From positions 3,782,674-3,846,673 of the forward strand of contig NW_004457729.1 in assembly GCF_000203815.1 (NCBI RefSeq): a DNA stretch of 64,000 bases. The letters run 5' to 3'. This document shows, piece by piece, positions 1-64,000 of the stretch. The notes under the pieces were generated by a model that did no database searches, was not told where the DNA came from, and saw only the letters and a program-made list of their open reading frames with translations. This DNA comes from Cavenderia fasciculata (taxonomy: Eukaryota; Evosea; Eumycetozoa; Acytosteliales; Cavenderiaceae). Positions within the stretch are counted from its first letter, which is position 1, and each line of letters begins with the position of its first letter. The translations under genes and the position numbers were made by a program.

Positions 1-1809
1 TGTTTCCAATGGGTCTGTCATTTTATTATTATTATTTATGATATATATTGTTATTAGATGTGTTTTGAGTGTATATATGGTTAGATTATATAGAGATATA
101 TATGTATTTACAAAAAAATTGAATTTATATAGATATTTATATTTTGTATATATGGATAAAAACAAGTCTATAAAATTAATTATGACTATGATTTGTTATT
201 TGTTTGTTTGTGTTTGTGTGTTTGTTTGTCAAATCTATTCTTCTTCCCTCTCTGGTGGTTGGTGAAGATGGTAAAAGGAATAGGGTACGAGACAGAACTC
301 TCGTTTGGACTGCGCGCGAATAAATATTGACGAGCGCGAATAATCAACGAGACGAGTGAGACGAGTGATCGAGATTGATAAAGTATAACTTTACTTTTTT
401 GTGAGAACAGTGAACAATGAAGAAATAAAGAGAAGAGATAAATGAAATAAATCTAGATGACGTACGATATGAAAGACGAAAGTGAATGAATGGTTGTTGT
501 GCGCGGATAATAAGATAAATAGAATAAAAAGGGGAAGGAATGAGGAAGATTCTGATGACGAATGTCTTTGGTCTATTTGATTGATTGGTTGGGGGAGGGT
601 GAGGGCGGAGTGCCTCTGCGCTGGCTGTTGGTTGGTAGGTTTAGTTTTTAATTTACAGATTGGTTGGTTGGTCGAAGAGGTGCGTCAGATGTTGATTGGA
701 GAAGGGAGGATCTGGGATTTACAATTTTTTAGTTTCGTTGCAATGCTGGTTGTACAAAGAGAAGATAGATAATGTTTTGTTTGTTTTGTTTGTTCATTAA
801 GAAAGTTGTGTTGTAATAGGTAGGTTTTAAATTAAAGGGGGGGCGAAAACAAGAACAACACGATCATGATGAATGCAAAGAAAGAAGAAGAAAGAGGAAG
901 AAGGAAAAAGGTGTTTGCAGATAAGAAAGCTGTGCTGGCAGAGAGCCTTTCATCTCTCCAACCCGAGAGTCGAGTTGAATGCAATCTAATCAACTAAACT
1001 AAACTCTAAACAACCAACCAAAATTACAAGCACGTAGCTTTGGTTTGCAGAAGAGGGTAGAACAACAATTGAAAGCAGCTGTTGTGGGTGATCACCCCCA
1101 ATTGAAGAGAGAATGATTCTCCAATCGGTAATCCCTAATTATAAAATTTATCCGTTCGCGCAAATCAAACCTTGAGTCAAAACCAAAACAAACTCCTGGC
1201 ATTGCCTTTCGCTCAAAGAGAAGTCCACCAACCATCCTTGTACCCGGGTTTTGGGTCGTCGGTTTTCAAAGAGCAGAGCCCCTACTTGATGATCGGGCAA
1301 CGATTGTCTCGTCTAAGGGCAACCAAACAAGATTATCACGTCATGTTGACTCTTTATCAGATTCAGATCGTTCAACATCATTGTCCTGATTTATCATTTA
1401 TCTATTAAAAGATACACATAAACAAATACGAATTGATGATGATGATGAATGATACAAGTTAGTTTAGTTTCCTCTTAGATGTTATGTTATAATTATAATC
1501 TTTACAACTTACCTTACCTACCACACATGTGTAACCTGGGATTAAAGAGATATTAAATTTATACAAGGTTGAGTAAGTATTTTCATAAACTTGTCAACGA
1601 ATCATTTGTTTATGTGAATAGTAGTAATAGTATTGATGATATAATGATGATGATGAGTAGGATGAAGATACTAAAGAAGATAATATACTTTTGAAAAAAA
1701 TGAAAAGTATAAAATGTAGAGCTATGAGCTTGTGGTAGTCCGGTCATCATCAAAGTCATTCATTCATAAATTTGTGAATCTGTGAGTATCGATATATAGA
1801 TACATAGGA
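1..1809. other. Intergenic region, no gene recognised
   Basis: I see no gene here. Positions 1-260 are AT-rich. Positions 280-900 are strongly purine-rich on the plus strand. Positions 1020-1400 are more complex and less AT-rich, with a perfect 12-nt palindrome (GGGTGATCACCC) at 1086-1097. A 78-codon open frame at 1172-1408 begins at TTG, resembles nothing I know, and is probably chance. The last few hundred bases are AT-rich and probably hold the promoter of the monooxygenase gene that starts at 1810. Confidence 0.6.
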
Positions 1810-3735
1810 ATGAAGGAAGAACATGTAAAGGTGTTGGTTGTAGGATCGGGTATTGTCGGCTTGACAACTTCATTATTACTTCATCAACAACAACAACAAG
1901 AAAAAGAAAAAGATAGTGATGATATCGAGTCATCATCAACATCTTCATCATCATTGTCAACATCATCATCGATTACATTTAAAGTAATAGAGAAACATTC
2001 AACATTATGTATGCACCCAAGATCACGTGGATTTAATACTAGGTCAATGGAGATTATTCGATCGTTGGGATTGGAGAGCAAGGTAAAAGAGACGGTTGAC
2101 CAGTCGGTCATACAGAGTACTGGTATCTACTCGGGTCGTACGCTTGTGCAAGCGATTGGAAGAAAGTATAGGTGGTTGAGAAACCCACAGTTACTTGGTG
2201 GATTGGCCGTGTTGGTGTCGATCTTTGGTGCCATCTACTGGGTGCTGCCTGGTGGATGGTTTAGCATATTCATGATTGCATTGGTGTATGTATTGATGCA
2301 AGTGGCTAAAAAGTGGAAACGGTATATCAAAGAGAGTAGTACCTCTTCATTTACTCGTATTACCCAAGATATTATCGAACCTCTATTATACGAGTCTGCA
2401 AAGTCACGTGGCATAGATATAGAATTTAATCAAGAAATGTTAGAGTTGACAAAGATGGATGACAGTGACAGAGATGATAATACAAAGGGTCGGTACAGAG
2501 TATTGGTCAAGGATAGAGTGACGGGTGATGAAAAGGTTATTTGGACTGATTATGTAATTGGATGTGACGGTTCAAAGAGTTTGGTGAGAGAGCAGGTTGG
2601 GATAGGGTTCCACGGAGTCGGAGAGATGACCCAACAACTCAACATTTACTTTCAATCAAAAGCGATGGTTCCGTTGGTGTCGTCGAACCCGCTGTCCATG
2701 TGCTTGGTCGAGAATGACAAGCTGCGTGGGCTATTTGCGTCGGTGAATAGTCGCGATCTTTGGGTGTTGCACGTGTCAATGGGTCGCAACGAGACAGCAA
2801 AGGATTATCCAAAGGAGCGGTGTGTAGAGTTGGTGCGGGCAGCCGTTGGTATCGACACGCTTGTCGTCGACGAGATTAAAGGCGCCATGCCGTGGTGGTC
2901 GACGGTCCGCCTGGCAACAAGATACGGCACACCTGATCGACACGTGTTTTTGGCAGGTGACGCTGCCCATGTCTTTCCTCCATGGGGAGGGTTTGGAGCC
3001 AACGCCGGTATCGCCGACGCACACAACCTTGTCTGGAAGTTGGTGCATGTCATCAATGGATGGAGCGGCGAGGAACTACTAGACACTTATGAGACGGAGC
3101 GACGACCAATTGCACAACGTGCAGCGTCCATCTCTGCCGCCATGAATGACGAGCGTGGATTAATGCGACTCAACACCATCTCAATCATCCCATCCTTCCT
3201 CCAACTCATTCCCTACATGACAGTTGGATACGGATACAATTCAAGTATTATCATTGGAGATGATGACGGGTCATCATTACCTACCCCCAAATCATATGAT
3301 CTATGTGGTCGACCTGGTACTCGTATCCCACACAAATGGATCGATGAAATAGATGAAGAAAAAGTAAAAGAATATGAAGAGGATGGAGAAGAGTTAATTG
3401 AACCAAAATCAACATTGGATTGGGTCGACCCATGCACATACACATTAATAACATTTGGAGAGGATAAAAAGGGGAATAGTTGGGACCAAGTTTTCAAAAA
3501 AGCATTAAAAGAAGAAAATCCTTCCCATTTTAAACGACCAATCAATCATATCAACTACACCAAAGAGACACAATACTTGTTAATTGGTTTAGATTGGAAA
3601 AAAGATTTTGGTTTGGATTATGGCAATGCATTACTTGTCAGACCTGATGGTTTCATTGCATGGAGATCATCTTCAAAAGATCCAATCACCACTGAATTTG
3701 CATCATCCTTGTTATCCATTTTACATTATAAATAA
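1810..3735 (+). CDS. FAD-dependent aromatic-type monooxygenase with membrane hairpin
   Basis: Single-exon gene of 641 residues. It belongs to the FAD_binding_3 family (PheA/TfdB/UbiH-like hydroxylases), which use FAD and NAD(P)H to hydroxylate aromatic or polyketide-like substrates. Visible motifs are the N-terminal dinucleotide fold GSGIVGL (about residues 12-18), the DG motif in VIGCDGSKSLVRE, and the late GD motif FLAGDAAHVFPPWGG that binds the FAD ribityl chain. Two things are odd. A Q/S/D-rich low-complexity segment (about 25-54) sits between the first strand and helix and the EKH segment. A very hydrophobic stretch (about 128-166, broken by LPGGW) looks like a membrane hairpin that soluble members lack. 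It opens at ATG 1810, preceded by AT-rich DNA. The substrate is unknown. The core is GC-rich and both ends AT-rich, as in other genes here. Confidence 0.9.
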   Translation: MKEEHVKVLVVGSGIVGLTTSLLLHQQQQQEKEKDSDDIESSSTSSSSLSTSSSITFKVIEKHSTLCMHPRSRGFNTRSMEIIRSLGLESKVKETVDQSVIQSTGIYSGRTLVQAIGRKYRWLRNPQLLGGLAVLVSIFGAIYWVLPGGWFSIFMIALVYVLMQVAKKWKRYIKESSTSSFTRITQDIIEPLLYESAKSRGIDIEFNQEMLELTKMDDSDRDDNTKGRYRVLVKDRVTGDEKVIWTDYVIGCDGSKSLVREQVGIGFHGVGEMTQQLNIYFQSKAMVPLVSSNPLSMCLVENDKLRGLFASVNSRDLWVLHVSMGRNETAKDYPKERCVELVRAAVGIDTLVVDEIKGAMPWWSTVRLATRYGTPDRHVFLAGDAAHVFPPWGGFGANAGIADAHNLVWKLVHVINGWSGEELLDTYETERRPIAQRAASISAAMNDERGLMRLNTISIIPSFLQLIPYMTVGYGYNSSIIIGDDDGSSLPTPKSYDLCGRPGTRIPHKWIDEIDEEKVKEYEEDGEELIEPKSTLDWVDPCTYTLITFGEDKKGNSWDQVFKKALKEENPSHFKRPINHINYTKETQYLLIGLDWKKDFGLDYGNALLVRPDGFIAWRSSSKDPITTEFASSLLSILHYK

Positions 3736-4273
3736 ATAGAGAGAGAGAGAGTAGTGCAGTGTTATTATTATCTTATCTTTTACTTGACTTTTATAAGATC
3801 ATATGATCGATCTATAGATAGGTTCTAAGGCCTTATCCCTTCCTTTAATTAATTAATATGAGTTGACTCAGTCGACTGAGCTGGGATTTCATACCAGTTT
3901 GATCGGAGTCGCATCGCGGGATAAAAGTATCTCCTTTTCAAAAAAAAAGTTACAAAAAATTAATTTTTTTGGCTTGCGCGCAAAGAAAAGGTATGAGAGT
4001 CGTAGATACTTCATATGAACTTGAAAGATTATATAAATATATATATAAATTATCAAAACACAGTCTATATATATATATAAATATTATAAATATCAATAGA
4101 GAAACAAAGTATATAGTTGGTTGTGTGGAAAAACCAAAGAGTAGAGTAGAGTAATTCATTGTTGTAATAGTAATAGTAGTTAGAGATAGTTAGACAGATA
4201 TTTAATAGTTAAGTTGGAAGAGAAGAAGAAAGTTGTAATATATATATATAATAATAATAGAGATAGAGGAGAG
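3736..4273. other. Intergenic region with perfect palindrome
   Basis: This gap lies between two plus-strand genes. It begins with a short AG run after the stop codon. A perfect 14-nt palindrome (CTCAGTCGACTGAG) lies at 3867-3880, followed by a less AT-rich block to about 3935 and then AT-rich leader DNA. I see no coding region or RNA gene. Confidence 0.6.
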
Positions 4274-6969
4274 ATGTTTAAAAGAAAATCAATGAGACTA
4301 TCACCTCAAGGGAATTACATATCATTGCCTAGAGGTGGATATGTCGTCAAGTCGGATAGACTGGGGAACATACAGTTTGGAGTGCCACCCGAGACAATCA
4401 AAGATTCGATGGAACTCAAGATTGACGTACCTACCATATACGTGTTTCCAGAGGATCTGTGGGATCGTCGAACAGGTATCAATGCCGCCGAGGCAGAGTT
4501 CCCAGCCTACTTTAACTTTTTCATACTCAAGAGAAAGGTGGCATTTGTGTGCACCAAAGAACAAGAACGTCGTATCAGAGTTGTCTTTCAAGAGACTCTT
4601 TTAGGACCATCAGAATTTAATCAAGGTTTAACTCCACCTATTTCACTAGATAATTCAAATAATACATCAACTTCAACGACAAATAATAGTAATAATAGTA
4701 GTCATAGTGGACATAATAGAACTCATTCAAGAACAGGATCAACAACAACACATAGTGGAGGATCACCATTACGTGGATGTACGGCAGCACATTTATCGAC
4801 CAATGAATTGGTTAGTAAGAATCCATCAGACTTTCTTCAAGAGTTTGCACCTAGCTATCCCATCGAAGAAATACCCAATCTAGAACTAGAATGTAAATAT
4901 TTAAGAACTTTCAACAGTGTAGACGAACTGTTTGACTTTGTATTATTCGATGACAATGGTGTAGCACATCTACCCAAAGGTGTAGAAATCCACTACCTTG
5001 AACAAGAGTCGGCATTCAAGGTGATCCATCGTGCCACCGCCGAAGAACCACTCGAGGAGGATCAAGTCGTCTCATTCCTCCCATCCAAGATCATGTTTCC
5101 AGACATTGTAAATCGAATCTCTACCGATCTATTTGATCCCCCAACATTTGGTATCACAATCATTGGATCAAGTCATGGTTTTGATCCAAAAAAATCAACT
5201 ACCGGTTTTGTTTTATGGGTAAACAAAAGAGGAAGTATGTAAAAAATAGAATAGAATAGAGAATATATATATATAAGATATTAATTATTTCTTTCTTTTT
5301 TAAGTAATGATTGATCCACCATTAAATAGTAGTAATTTTTTATTAAGTCAAGGTGTACCAACTAGAAGAGTGGATCATATTATATTAACGCATTGTCATG
5401 CTGATCATGACTCTGGTACATTCCAAAAGTTGTTGGAAGAGTATCAGATCACTGTTGTAACAACACCAACCATTTTGAACTCATTTTTAAGAAAATACAG
5501 CGCATTGTCCAACCTCAGTGCCGATGTATTGCGTCGACTATTTATCTTTCGTCCAGTCATGATTGGTGAACCCATGACCATTGCTGGTGCAGAGTTTAAT
5601 TTCTTTTATACTATTCATACAATCCCTACTATTTCATTTGAAGTATTTTATGGTGGAAAGAGCGTGTAAGTCAAAACAAAAAAGAAAAGAAAACTATATA
5701 TTTAACTTACTTTATATTCTTTTTTTTTCTAGATATTATTCAGGTGATACATGTTTTGATCCAAGTAGAATTAAAGAAATGCATTCAAAAAATATAATGA
5801 ATACGGCAAGAATGAATTTCTTTTTAAAACCTTGGAATCATACGATTGTGTTGCACGAGGCTGGTGTACCACCCATTCACACGCCAGTCACTGTATTGTC
5901 GGCATTGTCCAACGAGACCAAGAACCGACTGTACTTGGTTCACATATCAGAGCATTCGTTGCCCAAAGAGTCGGGACTCAAGATTGCACGTGAGGGTGTG
6001 GCACACACGCTGCGTTTGGATGTGGCCAAGCAGTCGCACAGCGAAGCAGTCGATATTTTAAAGTTGATGGAGTCGGTTGATATATTCAAGTCGATCCCAT
6101 TGTCGCAGGCCTGCGAGATTCTTCGTACGGCCATGCGAAAGCAGTATGCGGCAGGTACAGTCATCATTGCGCAAGATTCAGAACCTGACGCCTTTTTCGT
6201 GGTGGCGTCGGGTGTTGTCAAGGTGTCGGTTGGCGGTATTGAAAAGAACCTGATTGTAGGCGACTACTTTGGTGAAATGTCGTTGATTATGGGTGGATTG
6301 CGGTCGGCGTGCGTCAAGGCCAACACTGACGTCGAAGTACTCGTCTTTAGCAAAGAAGACTTTTTGTCGATCACACGAAACAGTACCGACTCTATCAACT
6401 TTATCACCAAGTTGTGGGAGATGCGAAATGAAAAGTCGTGGGAGACTATCAACCTCAACAGCGTCTTGATGCGTTGCACCAACTCACAAAAAACCTTTTT
6501 ACAGTCGATTCTGCATAGAGAGCAACTCGAACAGGGACAACACCTCTGGAAACAAGGCGATATCGCCACCTTTGGCTGCTTGGTCGCCGAAGGTGCCCTC
6601 GAAATCCTCGGACACGATTCACTCGAACCTTTTGAAAAGGGTTCTTTTTTAGGAGACACTTCTGCAATGTCTTCCATACCTCCTCTTGAACATAAAACTA
6701 CTGTCATTGCAAAAGAAAATGTAAAATGAAAAAAAAAGAAAAAGAAAAAAGAAAGAAAGAATAATATTAATAATAATAATAATCACTAACACAACACCCT
6801 CCTTTATATCAATTGAATTTAGAGTGTAATATATAAAGTATTAGCAAATGATTTATTTAGATTTTTTGAACATAATCCAGGATTGTATTTGGCATTTTTA
6901 GATACCATGTTTATCGATGCCATCCGAGATGAACAAGTTTATGAATCTATAAATAATTTTACTTATTAA
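4274..6969 (+). CDS. pdeD-like: Cyclic-nucleotide phosphodiesterase, metallo-beta-lactamase plus cNMP-binding domains (PdeD/GbpA-PdeE/GbpB type)
   Basis: Deduced exons 4274-5234, 5305-5665, 5733-6720 and 6823-6969 give 818 residues. An in-frame TTG at 4214 extends the frame into low-complexity leader, so ATG 4274 is preferred. The N-terminal half ends in a metallo-beta-lactamase phosphodiesterase domain with the metal motif H350-x-H-x-D354-H355 (THCHADHDSG) and a later SGDT (D446). Two cyclic-nucleotide-binding folds follow. The first has an intact phosphate cassette, GEMSLIMGGLRSA (E622, R631). The second is degenerate at the same place (LGDTSAMSS, no Arg). This order is the one known for the Dictyostelium cGMP-stimulated PdeD/GbpA and cAMP-stimulated PdeE/GbpB, which turn over second messengers in chemotaxis. 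Ser after the cassette Arg leans towards cGMP, which is inference. A Ser/Asn/Thr-rich insert lies around residues 120-165. It is cytosolic, with no signal peptide. Confidence 0.85.
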
Positions 6970-7253
6970 ATCAAATTATCCATAATTATTATTTAATTTA
7001 TTATTATTACTCCCGCCCGAAAACAAAACAAACAAAACAAACAAAAGATAAACAAACCAACAAACCAACAAACAAACGAATAACACCAACAGATGACCCA
7101 CCCCCTTACAAAATAAACCAAACCCCCAACGTCCTCTATAAATAATAGATATTTTTTAAATTTCTTTTTTTTTTTACAAGAATTTGCAGACTGAACCTTT
7201 TAAAGTTTATTTATCATTTTTCGTATGTGTCTATAGATAATAATAAATAAGAA

Positions 7254-10160
7254 ATGAAAAGAGATAGAGATGAAGATAATGAAGGAGAAGAAGAAGGAGA
7301 AAAAGAGGAAGAGATAAGAGATGATTATACAAAAAAAGAATTGGAGCAATTGTATAAACCACAGGTATTGGAGATATGTTTAAAGTTGGGTTTGAACATG
7401 ACGAATAAGGAGACTAAAAAGTTTATGATTAAAAAGATATTGGCACGTCCTAAACAAATCAAAGAGTATCAAGAGTACAAGGACCACAATCCAATCAACG
7501 ACTATCATCGTGGTGCATTGGAATATGCGTTGCCATGGTTCATCATTCAACGTATTTTGACTGAATCATTCCACATGACCGATGTATGCACTTGTTTGAT
7601 AAAGAGTGATCTTAGAACAAAACAAAAAGAGATATTTGTATATCATCAAGGTGGCAGTGACAGAAACTCTGACAAGAATCTGTTAAAGGTGTTTTATGGA
7701 ACCATGGCATTGTACCCAGACATTCAAAAACACTCACTCAAGCGAGAAGAGATGTGTCCATGCCATCAATTTGGGTATGACTCTGGACACGTACAGCCAT
7801 TTGTACTAGCCAGCGACCCATTCCTCAAACACCACCGCGAAGGGTATAGTTGGAGACGGTCATTGGCACTGCTCTCTAAACGTATATTTACCTTTATCTC
7901 TACGACTCTATTTACCGATATTGTCATTGAACCAAATGGAGACAGTTGGAAACACTTTAAAAACGAACACAATTTGGTTAAAAAGCCTAGATCGGTCACG
8001 TTTGCTCCAACAACTTCAGGCTCCTTCCCAAAAGACAATCATTTTGTCAATGACTTGTTTGAGAATGTCGAAAGAGTCTATATCAAGGGCAACTTTGTCG
8101 TTGAAAAGGTCGATCCTCTTCGTACACTCAATTCATGTGCACCCAAGCTTAACAAGATCGTTTCGTTTTGTCAACCCACCAAAACAGTCTTTAAAACGTT
8201 GCTTACGGTATTTAAAAACCTCACTCACATCAATCTTGCTATGGCTCGTCTCGATGCCTTTGATATCGACAAGATCCCCTCACTGCTACCTCGTGACACT
8301 CCCATTCGCAAGATATTCCTGTCATCTTATTTTAATTGGAATCTGTTGCACGAGGACATTAAAAGCAAGCTCGTTGGTATTTCGGTTTTCCAGAATTCTC
8401 GTAGACGCTACAATAATAATCTTCCAGTCGTCGAATTCAAGTCTGCTGACTTTCCAAGTTTACGACAAATCTATTCGAGTGCACCCAACCTCACACCCAC
8501 CATTCCCGAAACCATCACCAAGGTCACACTGTTTGATTGCACATCGATCGAATACTTTGTAAAGTATTTGAATCTTTCAACCATTCGATTCAACGTTGCC
8601 GATGGTCTAGAAACAATCACCAATCTCAACTTTGCATCAACTTCCTTTACTCGAGTCATTATCTATTCACAAGTTGATATTACTGACAAGGATATTCAAA
8701 AAATGAACAGTAAAGGGTTTACCTATATCGGTTCAACCTTTTCTCCCATTTCAAGAGGTAAAAAGATTCTATTTATTAAATCTTCAAAGTCACCATCAAC
8801 ATCAACATTAAATAATAATGATAATAGAATGGATATTGTTGAAAATAATAATGATAGTAATAATAATAATAATAAGACAATACAACTACCAAATAATATT
8901 ATTTATAAAATAATTGAAATGGTTTGGGAAAAGAGACAATATTGTACATGTGATTATGACGAAGAATTGATTCAAAGATGGTTGAATGAAGGATTTGATG
9001 TATTCCAAGACCAAGACGCAGTGGACCGATACTTTGCACAGAAAAAGACATGTGCCGTCCACTTTGATTACAACAAGCCACATTTACCACTCATCAACAC
9101 GGTGCCAATTTCTAATCGTGCCAAGCTCCAATTGGGACTCATTAGCAAGGGTGTACACCAACACATCAAAAACAACATACCATGCAAAATATTTTTAGAC
9201 AAGTTGCTCGTCGCCAACTTGACGAGTACGACACATCTTGCAGTGCGACCCATTCATGCTATTCGTATATCACAAGATGTCCCACTCGGCCTTGTCTCTT
9301 GTCTCGCCAACGTCACCAAAGCCAAGTTGACACAGAGTTTCAACACATTGAATATATTGCAGCACATGCCTCATTTGCAATCGCTCTCGTTTTCCTTGTA
9401 CTATTATTACGGTGCACACAATACACCACAGTCGCCCAGCGTCACCCAATTGGTGACTCTCAAATCTCTCACCAAACTCGATATCTCCAACCCATACTAT
9501 AATCGTAATACCCATATAACTGGTATTCTCGAAGCCACCAACGAACTCCCATCACTCACCAAGCTCTTTTTGACACAGCGAGATATTGACAAGTACACCA
9601 GTGTGCCTGAAGCGGTCAAACAGCGCCTCACCGCCATCTCGTATGACATACCACACCTCCTCTCTTTGGATATGTTCCCAAAACTCGAGTACTTGCGTAT
9701 TATTCATGCGACCAACTCGGTCAAAGCGCACAACATCAAACTGCCAACCACTGTCACCAAGGTAACCACATCGAATATGATGTTTGATTTCATTGCCAAT
9801 CATCCAAACATCAACACATTGAAACTTAAAACACAATACTATGACACTACTATCCTCAACAAAGCATTGTTGAAGGCATCACGAAACAAAATGTCACATC
9901 TTCAAAATTTATATATTTGTAATAATTATTATTCAAATGCTTTCCAACCAAATATGACACAAAAATATGCTTTCAAAGTCGTTCATTCTATTGGTCAATT
10001 TGAAACTGGTCAAAAACTTTATCTAAAAAGAAAAGATCAAAATGATAATGAAGAGGAAGAAGAAGAGGAAGAGGAAGAAGAAGAAGAGGAAATTGTAGAA
10101 CAACAACAAGATCATGAACATCATCATCATGAACAAGATCATGAACATAAAGAAGAATAA
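7254..10160 (+). CDS. Double F-box/LRR-like protein with SAP-like N-terminus and acidic-His tail
   Basis: Single-exon gene of 968 residues from ATG 7254. It starts with an acidic, Lys-rich segment and then a SAP-like helix pair (about residues 25-68; leucines and GL spaced as in SAP motifs). Two similar modules follow. Each has an F-box-like opening (ALPWFIIQRILTE near 98, LPNNIIYKIIEMV near 541), then a SK-centred helix (ALLSKRIFTFI and GLISKGVHQHI), then irregular leucine-rich repeats. An N-rich spacer separates the modules. The tail is a long run of Glu followed by Gln/His/Glu. If the F-box reading is right, it would recruit substrates to an SCF ubiquitin ligase, but this rests on pattern only. 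It resembles large dictyostelid-specific F-box/LRR families. No membrane segment is visible. Confidence 0.8.
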   Translation: MKRDRDEDNEGEEEGEKEEEIRDDYTKKELEQLYKPQVLEICLKLGLNMTNKETKKFMIKKILARPKQIKEYQEYKDHNPINDYHRGALEYALPWFIIQRILTESFHMTDVCTCLIKSDLRTKQKEIFVYHQGGSDRNSDKNLLKVFYGTMALYPDIQKHSLKREEMCPCHQFGYDSGHVQPFVLASDPFLKHHREGYSWRRSLALLSKRIFTFISTTLFTDIVIEPNGDSWKHFKNEHNLVKKPRSVTFAPTTSGSFPKDNHFVNDLFENVERVYIKGNFVVEKVDPLRTLNSCAPKLNKIVSFCQPTKTVFKTLLTVFKNLTHINLAMARLDAFDIDKIPSLLPRDTPIRKIFLSSYFNWNLLHEDIKSKLVGISVFQNSRRRYNNNLPVVEFKSADFPSLRQIYSSAPNLTPTIPETITKVTLFDCTSIEYFVKYLNLSTIRFNVADGLETITNLNFASTSFTRVIIYSQVDITDKDIQKMNSKGFTYIGSTFSPISRGKKILFIKSSKSPSTSTLNNNDNRMDIVENNNDSNNNNNKTIQLPNNIIYKIIEMVWEKRQYCTCDYDEELIQRWLNEGFDVFQDQDAVDRYFAQKKTCAVHFDYNKPHLPLINTVPISNRAKLQLGLISKGVHQHIKNNIPCKIFLDKLLVANLTSTTHLAVRPIHAIRISQDVPLGLVSCLANVTKAKLTQSFNTLNILQHMPHLQSLSFSLYYYYGAHNTPQSPSVTQLVTLKSLTKLDISNPYYNRNTHITGILEATNELPSLTKLFLTQRDIDKYTSVPEAVKQRLTAISYDIPHLLSLDMFPKLEYLRIIHATNSVKAHNIKLPTTVTKVTTSNMMFDFIANHPNINTLKLKTQYYDTTILNKALLKASRNKMSHLQNLYICNNYYSNAFQPNMTQKYAFKVVHSIGQFETGQKLYLKRKDQNDNEEEEEEEEEEEEEEIVEQQQDHEHHHHEQDHEHKEE

Positions 10161-11291
10161 GAGATCTCTAAATAAGATTATGACTATATAAAGAATAATA
10201 AATAAATAAATTAATATTTTTAAAATAGAATAAGTAAAGAAAGAGAGAAAGAGAGAACCCCCACAACCTCAATCCTTCCAAATCAAAGAAAATAAATAAT
10301 GTTTAAAATATGAAGTTATCCTTCCTTAGAAACCAACGGTTCATAATATTAATTAATTTATCACACAATTCCTTTTGGGGAATATATTCACAACAACAAC
10401 AACAAACAAAAAGGGTGTTGGTCCAGCCGTCGACGTCGTAACATAGACAGCAGATAGATAGTGTAGCGAGTGCCCCTTTGTAATATATTTTTAGACATTG
10501 TCCATCGGTAAACAGCTCAATTGTTGAATGGTTTTTGGATGAATGAATTTCATCACACTCTTTTCAAGGGTTTTTTTTTTCTTAACTCATCTTCCTGGCG
10601 CGGGATGTAATAATAATTTTTAAATTTTTGTTTGTGTGTGTTTGTGTTTGTTTGTGTCTCTCTTTGTGTGTGTGTGTGTTTTATCCATCCTTTGTTTGTA
10701 GATAAATTTTCATTGTTCATTTTTTGTTTGTTTTGTTTGTTTATTATTACCCGCCATCAAATAATAATAATTTAATTTATCACTCTCCACTATCTCTCTC
10801 TCTCTCTCTCTCTTTTTGTTTTTTATTGCTGTTGCGTTTTATCCATTTCATTATTCCCCCACACACTATCATCCTCCTACTCTCCTCAATAATATTCCAC
10901 CCCCTTTGCTCCTCGATATCCAATCCAATCCAATCCAATTATTTCTATATTTAAATAATATTAATAATAATTTATATAAATTACATTGCTGTTACAATCT
11001 CTCCTTCCCTCCCTTCCTCACTCACTCTCTTATTCTTATTAATTTAAATCTTAAATTAATCAACTACCATCTACAGTCAGACAATCAATCAATCAATCAT
11101 TCAATAACAGATAGTCTATTACATTTATTATTACTACATACTACTCTTACTATTAATATTTCTATTGTCATCATCAATCTTGAAACATTCCAACCAATCA
11201 CTATCACTTTTTTTTGTTTCAAAATCAAATATTAGTTTTTCGATACATAAACTATTGTATATATATATTTATTTATAAAAGTAATCATATC
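10161..11291. other. Intergenic and probable ras leader
   Basis: There is no coding region. The stretch holds a GC-richer patch at about 10420-10480, GT-rich DNA at 10630-10680, a CT dinucleotide run at about 10793-10813, and pyrimidine- and TA-rich DNA up to the ras ATG. Open frames at 10724-11235 are low-complexity pyrimidine translations and are not believed. Confidence 0.55.
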
Positions 11292-12105
11292 ATGGCACAA
11301 CCAGCAAACAAGGGATTCCAATCATATACTAGTCAAAAGATAGTAGTTATGGGTGGCGGCGCAGTAGGCAAGAGCGCACTTACCATCCAGTTTATTCAAA
11401 ATCATTTCATAGAGGAATACGATCCAACCATTGAAGATTCTTATAGAAGGTATAGTATATCACAATTTTATATCAATATTTTATACTCTATATTATACTA
11501 GTTGTAGTTTATAGACTAGTATGACGAATACTTGCTTGTTCATCATGATAAAGATTATCTGAAATCAAAAAAAATTGGAATTTGAAAAAAAAAAAACTTA
11601 TAATAATCAATTCTACTTTAGACAATGCCAAATTGATGATGTAACATATTTATTAGATATTTTGGATACAGCTGGACAAGATGATTATTCAGCAATGAGA
11701 GATCAATATATGAGAACTGGAATGGGATTTATTTTGGCCTACGATATTACTTGTCGAGCTACTTTTGAAGAGGTGAGCACATTTGTCGATCAGATTAAAC
11801 GTGTCAAGGATTGTGACTCTTTTCCAATGGTTTTGGTTGGTAACAAGTGTGACCTCGATCGTTCAAGAGAGGTTACCTATAGCGAAGGAAGAGAAATGGC
11901 AAAGGCATTGGGATGCCCATTTTTCGAAACATCAGCTAAGCGAAGATCAAATGTCGACGAAGCATTCTTTGAATTGGTACGAGAAATCAAAAAGGGTCTC
12001 CTCAATTTGAATCGTACCAATAGTAAACTCAACAAAAAGAATACTGTATCAAAATCAATTAAAAAGAGATTTACAAGTTTAATCATTTGTGGTTCATCTT
12101 CTTAA
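11292..12105 (+). CDS. Ras-family small GTPase, divergent, without CAAX box
   Basis: Exons 11292-11449 and 11622-12105 encode 213 residues. Ras small GTPases cycle between GDP and GTP forms at membranes to relay chemotactic and growth signals. All nucleotide motifs are present: G1 [10 protein letters not shown] (21-30), the effector loop [11 protein letters not shown]3 DTAGQ, G4 NKCD and G5 ETSAK. Two features are unusual. Ala24 replaces the second Gly of the P-loop, the position of human Gly13. The C-terminus ends ICGSSS, with Cys fifth from the end, so no standard CAAX prenylation box exists although the tail is basic. An 11-residue extension precedes the G domain. The donor GTATAG and acceptor TTTAG join in phase to give YRRQCQIDD. 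Its first 42 coding bases recur at 15080. Confidence 0.9.
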
Positions 12106-12575
12106 AAGAATAATATTCCAATAATAATAATCATTAATCAATAATAATAATAATAATAATATCATTTTTTTGTATATATATTTAAATACCAACCCTATCA
12201 AACAAAAACCACCTTCAAGAAGAATAACCCTAACCCAACATTATCGATTCCACTATCCAATAATAATAATAATAATAATAATTTACTCTTTTTTTTTTTT
12301 TTAAAACAAAAAATCAAAACACAACCGAATCATCATCCTTCCATCCTTTTTATGTAAATAATCCAAATCCAAATCATTCTCATTTAAATTGGTAAATCAT
12401 TCAAATTTGTTGAATGCAATAATATAATATAATATAATTATTAAAATTCATTTATCTTTAGATTTTAATCATTGTAATAAATAATAAAAACTACCATATA
12501 TACCTGCTATTTTAAAAAAACATGTTTACAATTTATTCTAGTTTGTTTTATTTATATTTATTTATTTACAATTAA
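12106..12575. other. Convergent intergenic region
   Basis: The ras gene and the minus-strand O-methyltransferase gene converge on this gap. It is AT-rich with TAA runs and poly(T), which suits polyadenylation signals for both. I see nothing else. Confidence 0.5.
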
Positions 12576-13824
12576 TTATAGGTTGGATACTTTTGAAAGT
12601 ATAATTTGACCAATTGAAAATCCAAATGTCTTTGATATAGTATTGACCTTTTCAACTTTAAAATCAGTTTGAATACATATCTTTTCATAATCACATCCAT
12701 CTCTTTCTTTTCCATCACAAATCATCATCATATCTAAAAAACAAAGTATTTAAATTAAAAAGTTGGTTAATGTATATAAATGTAATTTTTAAGAACATAC
12801 GCATATCATGCCAAACTGCCAATGATGTTTTTTCATTCTTTAAATTTCTTTCTGGTAGAATATCAAGAATGTATATCTTTCCATTTGGTTTAATTGATTT
12901 TGAAACAGTTTGTAGAATCTCAACAATCGATGATTCATTCCAATTATGTAAAACATTCTTGAAAATGTATAAATCAGCCTCTGGAACTGATTCAAAGAAA
13001 CTACCTGCAACATCTTTAAATCTTGAGTCTTGACATGTATTGGTTTTCTTTGTTTTAATAACTGCATCCAAATCAAAATTAATTCCATTTTTAATAATAT
13101 TATTTTTTTTTAATATTTCTTCAATCAACCTATTCACAAATTTAATTGGAAAAAAATAATAATATTAACAATTTAGAAACTTGATTCTTTTTTAATATAA
13201 AAAATAGTTTACATACCATCCTTCACCACCTCCACAATCAACGATTGTATCAAAATGAGAGAAATCACAATGAGAAAGAATAGGACCACCCATTTTTTTG
13301 GTAAATGTTGTCATTGATCGATCGAATATTTCTCTTTCTGTTGGTTCGTTTTCTAAAAGATCCCAATATGACTGATATCCAATTGATGATTGTAAATCTA
13401 ATTTACCGGTTTTGACAGTATCAACAATTGAATTCCATGCATTCATTTGACTTGAACCTCCCAACATTCTAATAACATCACGAATACTATCGTCCTTTAT
13501 GATCATTGAAAGTTGACTATGGGAAAACACACCACTCGACTCGACCATATCTACGTTGGTGTCTGGACTTTCACCGTCAACCTCTTTAAAAACACCAACA
13601 TTGGTGAGAGATCTCATCAATCGGTACAGTTTATCTTGATTGACATTCATTTGATTGGCCAATTGAGAAACATGAATCTTTCCATTGGGTGGAATAAATT
13701 TAGAGATATTTAATTCCGCTGCTGCATACAATACTTTACATTTTCTATATCCATTTACAATATCAAATATTGATTGAATTAGATTTTCTGGATTTATATT
13801 TGAATTGGGAATTGTAGTTTGCAT
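12576..13824 (-). CDS. SAM-dependent O-methyltransferase (COMT type)
   Basis: Exons on the minus strand are 13217-13824, 12801-13129 and 12576-12733, giving 364 residues. The open frame upstream starts at TTG; ATG 13824 is chosen. It belongs to the plant-COMT-like methyltransferase_2 family, which moves a methyl from S-adenosylmethionine to a phenolic oxygen. In D. discoideum such enzymes include the one that finishes the morphogen DIF-1. The N-terminal part is a winged-helix dimerisation domain (FDIVNGYRKCKVLYAAAEL). The SAM-binding motif DCGGGEGW is near residue 200, the catalytic His is His264 in VLHNWNE, and the C-terminal signature HDMHMM...GKERD is completed by exon 3. The substrate cannot be told from sequence. 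The coding sequence is AT-rich, unlike its neighbours. No polyketide synthase lies nearby. Confidence 0.9.
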
Positions 13825-15079
13825 TCTCTTTATGAAATGAAAAAAGAATAGAATGGGAATAGTCAATTAATATTTATATTTAATAAAAGATAATTTTTTA
13901 GTAGTTGGAAAATCTTGGAAATGGTTCAATCCAACATACATAGCACTAGTTTTAAAACTATTTAGATTTAGGAATCTTTGTGGTTTTTAAACTCTTGTTG
14001 AACAACGTCGACGTTTGGTTAAAAGAATCTAAGAGTTTACCGGAATAAGAGTTGAGGAAGTTGTGTGTTTTTTCAAGTAGATCCTTTTTTTTTAGTAATG
14101 GTTACTGTGGAAATACATAAAATAGAAAAAGATAAAGATTAATAGATTAAAAAAAAGTGAATGGTGAATTCACCATCTATGGTTGTTCCTTTCGTTCTAG
14201 GTTGTCAATAAATAACAACATACACTACACATAAACTGTACAAACAAAAAAGTTGTTTAAACTAAAAGAGATAATAAATTTTACCAATTAAAAAATGAAA
14301 ATGAAAACTTGTTCTTTGGTTGTCTTCAGTTTAAATAGTTTCCAAAATCTAATAGATCTGATGGTGGAGTGGATGGTTGCAACTGAAAGAAAGAAAACAA
14401 AAAAAACAAAAAAGTCCTTCTTCTCATTTTAATTGGAACTGGATTTCACTCATTTCATAAATAATTGGTTCAAAATTAGGGGATGATCATGCCAGTCTGA
14501 CCTCATTCTTTCCTATCAACCCCAACTAAACAAACATAGATGGAGAGAGATTAATTAAAATAATTCGATTCTTTGTGAAAAAGTCAATTTTGGTAGTGGG
14601 TACACATTCAGAGTGGTTTGTGGTGCGGGGTTATCATCATTATGATGATATGAACCAATACAAGAACAACAGCAAACAACATATACATATTGTCAAACGT
14701 ATCAACATTTGTTTGATCGATACGAAAAACATCCCATGGAAATATTTTAAGTGTGTATATACCAATGGTTGAAAAAATAGATAACTCGTTCTAAAAAAAA
14801 CTACAACAAAACCATACCATTTAGCAAAGTGTGGATGATGTTATTTACAATCATTTCCATTTCCATTTCTATTTATAAATTCAATTTCGAATTGAATAGG
14901 ATTCTATATACAAAAATACAATGTCATAATAGTATAGTGAGAGGGGGTGACAAGGATTGATTTAAATGAATATATTATTCTTCTTTTTTTTTTGATTGGC
15001 CAACAAATAATTGTAGGATGGAAATAAAAAATATTGTTTTTGATCCAATAATTATATATATATATTTATATAAGTAATC
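13825..15079. other. Intergenic region upstream of the O-methyltransferase
   Basis: The first few hundred bases are the probable promoter of the minus-strand methyltransferase. A 46-codon ATG frame near 14295 and a 65-codon frame at 14575 are unsupported. I see no RNA gene or repeat of note until the ras-like fragment at 15080. Confidence 0.5.
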
Positions 15080-15139
15080 ATGGCACAACCAGAAAAGAAA
15101 GGATTCCTATCATATACTATTGGTTGGATCCAATTTTAA
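15040..15139 (+). pseudogene. Duplicated 5' end of the ras gene
   Basis: From ATG 15080, about 37 of 42 bases match the start of the ras gene at 11292, and the preceding bases (TA repeat, then AAGTAATC before ATG) also match the ras leader. It reads MAQPEKKGFLSYT before diverging, and reaches TAA at 15137 after 19 codons. No other ras exon follows. It looks like a remnant of a local duplication that carried the leader and first codons only. It lies just past the 3' end of the ComC-like gene. It may be dead, or it may be a short expressed ORF. Confidence 0.7.
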
Positions 15140-15192
15140 TATATATTATATGTATATCATTTGTACAAATTAATTTATTTTATTTTTAATAT

Positions 15193-18100
15193 TTAAAAAT
15201 CATTTTGTTTCATTTCTTCGGAATTGGGTTCATCGGTATCAGTTCTTGTCTTCCACATGAATACAACACCATGACGAAGAGATATTTTGAAAAATGCTTT
15301 TCTTCTAAGTGCAAAGACTGCAATCAATATTGCTGAAGCTCCAACCAAACTAACTACAACTGAAACTGAAATAATAAGAATATCATTTGATGATGATTTA
15401 CACATTCCATCTTCTTGAATTAATATCTAAATAAATAAATAAAATTAAAATATTAATATTAATATTCTCTTTTCTTTTTTTTTTGTTTTTTGTTTTGATA
15501 TTTACAGAAAAATCAGGATCTAAAATACATTGATTTGGACAATAAGGTAAACCAATGCCAACATAAATATATGCTTCAGTTTGATTAATGACACGAGTTC
15601 TTGAAAAGGTACTTCTACCATCAGACAAGACACGATCGATGAATCTGGCATAGAGTACCTTTCCATCTCTCATGATGGTTATGTATTTGATAGTACTTTC
15701 TACCTGGTTGGCTACAATCTCTCCGCTACACTTGGAATCGGTCAGCGAGTAGGATTGGAGCATAATCTCGATACTGTTTGTTGACTTTAGGTATGGCCAT
15801 TGGTTGACGGTCGCCGTCATCTTGAGTGACCCTATATCCATTTCCAAAGGGACACCGGCAAATTCAAAACTGTCTTGTTGGGTGTACTCACGAATCGAGT
15901 AAGACACATTGGTAGAGACAGGGTTCAATCCGTCAAATTGATCGTAGAAATAGGTCCATTGTTTGTAGACGGGTTCGACCGAGCTGCTAAGCGTCCAGTT
16001 TGAAAAGGCAAACTCGCGTACCACCTTGTCGTCAATATCAACCTCTCGGATCCCGGCCACCCTGAATCCAAACTTGATCCCCTCTGACTCTATCTCTGAT
16101 CCATTGACACCGTGTGTAGAGTTGGAGGGAACGACACGGTCGCCGCAAATAGGACCAGTCCACCCGAAATAACACGAGCATCCGCCAACCGCACACACTC
16201 CATTGTCTGAGCAATAACATTGATCGTCACCTTCATACGAGAAGATGCCGAATCGATTCATAACCAATCCAGCCACTGTCAGACGCACGTCCTTGATGCC
16301 CGACCCCGGGGCAATTCTCGAAAAGATGGTAGTCGAGTTGATAAATTCAATGGGACACGACACACCGCCCACCGACAGCGCCACCACTGTAAAGTTCTCA
16401 CCAAATTGTCCAGAGATGGTAAAAGGCCCACCGGTACGAGGTGGCGATGTGATGGCAGTGATCGTTGGAAAGTAACGGATGAATGGGTAGTTGAACGACC
16501 CCTTTTGTCCGTCTCGCACAGTTGCAGTCACCAAATAATAGTTTTCTTCCATATTGGCAGTGTCTGGCAACTTGCACCGTATCAATAGAGTTGGCACGAT
16601 CACTTCGACCTGGCAGATACGCTGTCCCACCGTGATTTGAGCCGGCATCGTCAATCCCTGACCAGAAACCAAAAATACGTAGCCGTTGATGTCCGAGTCG
16701 AAATAAGTCGTTATAGAGTCAATCTTTGGTGGCAACAAACTAATCTGTACGGTCAAACTAGCATTGTTTAGGTCTAAAAAGTATACCTTTAAACTACCAC
16801 TATTAGTTGCATTGACCATTGCAGGAACACTTGATGAAATTTGGAATCTTTTGTTTGGTATCTTGAATTGGACGGCAGCATAGTTGACAAAGAGTGCTGG
16901 GTCGGGTAGAATGCGGTCAGGATAAAACCCTAAATCCTCACCATTGATTTCTATGATTCCAGCACCTGCAGTATACAATGCTGGCTTTGTAATCTTTAAC
17001 GTTGTACATGGTGGTATCACTCCATTGGATGGTTGGTAGTTTGTAAAGCTACTATTTGAAAACATCCCTGCTATTCTTGTATCTCTCAAATGACACGCAA
17101 AACAAGTAGGTAAAGTTCCATTGAAAGAATTACCATCCAATTTTACATACATTGAACAATATGAATTATCAATTGCTCCAATTAATTGGTTACCCCTTAA
17201 ATCTCTATAAAAATAGAAAATAAAAACAAAAGTCAGTAACATAATTCACATTTTTGATTGATAGATTGATTGATTTTTGTTATTACATACAATGTACTAA
17301 CAGATGAAGTTGAAGGGAAAACTGGTAATACTTTGTTGATTCGGTTCCTATTCAATGACAAGAGTTGAATGGATTTTGTGAGAAAGATGGGGAAGGGAAA
17401 GAGATCAGTCAATCCACAATTCTCACAAGTATAAAACTTTAGCTGTGAATGAATGGCAGTTGGATAAACATTGTTACCAAGTCTCTCACTATTTGTAATG
17501 ACAATTGATAACAAATCTGTACAATTTGAATAATTTGGTCTTGTTAAAACTGGATTAAAATTTACATTATTAAATACTCTTTTTAAAAATATATTAAAAA
17601 TAAAAAAAGAAAAGAGTTAATAACAAATTCAAAAGTAGTTATAAACATAAAACATACAAGGCAGTTGGTCTATACCAATTTTCAAACCTTGGGTAATCTA
17701 GCATTCTTTGGGATCCAGCTACATCGTTCATTCTTCTATTAAAGAAAAAATTGTATTAATTAAGATGTTCTATCTATATATCTTCTAAATAGTAGTCAAT
17801 CACTTATTATTGTTGTTGTTGATTTGTTGTTGTAACATACACAAGAGGTAAAGCTAAAGCTCTGGGTAATTCGAAAAATGAAAATGAAGATTGTTGGAAG
17901 TTTTCACCTATATAAATAGACAAATCTGTCAAATTTGGAAAATAGGACATATTTAATATAGCACTCATGGTTCCATAACTAAAAATACAGAGAGAAATAT
18001 ATATATTAGAATTAATATTAATGATCAGATGATAATCGGGGATGACATACAATCTAGTTAATCTCATATTAGCGGTTGTTGTGTAATAAACCTCTCTAAC

Positions 18101-19146
18101 TAGAGTTGGATCAGTCGTGTAGACCATAAGTTGATTCAAAACTGGGAAATTATCCAAGTTTACATTTCCCTCAATTGGATTATTCAATAAGGTTCTTTTA
18201 AAAAAAAAATGATATTATTAATATATTGGATGGAGAAATGGTGGTGGTGTTTATACACATACAATTGAGAGAATGAAGTAACATTACTTGCTTCAAATTT
18301 ACTAATATTACATCTATCACATCTAAAATAAAATTAATAATAATTTTGATTAGTTTAATTACAATTTAATAATGATCATTTGATTTGTTTTTTTCTTACA
18401 CTAAAATTGTAGTGGCTCTAAAAGCATCAAAGATATTTGGAATTAAATCTACATATACATTTGATAGTGTTCTGGTGGTTTTGTTGGTTGCAAAGATGAT
18501 ATAAAAGTTAAAGTTAGATTACTTTGGTAAATAATGAATGGTCCGAGGAATACATACAATTGAGTTAAATTGGTCAAAACGGTTACTGATAATGGTAAAT
18601 GAACCGTTCCACCTCCATCCAATGTTCTATATATTAAAATAATAAATAAATGGTTAGATCGATATAAATATATTATTGATTGATTGATTCATTTAACTTA
18701 CAAAAAGATAACAGTTGTAAAATCTTGTTTACATTGAATGATTGTTAAATTTGCTGTACAAAATGAAGTGTCGTCTGGGTATACCGATTGTAATGAAAAG
18801 GCTGTTCTAATATCAATCAATGCATTGACTTTTTGGATTAAATATATAGATATAAAAAAAAGGAAAGAAAAGGTATTATTAGCAAAAATATTTAGAAAAA
18901 AAATATTTCCTTTATTTCTTTGAGATTTCTCTAACCATCGTCACATGATGACTAATACTAACCTGTTTCAATTGGTAATTGATCTTGTTGTGCATTGCAA
19001 CCAATGATCAATAAAGTGTGTGAATAACAAATAAAAATTAACAAAGATATAAAAAAGTAATAGTAGTTGGGTGGTGTGGTCTTGCCGCCACCACCCCTAA
19101 TATTACTACTACTACACATTGTTGATATACTTTTAAGTTTGTTCAT
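15193..19146 (-). CDS. comC-like: ComC-like surface protein: LRR, TIG/IPT, EGF, transmembrane
   Basis: Eleven exons (minus): 18963-19146, 18702-18828, 18558-18626, 18400-18471, 18263-18322, 18051-18194, 17841-17978, 17658-17735, 17291-17578, 15506-17204 and 15193-15426, giving 1030 residues with consistent phase. The protein begins with a hydrophobic signal (about 28-52). Irregular leucine-rich repeats follow, roughly one per short exon, then TIG/IPT-like beta domains (SPPRTGGPFTISG), an EGF-like module with six or more Cys (CSDNGVCAVGGCSC, near 715-745), a conserved membrane-proximal beta domain and one transmembrane helix (about 969-993) with a short polar tail. D. discoideum ComC and its relatives have this plan and act in cell-cell communication in development. 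A paralogue lies at 50177. Many NxS/T sites fit a glycosylated ectodomain. Confidence 0.85.
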
Positions 19147-20177
19147 TCTATATGAATGGTGTATATATATATGTGTATATGTGTATGTGTATATGTATGT
19201 GTGTGGTATTTAAATGATCAGTACGGTTGTATAATTGACAATTGTAATGCTAAAGATATCTTTTTTAAAATTGTTTTATCCAAACAAACTAAAAGGATTT
19301 AAAAGTAGTTGTATATAAATATATGTCTTGTACTACTAGTACTAGAGTCGGAGGAGTAGTCGGAGAAATTAGCAGAAAAGGAATGAGGTGGAGGAGACAA
19401 GTGAGTTTAACTGGTAACCTCCCTAGAAAATGAAAACTACTTAATACTAGTAAACGACTATCGCAATTGTCAGAGAGAGAGTTTTTTTAGATAAAAGGGT
19501 GGCTGATGGTTTTTCGTGCAAGACGAGAGGGCACTTGCGCATCATACCATGCCCCAAACTGAATCGATGTTTTGGATTTTTCGGTTTTTCAAGGAAGAAA
19601 TGAAATCATGATCTTGTTGGGCATCACATGGAACGTATCTTTGCAGCTTCGATTCTAATACCAATTGACTTCCGCGGACAAGGAACTTGATCGTCATATA
19701 TTCGGAGCCATTGATGAGGTGGTTCGATCACTTTTTGAATCATCTTTTGAAATTTCGTTCTGGTTCCTGTCCAGCTCCGATCATCAATACAAAACAAAAA
19801 AGTAGAGAGTACTTACTTGCCAATTCAAGATTGAGTAAATTATTGAGAATCAACCAATGATGATGCTGATGTGTATTCAAGTAAATGAAAGGTAATCAAT
19901 TTATATTATTAGTTTAATAATTCAATTGATATGTTTAAATAAAATTCTAAAGATTATTGCACAAACTATTCATTTTACATTTCTTTCGCAAGTTTGTTGT
20001 TTGTTATTAATATTTTAATAAATAATTTAAATAATTTAGTATATTTTATTCGTTGAATTCTTCATGAAATAATTGGTGTGTATATATGTAAGTATTAATA
20101 CATAATAATATTTTAAAAGTACAATATTGTATTGGTGGTGGAGGATGGAAAGCTATATGTTTGTTTACCCGTCATTT
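19147..20177. other. Intergenic region
   Basis: This is upstream of the ComC-like gene and downstream of the zinc-ribbon gene. Positions 19147-19210 are a TA/TG-rich start region. Positions 19330-19800 are less AT-rich and sequence-complex with no open frame of note. The remainder is AT-rich. I identify no gene. Confidence 0.5.
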
Positions 20178-21071
20178 TTAAAGACGGTCACCACAACTTG
20201 AACAAAAAGAGGCAGAGGACGAAACGGGAACTTTAGTACCACATTTAGTACAAAATGATTTGCCGGAATGTCCTGTAGAGTGATAACTAGTTGATGGAGT
20301 GGTAGTTGTTACTTTGGTTGTCGTTGTTGTCGATCGGTAGACGGATGGTGAACTCTTGGTTGCACCTACAGTCGACGGACTGCTATGATCAGTTCCACTT
20401 GGTCCAAGTGTAGTTCCAGGTCTTTTATATCCATTATCATAGGATGAGGAATGGCCATGGCTACTACCACTAGTTGTAGTATGGTGACTATGAGGATGAG
20501 TCTTGTGACTAGAACTTGGACTATAACTAGAGGTACTAGTAGTCAAATGACCACTACTATGACTATGACTATGACCACTATGACTATGATGACCAGTACC
20601 ACCATGATTACAATGTTCATGTAAAACACAATGTTGTGATTCAGATTCCAATCTATCCATAAATTTAGTGAACCAGTTTCCACCCTTTTCTTTGTCTTGA
20701 TCTTTCTTTTCCTTTTTATCTTTTTTCTCTTTGTATTCTTTATGCTCTTTATGTTCTTTATGTACTTTGTATTCTTTGTGTGGTGGTGGTGGTGTAGTTG
20801 TGACAACTTTAGTGTCATGATGATAATGGTGATGAGATGTTGGAGTTGGGTTGTGATGAGGATCACCATTGATCTTTTGTGACTTGTGTAGGAATTCATT
20901 GTACTCTTTGTCAGATTTATGTTCTTGTTTCTTAAAGTCGGTGTGTGCGCCATGACCACCGTGGTGATGTTTCTTTGGTTTCTCATAGTTGCCCGATACA
21001 TTAACCGTCATGTATCCTCCGCTTGCACTATTTGCTCCAACTTCTGCTCCTGTACGACGAAAGTCTCCCAT
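20178..21071 (-). CDS. His/Ser/Thr-rich protein with C-terminal zinc ribbon
   Basis: Single-exon gene of 297 residues from ATG 21071. The body is low complexity: a His/Gly patch (about 34-42), Lys/Glu/His repeats around HKEHKEHKEYKEK (about 104-130), and a long Ser/His/Thr/Gly region. The last 25 residues are a zinc ribbon with two knuckles, CTKCG and CSSCG, eleven residues apart. The function is unknown. The His-rich segments could bind metal. It has no signal peptide or membrane segment. The Lys/Glu block also gives a 152-residue minus-strand open frame in another register, which is a shadow. Confidence 0.75.
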   Translation of the reverse strand: MGDFRRTGAEVGANSASGGYMTVNVSGNYEKPKKHHHGGHGAHTDFKKQEHKSDKEYNEFLHKSQKINGDPHHNPTPTSHHHYHHDTKVVTTTPPPPHKEYKVHKEHKEHKEYKEKKDKKEKKDQDKEKGGNWFTKFMDRLESESQHCVLHEHCNHGGTGHHSHSGHSHSHSSGHLTTSTSSYSPSSSHKTHPHSHHTTTSGSSHGHSSSYDNGYKRPGTTLGPSGTDHSSPSTVGATKSSPSVYRSTTTTTKVTTTTPSTSYHSTGHSGKSFCTKCGTKVPVSSSASFCSSCGDRL

Positions 21072-21813
21072 TCTTATTTATATATATTTAGATTCTATTT
21101 ATATTATATAGACTATCCTCTTTCACTCTTTCTCTCTCGCGACAATAGTACAGTACTTTCACCAACAAACAAAAACAAAATAAATGTTGTGTTGGGATGG
21201 ATATTTATTCGAACATTCAGATTTGGATACCCCCAATATCGTTGATCATAAAAACTGCTCGATTCAGATCACATCCTCTCTGTAGATACACATAATACAC
21301 AAGTATTAATCAAATATAAATATATATAAGTATATTGATATATAAGTATTAATCAAATATATATATATATATTGATACTGCTGAACTGAATTCCGAGGGA
21401 TGAAAAGAAGAATATAATAATTTTTTTAATTACTTATTATCGGGGACATGTAAGGTGGGGCGAATGTCGAATCAAAAGCCAGATGACGCAAAAAGAGTAA
21501 AAAAATAAAAATTAATTACAATAAAATTATCTGTTCACATTTCGTGTTACTTACTTTAATTGAGGAGGGATCTTGTAGTTTATTTATCATTTTTATATAT
21601 TCAACAACAACAAGTTTAAACTCTAACTATTATCTATCTATTCAACTTTTATATATATAACTTATTTTCAATTCAAAGATCAATATTTCACTCTAACAGC
21701 AACAATAGAGAGAATCATTTTTCGATACGAGATAAGATTAGAACAAGAAGAAGAAGAAGAAGAGGAAAGAAAGACATAACTGTGTACTGTACATTATTAT
21801 TATTATTAAAGAG

Positions 21814-21827
21814 CCCCCCCCCCCCCC
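21814..21827. repeat. Poly(C) run of 14
   Basis: Fourteen consecutive C bases lie in very AT-rich DNA, following a TTA microsatellite. The minus strand could form G-rich structure. Confidence 0.95.
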
Positions 21828-23029
21828 AATCTAGATTAAATTTTATAAATTGTAAGTTTCGTCAGACCAATCAAAATCTGTCAAATGTCCGACGATGCAA
21901 CATCAACACACACATTCCATGAAGACTCATGCATGGATGATAGTAATAACAATCAATCTTAATTTGTTGGGAGCCAACTTGAAATTCACGAAAATCTGGG
22001 GGTGCATGCAAAGGAAATGAGGTTATAATATAATATATATTATATTTTTACACATTTTTAATATTATTATTATTACGATTGATCACCTCATCCCATTGTC
22101 AACATGGTGCTATCAATTTTCATCTCCTCCTCTTGCTGAACAACAACAACCATTAGCGCAACAAACAATTATCTCTGACTTTTTGGGTGGGTATGTGTCG
22201 GACTTTTACAAGCCTTGCATAAATAGTCGTTAGTAGTACAACAAAAGAGAGAGAGAGATAGATATTTTCAAGACAATTGTAGACACACGAAATTTAAGAG
22301 GGAAAACAGAGTTATTCGGTGTAAAGACAGAACAATCCAACGAATAATAATTTATACTCATAAGATGGGTGGGCAGTGCGTAACATAAATTCCGACAGAT
22401 AGTTAAAATCTTGTTTGTTGCTCCACCCAAGGGTTTATCTTTTTTTTTTTAATTTTCAAGGTACCCCCCATGATGGCACTGTTGGGATCTATTTTCGAGT
22501 TTGGATCACTAACAATCGCAAGTCGGGGAACACACTGCAAAGATCACTTTCAAGCATCGGGCGTGTCCACCCTTCTCATTGTTTTGTCAACGGCTTTACA
22601 TTGGGAGGATTTTTCTTCACACAACACAGGCTTGCTCAATCTCACGAAAGATTCTTCTTCGTTGTCGCAGGTACACCTCTTGCTCTGCTCTTCACACAAA
22701 ACAATTGTTATTTTAAAACTTTTACTTATCTATCTATCTTTTATTTATTTCTATTTTAAACTCTATAAATTTATTTATAATTATTACAACTAATTTGACT
22801 GTCCTCAGATCTGTCTAATTAAGATTTGTTTTATTATTCATTTATTTAAGTATGTTCAAATCAATCAAACTATCAGTCAGATACATACACAACAAGCAAG
22901 CAACAAAAATACAGATAAAAGAGAGTTTGTGATGAAAAGTGTATACTTCACACATGGTCATTGTCATCAATGATAGAGAGAGAGAAGAAGAAGTTCTCAC
23001 TTTTGTATCACTCGATCGTTGTTTGTACA

Positions 23030-23032
<3 letters not shown>

Positions 23033-23062
<30 letters not shown>
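23033..23062. repeat. CA microsatellite
   Basis: About 14-15 CA units in a row lie in the upstream region of NPC1. Confidence 0.9.
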
Positions 23063-23064
<2 letters not shown>

Positions 23065-23714
23065 ATCCATCCCATCCATCCGATCAAAAAGAGTGTGAAC
23101 TTGTTTGTTTGTGTGTGTGATCTACTGCAGTTTCAAATGAAAATGGCAATAATAATAATAATAACAATAATAACAATAATAATAGTTTGAACGGATAGAA
23201 GATGGATGGGAGTTGTTGTTTTGAAAATCACATTAATGATTTACCATCCTATCAATCAATCACACATTTCCTAATATATACATATGAATAGTAATAGGAA
23301 TAATCATTAAATATATATATATTATATTATATTATATTATTACTATTATTCCCTCGCAAAATCATTATCTATATCTACATCATTTAATTTTTATATATTA
23401 TAGTATATAGTATTATTAGATAAATAGTATTTATATATTATATATTAATTAATTAAATTATAGTTGTTCCACTCTTTCCCTTTCCCGACGACACACTCAC
23501 TCAACTCTCAACCTTTATATTATATTTATTATATATTTTGAGAAACAAGACGAATTAAATAATTAATACTTATACCTATTTATTTGGCTATAGAGTTTTC
23601 AATTATTCAAACTACATAAAAAAACAACAACAAAAATAATACAATACAAAAAGAAAGAAATAAGAAATAGAAGAATAAGAACAATTTAAATATCTATATA
23701 TATATTATAAAAAA

Positions 23715-26700
23715 ATGAAAATACAACCTCTATTTGTGGTAGTATTAGGAATCATCACCTATATGATGATAGTGGTACATGGAGGCAAACCACTGCCAAC
23801 ACCCTCTGATATACACGTTGACATGACACTGTCTGCTACATCATCTGTTCTATCATACAACACAACGACAGGATGTTCAATGGCCGGTGTCGTCCTTCAA
23901 GGTGCTTTCAACTCGAATTTCAGTATTACAACTGCCAAAACTTTCCAACCTTCTCCAGTAAGTAAATTATACAACATTCCATTTCTATGATTTATTATTA
24001 TTTACATTTATTTTATTTTAGGTAGCAGGAGGTATGCCAACAGGAGTTTGTCCATCACATCTTGAATACAATGAAAACAGTTGTTGTGATCAAGAACAAT
24101 TTGGTATTTTGAGTGCACAAATGCAAACTGCCAATACTATTTTTGGAAGATGTCCAGCCTGTATGAACAATCTTTGGGATTTGTGGTGTGCTAGTGGATG
24201 TTCACCCTACCAATCACAATTTATGATTGTTGACAAGACAGCCCCCTACATGTACAACCATGTCAACTATACCAAGGTAGCATTTGCCACCTACATTCTC
24301 GACCCAGTCTATGCCGAAGGTATCTACAACTCGTGTCGTGATGTCATTGCCAATGGCAACGTGCCATTTGCCGCACAGTATCCATCGTACCAAACCTTTT
24401 TCAATGACTTTTTCGGAGGCAATAACCCACAATTTGGCATCAACTTTATATTCGATCCCGTCAATGGCTACAGTTCCAACGTTGCCGTTCAAAATTGTTC
24501 CGAGAGTTGTTCTTGTACCAGTTGTCGTGACCTCTGTTCATTCCCTGGTGAATATGGTGATTTTAGAATGATCAATGAATCAATCATTCCAAATACTTAT
24601 TTATTTGATAAACAGTAAGACTGAAACAAAAGAAAAGAAAAAAAAACAAACATATATATATATATATATATATATTAATTCTAATTAATCTACTTTTATT
24701 TTCCATTTTTAGAGTACCAATATTATCAGTTTGGTTATTATTTGGATATTATTTATTCTTGTTGACATTATTCACAACGATTTCGATTTGGTTGATCAGA
24801 AAGATATTACAGAGAAAGAGACGGTATGTGGCTATTGGATTGGTGTTGATTGTTTTCATTTACATTTCGGCTATTTTCTTGCCCGTCATTTCTGGCATCG
24901 TGCCTACGTCATCGGATACTTGTAATTATCAAATGCCACATGGCCAAGATTGGGCATGTGCATTGGTCATTACATCATTCTCGTATTCGTTGGCCGTACT
25001 TGGTTTGATGGCCTTGTCATCGACCGTGCTCTACTTGAAATACCGCTCCGAGCAACAACGCATCCACTACCAAAACCAACTCAACAATCAGATCCCTTCC
25101 AATGGGTCGATCTACTCGTCACGTCTCGGCGACAAAAAGGGTGGATACCCCAGCCCATTGTTGACGTCGCAAGAGTCGCGTTTCAAGGATATTGGCATGG
25201 ACGACCCATCACTTGTGCAAAAGGCATTCTTTTTGCTCGGTCGTCTCGTGTCTAGATACCCGCTCGTCACCATTGCAGCCTGTCTGGTGTTTACCGGTGT
25301 CTGCTCGATTGGTATCCGCTTTCTTGTCATCGAAGAGGATCCCGTCAAACTGTGGGTCAGTCCCACCAGCAGATCAGCCGTTGAAAAGGAGTACTTTGAC
25401 AGCAACTTTGGTGCATTCTATCGTATTGAACAACTCATCCTTACACCGGTCGACCCCAACGTCACGATTGTCGGTAACAACCAGACCCTGATTGCCGAGC
25501 TTGCGCGACTCGAGATCCAACTCATGAACCTGTCGGCAGTCTATGAAAACGAGACATTAGTGTTGAGCGACCTCTGCTTCCAACCCACTCACAGAGGTTG
25601 TCTCGTCGAGTCAATCACTGGTATCTGGCAGCGTAACCTCGCGTTGATTGGACAGTCTTCGTCCGCCTTCCAGACACAGCTCAAGGGCTGTCTTGGCAAC
25701 CCGCTCAACACCAACTGTATGGACGCTGTAGGTACGCCCGTCAACCCGTCGGTCGTGCTTGGTGGATGGTCTGGTTTGCCTGCCGACGCAGTCAACGCAT
25801 CTGCCTTTGTCACAACCTTCCTCCTCAAGAACCCACCCGAGTTGCTCAACCAGGCCATGGCATGGGAGCAGGTCTGGCTCGACACGGTCCAAGCATACAA
25901 CCGCAACAGCAGCCGTCTTCTCAACGCTGCCTACTCGGCCGAGCGTTCCGTCCAAGACGAACTTTCCCGTGAGAGTGCTGCCGATATTTCAACCATCGTC
26001 ATCTCTTACTCTGTCATGTTTGTCTATGTCTCTATGGCACTTGGCCGTTTCTACCCACGTCCACAACGTTTCCTATCTTATATTATCAACTCTAGATTCT
26101 CTTTGGGTCTCTCTGGTATCTTGGTAGTCGCATCGTCTATCTGTATCGCGGTTGGTCTCTGTTCATTTGGCGGTATCAAGGCAACACTCATCATTTCCGA
26201 GGTCATCCCATTCCTCGTGTTGGCAATTGGTGTCGACAATATCTTTATCCTCGTCAACACGTTTGAGAATCTCTATGTCACTGCCTACGACAGCAATACC
26301 CGGTCGTCTGCCAAACCACCCATTGAATTGACCCTCGCCCGTGCCATGGCCCGTGTCGGTCCCTCCATGGCCCTCGCCTCTCTCTCTGAATCACTCGCCT
26401 TCCTCCTTGGAACCATCACCAAGATGCCTGCCGTCGTCGCATTCTCTGCCTACGCGTCCGTCGCCATTTTATTCGACTTTTTGCTCCAAATCACAGCCTT
26501 TGCCGCATTGCTCGTGCTCGATACCAAGAGATCAGAGTCTCGTCGTATCGACTGTATCCCATGTGTGTCGTTGGATGATGGAGACAATTCCGACGACGAC
26601 GAACCCGAAGTCAACGAGGAAAAGATGCCATTGGCCGCACACGAAGACTACATGTCGACCAACTCATCCTACAACCCCGTCTACAAGAAAAAGGATAGTC

Positions 26701-28097
26701 TTTTAAAGGTCGCCTTTAAAAAGTATTATGCTCCCTTTGTCATGCACCCCATTGTCAAGATTGTCGCCGTCGTCGTCTTTTTGGGCGCCTTCCTCTTGGC
26801 CATCACCCTATCATTTGACCTCCAACTTGGACTTGACCAACGTGTCGCTCTGCCAGGTGACAGCTACCTCCAAGCCTACTTCAGCGAGATGGACGAGTAT
26901 TTAGAGGTCGGACCACCATTCTATATCGTCATTAAGGGTGCCTACAACTACACAGACTTTAACTCACAGAACCTACTCTGTACCATCCAAAATTGTACCG
27001 ACACGTCTGTTGTCAACGTCTACAACAACGCACCGTTTGTGCATCCAGGTGTCAGCTCGTGGCTCGACGATTACATGTCGTGGGCTGCCAACCCATCGTG
27101 CTGCGGTGTCATGCCAGACGGGTCTTCGTGTATCCCCGGTGAGTCGACCAACTGCACCGGCTGCTTTACACTCACCAACGAGGACCGTCCCAACCCACAA
27201 CAATTTGTAAAGTTCCTCCCCACCTTTTTCAACTTTTCAGTCACTCCCGGTGGTTTGTGTCCTGTCACTGGTCTCGCCTATGCATCCGATCTCAATATCC
27301 AAAACGGTTCAACCATCATTGCATCACGTTTCGATGGCTACCATTCCACACTCCGCACACAAAACGATTTTATCAATGCCCTCAAGGCTGCCTATTATTT
27401 GGCCGATCATTTTAGCGATGAATTCTCCATCTTTGTCTACTCTGTCTTTTATGTCTACTTTGAGCAGTATCTTACCATTCAGAGTATCGCTGTCATGGCT
27501 ATTGGTCTCGCTCTTGCCGGTGTCCTAGTCGTCTGTCTCATTCTCCTTGCCAACCCCGTCATCTCACTCCTTGTCGTGCTCTGCGTCGCCATGGTGTCGG
27601 TCGATCTTCTCGGTGTCATGTATCTCTGGAATGTCAACCTCAATGCCGTCTCGGTCGTCAATGTCGTCATGGCCATTGGTATCTCTATTGAATTCTGTGT
27701 CCACGTTGCTCACGCCTTTATCCGTGCCCCCGACACCATGGACAAGTCTGAAAAGGCCAAATACGCCCTCACCGAAGTTGGTAGTTCCATCGTCAGTGGT
27801 ATTTTCATCACTAAATTATTAGGTGTTGTAGTTTTAGGTTTTTCAAAGTAAATATAAACAAAATAGTAGACATTATTGAATGCGTGATGTGATGAATGAT
27901 TATTAATATTTTCTATTTCTATTACTAGTTCTGAAATCTTTAGAGTATATTATTTCCGTATGTATATTTCGATTGTTATACTCGGTGCATTACATGGATT
28001 AGTTTTATTGCCAGTTTTACTTAGTTTCTTTGGATCTGATAAATTCAACTTTTCAAAATGGTGTAAAAAGAATAATCAAGATTCATTGGATGATTAA
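23715..28097 (+). CDS. npc1: Niemann-Pick C1 (NPC1) sterol transporter
   Basis: Exons 23715-23957, 24022-24614, 24713-27847 and 27929-28097 give 1379 residues with consistent phases. NPC1 is a multi-pass protein of late endosomes that takes sterol from NPC2 and passes it to the limiting membrane. A signal peptide (1-23) leads into the Cys-rich sterol-binding N-terminal domain (CPACMNNLWDLWCASGCSPYQSQF). A first membrane helix, the middle luminal domain and a sterol-sensing domain (about 738-900, with SEVIPFLVLAIGVDNIFILV) follow. After a second luminal domain with paired Cys, a final block of helices runs through exon 4 (SEIFRVYYFRMY...LPVLLSFFG). It ends in LDD rather than a recognisable dileucine signal. 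The first 80 or so residues match the family poorly. Exon 3 has a very GC-rich centre and AT-rich edges. Confidence 0.93.
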
Positions 28098-28215
28098 ACC
28101 ATTAATTAATAATAATAATAACATTACCTACAACAACAACATAAATTAGTTTGATCAACCAAGTCGGTTGAAAATTATACATATTTCTCCTCTATTCAAT
28201 AAATAATTAATAATA

Positions 28216-28247
<32 letters not shown>

Positions 28248-28462
28248 CATCGAAACTGTAACCGACAATTAAGTTGACCAGTGGTTTGTTTGGATAATAA
28301 TAATAATTGGTAGATGAAAAATGGTTGGATAGGAAATATCCTATCTTGAATATTTTCGAGATCTTCAAAAAAATATAACTACTCAAGCGAGCTGAACGTT
28401 TAAACATCAGATCCAATTAATACTAAATATTAATTGGGATGCATTTCCATATGAATCCAATT

Positions 28463-28494
28463 CAATTCAAAGTATCCTACTTACTTTGAAGTTG
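28463..28494. repeat. Inverted repeat (hairpin-forming)
   Basis: A 9-bp perfect stem (TTCAAAGTA with TACTTTGAA) around a 7-nt loop extends to about 12 bp with one bulged base. Confidence 0.8.
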
Positions 28495-31400
28495 ACGAAA
28501 CTAGGACCCAAACCAGTTTAACCAGGTCAGAGAAAAGAATCATTATGATGTTCAATCCCCAATAGGGTTAGAAATATACTATTCAGTCGGTTGATCAGAT
28601 CCAATAGGATATTACTTTCTTTGACCACGGCTATTGTTGAATTGAATCTTTGCTTGCATTAATCACCCATGCCAATTATTGTTAACAACTGCACCTTGAA
28701 TTCAAGGATCTTATTAATCCGCCACAATTATTAATAGATTAATTTAAACAGTCCGTAGAAGAGGATCTTTCATCTAGGCTCTGATCCACACAAGAATCAA
28801 TCAAAAAAAATAGGGGCTTGTTTGCGTTTTGGGGGTGACCTTCCGCGACGAATTTCGAAAACTCGGTTCCTGAGAATAAGTTCGATCAGATGTGAAAACA
28901 AACCAAACCAGAGGAACGTTAAATTTAGAATCAACTCATTCTCAAGCTTTAAGATGGATCTGGCCTTGATATGGTTCTTTTTTTCTTTCGCTTTCTCCTT
29001 CTTCCTTTTACTATGTTTGATGATCGATCTGAGGGAGGGGGCGGGAGAGGGTCAGGGTACGGTATATACTACTCGACTACTGTGCATAAGCTCTCATATT
29101 AGATGAGATCATTGTAATCACAGATCTCATTGTTTTGTCTAGAGCCCACAACCAACAACTAGTCATTGATACGACATTGATGACGAAATGTAGCTCCTGT
29201 GCTGTACACGAGTTCAAGAACTCAGATCAACGCAAACGACCCACCAGAACTATCTTGCCCAATTTTAGCGAAATTCAATCAATTCGAGTTTGGCCCAACA
29301 ACACTGCCGAGTCATGAGGAAACTATTTAAAGGTCAACTCAATTGTTAGATGAATCTCCTCACGAGAATCCCGCCGCCCCAAACCAATTACAATTATAAC
29401 TAGGTCTCTTGTATTATTAAGGCTCATATTTAGAGCACTCTTTTTGACTGACCAACCCTTTTCAGCCTCGCCCTCTCAGGTAAGCTCGCATCTTTTCTTT
29501 ATCTTTGCAACACACCCACCCGCCCCGCGCGCGCCCTCGAGTGTGCGACCAGTGGCGTGGTGCTGGTCTTTCTAAAACATCTTTATTATTTAATATATTT
29601 ATGTTAAATCTAAAAAATCAAACAATGACTCGGTCGACCTAATTACCCATTCCATTTTCAATCACCATCCATCATCTTCACAACACAAATCATTACTATA
29701 TTACAATTATAACATCCACAATACACATTTTTTAATTATCTCTCTCCTCCATCAATCAAATTCAAACATATATATTAAATATACATATATTTCCTTTTCC
29801 TTTTTCAATTATCTCTTTTTTTCCCTTGCCATCCCCCCAATCGAACAGTTATTCTTTTTCTTTTTCTTTTTCTACCAATCTATAATACTCTTTATTAAAA
29901 GTTATAGTTTCCTCTTTTCCTCGCTCATCACTGAATCGCTTCATCAATCTTGCAAATCCAATCTTTTTAAAAAAATCCATTTTTAAAATCTTCCTGACAA
30001 TTTCTAAAACCATAGTTTTTACGGTTTTTTTTCTCAAAAAAGGTAAATCTAAAAATATGCATTCCCCACTCTACTCTGCGCTGTTACCCAGTTTTAGTTT
30101 TTTTTGTTACTTTTTTAATTTTTTCCTCATACTCTAGCCATCACTCACTACAGATTCTCTTTGATCATGGTTAAATAGCGCATGCTTGATAAACTGTGGT
30201 GTCTTCAAATCCCTTTTTTTGTTTCTTTGTTTTTATTTTCTGTGTTTATTGTTTGTCCAATCATTGTCTCTCGTTGAACCACACATGTATAAAAGTCGAG
30301 TAGAGTTTTTAAAATATACTACTGACAGAACGTGGCCTAGGGTCATCGTATGTAACCCCTTGCGCAAACGCGTTTAACATGTTTAATCCATGACGGTCTT
30401 CACAGAATACAATCGCGGAAGTGGGCCAGCGCTGCAAAGACACTATTTTTTCGTTTTTCAAGATCACCGTTTCTGCACACCCCTGCCTCTCTGTGTCGCT
30501 GAACCGTAGCACTAGACCATCATCACGATCGTCATAGACTGATGAACCCATGCAAAGGGAACAGGCCCTTCATGACTCGGTTAAATTCTACCGAGTCTTT
30601 ATCCTAGGGGGTACTACACATACAGAGGGCAAGAGGTTCGATTATTTTGTACTTGTTCTTTTTAGATGATGTGACGCGGTCATAGTGGAATATCTCTGTG
30701 TTGGTTGACCTTTTCTCAACCCTTCAACCTCCAGCCACCACCGTCGTAGTTCATAAAGACATTTAAACTCCAACCTGCCTCAAGCTTCATTCCTCCCCCC
30801 CTATTGTTTACCCTTCTCTTCACCATTTTATTTTCATATTATCTGTCTCCTCCTTTTCTTTGTCTTTTGATCTTTTTTTTTTATTTATTTATTTATTTAT
30901 TTATCATTTTATATTTGTATCATTATCACCATCTTATCTCAACATCAACAACACAAGTTACCAGTAGTAATATTGTATCATTATTCAGCATATCAACAAC
31001 AATCTCACTAGACTAAATAATATCTATCATCCCTCACATTGTGTAGCTTTAATACCACACAGTTCCCCCATCATTCATTTATTTCACATCATTATTGACC
31101 AGGACAAAGGACAGGAGGATCTAGAATCAACCAACACCAACACCAACCAACTGTTAAAAGATTAAAAGGTAATAGTTTTGTTTTACCATAAAAGTATACC
31201 CACTCCAAAACACACATCTCAATCACACCATACCCTTACCCATACCACCTACATACTTGCATACATTATACCTATCAATTTGATCAATTTCCTTTTGTTT
31301 GCATATTTGGTAAAAGATGGAATTAATTAATTTGTCCATTTGCCAACCATCTTTTTATTCCAACCTATCTTTTTTTTGATAAAATTTTATCAAATCCATC

Positions 31401-32469
31401 CAAAAACTTGCACATTTTGTAATTTATCTCCAGAGATCTCTTGCAAGATCTTTTCCAACGTCGTTCACTCCCAAAACGATGTTGTCTCTCGAGCGCTATC
31501 TATACATGTATAATATTATGTTTCCATCACAACTCGTAGTATGCTCAATGTTTTATGGCTCTCGAGACATGCGCTTGTCTCGTTGCACCCCCCTTTTTTT
31601 TATGTATTTTTAGCCCCAACATGTCCATTTTGATTGAACCCTCGTCGAACCCTATTTTTTACCTCAACGACCCCATCTAGATACCCTCGTCTCTTGTCTT
31701 TGTTGTCTCTTGTCCCTTTCTCTCTTTTCTTTGCAACTTTTCAGACCAACTTTTCTTTTAATTATACCCTTTTATAAAAGAAAGACGAGTGACACACACG
31801 ATTCATTCCACCACAACCATTCATCATTTTACTTTATTAAATAGAAGATTTAATATATCTTTATACTTATTTATTTATCAATTAACCTTATTTATTTACT
31901 TATTTATTTATTTATTCAAAGTTTTTTTAAAAATTACTTAATTTAGAAATTCAAATTCAAAATTAATTTTCAAAAAAATAACGAACTACTACCACTACTA
32001 TAGTATACTCTACCTAGGCTCTATCCAATAATAATTGTAAGATTCAACAAACCTATTTTTACCTTCTTCTTCAGTTTCGTTGTTTTTTCGTTTTAAAAGT
32101 ATCTTGAAAAAAACCCGCCCAACTCTCTGTATCTTTAATTTTGCTTTGTAGTTTTTTGTCGTTTGCCAATCTCGATTTCATTGTCGATCAAAACATCGAT
32201 CCACCTTTTTCTCTCGACTCTTGTCTTCTTGATATTATCGACCACCACAACAACAACAACAAACAGTCAAAAACAACAACAACAGTCCCAACATGAACGG
32301 TCGATCAATTACCAACGGCTTTCACCGAAATGCTGAATTGAACCATGGACTTTTCAACTGTTTGTTAACCAGACTACTGATCATGTTATCGACATCAGAT
32401 CATCGGGCAACAATCGCAGAAATTAAACAACTTTAAAGCCCGCAAACCAAACAACAACAACATAGATCA

Positions 32470-32509
<40 letters not shown>

Positions 32510-33519
32510 TTGTATGGCACGGTTCAATCGAATGGAAGGGACGAGCCCTTTCATTTTATCGATGCTCCTCCCATGTCTAAAAATACTTTTTTGCAATGTT
32601 GTTCATCATCCATCATCATCATTCATGTTTACCCTACCAATCTTCCAAAGGTATGAAATTATTTCGTTGATTTTGTCTGTTGCATTTCATCGTATCGCAC
32701 AATTACCAATCGTTTCCCACCTTGACAATCGTACCGCTAGCGAGCCGTTTAAGATCCCCATTTTTCACAGACAGATGGGAAGACGGCCTTACGATCAGCA
32801 CCACACCTACACACACACACCACACAGGGCGTCCTCTGTTTGAAACAAAGATTTATTTAATATCATTTCATTTGTTTCGATAATAATAATAATAATTATA
32901 TTCCATTCCAACAACCTGCTTTGCTTGCTAAAACATTTTAAACAACGCTCCAATTATTCTATTATCTCTTGTTTTAAATATAGTTGTTTTTTGGTCCACC
33001 ACCCACGAATTACATTCATCAAATATCTATCTTTCTGTTTTTGTAAATAATATTATTCGATCATTTAATATAATATAAATATAGAGTAAATATAAATAGA
33101 ATAGAGTAAGCATTAATAATAGCATCACCAATCATTGATCAATCTTTTTGTTGTCCCCAAAAAAAACTATATTGTTGTTTTATATTTATAACTCTATCTA
33201 TCTATGGATCGATAGAGTCCAGCGCTGACCAACAAACTACTACTTTTATAAACAAAAGGCGGAGCAAAGGTTAAAATAAGGTCAAGAGATTAGGGGAAGA
33301 TGACAATCTCAACATGTATCTCTGTCAAAAGACGAAAAGGCATCTGGCCCCATTTCCGCGGCGATTGGACCGTGTCTAGCACCTTTGAGGCTATTTCCGC
33401 AATTTAATTTTTTTTTTTTTTGATCAGATATTTTCAAGACTGAGGCTGATCATTGTCATTGGTCAAACCTTCGTCTCTCTAATATGAAACTTTCATTTCA
33501 TTGTTAGAGCCCACACCAG

Positions 33520-33581
33520 CCAACTCAACTGTTTAAACCTCCGCACCCCCAACCCATCCATCCAACTCAACTGTTTAAACC
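33520..33581. repeat. Pair of exact 20-nt direct repeats
   Basis: CCAACTCAACTGTTTAAACC occurs at 33520-33539 and again at 33562-33581, each ending in a GTTTAAAC palindrome. It may be a protein-binding site or the trace of a slippage duplication. Confidence 0.85.
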
Positions 33582-34874
33582 AACCACTACCCCCACCCCG
33601 CTCTCTCACACACGATTGTTTGTCTGTCAGTGTGTGTTGTGTGTGGTCTTTACCTTTTGTAACGACCGTCATCTACGAAGTTTGATTTAACCCACCGACA
33701 CTATGAAAACGGTGTTTTCGGTGGTTATATACCATGTGAATCATTGTAACAGACGATATTGTATCAAGATGGATGGCAGCGGCACTAGTCACACACACAG
33801 ACACAGACATCAGAGGGATTAGGAGTCAGCATCACAAGTCATCTGACAAAGGGTCTCTCTATCTGTCCAAACCATGAGTGAGTGCGTCATTAAACAACTA
33901 CTCTCTCTATGTGTGCGTGTTGTACTGTTACCAAACTCCTTTGGACAAATAGAGTCGTCTGACGGTTTCAAATGGAATATCTCTATTTGATTGGTTTTGG
34001 AAGGGTGTCTCTAGTGTACACACACACAGAGAGAAATATTAACCGTTCGCAACAACGAATCTGTTTAAACATTCAAGAAATCATTCATTTTCTTTTCATT
34101 TTCATTTTGTATTTCTTCAATATATTTGTTTCATTCATTTCAGTGTTTTGTTTGTACCACTATTGCATTATTATTTATTCTATCATCATCAAAACTTTGG
34201 ACACAAAATATCTTATCTAATTTTGCTGCAAAACCATCTCACCATCGCATCGTTTGTTGGCACCTCCATCTTAAGACTCATCCCCACACAGCCCCCATTC
34301 AATCAATTGATATTAATCGCACTACACATATAAGACATAGATATCTATCTTTTCAGACCAGTCCCCTCCCCCACTAACTAATACTGAAATATCTTCTTTC
34401 TCTATTGTACCATTGCACAACCCTTAAAAATCCTAATCCAATTTTAGCTTCTATACAAATCTATATATCAGGTTCTCATCTCCGCTCAAGGTTTTTTTTT
34501 TTCCTCTCATCTCAAAAACACAATCTGCCATTTTATACCAATCAAATTTCAGGAACCTAATTTAGCTTCCTCAATAATAATAATAATAACATAACTTCAT
34601 CGTCATCAGAACAACAACCATCATTTCATTCATCAACAACTATTTCCTTTTCATCTTTTTCTTCCTTTTCTTTTAATTAAATCATCATCATTATATATAT
34701 CTATATTATCTTTTTCAAAACCTACTACCATATATTTATAGTTTGGTTTTATAATTTGTTATCTATATATAAACGCATCCATACCCTATATACATCCATA
34801 CATACATACACATATCCAATATATATATTATCCAATTTTTCAACCAAAGTACTACTACTACAACTATTAAAAAG

Positions 34875-36789
34875 ATGGGATCTGCAACATCTGAAGATTT
34901 TACTGAAGTAGATGAATGCAATGTTTTTGTTAAATATCTACCATGCGAATATACTGAAAAGGGTAAGTAATGCAAAAACCGATCGACATGGCAACTCAAT
35001 GACATCCATCTACTCTGAACTAATCGAGCCCCGATTTCTTTTTTTTTTTTTTTTTTGTTTTTTTTTTCCCCTTTTCTCTCTTCTTTTTATTATTTAGATC
35101 TTTTCAACTTGTTTCTGCCACATGGATCGATCATCAATACCAAAGTGATGGTCAATACCAAGACTGGAAGTAGTCTTGGATATGGATTTGTCAGATTCTC
35201 TGAGCCATCCAATGCCAAGGACGCCGTTGCCAAGATGAACCGTCTCCAAATCGGCTACAAGACCTTGCTTTGCAAGCTTTCCAAGCCATCCCAAGCCCCA
35301 GTCATCAACCCATCCAACATGGTCGAAGACACTGAGCCAAGAGATCCATCGGCATCCATATACGTCCGTGTCTTGTCACCCACCATCACTGACGCACAGC
35401 TCCGTGCCGCCTTTGAACCATTTGGCGATGTCATTGAGAGCCAGGTACTCATCGACCAGGCCTCTGGCAAGTCCAAGCGTTCAGGATACGTCCGTTTTGC
35501 CAATATCACCGAGTCGACCAACGCCATCACCGTCATGAATGGTAGTTATCATTTGGGTGGTGCTCCATTGATTGTCAGATACTCTTCATCAAGTAAATCA
35601 ACCAAGCAAGCTCAACAAGCTCAACAAGCTCAACAAGCTGTCCAACAACAACAACAAGCTGTTCAACAACAACAACAATTACAACTTCAATATTATCAAC
35701 AACAAAAACATTATTCTTCATCCCAACCACTTATCATTCAACAACATGAACGCCAGACATCTCAAGTCGTTCCACCATCACCAAAACATTCACCACCACA
35801 ACAACGTCAGTATATTCTTGACCATCACCATCACCACCATGGTGGAGCTTCTTCTGCTGCCGCTCAACAAGCTCAACAACAACAACAACAACAACAACAA
35901 CAAACCCAACTTGTATATGAACCAAACCACAATCAATCACAACCAACATACGCTTATATATATGCCGCCGATCATCAAGGATATTATCCTGGTGATCATC
36001 TCACATACGCTGCCCCTTTGGGCTACCACCACCCTCACCACCCACATACCATCCACCAATATATTCCAGTGTCGGCATCGGCCGCCTACCATACTAGCTA
36101 CGACTATGGATCGTCGTCGCCATCACCTCCAGGCTCGCCCACCCACTACCCCAACGGCGCCACATACTCTACCGCCCCACCCACCTACTATATTTATTCA
36201 ACCGCCGCACCACCAACCACCTACTACACCTCAGCTAATAACAATACTAATAATACTAATAATAATCATGTTAATTTAAATTCCAGTACTAACCTTTTAA
36301 ATAATCAACATATAAATGTTTCATCCTCTTCGTCATCCATTTCATCCTCTTCATCCACCCCATCATCTCCACCATCACCCTCTATAAATTATGCCGCCTT
36401 TATTGCCTATCCCTCAAGATCAGTTTCTCCCAATCAACCAACTGACTTTGGAATCAAAAACACTCTCATTTGCACATACCGTTATGATATCGAGTTTTCT
36501 GAACTCTATGAAACTTTTTCAAGATTTGGTTCATTAAAAAGTTTAAAGGTAAATATTAAATATAATATTATTTATTTATATTTATTTTATTAACATTTCT
36601 TTTTTTCTTTTTTATTTCTAGATTAATAATAACAAATTAAACAAATTAAAATGTTTTATTACTTTTATAAATGTTGAAAATGCAGTTAATGCTCAGATGA
36701 TATTGGATCGTAGTAGAATTGGAAATCAAAATATTAGAGTTAAATTCCAATCAGACACTTTACCACAATCACATTCTACCACCTTTTAA
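34875..36789 (+). CDS. Three-RRM RNA-binding protein (ELAV/CELF-like)
   Basis: Exons 34875-34962, 35098-36548 and 36622-36789 give 568 residues. The first RRM spans exons 1-2 (RNP2 NVFVKYLP, RNP1 LGYGFVRF). RRM2 follows directly (SIYVRVLS, RSGYVRFA). A long spacer of Gln, His, Pro/Tyr, Asn and Ser runs then leads to RRM3 (about 460-555), split by intron 2 and completed by exon 3. Two close RRMs, a low-complexity linker and a distant third RRM match the Hu/ELAV and CELF layout; such proteins bind U- or GU-rich RNA and control mRNA stability and translation. The Q-rich linker could drive condensates. Intron 1 contains long T runs. No localisation signal is evident. The 6.8 kb upstream without a gene suggests complex regulation, which is inference. 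Confidence 0.85.
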
Positions 36790-37501
36790 AGAGGGTTTGG
36801 TTCCTCTATCCCACTCAACATATATTTAATTGTTGGTTTTTGAAATTCAATCAATCCATAATTTTAACCAATTTTATTATTATTATTAATGAATGACATT
36901 TGAAAAGGTGTCATTATTATAATAGTTGGCCTAATTGGTTATATAATTATTTCCACAAAGTATATTAATCATCAAGTTTGCCATCTCCCATACCATACCA
37001 AATCCATCCAATCACCTTAATGGCTTGCTTATTATCTCTTTCCCCATCCACCATACCCCCACACATACACAATATCATCAACCAAAGTAACATCCCCCAA
37101 CACTCACAGTTCACAGTTCACAGTTCACACCAACAACAATATTATATGCCATTAATCACATATTGTCAATAAATAAAAGAAAAGATATATATATCTTTTT
37201 TGTTTTGACTCTTTTTTTTTAAAACAAACAAACAAAAATATAAATTAAACTAGTTGTCTTTCAATCACACTATAGTATAATAATGTATTTATCCAAGTTG
37301 ATTTGATTTCCATATTCAATACTTTTTTTTTAGATTTAAAAAAATACAAGACAATAGGATTTTCGAGAGTATTTTTTTTTTTAGAAACTAAATTATTAAA
37401 TGTATACAAATAATTAACAACAACAATTGTTATTATTTATTATTATTATGATAATTGTTGTTAGATCTATACTATAATATTACCAATATATTAAAAAAAA
37501 G
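36790..37501. other. Convergent intergenic region
   Basis: This gap lies between two genes that converge. It is AT-rich and carries a 7-nt tandem repeat (TCACAGT, three units, 37104-37124). I see no gene. Confidence 0.5.
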
Positions 37502-38988
37502 TTATTTCTTTTTTCTATTGTTTTTGGTTGATAAAGATGAACTAGAAGAATTCTGGTTGATTGTTTGATTTGATAATTTTTTAAAAGGTAAATGATTAGA
37601 CGTTGTGGAAGAGGAAGAAATGGGAGGTTGTGGTGGATGAAGAGGTTGTCCTCCAATTTGTTGTTTGGTTTGGTGAGATACACTTGAGCTACTATCAAGT
37701 TTGTTCATAAATATTTGGTTAGACATCATCCAATTCATAATCAATTCCTTGGGTATGGATTGTAATAGTCTATTTCTCGCCTCTAGTTTGTTTGTTAGGT
37801 CTTGTATTTCAGTTTCCCTAGTTTCTATTTTTGATCTAATTAGGTTTTTTTGGAAGGATTCGTTAGTCCTTTTAGAGTCTCTATATCTATCTCTATTTGA
37901 TCATACTTTAATGATTCGATTTCTCCTTTTAATTGATCTACCTGATTAATATTTTCAAGATTCTTTAGTTCATAAAGTGCTCCCAATAAAAAGTGTGATC
38001 TTCTCGATCGGTCGTCTTCATTCTCTTCCATCTCTATATTATAATTATATCCTCTATTATTTAGATTGTTTAATAAAGCATCACATGCTTTTTCTGCTGT
38101 TTTACCATTATTATTATTATTATTGTTATTACTATTGTTATTTGGTGATGATGATGTTGATGTTGTTTTTGAAGTATTTACATTTGTTTCGGTTTGATTT
38201 ATATTATTGTTATTGTTATTGTTTTGTTGCTTTCTTTGTTGTTCTAGTTGACGTTGTTGAAATCGTGTGATAGTCCTCCCACCTCTACTACTGCCATTAT
38301 CATCTTGTTCTTCTTCAGCCATATCAACATCATTATCATCTTTTTCTTCTTCTTCTTCTTGTTCATCTTTTTTAGATTTCAATGTTGTCAATATATCGTA
38401 TATATCGTCATCATCTTCATCATTATCTTGGTTATCAGATACTAACTCATCACCCAACAGATCGAGTAAATCTTGTAATCCAAACATGTTATCGATTGGA
38501 TTCGATGTCGTCGTTGTAGTGGTAGTAGTAGAAGTTGTTGTTGTTTCATCTTGATGGTGATCATCATCTAGTTGAACGAATGGTGGGGAAGAGGATGAAG
38601 GTGTATACGCGTTATTATTATTATTATTATTATTATTGTTGTTATCGTTTGGTGGGGTAGAACATTCCTCTGGAGAGTTGGTGATAGATGATGATGACGA
38701 TAATGATGATGAGTCTCCGTTGACCTTTAGTTTCTTGATTGACCTTTCACCACCATCTTCTTCTTGATGTTTGTTGTTGTTGGTAGTAGAAGAAGATTTA
38801 TCTCCATTACTTGGTGAGACGACGGTATTTCCCTCTTGTTGCATTGGACTGTCAACATCGACATCGACGATAACGATCTTTGCATTCGTATTGTTTGTTG
38901 TTGGTTCATTTTTCTTTGGAGCAGGAGGAGGAGGAGGAGGAGGATGTGATCCCCCTCCTCTATTCTTATTCTTGTTCTTTTTCTTCAT
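37502..38988 (-). CDS. N/S/T-rich acidic coiled-coil protein with frame break
   Basis: ATG 38988 opens a long frame. It starts with a basic and polyproline segment, continues through Asn/Ser/Thr and Asp/Glu-rich low complexity, and reaches a helical region (HFLLGALYELKNLENINQ), stopping at 37840. A second frame, clearly coding (SKIETRETEIQDLTNKLEARN), continues to a stop at 37502 and ends in a Gln/Ser/Lys-rich tail. Two explanations fit. One is a 38-nt intron at 37869-37906 (GTATGA...AAAAG), which joins ESLK to TNESFQKN in phase. The other is one missing base, for example in the A7 run near 37850. 38 nt is shorter than any other intron here. Total length is about 480 residues. The function is unknown; an acidic, proline-rich coiled-coil protein would suit a nuclear scaffold. 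Confidence 0.65.
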
Positions 38989-39362
38989 CTTGTCCAGCGG
39001 CGTCCGGGTTGTATTAATATAGAATATTTAATCTCCGATTATAATCTTGAAGACAACAAAAAAAAAAAAAAAAAAACAAAAACAAACAGAAAGAAAGATA
39101 TGATTATTATATCTATTCCTTTCTTTTCATTATGATTATCAATCTTTGTCTTATTTTTCTTTTGTTCATAATATTAATACCCAAAAGGAAGGAGGAAGAG
39201 AAATGGAAAGCTTGAATAAGAAGAATCTACAGTATGATTTAAAATTTTGATTTATGTACATGATTAATTGGTTTTTGGTTGGTTATCATCGACAATAACT
39301 TTTTGTTGGTATTAATATTATTATTATTATTATTAGGATTAAATTAGATCTAATTTAATCTA
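38989..39362. other. Intergenic region
   Basis: This lies between two minus-strand genes. It holds a long A run (about 39056-39077) on the plus strand and AT-rich DNA, and is the probable promoter of the coiled-coil gene. Nothing else is seen. Confidence 0.5.
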
Positions 39363-42209
39363 TTATGTATGATTGATTCTACATAAACTACAACCAAATG
39401 AATGTTCTTCACCATTTGGTGGATGGGGAACTCCACAACTGCATTTTGGCAATTGATCCTTTGGTGTCTTGACAATGGTTGTACTTTGCGAATGACAACT
39501 ATTACAGAAATGTGTTTTACCCCAACAAAAGAATACTGACATGTTACAACAAAATTTACATTTATATTCACTAGAAATGGAAATTATTAATAAGTAGTTC
39601 AAAGTTCAAAATGATCATTTGATTTGTAACATACATATATTCTTTTCCATGAGTTTTGCAATTATCAGCACCATCACAACTACATCCACCACATAATAAT
39701 TCCTCTGGTTTAAAATCTACATTATTCTCTCCACATGCTTTCTCTCCTCCAAAATATGGTTTCTAAAAAAATAAATTAAAAAGGTTAGAAATAATGATCT
39801 TTTTTTCTTTTTCTAATACTATAGTCATACTTTGCATTTAAAACAAGGGAAAAATGATAGTCTATCCATAACATAACCCTCTTCATCATTGTACCACCTA
39901 CAACTTGGATCTTTCAAGTTGACACCTTTTTCAGGACCTTGTGATTTTAGTCTTTGTAGACCCTTTTCCTTGATGACATTGTATAGATCCATTATTTCGG
40001 TCAGTTCCTTTTTCAGAGCTGGATGTTTAATGTATTTCGGACAAATTGCACACTTCATAAAACCAAATGATATTCTTGAACTATTCCATTTACCTGCCAA
40101 CTTTTTCTTGCAACATTCCAAATGTACAATATGTCCACACTCTAATTGAATACATGGACTACTACCCAATTCTTCAACCCAACAAATATTACAATAATCT
40201 GATGATTTCTAAAAATTAAATAAATAAATAAGTAATCCAATTTTCTTTTCCGATTCTTTTTTGTTTTCTTTTCTTACTTGAGTTTGATTTGCATATGGAC
40301 AATCATCAACTAGACATGGTGGACATTTAGTTTCACCAGAGATACCACAGCAATTATGACCACATGCCAACTTCTTTTTACATGATAGCATGTACTTTTG
40401 CATGCATTCTGGTTGATTACAACATTGATTAGAGAGTGTAGAACAATTACTTGGTTTCAAAGACTGTAGACAATATCTACAATGTTTAGAGGTAGAATAA
40501 TTTTTAAATTGGTCACATGTATACCCAAGATGATATGGTTTTTCAAAACACTCTGAACAAAATACAGTTGTACATTGTAAACATCTAAATCTATATAATT
40601 TCTTATGTTCAATTGCTTGTCTACTTAATTCATTTCCATTTTGATCCTAACAAAATAAAATAAATAAATAAATAAATAAATATATATATATATTTTTGTC
40701 TTTTTGTTTTTTTATAGACTTACATATTCTTTTGCATTATTGTCTTGTGGCGTATTTTGATTATGTTGTAACTTTTCCATTAAAACACTACAATTTGGAC
40801 ATTTGAAAAAGGAATCTTTGTTTGTTGAAATGACCTCATCCAATGATGCACTATCATATTTGGCATATTCTTGATCACTCAACACTTGTTTAATATCTGG
40901 ACTTGATAATGATGCCTTGCAACTCTTGCATTTGATCATTGAAACCTTTTTCATTTCAATCTTTTTCATAATTGATTGATGTAAACATTCTTTACAATAA
41001 ATATGTCCGCATTGCTAAAAATAAATAAATATTTAATATAGATCTATATAAATATATTAATATTATATTATTATTTTTTGTGATATTTACATCTAAAAAT
41101 ATTAAACTTTCAACAGCCAATTGTTTTTGACATTTGACACATTTTGTTTCTAGATCATTGTTGGTTTGTTGTTGTTGTCTTGATTTTTCATGTTCCTCTC
41201 TTTCATTTTCCAACAATTCAAGTACCAATCGTCTATTGTTTTCCTCTTCTTCAACCAATTGAGCACGTCGTTCATCTTCAATTAGTTTACGTGCAAATTG
41301 TAATGATTTGAATTCTTCATCCTCCTCGATATAATAATTATGATGATCTTCCAAATCATAAAAACTATGATTACTTGCATTCATTTCTTGATTAAATGGG
41401 TTTCCATTATTTGTAGAAGAAGTTGAAGTAGTTGATGTAGTTGAAGTTGAAAAAGGATTGAATGGTGGAATACCATTAATATTATTATTATTAAATGGAT
41501 TATTACCACTACCATTATTGTTATTATTATTATTATTATTATTAACAAATGATGATTCTAAACTATTTTTTGTTGTTTGAGTTGGTGTTGAATTATTACT
41601 AGTACTTATTCCATTACTACTGTTATTAGTAGTAGTATTGTTAGTGTTAATGTTGTTGTTGTTGGAACTATGAATATTTAATAAATCTTGTTTAAATAAA
41701 TCCTCTAATAGCTTCTTTGGATTCATTACATTCTCTCCGATACCTCTAATATATTGCCCAAAAAATCCTTGATTGTTGTTTGGTGGAGTAGATGATGCCG
41801 AAGTAGACGTGGATGTTGTCGATGATGACGATGTAGTATTATTTGCACTAGTATAATTTGTTAAATGGTTAGGGTTATTACTTTGATTAGTACGATGTAA
41901 CATTTGAAAAGGTGATGATAGTGTAGCTGCAGCTGCAGCAGTTGTAGTATTGGTAGTTGATGTCGATTGATTGTCTCTTTGTTGTTCATACATAATAGAA
42001 TCGCCTTCTTCGTCGTCATCATCAACATCTATGTGTCGTGACGCAGAATAAGACATGGGAGTGACCGTCTCTTTCGGAATATGCGAGGTGGTAGTGGTGG
42101 TCATTACCTCATCCTCTTTAAAGCAAGCATTGAAATGGTCACCAAACACATTAACCTCAAACGCCAATGCACAGCCCGGGCACTGTATTTGATCAACACT
42201 TGGATTCAT
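39363..42209 (-). CDS. Hybrid ubiquitin ligase: UBZ-like finger, RING-IBR, MYCBP2-type RCR module
   Basis: Six exons (minus): 41091-42209, 40724-41014, 40278-40646, 39831-40208, 39635-39762 and 39363-39570, giving 830 residues. The N-terminus has a C-x2-C-x11-H-x3-C finger (Cys10-Cys29) like UBZ ubiquitin-binding fingers. About 270 low-complexity residues follow. Next come a RING1-like motif (C357, C360, C375, H377, C380, C383, C402, C405) and an IBR-like motif (FKCPNC to GYTC) as in RBR ligases, then an extra Cys cluster. The end is a RING (CNICWVEE, C599) plus a tandem-cysteine domain that closely matches the RCR catalytic end of human MYCBP2, which esterifies ubiquitin onto Thr through two relaying cysteines. 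The equivalents here are Cys729 and Cys777, with Glu740 and His788. MYCBP2's own giant N-terminal region is absent. Confidence 0.85.
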
Positions 42210-42631
42210 CTCTCTCTCTGTCTCTATATAATATAATATATATATATATCTCTATCTCTGATAATTTAAATCTTTGATTGTCGATGATGATGATGATGAT
42301 ACAAATAATAATAATAATAATAATAAGAAGAAGAAGAAATAATAAATAAGTAAGTAAACAAAAAACAATGGAAAACACCCCTCTCACCTGTACACGGTAT
42401 ATTACATAAATTTATTATCAAAAATTTTTATTCATACTTGGTTTTTCAAGGTCAGTTGTAGTTAGTTAGCAAGATAAGACTAGACTATTATTCTTTTAAT
42501 TCTTTTAATTCTTTTTATTTATTTATTTAACTGTACATATGTTGATATATATATATATATATATCTATATCTCTAATTAAATATATATATATATATAATA
42601 AGATTGATGATGATGATGTATGATGATATTA
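42210..42631. other. Intergenic region
   Basis: AT-rich promoter-like DNA for the hybrid ligase gene, with TA runs (about 42545-42600) and AAG/AAT repeats. No gene is seen. Confidence 0.5.
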
Positions 42632-43501
42632 TTATTCAATTAGGGCAAGAGTCCAAATATTGATAGCATGACTCCTCTCTATACTATAGTATAGTTGAAA
42701 CATTTCAATAACAAATCGAATGGTCGTGTTTGTCATTTGTTCGTAGACGGTTCGTGGAAGAGGAAAGGTGTTGCTTCGGATGTACGATGCTACTACACAT
42801 AGTTGGATGACGGTGATATCGATACTTGCATCTTCTAGGATCATCTGATCGGCATCTTCTTGGTGGGCTATTCGACTAGGCAATCTTTTCATGGCCATTG
42901 AAAAGCAGTGATGGATGACAATAGTCATGATACCAAACACATAGAGTGCATTTAATTGGAGCCACGAGCACATTGGTACAACGGCAACCATCAATACTAA
43001 AAAGGTAGTAAACTGACCTTTTCTTTGGAGCCATGCAACCGGGTCGTTGACAATGACCGATGCAGCTGCAAATGCTGACCATACTGCCAACTTGGCACCC
43101 CAATACATGAATATTGGCAGTGTGCCACACACCAATAGTATCGAGTAGGTTAGATTCCCACCTTGCACCAATATCTCTCCTTTTAATTGTGATGGGATGA
43201 GGTAGAGATGTGATGCCAATCTAAACAAAAGGGATACTAGTTGCATTACCAATACCCACAGTGCTCCTCTATTGACTCTGGGTTGGAGAGGTAATTGGGG
43301 AGCGTGTCTATGGCCATCTTCAATCTCCTCATCAACCTCGCTGTTAATGATTGAACCAAGTGGTACAAACTCTATGTCTTGTTTTGTATTTGGGGGTCTG
43401 ACTTCTCGTCTAATTCTATCAATCAAACAAGCAGCAGTCACCAAGTAAACACCAACCAATGCAACTTGGTAAATTATATATGTTACTAAATCTAAGGTCA
43501 T
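42632..43501 (-). CDS. Multi-pass membrane protein, unknown family (copy A)
   Basis: Single-exon gene of 289 residues from ATG 43501. Hydrophobic segments lie at about 5-26, 78-100, 115-150 (two helices), 165-200 (two helices) and 228-242. A charged loop (about 30-75) follows the first helix. The C-terminal block PLPRTVYEQMTNTTIRFVIEMFQLY is nearly repeated in the gene at 46960, and the middle LFRLASHLYLIP is also shared, so the two are paralogues. I do not recognise the family. The sequence gives no catalytic motif. The two copies flank the 642-residue gene at 43784, which suggests local duplication around it. Confidence 0.75.
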   Translation of the reverse strand: MTLDLVTYIIYQVALVGVYLVTAACLIDRIRREVRPPNTKQDIEFVPLGSIINSEVDEEIEDGHRHAPQLPLQPRVNRGALWVLVMQLVSLLFRLASHLYLIPSQLKGEILVQGGNLTYSILLVCGTLPIFMYWGAKLAVWSAFAAASVIVNDPVAWLQRKGQFTTFLVLMVAVVPMCSWLQLNALYVFGIMTIVIHHCFSMAMKRLPSRIAHQEDADQMILEDASIDITVIQLCVVASYIRSNTFPLPRTVYEQMTNTTIRFVIEMFQLYYSIERSHAINIWTLALIE

Positions 43502-43783
43502 TTTTTGGAAAAGAGATAAAGAGAGAGAGAGAGAGAAAAGTATGGAACAAACAAAGTATAAATAACAAAAAAAAGTAAGAAGGAAAATGGATTAATCAAG
43601 AATAACCCAGCAATTTTTTATTTTAGATTGTCAAGAGATAGATTTAAAAATATTTATTTCTACTACTGTGTGTCCCAAAAAAGTTAGTTTTGATCATTTA
43701 GGAATTATGGTTGGGGAATATGATGTTGAATATTGTTTTTGTTTTTGTTTTGTTGTTGTTGTTGTTGTTGTTGTTTAATAACT

Positions 43784-46100
43784 TTAGAGTTTCAAGCCAT
43801 CATATAGCTTGTCAAAGAAGATTTCATCGTTTGAAGGATTGAAGAATATATATTTGATACTTGCTAATGTCAACAAGACTGCACCAGCAAAGAGAGCTAA
43901 GGGGCCAGTACAACAGCACCCTTTTATATATATATATATATAAGAAGAATATAAATAAATATTATATAAAATAATTTAATTTAATTTAATAATACTAACC
44001 TCCAAAGATTGCCAATGCAACTCCGATTCCAATACCAGCACTGGCAACATCCAACACCAATGCTCCCATATTTTGAGCCTGAGCATCTTGCACGCAATCG
44101 TAAACACTTTTCAAGGCACTCACTGCGATTAGGAATGGACTGAATCTTGTCGAAACAAATTCGGCCAAATCGGTGGTAAATGCACCTTCCAAGATACCGA
44201 GAACCTTGTCTTTATAGGGTACTTTGTTTAATCCAACTCCAATGAGTTGACCGATAGTCTTGAAAGCCTTTGGAACCACCTTGGTAGCCGACCCCAAATC
44301 AAGCCCTATATTAACAATATCTGCCAAGAAATAGGCCTTGTTATAAGTGTCCAACTTGTCCCAATTGTAAACTGAATAAATGATAACACCAATCTGACAT
44401 GTCTTGAAAGCTCTACCCAACCTATAAATAAAAAGATTAATTTGATAAATATATAATCAATACATTATATATGTTTCAATACAATACCATTTAAAGAATT
44501 TGTCTCTCTTTTCTGCAACATTGAATTGCATTTTGTTCATAATACGTGCTCCAATGTCCTTGAAATATTGTTCGTAACCCTTGGAGAGGTCTGGACCATC
44601 TATACTCTCGAATTGGGTGGCTAGGATAGCCTTTTGAAGGTTAGATACAGCTCCTGCACTTCCTCCCATCACCGCGATTAAATCTTTGCCTATCGTAATT
44701 TGATCAATGTCATCCGCATCTACCTGTTGACAGCTATTTACCTGGTTGATAATAGCTTGGATAGTGTCCTTTATGATCTGACGATTGGTTGGGGTATCCT
44801 TGATGGAATTCTTTTGGTCAATAGTGACAAAGATCGATGACCCAATAATGATATTGATCATATTCTTGGATGTCTCTCCGGTGGGATCAAAGATATCCAG
44901 AATAGCCTTGGCATTGACAATGAAAGCTTGGAATTGTTCGGTGGTTCTTTCCGTATTCATTTTGGTGTGTTTGGCCAAGTTGAATTCATCTTTTAGCTCT
45001 TGCATGTACAAAGGAAGCCAACGTTGAGCATTCTTTTGGAATTTTTGCATCCATTGATTCTTTTCACAAAATGCGTATTTAAACAATAACATTCTTTGAT
45101 GTGCATAGGTATTCTAAATAAATTAAAAGTAGGATAAAACATTAATTTAAATCCTAATTTAATTTAATCTTTTTTTTTTTTTTTTTTTGATAGTTTCATA
45201 CATTGCTAGTTGTACTGGTTTCAAGGAAATGGATTCTTTCCTTGCAAAGATCAGCATTAATCTTTTTAGAGACAGAGTAATTTCCATTGGCAACCATCAA
45301 TGGAAGGTAAAAGAAAGAGTAATAGGAATACCATTTCTGAACATGAATCTCATCACAAATATCCAAACGACGTTGAGTCAAAACCGGTCTAGTAATACCA
45401 AACAATTTTAAGATTTCATTGTTTGGGTCACTATACAATAATACATTTTCTAAAAAGTATTTGTTTGCATTTTCTGCAACAATCTAAAAAACAATAATAA
45501 TATTAATATTAATTGTATCAACCCTGTTACACTGTATATTTTAATACATACATTCTTTCCATCTTCAAAAACAGAAAAGTGTAGGATTATATTTAAACCT
45601 TCTTCGTCTGTCAAAACGCGATCAGGATTAAATGGAGGCATTACGAATGCGGGGTTTGGTGGTGGCAATATGTCGACTGGTTTGGGTGAGGCAATCTTGG
45701 AAACAGCTGGACTCTTGGGTACAAAGTCTGGTAGTTGCTTGGCAGTTCCGGTAGCCTTTCCTGGTAAAGGAGGGACCGGACGTTTCTCATCATTAAAGAT
45801 CTCGTCTGATTTTTTCTTATACTTAATTTAAACAAACAAGTTAGTTAGTTGGTACTTTTGATTGGTTGATTCTATCTATCAGGGTTTATTTGGGGATTGA
45901 ATACAAACCTTTACAAAGAACTTGGCATCTTTAAGCTCGGGTGCCTTTTTGGGTAAAGATGGATTGGGTACATAATCACCTCCAGCTTCTTTGGGTGGAG
46001 GAGTTTGTTTACCAGGGTCCGTAGCTTTAAATACGTCTTCAACAAGGAGACCCGCTGGGAATGGAAGAAAAGATTCTACTATACCTATACCTATATCCAT
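43784..46100 (-). CDS. Unknown 642-residue protein with hydrophobic C-terminal helices
   Basis: Six exons (minus): 45909-46100, 45552-45821, 45202-45483, 44488-45113, 44000-44421 and 43784-43920, all in phase, 642 residues. I do not recognise the family. The first 140 residues are proline- and lysine-rich and probably disordered. The middle (about 155-460) is predicted mostly helical with many aromatic residues (HVQKWYSYYSFFYLPLMV) and no known active-site motif. The last 180 residues are hydrophobic with Gly/Ala-rich stretches (LVLDVASAGIGIGVALAIFGG, then GPLALFAGAVLLTLA) that look like one or two membrane helices or a hairpin with small-residue packing. Cys-Cys-Cys lies between them. It has no N-terminal signal. 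It sits between two related membrane-protein genes, and four CACGTG palindromes lie upstream. Confidence 0.75.
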
Positions 46101-46959
46101 TATTATAATTATTAATTATTATTATTATGAATAGTTATATATTTTTAAATAATGAATATCATATTTGTGGTGTCTTTTAAATAGCTGTACTATTCAATAG
46201 TACAGTCAACAATTATATACAATATTATTTAAATTAAATGGTTGAGTTACACGTGGTGAGGTGAGTTGATTGATATGAATATCACCAACAACCGATTGTT
46301 TTAAAAGTCACGTGATGGTCTAGCTTGCAGCCCTCGGGTGATCATTCAATGATCGAGTGACAAGAGCAGTGGTCATTGTGTCTGTTGGACGCCCAACAAT
46401 CAAAAGTGAGATTGTGAAATAAAGGGATCCCTTCCTTCATGTATAAAGATAATATCTATCTTGTGTACTGTACCAACCTAACGCGTTTGACTGTCAATCT
46501 ACTAATTTAACCAAATGGTAAGGAATGAGGGAGACCACGTGATATGTATTTGCACCAACATGTTATATGCTACCCTTCTGCCCAATAACCACAAACATCA
46601 CGTCTTAGACTAGTTTTCACGTGAAAAGACTAATAACGATCGATTGTGCTCTCCGAAAGAAAGTAGTAGGTAGTAGTAGTAGTAGTAGTAGGAGCGTAAT
46701 AACTATTAAACACACAAAAAAAAAAATAGAATAAGAGAAAATTTTTAAATTTGCTTGAAGCTCAGCGAAGCAACATTTTATTTCATTTTATTTCTTTTCA
46801 TTTAACTGTTCATTTATCTATTTACTAGTATATATATATATATAATAAGAGTGATGGATGATGATATTATGATTGAAATCGTGTTTGTCATGTGATCATA
46901 GAGACTGGATTGGATAAGATATAATTTAATTTATTTACATTTAAAAGACTTATTTACAT
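46101..46959. promoter_or_regulatory. Upstream region with four CACGTG palindromes
   Basis: This is the DNA upstream of the minus-strand 642-residue gene. CACGTG occurs at 46250-46255, 46309-46314, 46536-46541 and 46618-46623. A 15-nt inverted repeat (GATCATT C AATGATC) lies at 46340-46354. The block is less AT-rich than typical gaps. CACGTG is the classic bHLH/bZIP core, but no binding factor is known from the sequence. The part nearest 46960 is 3' flank of the neighbouring gene. Confidence 0.5.
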
Positions 46960-47764
46960 TTATGTTGATTTAGATTTCAAAGTTGCCAATGATTGATGAT
47001 CAAAGAATTTTCTTCTTCTAAGCCAAGAGAATATATGATTAGAGTATAATTGGAACATTTCAATGACGAACCGAATGGTAGTGTTTGCCATTTGTTGTAA
47101 TGGAGTACGAGGAAGAGGAAAGGAGATAATTCTAAGATAAGTTGCTACTGCACACACTATAATTACAAGTGAGCAAAACCATGCATCTTGGATAAACTGC
47201 TGGTTTTTGTTGTCGTTGTTATTATTGTTGTTTTTACCTAAATGGAAATATGTGCAAACATTAATGACAAAGGCATAGCAACCAAAAAATGCCAATGTTT
47301 GTAATTCCATTATGAAGAATAGAGGACCCAGAACAAAGAGGGATATGAAAAATGAGATAAAGGTCTGTTTTGAAGACATTGGATCAATTTTGAATCCACC
47401 CAAATAGCCTGAACAAAGGATCAACTTGTTACCCCAATAAAAAAAGATAGAAAATGTCCCAAAGAGCAGTAGGTCTGAGTAAGTAGGGTCTCTTTCTTGC
47501 ATCAAATGGTCGTACGATCCGAGTTGTAAAGGGATCATGTAGATTTGAGATATCAATCGAAACACTCTAGACATGAGTTGAGTAGCCAACCCAAATAATT
47601 CTTGTTTGTTTGTTTTAGGTTGAGCTTGTACACGTGCGTCAGTGGCCTCGTTTATAGTGGTGGGTGTGACTTGTGGTGGAGTAAATTTGGGTGGAGGAGG
47701 AGGAGGACTGCTGTCAACATTGAGTTCTTTCTTGATTGATTGAATTAGACCCCCGACATTACGA
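46960..47764 (-). CDS. Multi-pass membrane protein, unknown family (copy B), 5' end unresolved
   Basis: A paralogue of the gene at 42632. It shares LFRL/VFRL-xSxxYxIP, FYWG, and PLPRTPLQQMANTTIRFVIEMFQLY near the C-terminus. The frame is open upstream to a stop at 47785, with a polyproline segment before the first helix and no ATG before 47574. Homology begins upstream of that ATG, so either a 5' exon joins at an AAG acceptor near 47765 or the gene has lost its first exon and helix. An ATG frame at 47861-48094 is a possible but unconvincing 5' exon. An N-rich insert (about NNNNNNDNKN) lies in the middle loop. Function unknown. Confidence 0.6.
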
Positions 47765-48449
47765 CTTGATAGAGATATACATATTTATCTCTGCAGATAT
47801 ATATATAAATCTTATATTAATTAATATAATGAATGGAATGAATTGTCGATCGATGGGTGATTATGATGATAATGGTCTGATGATCAACCAAAACGAAGAT
47901 GATTTTAAACAAAAGTAGTAGGCTGGAAATTGAATTGAATAGTATCTCTTTTCCAAAGGATGCACAGGACAGATATTTAATTTTTTTACATGAACATGAT
48001 TTTGGGCAAAGTTTGATGGTACCTTGTCAGCACCAACTGCAGGTTTGGTTGTTGTAAAAACACCATACATCAAACAATAAGTCCATCCACCCATTTTTTT
48101 TTTTAAAGTAAAACTTTTCTTTTTTTTTTGTTCAATTTTCCAACATGAAATATCTTCTGGTTAATTAAAAAATCAATTATCGGAGGGGAAAGAGAGTGAC
48201 TTGGTGAGTTTGAGTTCCATCCAAACAATTATTTATTTGTGTATCATATAATATATTATAACCTTACCCCTATTTATTTATTTATTTATTTATTATTGTA
48301 AAATTAGAACAACTTTAAAGTAGATATAGTATTATTACAATTGCAATTACTATATTACAACAACAGATACAACCCATATATCCCCCTCACCCCTTCCCCC
48401 TTCAAAATATATTATATTATTTAACCATTAATCAACATTCAGTAACATC
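47765..48449. other. Intergenic region between divergent genes
   Basis: The gap contains a 77-codon minus-strand ATG frame (47861-48094) of uncertain status, T runs near 48095-48135, TTTA repeats (about 48268-48295), and pyrimidine-rich DNA that is probably the promoter of the WH2 gene. Confidence 0.45.
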
Positions 48450-48980
48450 ATGGCAACTAGAGCACCACCAAGACCACCAATGATGGGAGGTAAACCCCCA
48501 GGTCCACCACCCCCACCAGGTCCACCACCCCCACCTGCCCCAGCACCTCCAAAGACCCAGGAGCGTTCTGCTTTGCTCTCTTCTATTCACAAGGGTGCCA
48601 AACTCAAAAAGACCAAGACCAACGATCGTTCGGCACCAGTCATGGCTCCAGATAAATCTGGTGGCGGTGGTGGCGGCGGTGCCCCAATGGGAGGCATGCC
48701 ACGTCCCGGTGTCGGTGCCCCACCAATGGGTTTGCCAGGCATGAAGAAACCAGCCGGCTTTGGAGCTCCACCACCATCGGCTGTCAAGCCAGGTCCAGCA
48801 TTCCCACCAAAGCTCCCACCAAAGATTGCTGCAGGTCCACCACCACCATCGGCTGTCAAGCCAGGTCCAGCATTCCCACCAAAGCTCCCACCAAAGATCG
48901 CTGCAGGTCCACCACCACCAGCTGCTGCCGGTCCACCAAAATTTGGTGCCAAGGTTGCTCCACCTCCACCACGTAGATAA
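48450..48980 (+). CDS. WH2-domain, polyproline actin regulator (WIP/verprolin-like)
   Basis: Single-exon gene of 176 residues. The start ATRAPPRPP is followed by polyproline tracts (profilin- and SH3-binding type). A WH2 motif (about 40-56: ALLSSIHKGAKLKKT) binds monomeric actin. A Gly run follows, and the second half is proline-rich with an exact 23-residue tandem duplication beginning PPPSAVKPGPAF. This is the layout of the WIP/verprolin N-terminus, which stabilises WASP and delivers actin. It is much shorter than full WIP and lacks a visible WASP-binding C-terminus, so it may be a small actin-monomer adaptor. The coding region is GC-rich and uses a narrow set of codons, as expected of an abundant protein. 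Confidence 0.85.
   Translation: MATRAPPRPPMMGGKPPGPPPPPGPPPPPAPAPPKTQERSALLSSIHKGAKLKKTKTNDRSAPVMAPDKSGGGGGGGAPMGGMPRPGVGAPPMGLPGMKKPAGFGAPPPSAVKPGPAFPPKLPPKIAAGPPPPSAVKPGPAFPPKLPPKIAAGPPPPAAAGPPKFGAKVAPPPPRR
48769..48906 (+). repeat. 69-nt tandem duplication inside the WH2 gene
   Basis: Two adjacent 69-nt units (48769-48837 and 48838-48906) are almost identical in DNA (one C/T difference seen) and encode the same 23 residues. Such identity in DNA points to a recent duplication. Confidence 0.9.
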
Positions 48981-50176
48981 ATAATAAATAATTCCTCTTT
49001 TTTACACATTATAATAAATATAACAAATACATTTAAACAAACAAACATATTATGATTCTATAAAAAAAAAAAACAATTGATTAATACTCTTAATCATTAT
49101 CCTTTTTGTAAAAGCAAAAAACAAAAGTAAAAAAGTCTTTGTGTATTATATTTGTGTGTAATATAGCACAAGTATTCATTTATTATATTTGATATAAGGA
49201 TCAGAAATCAAGGGTAGAGGTAGGTTCAGAGACAGACTCAAGAATGGGTACACTATTATAATTGAGAAAGAAAGATAAAAAGGTTAATATCAAAATAGTA
49301 AAAGAAAAAGGTAAAGAGAAGAGAGGAAGGTAGTTGGATGTAGTATTAAAGTAGTAGTAGTAACATTCAAAAGATTGTTGTTATTTGTTCAGGGTTTTCC
49401 GCATAATAGTTTGCATCTGCATAATTTCGCTAGGTTCAGGTCTACTTTGTCATCACGCAAATAACAACCAATGAATATGTAATACTACTAATAATAATAA
49501 CTGTCCAACCTTACTATTCCTATCTATCTGTTTTTGTATAACTTACATTAGCCAATGATAATAATGTAACTAAAAAAACGAAACTTTCGTCTCTTTTGTT
49601 GGTTGCCCCCACCAGCAGAAACAACACCAAAAAAAAAAAAACAAATAAAAATTAAAAAATTTTGTCAGATTCTTTTTACACAAGTGTGTAACTCAATGAT
49701 TGATCATTAACTGTCTCTCTGTGTTTATGTGCGATGTAAAGATTGATTCCTACTCCTGTGTCTCTCCACTCCCAACCAATTGAGAAACAACTTGTTCAAG
49801 TAGTACGTGTATGTAAGGTAGTTAGTTAGGTTACTCTTTCTTTATTCTCCGATCAATACAATACGACTACAAAATTAAGATAGATATTTTTTGGTTAGCG
49901 ATATATAAATATCTCATATTTGATGTTGATATTTGATTAGTTTGGTACAATGGTGCCAAAAGGGAGGAGACGGGATTGTTGTTTGATCTTTCCCATTCCT
50001 TCCTTTTCTTTTATTCGAACACTCGAGAGAGACGCACGCATCTTGCTTGTGCATAGGCTTTGTTTCATGCAATCAGATATTGCATTGTAATAAGTAATAA
50101 TAAGTAACAGTAAAATAACATAGAATAGAGAGAGAGAGTTGAATAAGTAATAATAATAATAAATAACAACAAAAGA
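48981..50176. other. Intergenic region
   Basis: This gap lies between two plus-strand genes. It is mostly AT-rich, with A runs, AG-rich DNA at about 49200-49350 and a patch of mixed composition around 49950-50060. No gene or RNA is recognised. Confidence 0.5.
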
Positions 50177-53100
50177 ATGTCAAAAAGTATACAATCATTC
50201 ATCATGATTGTACTACCATTGATGGTTGTTACACTACTTTCAATGTTTGGTGGTGTCAATGCTATAGCACAACCCCCACTACTTCCTAATCAATGTATGT
50301 ATTATTATTATTATGATCATTACTATCGGGATTGATTGATCATTTACTAATGGATTTGTCTTGTTTTCTTTAAAAAGTGCCAAAGGTTCAATATTTGGTT
50401 CAACTATTTCAATTACAGAGTCTGTATCCAGACACGGCATCATATTGTCAAGACCCACCACTAGGCCCACACTTTATATGTGTTCCTACCAATATAACAC
50501 AACAATCGATTATGACTCAGATAAATCTTACTGGTACAGGTGTCGAAGTACTCCCATCAAATCTAATTACAAATCAAGATTTTGGTATACTCTTTTCATT
50601 GTTTGTTATCAATTAACTAATCATTCAATCCTTAAACAACCCTCTCTAATTTAATTACCATTTCCAATTTCCCTATTCTACTATAAAACAGATCTTTAAA
50701 AGATGTGATTGTTTCAGATGTATTTTTTAGAGGTGTTTTAAATGCAACTACTGAATTGTATGTAATATTAAATATTAAACTATTAAATAATATTAAATAA
50801 TAATGTTGATATTAATATAGTTTTTTTTTTATACTCTTGATAGTACATGTATAAATTGTAATATTCAATCATTTCCACCACTTAGTAATTCTATGACGAC
50901 TATATTATCCTATTTAAAGTTGGTTGATAATCCTATATCGGGGCCTATCAATATAACAAATAGTCTTTTAGGAAAAATCATCATCTATTCAACCAACACT
51001 TCACATATACGAGACACTAATTTTATTCTTGAAAATACAAACACTGCTTTAAAATATTTGTAAGTATATATATATAAGAAAGAACAATATAATATAATAT
51101 TGATATATCAAATTAATGTGTATTAATACATTATTATCTTTTTATATTCTATAGAGAGATTCAAACCAATACCATTGGTTTTTCAATATCACAAGTTCCA
51201 AATCTTTTATTTTTGTTTGTATCATTCATTCCCATTCCCATTCCATCCATCCATCCATCTTATTTATTTATTTATTTATTTAATTTTTAGGACTATTTAT
51301 TTTGGACCAAATTTTGATATTGACACAATTGATGAAAATTTTAAATATATTGGACATGATCTTAACTTGATGTATGTTGAAGGATTAGAAATATTAATAT
51401 TAATCCCCTTCCCCTATTATTTATTTTATATTATATTAATATATTTATTTAAATTAGTGTATTTAAAGATTTATTTCCAAATCCAATGAAAACCTATTTA
51501 TTCCCAAATATAAATTTAATCAATTGTACAGCCGGGCTTGAATTTTATGATATCAACTTTCAAGGTGCAAAAAATGTAGTTGATCTCTCACAATCACCAA
51601 ATCTTAGAACTTTAACCATTAAAAACTCACCACTACTTGATGATGTTGTTTATCCAGTTGGTGTTGGTAAATTATTTACTTTAATGTATGTTTAACATAT
51701 ATATTTATATTTATATAAAAAATATTCAAACTCTATATAGAATAACTATTTACTTTTATTTTTATTTTTTTTATTAGGACAATATCAAATTGTGGATTAA
51801 AAGGATACCCACAATTTGATGTTTATTTCAAGATGCCAGCAATTATATTAGCGAATAATACCATTTCACAACAACCACCGGTATTGAATGTTTTGGATGT
51901 TGTGCCAGTTTCTGATAATCCGTCGACCATTGATTTCTCACACAATCAAGCAACTGGACACTTGGACAATAGTTGGTGTTATGTTTCATCAGACGTTAGA
52001 AACAACCAATTGAGCGGACCTCTGCCAAACTGTTTTATATGTCATGCAATAAGGGACCCATATATAGCAGCGTCGCTTGAAAACAACCAATTCTCAAATT
52101 GGCCCATTCAAACTGGTCAGAATACAACATGTGATTACCGTGTCATACAACCAATCAATTATATGGAGGGGTCACTCTTTTTGACGCTGTTGGTTGTCAA
52201 TGGAGGATGGAGCCCTTATTTCGAGTCATCGTATTGTCGTTTGTTGTCGTCGCAAATACCCAACTACTCGTATTCGTGCAAGGTGAATGCCTCGATTGCT
52301 AGTCAAATCATGGCACAGGGATACTTGCCCGTGACATTCCCCGACACGCAACAAACTGTAAATATGGCAATCAAGATTGTTCCACCGACTATTGAAAAGG
52401 TTAATCAGTTTGTGTATGGAGGTAGTCAGGTACAAGGGTACGGGTTTATCATCTCGGGCAACGGGTTTTACAATACTCTCAACCTGTCGATCAAGATTGG
52501 CGGCAAACCATGTACCCCGGCAGAACTGGGATTGACCTATGTCACGTGTATAGTGTCACAGCCACTCGACGAAGGCATCAATTTGCTCGTCATGTCATTC
52601 CGTCAATACACCATTACATATGACTTGCGATTTGTACGAATGTATCCGGTTGTGACGGCCGTGTCGTCGCCACCGCGTGTAGGTGGTGTGTTTACAGTGT
52701 ATGGTGTGTTTGGAACCAACCATACTGGCACCCAACTGGCACTAGACGGTGTGCCATGCACTATCACCAACATATCATCAAATATGATAGAGTCTACTAT
52801 AGGGCCGGGTAGCGGTACAAAGAATGTGACTGTATGGGTACAAGGTATTCGCGCAACCTACCGAAACATATTTGTCTACCTCGAAGACATACAAGGATGT
52901 GTTAGTAATTGCTACGGACACGGTACATGCGAGTACTCGACCAGTCTATGCTTTTGCTATGCCGGATACGCCGGCGAGTCGTGTCAGTACAAACGACCCA
53001 ATTTCAACTCGACCATCACACAGTACATCAATAATGGCACGGTCATTCAAAATGGAAACACGCAGTTTGGGTTTAGAGTGGCCGGTATACGCGAGGTCAA

Positions 53101-53881
53101 CTTTATGGGCGACCTTATTCGCGAGTGGGCCATCAACAATCAGTGGAATGTTTCGGCCAAGTACCTAGACAATATCTGGATGTACAGAGTCACCTTTCAA
53201 AATACAATGACACTCACCTACTTTGTCGAAGAGTTTCAAGAACCTGCCAACAGGACATTTGCCGATATTCCCATGTTCCTCGATAAAGGTGCTTTAAAGA
53301 TGACCGTCAATATCACCAACTGGCCGTACCTCTCATCAACCAACAATATCCAACTATTAATTGAATCGTTTTCGATGGGTAACCATAGTTGTGAAGGCAG
53401 TGAAATTGGTCGATCGATTACGACCAACTCTACAGCCAACTCGCTGCAATACATTATGATTGAAAGAAATGGAAAGACTCTTTACGGTAGATTCTTGGAT
53501 CGTGTACTATCAGACAATCGATCAACCTTTTCACAAACGCTTGTTGTCAACCAAACCACTGAAAGTCTATTCGTTGCCATTAATCTTCCCTATGGTACGG
53601 AATTGTTAATTGACCCAGATTTTAGTGTCATCCTATCTCGACCTGATGACATTGACCAAGATGAATGTTCTGCATCCAACAAAAGTGATAGACAATGGGT
53701 TATAGTATCTGTATCTGTAGTGGTATCAGTAGTTGGTGTGTCACTACTCATCATCTCGGTTGTCATTATCAAAAAGAAACTTATCATCTCTTTCCGTAAT
53801 GGATTTAATATTGTATATCGTGGTAATTCAAATGCTTCTTCAAATGAATCAAAATTAAAACCTTTAAATTCTGATCTCTAA
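50177..53881 (+). CDS. comC-like: ComC-like surface protein, second copy
   Basis: Exons are 50177-50294, 50378-about 50584 or 50604, about 50693 or 50703-50757, 50844-51059, 51155-51214, 51291-51371, 51458-51685 and 51778-53881, giving about 1030 residues. Only the exon 2/3 join is ambiguous: GTATAC to AAAG, or GTTATC to ACAG. The layout equals the gene at 15193: signal peptide, irregular leucine-rich repeats on small exons, TIG/IPT-like domains (SPPRVGGVFTVYG), an EGF-like module (CYGHGTCEYSTSLCFCYAG), the RVAGIREV membrane-proximal domain, and a single transmembrane helix (WVIVSVSVVVSVVGVSLLIISVV) with a short tail. The intron before the transmembrane segment in the first copy is absent here. 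The proteins are diverged but aligned through their length, so the pair is old. A role in cell-cell communication is inferred from ComC. Confidence 0.83.
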
Positions 53882-56537
53882 GAACCTATAAATATGTAAA
53901 TAAATAAATAAATAAATAATAATAATATCTTTTTTGTATCTTTGTCATGGTTTTTTTTTTTTGTCAAGGGATCCAATCTCTGTTTTGAAAAACCTATTTT
54001 TAGGAGCAGCCGTCAGAGTTTTGACCATACACAACGGCCTCAAATAAGTTTTCGAGGTTTGCTTGCACATCTGAATTGGTTGGTTGCTTGGTTGTCGAGC
54101 TTATTATCTTATTTTTAAACAAATAGAGAAAAAGAAAGAAACAAACAGATCACCACAATTTCATTATTACATCTTATTATTAACTACTAATTATTATTCA
54201 TCGAAAAAGAAAAGAGAGAGAGCTAATAATAAAAACAGTACAAGTCAGTATTATAGTGTAAGATAGATTTAAATATTGTGTTTCGTTTTTAAAAAAGTTA
54301 CATACATACATGGCTACTAGCATAGACAGATAGAAAGAGAGATAATACAATGAATGTGGAAATAGTTTAAAAAGTTATTTTTAGAACAACTATCTATTAG
54401 TGAGCCCCCTAACGATCATTGTTGTGGGCGGTTGATAAATTTTTAAGAGGAGTAACTTATTTATTTAATCCACTCTTTGATAAAAGGAATGAAGGAAGAT
54501 TGTAGGCTAACCTTTGGAAACAAACAAACAAACATATAAACACATCCATTCATTTCATTTACTACAAGCAGAGATTCCTTTAAAAAAGTGTAAAACAGAA
54601 AGAGAGAGAGAGATAGGTAGATATCAATCTGAAGACAAAGATAGACCGATCGGTTCATCGCCGCCACAAACATTTAACCACTTTTGCCTTCTTTTAAATT
54701 TTTTTCTCTATCGAGGTAGGTGGTGCAAAGGGAGATTTGACGTCAAACAAGTGGCAGATTTCGCTGTTGTTGCCCACCCACACCAACACCTCCTCCAAAG
54801 ATCAAGAAGAAGAATATTTCCCAAAATTGACCTCGAGATAGGATAGGAGCTTAATATTACTCCTCCTCATTCATTTTTATCATCCATTCATATTTTTACA
54901 ATAATATAGATATATACACAGAGATAGAGTTAACTATTTAGAAAGAGATAGAACATACAACATATAAAAAGTCAGTTACACCCATTGTTTTGAACCTTAT
55001 ATTTCTGTCTGCAATTGTTAAATATAGCCCGACCTGCAATCTAGCGGTAGCATCACCATCATCATCATCATCATCATCATCATCATTCATTACTAGCTCG
55101 AGCTCAACTATCAGATGAATTGACAGCAGGTACAACTAATAGCAGTAGCAGTAGCAGTAGAGAGGATAAGAGAGTTTGTGCAACGAACTAACCTACCCAA
55201 CGCAACAATGAATATTTTTCATCAATCAATCAAATAATATTTGTTGTTCGTTGTGGTGGGTGGTTGTGTGTAGTAGTATCTCTTCTCAAAAATATTTGTT
55301 TGTTAGTTGACCACCCACACCTTCCTTCCTTCACCACCTTCACCCTCGTCCAGTGATCAATCAATCAATCATGCTAGAAGCAGCCAGTGTAATTTGGTGG
55401 TTGATGATAATAGTTTTTATTTATTTTATTTCTTTTTTTGCACGTACTATTTTTTTTGATTGATGGATCGTTTGGTTGATTGATCACCAATCAAAAGCGG
55501 GGTGATAATTCAAGTCTGTTTCTACTACTTTTTTTTATTTTTTATTTGGTCACATAAAAGTAAGAAGAAATAATAATAATAATGTCATAGTTGGTTGGAA
55601 AACAAAACAAAGAGAGAGAGAGAGAGAAAGAGAAAAGCTGGATCACCTTGTAATGGAAAATAATATATTATATATACACCCAACAACACCACCAATTAAA
55701 GGGAACATCTATCTCTATCAATCTATCTATCTTTTATTTATCTATCCCATTCATGGAGCACATGACATATTTTTAAAGGGATTGGTCATGATCATATGAT
55801 TATGGTTATGATTATGATGGTCAATCTTTCTTTAGAAAACAGAGTGTAGGGAAACAAGGAAGGAAAGATTAAAGATTAATAGGTAGATAGATATTCTTAA
55901 CAACAAAACACTTTTCTCCTCCTCTAACAACAACAAATTATAATTAGACAGAGTGATTGATTCTGGTTGACAGACTGACAATAGTGGGTGGTTGATTGGT
56001 TGATTGAACCCCCACACATGATGGATGATGTGTGTGTCGCATTTGTCAAACGACATTTTACATCATGTATATAGATCGATATACTTGTCAACAATCTGTC
56101 TTTTCTCCTTCTCTCTCTCTCTCTCTCTTTCTTTCTCTTTCCCACTTTTAAATTATTTACAAACATATCCATATTTTGGAAAGGAAGAAAAAGAAGTGGA
56201 GAGGAGGTTGTGGTTCTTGTTCTTGTTCTTTTGTTGTTGTTGTTATTATTATTTTTTATTACCCTACACTTATATTGTTGCACCCGTCCATCATCAAAAC
56301 ATAGGGATTCTTACTTACTTACTTACTCCTGGTTTCTTTCTTATTCTTTATAATTAATAATAATAACTATAGTAATCAATTAATACCTCAACAAATTTGT
56401 ACCATTACATTAGTCCGATAAATAGATAATATCTAAAATAGAGTCATCCAACAACCACCAACATTAAATCAATTTAATTTAATTTAATTGTAATATTACC
56501 AATTCTTTAATAATAATAATATATAATAATAATAATA
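53882..56537. other. Intergenic region
   Basis: 2.6 kb with no recognisable gene. It holds a mixed-composition patch at 54000-54080, AG-rich DNA at 54590-54630, a short GC-richer block at 54650-54840, an ATC repeat at about 55050-55090, AG repeats at 55610-55635 and CT repeats at about 56110-56140. ORFs such as 54514-54846 and 55924-56357 are low-complexity translations. The end is AT-rich leader of the PH-TIPE gene. Confidence 0.5.
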
Positions 56538-57765
56538 ATGGAACCAAACACAGTAGTTGTAATGCAAGAAGGTATCTTGGATATTGCCAAAAAGTCATCT
56601 TTACATGGATTGAAATTCAAAACTTGTTATGCTCGTTTAGTTCATGGAGCAATCTATATATATAAAACTCAACATGTAAGTTTGCTTAATCAATCACCAA
56701 ATAATGTCAATTGACATCACTCACACTTTTGATTGATTCAGTCAATCAATCAGTTAGTCAGTGATGTTGATGTTGGATGTTGACCTACCCACACCAATTA
56801 TATATACTAATTTGGGTTTGATTTTTTGATCATACATATTTATTTAGGATGATAATTTTAAATGTGTTGATATAGAATTTGCATTGCTTGATACTAATCA
56901 AAATGCAACCACTAGACCAAATACATTTGCCGTTCGCAACTCTTCAAACAAAGTTATATACTTGTCATCAAATAGCAGTTCAGGTAAATATCAACAATAA
57001 TAACAATAACAACACAATAACAATTAATAATTAATTATTAATCAATCATTACTTTTTATGGAATTTATTTTAAATTATTTACAATTGTCAATTTTAGAAT
57101 TTACTCAATGGAGTGAAAAGGTAAAGGAATGTTTAGGTAAAAAGAATAATGCAGGTGCACCAATAGTGGTTGGCAACGGAGAGGTTAAGCGTGAAGGTCG
57201 TACCGATGTATTGTTTAGAGCCAAGAAAAACATTTCTGGCAAGATTGCTGCTAGTGGTGTTGGCAAGAGTGGTCTCAAGAAACTGATTCCCGAAGAGGGT
57301 CGAGACTTGATTTCATCGGTCAAAAAGATTATCAAGCGTGTCTCCAACGAAGAAAAGGCCAACGAGATTGAAAAGAATATCATCAAGATCTTGGTCAAGG
57401 TCTTTTTCCAAATCGATAACAAGACCATCGAGATTCAAGAGTTTGCCAAGGTCGACAAGGCCTTGCGTGAGGCATTCAACCAGTTGGACCGTGCCTTTAG
57501 ATTCTATGGCGTCAAAAAGGGAACCGACCTCTTGCCCATTTTCGACAAGTCGGCTGCCGCCCTCAAAGAGGCTGAGAACGAGGCTGTCACCCTCTTCTCG
57601 CCATACCTCCGTCCACACAACCTCCAAAAGTTAAAGTCTACCTTTGCTTTCCTCGGGTCAGCAGACTTTTTCATCAAGGTCTGGGATGACATGGAAATCG
57701 AAGATGACCTTTTCTTGTTGATCAGTGCTCTCAACAAGTATACACAAATTGAAATTATTAATTAA
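56538..57765 (+). CDS. PH domain plus TNFAIP8/TIPE-like lipid-binding protein
   Basis: Exons 56538-56675, 56848-56983 and 57098-57765 give 313 residues. Residues about 8-105 fit a PH fold: GILDIAKK at the start, alternating strands, and the closing helix EFTQWSEKVKECLGK with the conserved Trp. Residues about 125-313 match the TNFAIP8 (TIPE) family: AKKNISGKIA, then EEKANEIEKNIIKILVKVFFQ, a long helix pair, and the end segment FAFLGSADFFIKVW. In animals TIPE proteins hold phosphoinositides in a helical cavity and steer leukocyte polarity. A PH domain joined to TIPE would give two phosphoinositide-reading parts in one cytosolic protein, fitting a chemotactic amoeba; that role is inference. The core of exon 3 is GC-rich. 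I do not recall the same fusion in animals. Confidence 0.8.
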
Positions 57766-58377
57766 TCAAATATTCAATAATAATATTATACAAATATTTC
57801 TTTATTTCTTTCTTATAACATTATATACACATAACGAATCATCAATCAAATCAAATCAAATCAATCAAACCAACCATGGAATTGGAAAAATAACAACAAA
57901 AAATAATAATAATAATAATACAGACAATTGACAGACAAAGGAAATTGGACAAGGAAGAGAGAGAAAGAGAGAGAGAGAGAGACACTTATCATTTTACCAA
58001 CTCTTTTTTCGAGTGTTTATATATATCTCATCCCAACTCAATCCAAACAAATCAAATCATATATTTTATGTACAAATATTTCCATTTTTCCCTCCCTCCC
58101 TCCTACCCACTCTCAAAAGATATATGGAATGATGGATGTTAAAGGATGTGGATAACAACAACAACAACACTCTAAAACTAGGTAGTAATAGCCTTTTTCT
58201 ATTTTTTTTTTTCATCTCTCTCACTCTGGATCTCTTGCCAACCAATTTAAAGTCAATTTACGAACAACTATACCATTAATCACCCACCCCCTTAAAAAAC
58301 AAAACAATAAACTTGTAATTATATAGATGTAAAAGAAAACACTAAACACATATAAATAATAATTGTTTATTTTTAAT
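57766..58377. other. Convergent intergenic region
   Basis: AT-rich, with TAA repeats, an AG run at about 57957-57982 and CT-rich DNA. No gene is seen. It separates convergent genes. Confidence 0.5.
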
Positions 58378-59352
58378 TTAAATTAAATGTTTAAAACCAC
58401 CAATTCCAATGGCACCAATATAGAAACCACAACCAACACGTAGAGCAGCCAATACTTGATAGTTGAATTGGGAAGTCGAGCTGTAATATCCTTCTTTAAA
58501 GATCTTAAAACTTTTAGGTAATGCCACCAATGTCGATAAAATGAGATTGTTTTGTCCATAGAATGCTAAAAATGTCATTGATACAAAAAATCTAAAATAA
58601 AGAAATATTAATAATAGTTTATATGAAAAATAGATTGTTGTGGATTGAACATACAAAAGAGCAAGGAATGATAAAAATATAATTGAATTTTTCTTTCCAA
58701 GCATAGTAATGATTGTTTTGATTCCAGCTTTTTCATCTTCTTCAATGTCACGATGGTATCCAGCCAAGAAACAGGTGGTGAGGAATATTAGCTGTGGAGC
58801 AAACAGTATCGATTGCATTGGGGTTGGAAGACTATTGGTAAAGAGGCAATGATAGATACCCCAAGTAAAAGTGGCATACATTACAAATGGTATAGGACCC
58901 AAAGCAATATACTTTAGTGGTGTATAGGTACAAGAGTTGAACAAGAGTGACGCCAAGTACATGACAAACATTTTGGCCATCCATTCAGTCTCGCCATGAC
59001 ATAGAGTAGTTAGGTAGAATGTTAAAACAAACATACCAGTAATCGAAAATGCAATGAATCCAAGTAGAGTTGTTACTGATACCACTTCAAATAGTGTTCG
59101 ATCACTTGACGTTTTTGGATCATCTACACCTGTAATATAGTCAATATAAGAATTGATCATATAACTTAGACAATGACCAAAGAATGATACGACACTTAAA
59201 ATACCAAACATGAGTATTGCATTTTCTCTTTGTAAAAATCCACCTTATCCAACTTGTGAACTGGCAATTGCCAATGCCAATGCTTCAGTAGACAACACAG
59301 TTCCATAAACTTTTAGTCTACCTGCCTTGAAATATGATCTAACCATCTCCAT
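58378..59352 (-). pseudogene. UBIAD1-like prenyltransferase interrupted by a nonsense codon
   Basis: Exons 58655-59352 and 58378-58591 would encode about 300 residues of a UbiA/UBIAD1-like prenyltransferase, an integral membrane enzyme that joins an isoprenoid chain to an aromatic ring. The first Asp-rich motif NSYIDYITGVDD and the second YHRDIEEDEKAG are intact, and the frame is intact except for TAA at 59245-59247. Paralogues have Leu there (QVGLSS, QVGLGS), so one T-to-A change of TTA explains it. Translation from the Met at 59211 would omit the first helix. The 63-nt intron has no stop and keeps frame, so retention would also be translatable. Everything else looks maintained, so the stop is recent, a read-through case, or a sequencing error. 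Confidence 0.75.
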
Positions 59353-59969
59353 TTTTTTTTAACAAATTAATTTATCTTTTAAATAATTATTAATATGAAC
59401 TAATATAAAGAACTGAATCCTAACTACTAGTAGAATAATATAATTAAATTCTTTCATGAGGATGGATAGATGACATCTCTCTCTCTTGGTTTTTTTTTTG
59501 GTAGAGCTATCAAACGGTTCATACATCATCAACCAACCAACCTGTCCGGAATTTTCATCTCTAGATTTTATACTAAATCGGTGTACAGTTTTTATATATT
59601 AATATATCAATGTAATTGAATGGTTTTATTAAATACAATATTGGTGTTGATTTATAGGAGGGAGGGGTAGATTCATATTTTTATATTTAATTTATCTATC
59701 TTTTGTCTCATGAAAGAGCGATTTATTTCATGCAAGCTAGCTTGGAAAGAACAAGAAAATCAGAGTTGATCTTGGCCTTTGGCAATAAAAAAAATAATAA
59801 CATACATCTCTTTCATTACATATGTAGTTGCTTCTTTAAATAGCCTACCACATTATTTTAATGAATAAATTGTGTGTGTGTAGTACAAAAAGAAGATTGG
59901 ATTGGGTGGAATACAATATGTGATTGTGAATAAAAACAAAATAATCAAAAAAGGAAACTTAGTTTCATT
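59353..59969. other. Intergenic region in the prenyltransferase array
   Basis: AT-rich DNA upstream of the interrupted prenyltransferase. No gene is seen. Confidence 0.5.
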
Positions 59970-60110
59970 CAATGTTGTGAAACCACCAATTCCAATTGAA
60001 ATAGAGTAGAGATAGCAACAACTTACAAGAACAAAGATTGTTTGGTAGTGGTTGGATTGTGATCTAGTTCTGTATCACCAGAGTAATATCCTTTTTTAAA
60101 TCTTAAAATT
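59970..60110 (-). pseudogene. Relic of a prenyltransferase terminal exon
   Basis: On the minus strand the block reads GYYSGD near 60090 and, in a nearby segment, CCYLYSISIGIGGF. These match the end of the sister genes (GYYSDS... GCNLYIGSIGIGG) at DNA and protein level. The part between is diverged and no exon 1 or other conserved motif is nearby. It appears to be what is left of a further copy in the array. Confidence 0.65.
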
Positions 60111-60373
60111 AGAATTAAAATTGTTAACTTGAATATTAAAATGGTAAAAGATCTAAAGTAATCTTTTGTTAATAATGATCAAATTAAATTAAATTGGACC
60201 AAAATGTGGTTCTTAATAATAATATTTGTGGCAAGTGAATATCTATCTATCTTGTAATCTAATTTGAGGATGAGGGGTGTGATATTTTATTTGTCTAATA
60301 AAAAGAATTGGAGATTGAAAATGAACGACCAACTGAATAAAAACTGGAGACTGAGACCCAAAGTTTAGATATA

Positions 60374-61374
60374 TTAAAGATAGTTGAAAAGACCACCACC
60401 ACCTATTCCAATTGAACCAATATAGAGATTACAACCCAAACGAAGAGCTTTCATTACTTTCAAGTTGAAATGAGCTGTTGAATCACTGTAATATCCTCTT
60501 TTGAAAGTTCTACATGTTTCTGGCAGAGAAACCAATACTGATAAAAGGAGGTAGTTTTCTCTATTGAGTGCTAAAATGATAGATATTATAAAAAATCTAA
60601 AATATATTTATAGAATTTAGAATATATTAATTTAGGAGTAGAGTATTTTTTTGTTGGTTTGTTTACATACAAAATTGAAAGCGAAAAAATAAATAGGATT
60701 GAATTTTTCTTTCCAAGTAGGGTATTGATTGTTATGATTCCAGCTCTTTCATCTTCATCAATGTCTCGATGGTATCCCGACACTAGACAAATAACTAGAA
60801 TTAATAGAATTGGTGTCAAGAGGAGATAAAACATTTGATTTGGTAATTGGTTGGTCAGCAGACAATGGTAAATGACCGATGTACAAATAGCATACGATGC
60901 AAATGATATTGGACCCAATGCAATATACTTTAGATGTGTATAGGTACATGTATTAAACATGAGTGAAATAAAATATATTACAAACATTTTAGCCATCCAT
61001 TCAGTCTCTTGTCGACCATTACATAGAGTGGTTAGGTAAATGGTTAAAATAATCATAATCGATATGGAAACGACAATGTATCGAAGTAGATTTGCTATTG
61101 ATACCACTTCAAATAGTGTTCGATCAGTTGAAGTCTCTGCATCGTCTACACCTGATACATAGTCAACATAAGAGTTGATCATGTAATAGATACAGTGACC
61201 AAAAAATGATAGGACACTTAAAATACCAAACATCAATAGTCCATTTTCTCTTTGAAAGAATGAACTCAATCCAACTTGTGATTGTGCAATTGCCAATGCC
61301 AATGCTTCCAAAACCAATACTGTTTGATATGCATTTAATCTACTAGCTTTTAAATATGAATTAATAGTTTCCAT
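60374..61374 (-). CDS. UBIAD1-like UbiA prenyltransferase, intact copy 1
   Basis: Exons 60671-61374 and 60374-60596 give 308 residues. Like UBIAD1 and MenA, it is expected to span the membrane 8-9 times and to transfer a prenyl chain to a quinone-type acceptor. Seen directly: the first metal-binding motif NSYVDYVSGVDDAETSTDRTLFE (given in part; Asn and two Asp positions as in NxxxDxxxxxD), the central FKYIALG-like segment YIALGPISF, and the second motif YHRDIDEDERAG. One intron falls after the motif region, at the same place as in its sisters. The substrate is unknown. A hotdog thioesterase gene is next upstream. Tandem duplicates suggest a lineage-specific lipid or meroterpenoid product, which is inference. 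Confidence 0.87.
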
Positions 61375-61623
61375 TAAACTTTAATAATATTTCTTATTTT
61401 TTAAACAAATAATAATATTATTTAAATATTTACGTTAACATAATATATACCGTATTTCTTGTAGTCTGGCAAGAAGATTTTAAAAGTTTTACACTACTTA
61501 GGAATCTCTAGATATCTTTTGTATTCTATTATAGTTGGTGGTGGGTTGGGTTGATATAATATTAAATATATTTGCCTCATTTATTACATGTTTGCGTATG
61601 GGTGATGTGTTGTACGTGTGATA

Positions 61624-61670
<47 letters not shown>
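61375..61670. repeat. Short gap ending in an ATT microsatellite
   Basis: AT-rich spacer. Positions about 61626-61672 are an uninterrupted ATT/TAA repeat that runs into the stop codon of the thioesterase gene, so repeat-length change could affect its 3' end. Confidence 0.8.
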
Positions 61671-61674
<4 letters not shown>

Positions 61675-62333
61675 ATTTTAGCTTGAGGAATTGATAAGAA
61701 CTTATTATGTGATCCTTTTGCAATGACACCTCTTTCATTTCTGATGGTAGTGTCTGTAAAAGCTAGATTCTTTCCAATCTTGTATGCACATGATTCAATG
61801 ATAATTGGTTTGCCAGCAGGCGCTGCATTGGCATAGTTAATGACTAAATCAACACTAACACTTGGATTAACCTTTCCACTGAATATAATAATTCCAATTG
61901 AACTTATAATACTATAAACATCATGATATTAATTAATATAAATATAAATAAACTTTGTATTATATTATGTGTATACATACTCTACCAATGTAGCAATTGA
62001 ACCACCATGTAAAGTATTTAAAATATTACATAAATCAATTGGTACTACCATCGTATAAGTAACAGTGCTGTTAAAAAAAATTGTTGTTTTTGGTGAGGAG
62101 GGTTAGTAAAACAATTGTTATTGGCATCATACCATATACATCAATATTTATATAAATAACACATACCTTTTGACAAAGTCAATAGTATCTAATTGAATAT
62201 GTTTCATAAATAGTTTCTCGATAAAGTTTGCAGCTTCTTCCCATTCCCTTAGCATTGTCAACGTTTGTTCATATTTAATCTTATCCTTTGATTCATCTTT
62301 ATAGATTACTTTAATCTCTTTTGTGTTGTTCAT
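61671..62333 (-). CDS. Hotdog-fold acyl-CoA thioesterase (ACOT13/THEM2-like)
   Basis: Exons 62167-62333, 61981-62067 and 61671-61911 give 164 residues. It belongs to the 4HBT/PaaI hotdog family. Motifs are NTLHGGSIATLVD (the HGG turn and following helix carry the active site in THEM2), VSVDLVINYANAAPAGKPI, and KIGKNLAFTDTTIRNERG. ACOT13-type enzymes hydrolyse acyl-CoA or aryl-thioesters as tetramers, in the cytosol or at mitochondria. No targeting peptide is visible. It is embedded between two UBIAD1-like genes on the same strand, with 296-nt and 212-nt gaps; this may be chance, or it could release a thioester intermediate for prenylation. Confidence 0.85.
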
Positions 62334-62545
62334 ATTGTTGTATATAAAGTTATTATTATTATTGTTGAAGAGCTCTTCTTCCTTGTAAACAATGACCCAA
62401 GGTTTGACTAGCCCAAGATACTTTCAAAGTTAATAATGAAAAAAACGACACAACAATCGAATGAATAACCCAAAAAAGGAAATACTCGACGTGATTTAAA
62501 AAGAACTATATGTAGATATATATATTTATTTATTTATTTATTTGT

Positions 62546-63545
62546 TTAAATAAGTTCAACACTTGGATTATTTATACCACCTAATCCCAATGAAATAATA
62601 TAGAGGGAACAACCCCAACGAAAAGCGTTCAACATTCTAATATTGAATCTGGCAGAATCGCCATGATACCCCTTTTTATAAAGTTGGCAAACCTCTGGAA
62701 ATGATATCAATGTTGTTAAAAGTAAATAGTTTTGTAAATAGAATGCTAAATAGATTGACATTATAAATACTCTAAAATAATTGTAATAAAAAACATTAGT
62801 ATTTTTGTCTTATAGCGGATTCTTTTGGAACTTACATAAGTGAAAGAGTAAATAAAAAATAAATGGAATTTTTCTTGCCAAGCATAGTATTGATTGTTTT
62901 GATACCAGCTTTATTATCTTCATCAATGTCACGATGGTAACCGGCCATAAGACAATTGGTGAGGAATAGTGTGATGGGAGTTGACAGATAATAAAATAGG
63001 GGACCTGGTAACTGGTTGGTTAAAAGACAATGATAGATGATGGATGTGCATATAGCATACGATGCAAATGATATTGGACCCAGTGCAATATACTTGAAAT
63101 GTGTGTATGATAGAGTATTGAACATGAGTGACATAAAGTAGAGTATAAACATTCTAGACATCCATTCAGTATCCGGACTGTGACACAAAGTGGTTAGATA
63201 GAATGTAAGACCAATCATGATACCAATCGAGACCACAATATATCTAAGTAGAGTTGATACTGATACCACTTCAAATAGAGTTCGATCACTACATGTTTTT
63301 GGGTCATCTACACCTGTAACATAGTCAACGTAGGAATTGATCATGTAATAGATACAATGACCAAAGAATGATATGACACTGAGTACACCAAACATTAAGA
63401 ATGCATTGTCTCTTTGAAAATACGATCCTAGACCAACTTGTACTTGAGCAATTGATAAAGCCAATGTTTCCAAAATGACAACTGTCAAATAAATGGTGAT
63501 TCTACTAGCTTTTAAATATGATTTAACCAGTTCTATTACTCCCAT
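62546..63545 (-). CDS. UBIAD1-like UbiA prenyltransferase, intact copy 2
   Basis: Exons 62836-63545 and 62546-62771 give 311 residues. It has the same family and features as the copy at 60374. The first Asp motif is NSYVDYVTGVDDPKTCSDRT (the CSDRT where others have S/T-SDRT), then YIALGPISF, then AGYHRDIDEDNKAG. Hydrophobic helices fill the rest. It is a little more diverged in its C-terminal exon (KKGYHGDSARFN, GCSLYIISLGLGG). Start ATG 63545 is followed by a short amphipathic segment, MGVIELVKSYLKASR, shared with the others (SYLKASR, SYFKAGR). Confidence 0.87.
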
Positions 63546-64000
63546 ATTTTAACAAATTAATTAATTAATTTATTTAATTAATTAATTAAACTAAACTTTG
63601 ATTTAATTTGAAAAAGTAATTATTAATATAAAGTATATTTATATTTATCATTCATATGAGCTGAATGAATGACTGAATGAATGAATGGATGAAGATCTTT
63701 ATCCAACAAAAATAATAATAATAATTATTATTATTATTAATATGGCGAATAAATTCATTTATTAGTACCACCACTAATCTCCATCTTAATGAATGTTTGT
63801 AGTTTGAAATTCCCAATTTGCGGTTGAAGAGATAAATTAAGGTGTGTGTATCTAAAGATACATATATCTTTGTTGCGTATTATATATTTATATTTTGTAT
63901 TCTCCAAGAAGATCTCAAGATAAGATGAAGAATCTACAGCGACGATACCATACCAACATGTACATGTTGGTTGATTTGATCAACTGTAGTGTGCAGTTGT
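63546..64000. other. Intergenic end of window
   Basis: AT-rich promoter-like DNA (TTAATTAA repeats) upstream of the last prenyltransferase, then mixed sequence. ACATGTACATGT near the end is a small palindrome. No gene is seen. Confidence 0.5.

Follow-up and report, generated by a model that had tools for sequence, protein, structure and literature searches.

HOIL-1 (RBCK1) is a complete RBR ligase, with an Rcat domain (RING2 with the catalytic cysteine). MYCBP2 is presented, in the sections of a 2022 review that deal with it, as the first example of a RING-Cys-relay (RCR) ligase: the relay runs over about 24 A, the site consists of Cys, His and Glu, and a hydrophobic pocket receives the methyl group of threonine (PMC9527308). 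The corresponding part of a 2026 catalogue of human E3 ligases places MYCBP2 among the atypical E3s (PMC13061254). HOIL-1 likewise forms ester bonds (PMC6613137).

Here we describe a gene of Cavenderia fasciculata in which elements of both systems occur in one chain. It lies in a window of 64,000 nucleotides (the whole stretch of DNA that was analysed, from contig NW_004457729.1), and its features are collected in Table 1. The RCR chemistry is of a known kind; what appears to be new is an RBR front together with an RCR tail at the place where the Rcat would be. Neither an RBR-RCR fusion nor an amoebal RCR gene was found described among the top-ranked openly licensed papers, though an earlier notice is possible.

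Table 1. Features of the window gene and its relatives in the same genome (window positions unless C7 or C8 is given).
Feature	Position	Strand	Basis
Complete gene of six exons encoding 830 aa, with stop codon	39363..42209	-	Spliced translation; intron and codon-position statistics
Exons	42209-41091, 41014-40724, 40646-40278, 40208-39831, 39762-39635, 39570-39363	-	
N-terminal C2HC finger, residues 10-29, UBZ-like spacing	42123..42182	-	By eye against UBZ4 pattern
RING1, residues 357-405, intron 1 inside	40919..41141	-	phmmer match to HOIL-1
IBR, residues 445-514, intron 2 inside	40515..40801	-	Pfam IBR on segment
Cys-rich linker, residues 526-586, common to C7 paralogue and giant C8	40299..40481	-	Alignment
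RCR RING, residues 599-649	40041..40193	-	Match to MYCBP2 chains 5o6c, 6t7f
Tandem-cysteine (TC) domain, residues 695-830, interrupted by introns 4 and 5	39366..39905	-	Match to MYCBP2 chains; cysteine conservation
C729, first relay cysteine	39733..39735	-	Cys in 4/4 aligned modules
E740	39700..39702	-	Glu in 3/4 modules, Asp in C8
C777, second relay cysteine	39525..39527	-	Cys in 4/4 modules
W778, human F4573 position	39522..39524	-	Trp in window gene and C7, Phe in C8 and human
H788, general-base position	39492..39494	-	His in 4/4 modules
S791, human F4586 position	39483..39485	-	Ser in window gene, Gln in C7, His in C8, Phe in human
RCR matches outside window gene	C7:1195922-1196744; C8:508817-509643		Six-frame search
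C7 paralogue (L019), 742 aa	C7:1196193-1198446	-	C2 domain, RING1, IBR, linker, RING, TC
Giant MYCBP2-like gene C8 (L020)	C8:508817-518250	-	PHR domain and RCR tail

Other genes in the window

Several further genes were recognized. An FAD-dependent aromatic-ring hydroxylase-like gene is found at 1810-3735 on the plus strand (FAD_binding_3, E 1.6e-70), and at 35055-36593, also plus, lies a gene for an RNA-binding protein whose RRM is matched in two stretches (RRM_1, E 6.1e-30) and which has a long region rich in Gln and His. On opposite strands there are two genes that each combine TIG with ComC supersandwich domains (15398-17242, minus; 51833-53881, plus); the ComC supersandwich domain is associated with social amoebae. 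The most GC-rich stretch (45-47%, against 26-43% elsewhere) is that of an NPC1-like sterol-sensing membrane protein at 24759-27851, plus strand. Rfam families were not found within the window.

The RCR tail

Residues 592-830 match the crystal chains of the human MYCBP2 RCR with E-values of 7.3e-69 (5o6c) and 2.9e-68 (6t7f) in a phmmer search of the PDB, and 111 of the 238 aligned residues are identical (46.6%). The matches span both the RING and the tandem-cysteine zinc domain, which is the RCR build; the resemblance of the C-terminal 230 or so residues to this end of MYCBP2, proposed in an earlier note made from the sequence alone, is thereby borne out.

We aligned four modules: those of the window gene, of the C7 and C8 genes of its own genome (see below) and of human MYCBP2. 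Spliced translation and alignment place equivalents of both relay cysteines, the general-base histidine and the glutamate exactly where the earlier note had them, and the Trp following the second cysteine and the Ser further on, each in place of a human Phe, are likewise present. At a third position (human F4578, six residues past the second relay cysteine) Phe is kept in all four modules. The human residue numbers, and the phenylalanines that we take to line the pocket, are assumptions on our part. Cysteine conservation is almost complete: the human chain has 23 in its RING and TC, and 22 of these align with Cys in the window gene, C7 and C8 alike. Within the RING, Ile601 is kept in 4/4 modules, whereas the window protein reads CAIC (Ala647) against a CPCC-type CP[IL]C in the other three. 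Summarizing the comparison with human MYCBP2, the RING-TC order, relay cysteines, His and Glu are shared; the window protein differs in having RING1-IBR in front and in two pocket Phe that are replaced by W778 and S791, and a PHR domain was not found in it with Pfam.

The RBR-like front and the linker

The best PDB match of RING1 is HOIL-1 (residues 311-448, E 2.9e-7, phmmer with the full-length query). When the RING1 segment is searched alone HOIL-1 is matched with an E-value of 4.4e-5, and the alignment stops where the IBR begins. Each Pfam RING model stays below its cut-off in the window protein, both at full length and on segments. Scanned by itself, the segment of residues 422-540 exceeds the Pfam threshold for IBR (28.2 bits, cut-off 24.3); in a scan of the whole protein the IBR model is not matched up to E 1. 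A joint profile of both compact RING1-IBR regions finds HOIL-1 (8.2e-6), followed by RNF4 (0.021) and HOIP (0.09) in the PDB. Hence the RBR-type character proposed for the front is upheld. For the N-terminal finger, described earlier as UBZ-like, the outcome is mixed: the spacing (C10-x2-C13-x11-H25-x3-C29) does resemble by eye the UBZ4 pattern, but recognition fails, as there is no match in Pfam and none in the PDB with an E-value limit of 10.

To search for an Rcat we built a profile from the same genome (31.0 Mb, 21 contigs): 27 genomic IBR matches led to 13 loci that were taken, and eight of these 13 carry an Rcat by Cys pattern. All eight score 40-58 bits when each is left out in turn and the profile rebuilt. 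On the linkers the profile gives -12 to -14 bits (window) and -9 to -10 bits (C7 paralogue). The best single stretch anywhere in the protein reaches 3.3 bits for the window and 2.8 bits for C7; among the results listed, single stretches of shuffled linkers reach up to at least 3.2 bits. An Rcat is thus undetected in both compact proteins with this profile, and the window protein is therefore not a complete RBR. Segment 526-586 was considered as a degenerate Rcat, given that its first Cys spacing is reminiscent of one by eye, and rejected: the profile score is below zero, and C538 is absent from both relatives (C7 and C8). Compared with HOIL-1, the window protein has an RCR tail and no detectable Rcat. 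Of the RBR/RCR hybrid put forward earlier, the RING1-IBR front and RCR tail in one chain remain, together with a paralogue of the same build; the complete RBR does not.

The Cys-rich linker is found at the same place in the giant C8 protein, and 20 of 78 alignment columns are invariant among the window, C7 and C8 proteins. Its profile gave one PDB match (E 0.32), taken as chance. Judged by this alignment the linker belongs with the RCR side, and since the giant MYCBP2-like protein shares it, the RBR/RCR junction is placed between IBR and linker, at about residues 515-526.

Related genes in the same genome

When the genome was searched in all six frames with the RCR module as query, seven matches at E up to 10 were obtained, all within three genes (the best six candidates were scored): the window gene, the compact C7 paralogue and the giant C8 gene, that is, one giant and two compact genes with an RBR front. 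Pattern-based scans of viral contigs and prokaryote genomes yielded no relatives, nor did tblastn against phage records.

The C7 paralogue shares with the window gene the order RING1-IBR-linker-RING-TC and the Trp after the second relay cysteine. Unlike the window protein, it has at its N-terminus a C2 domain (E 2.3e-21), which might direct it to membranes, instead of the C2HC finger and Asn/Ser-rich region. Its IBR exceeds the Pfam cut-off at full length (38.3 bits), though a PDB search with its RING1-IBR region yielded no RBR chain within an E-value limit of 1.

The C8 gene has the same linker-RING-TC tail (43.2% identity to the window gene over the module), but differs in its PHR domain, the Phe after the second relay cysteine and an Asp for the catalytic Glu. 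A single open frame of 2969 aa holds both the PHR domain (E 5.1e-32 and 3e-32; the sole match over the cut-off in the genome) and the RCR RING. Open frame and last exon together amount to at most 3124 aa, and further exons probably lie upstream. Where the compact genes have RING1-IBR, the giant has a B-box-like Cys/His finger (by eye). This finger was tried as a remnant IBR and discarded, with 222 of 300 shuffles scoring equal or higher.

Origin of the compact form

In a tree of the four RCR modules the two compact genes group together, apart from C8 and human, in 73% of 200 bootstrap replicates. This tree is unrooted and consequently fits either order of events, an ancient compact class or a copy made within the amoebae. 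Module identities to the window gene are highest for human, followed by C8 and then C7 (38.0%), while C8 and human share 48.0%.

The compact form may well have arisen by a lineage-specific fusion, in which the RING1-IBR of an RBR gene acquired a duplicated MYCBP2 tail (linker-RING-TC) in place of its Rcat. The linker common to the giant puts the junction between IBR and linker, ordinary RBR genes with an Rcat are available in the genome (the eight loci above), and the unrooted tree is compatible with it. Less easily accommodated are the identity to the own giant, which is below that to human, and the divergence of the two compact genes, which by eye have no intron position in common. Given this absence of common introns and the low identity between the window and C7 modules, any fusion would have to be old.

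The reverse order, in which the compact form is ancestral and the giant MYCBP2 descended from a small ligase with an RBR front and RCR tail, appears unlikely. The pairing of the compact modules against the giants speaks for it, and so does the window module being nearer to human than to its own giant, an order of similarity that gives no support to a recent local copy. However, the four-sequence tree equally fits a copy made within the amoebae, the finger of the giant bears no trace of an IBR, and a giant PHR-type gene is present in the same genome, so the ancestral status suggested earlier for the compact form is not sustained.

Proposed mechanism

The window protein is probably a one-chain ubiquitin ligase with a MYCBP2-type RING-Cys-relay engine. 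On the basis of residue conservation, its RCR RING (599-649) would dock E2~ubiquitin, after which ubiquitin would pass to C729 by transthiolation and be relayed to C777. H788 and E740 would then activate a hydroxyl acceptor, giving an ester product. The RCR RING is the likelier E2 site, because Ile601 is kept there whereas RING1 carries Lys359 ahead of its second Cys, which may mean weaker E2 binding. Some caution is due for the RCR RING as well, as Ala647 (Pro in the other three modules) may weaken E2 binding there too. RING1-IBR, with no detectable Rcat to complete an RBR ligase, would have an accessory role in binding ubiquitin, E2 or substrate; ubiquitin binding would have a parallel in RBR ligases. 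The C2HC finger may contribute to ubiquitin binding too. An AlphaFold model of exon 3 alone had a mean pLDDT of 36.2 and was not used.

The acceptor class is uncertain, since two of the three human pocket Phe positions are changed. The altered pocket (W778, S791) suggests a preferred acceptor unlike the threonine of MYCBP2. Together with Ala647, these changes might also be taken to indicate that the tail has lost its relay and works as a plain RING ligase or is directed to lysine. This seems quite improbable, given that the relay cysteines, His and Glu are all kept in both compact genes despite their low module identity.

Integrity of the gene model

The six exons splice without a frame break. 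All five introns are GT...AG, 64-77 bases long and of low GC content (8-23%), against 32.5% GC in the coding sequence (38/39/21% by codon position). The earlier concern that the exons might belong to two separate transcripts is answered by the C7 paralogue, in which one exon (L019 3857-2694) runs from just upstream of the IBR into the TC domain and so holds IBR, linker, RING and most of the TC. Because the paralogue has this whole stretch in a single exon, the fusion of an RBR-like front and an RCR tail is judged from these sequences to be genuine and no splicing artefact; an artefact of the gene model was rejected on its architecture and on the intron and codon statistics of the window gene. 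That two genes (exons 1-3 and exons 4-6) were wrongly joined is very improbable: although the joining here is read from genomic sequence, exon 4 lacks a Met upstream of residue 644, already inside the RCR RING, intron 3 is a GT...AG intron of 69 bases in phase, and the paralogue's exon crosses the same boundary.

Conclusions

It might tentatively be argued that the compact genes represent an old, distinct class of relay ligases, in which the RBR front controls or feeds the RCR tail and the Trp/Ser pocket is tuned to a hydroxyl other than that of threonine, possibly on non-protein targets; on this view the RCR family would be a wider one, with giant MYCBP2 as a single specialised branch. A compact natural RCR ligase would be easier to express as a whole protein, and the compact genes are a natural experiment on which residues of the pocket decide the preference for threonine. 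A non-animal genome that carries two compact RCR genes beside a giant one shows that this module need not be part of the giant PHR body, and the window gene suggests that a relay tail can occupy the place of the Rcat in an RBR ligase.
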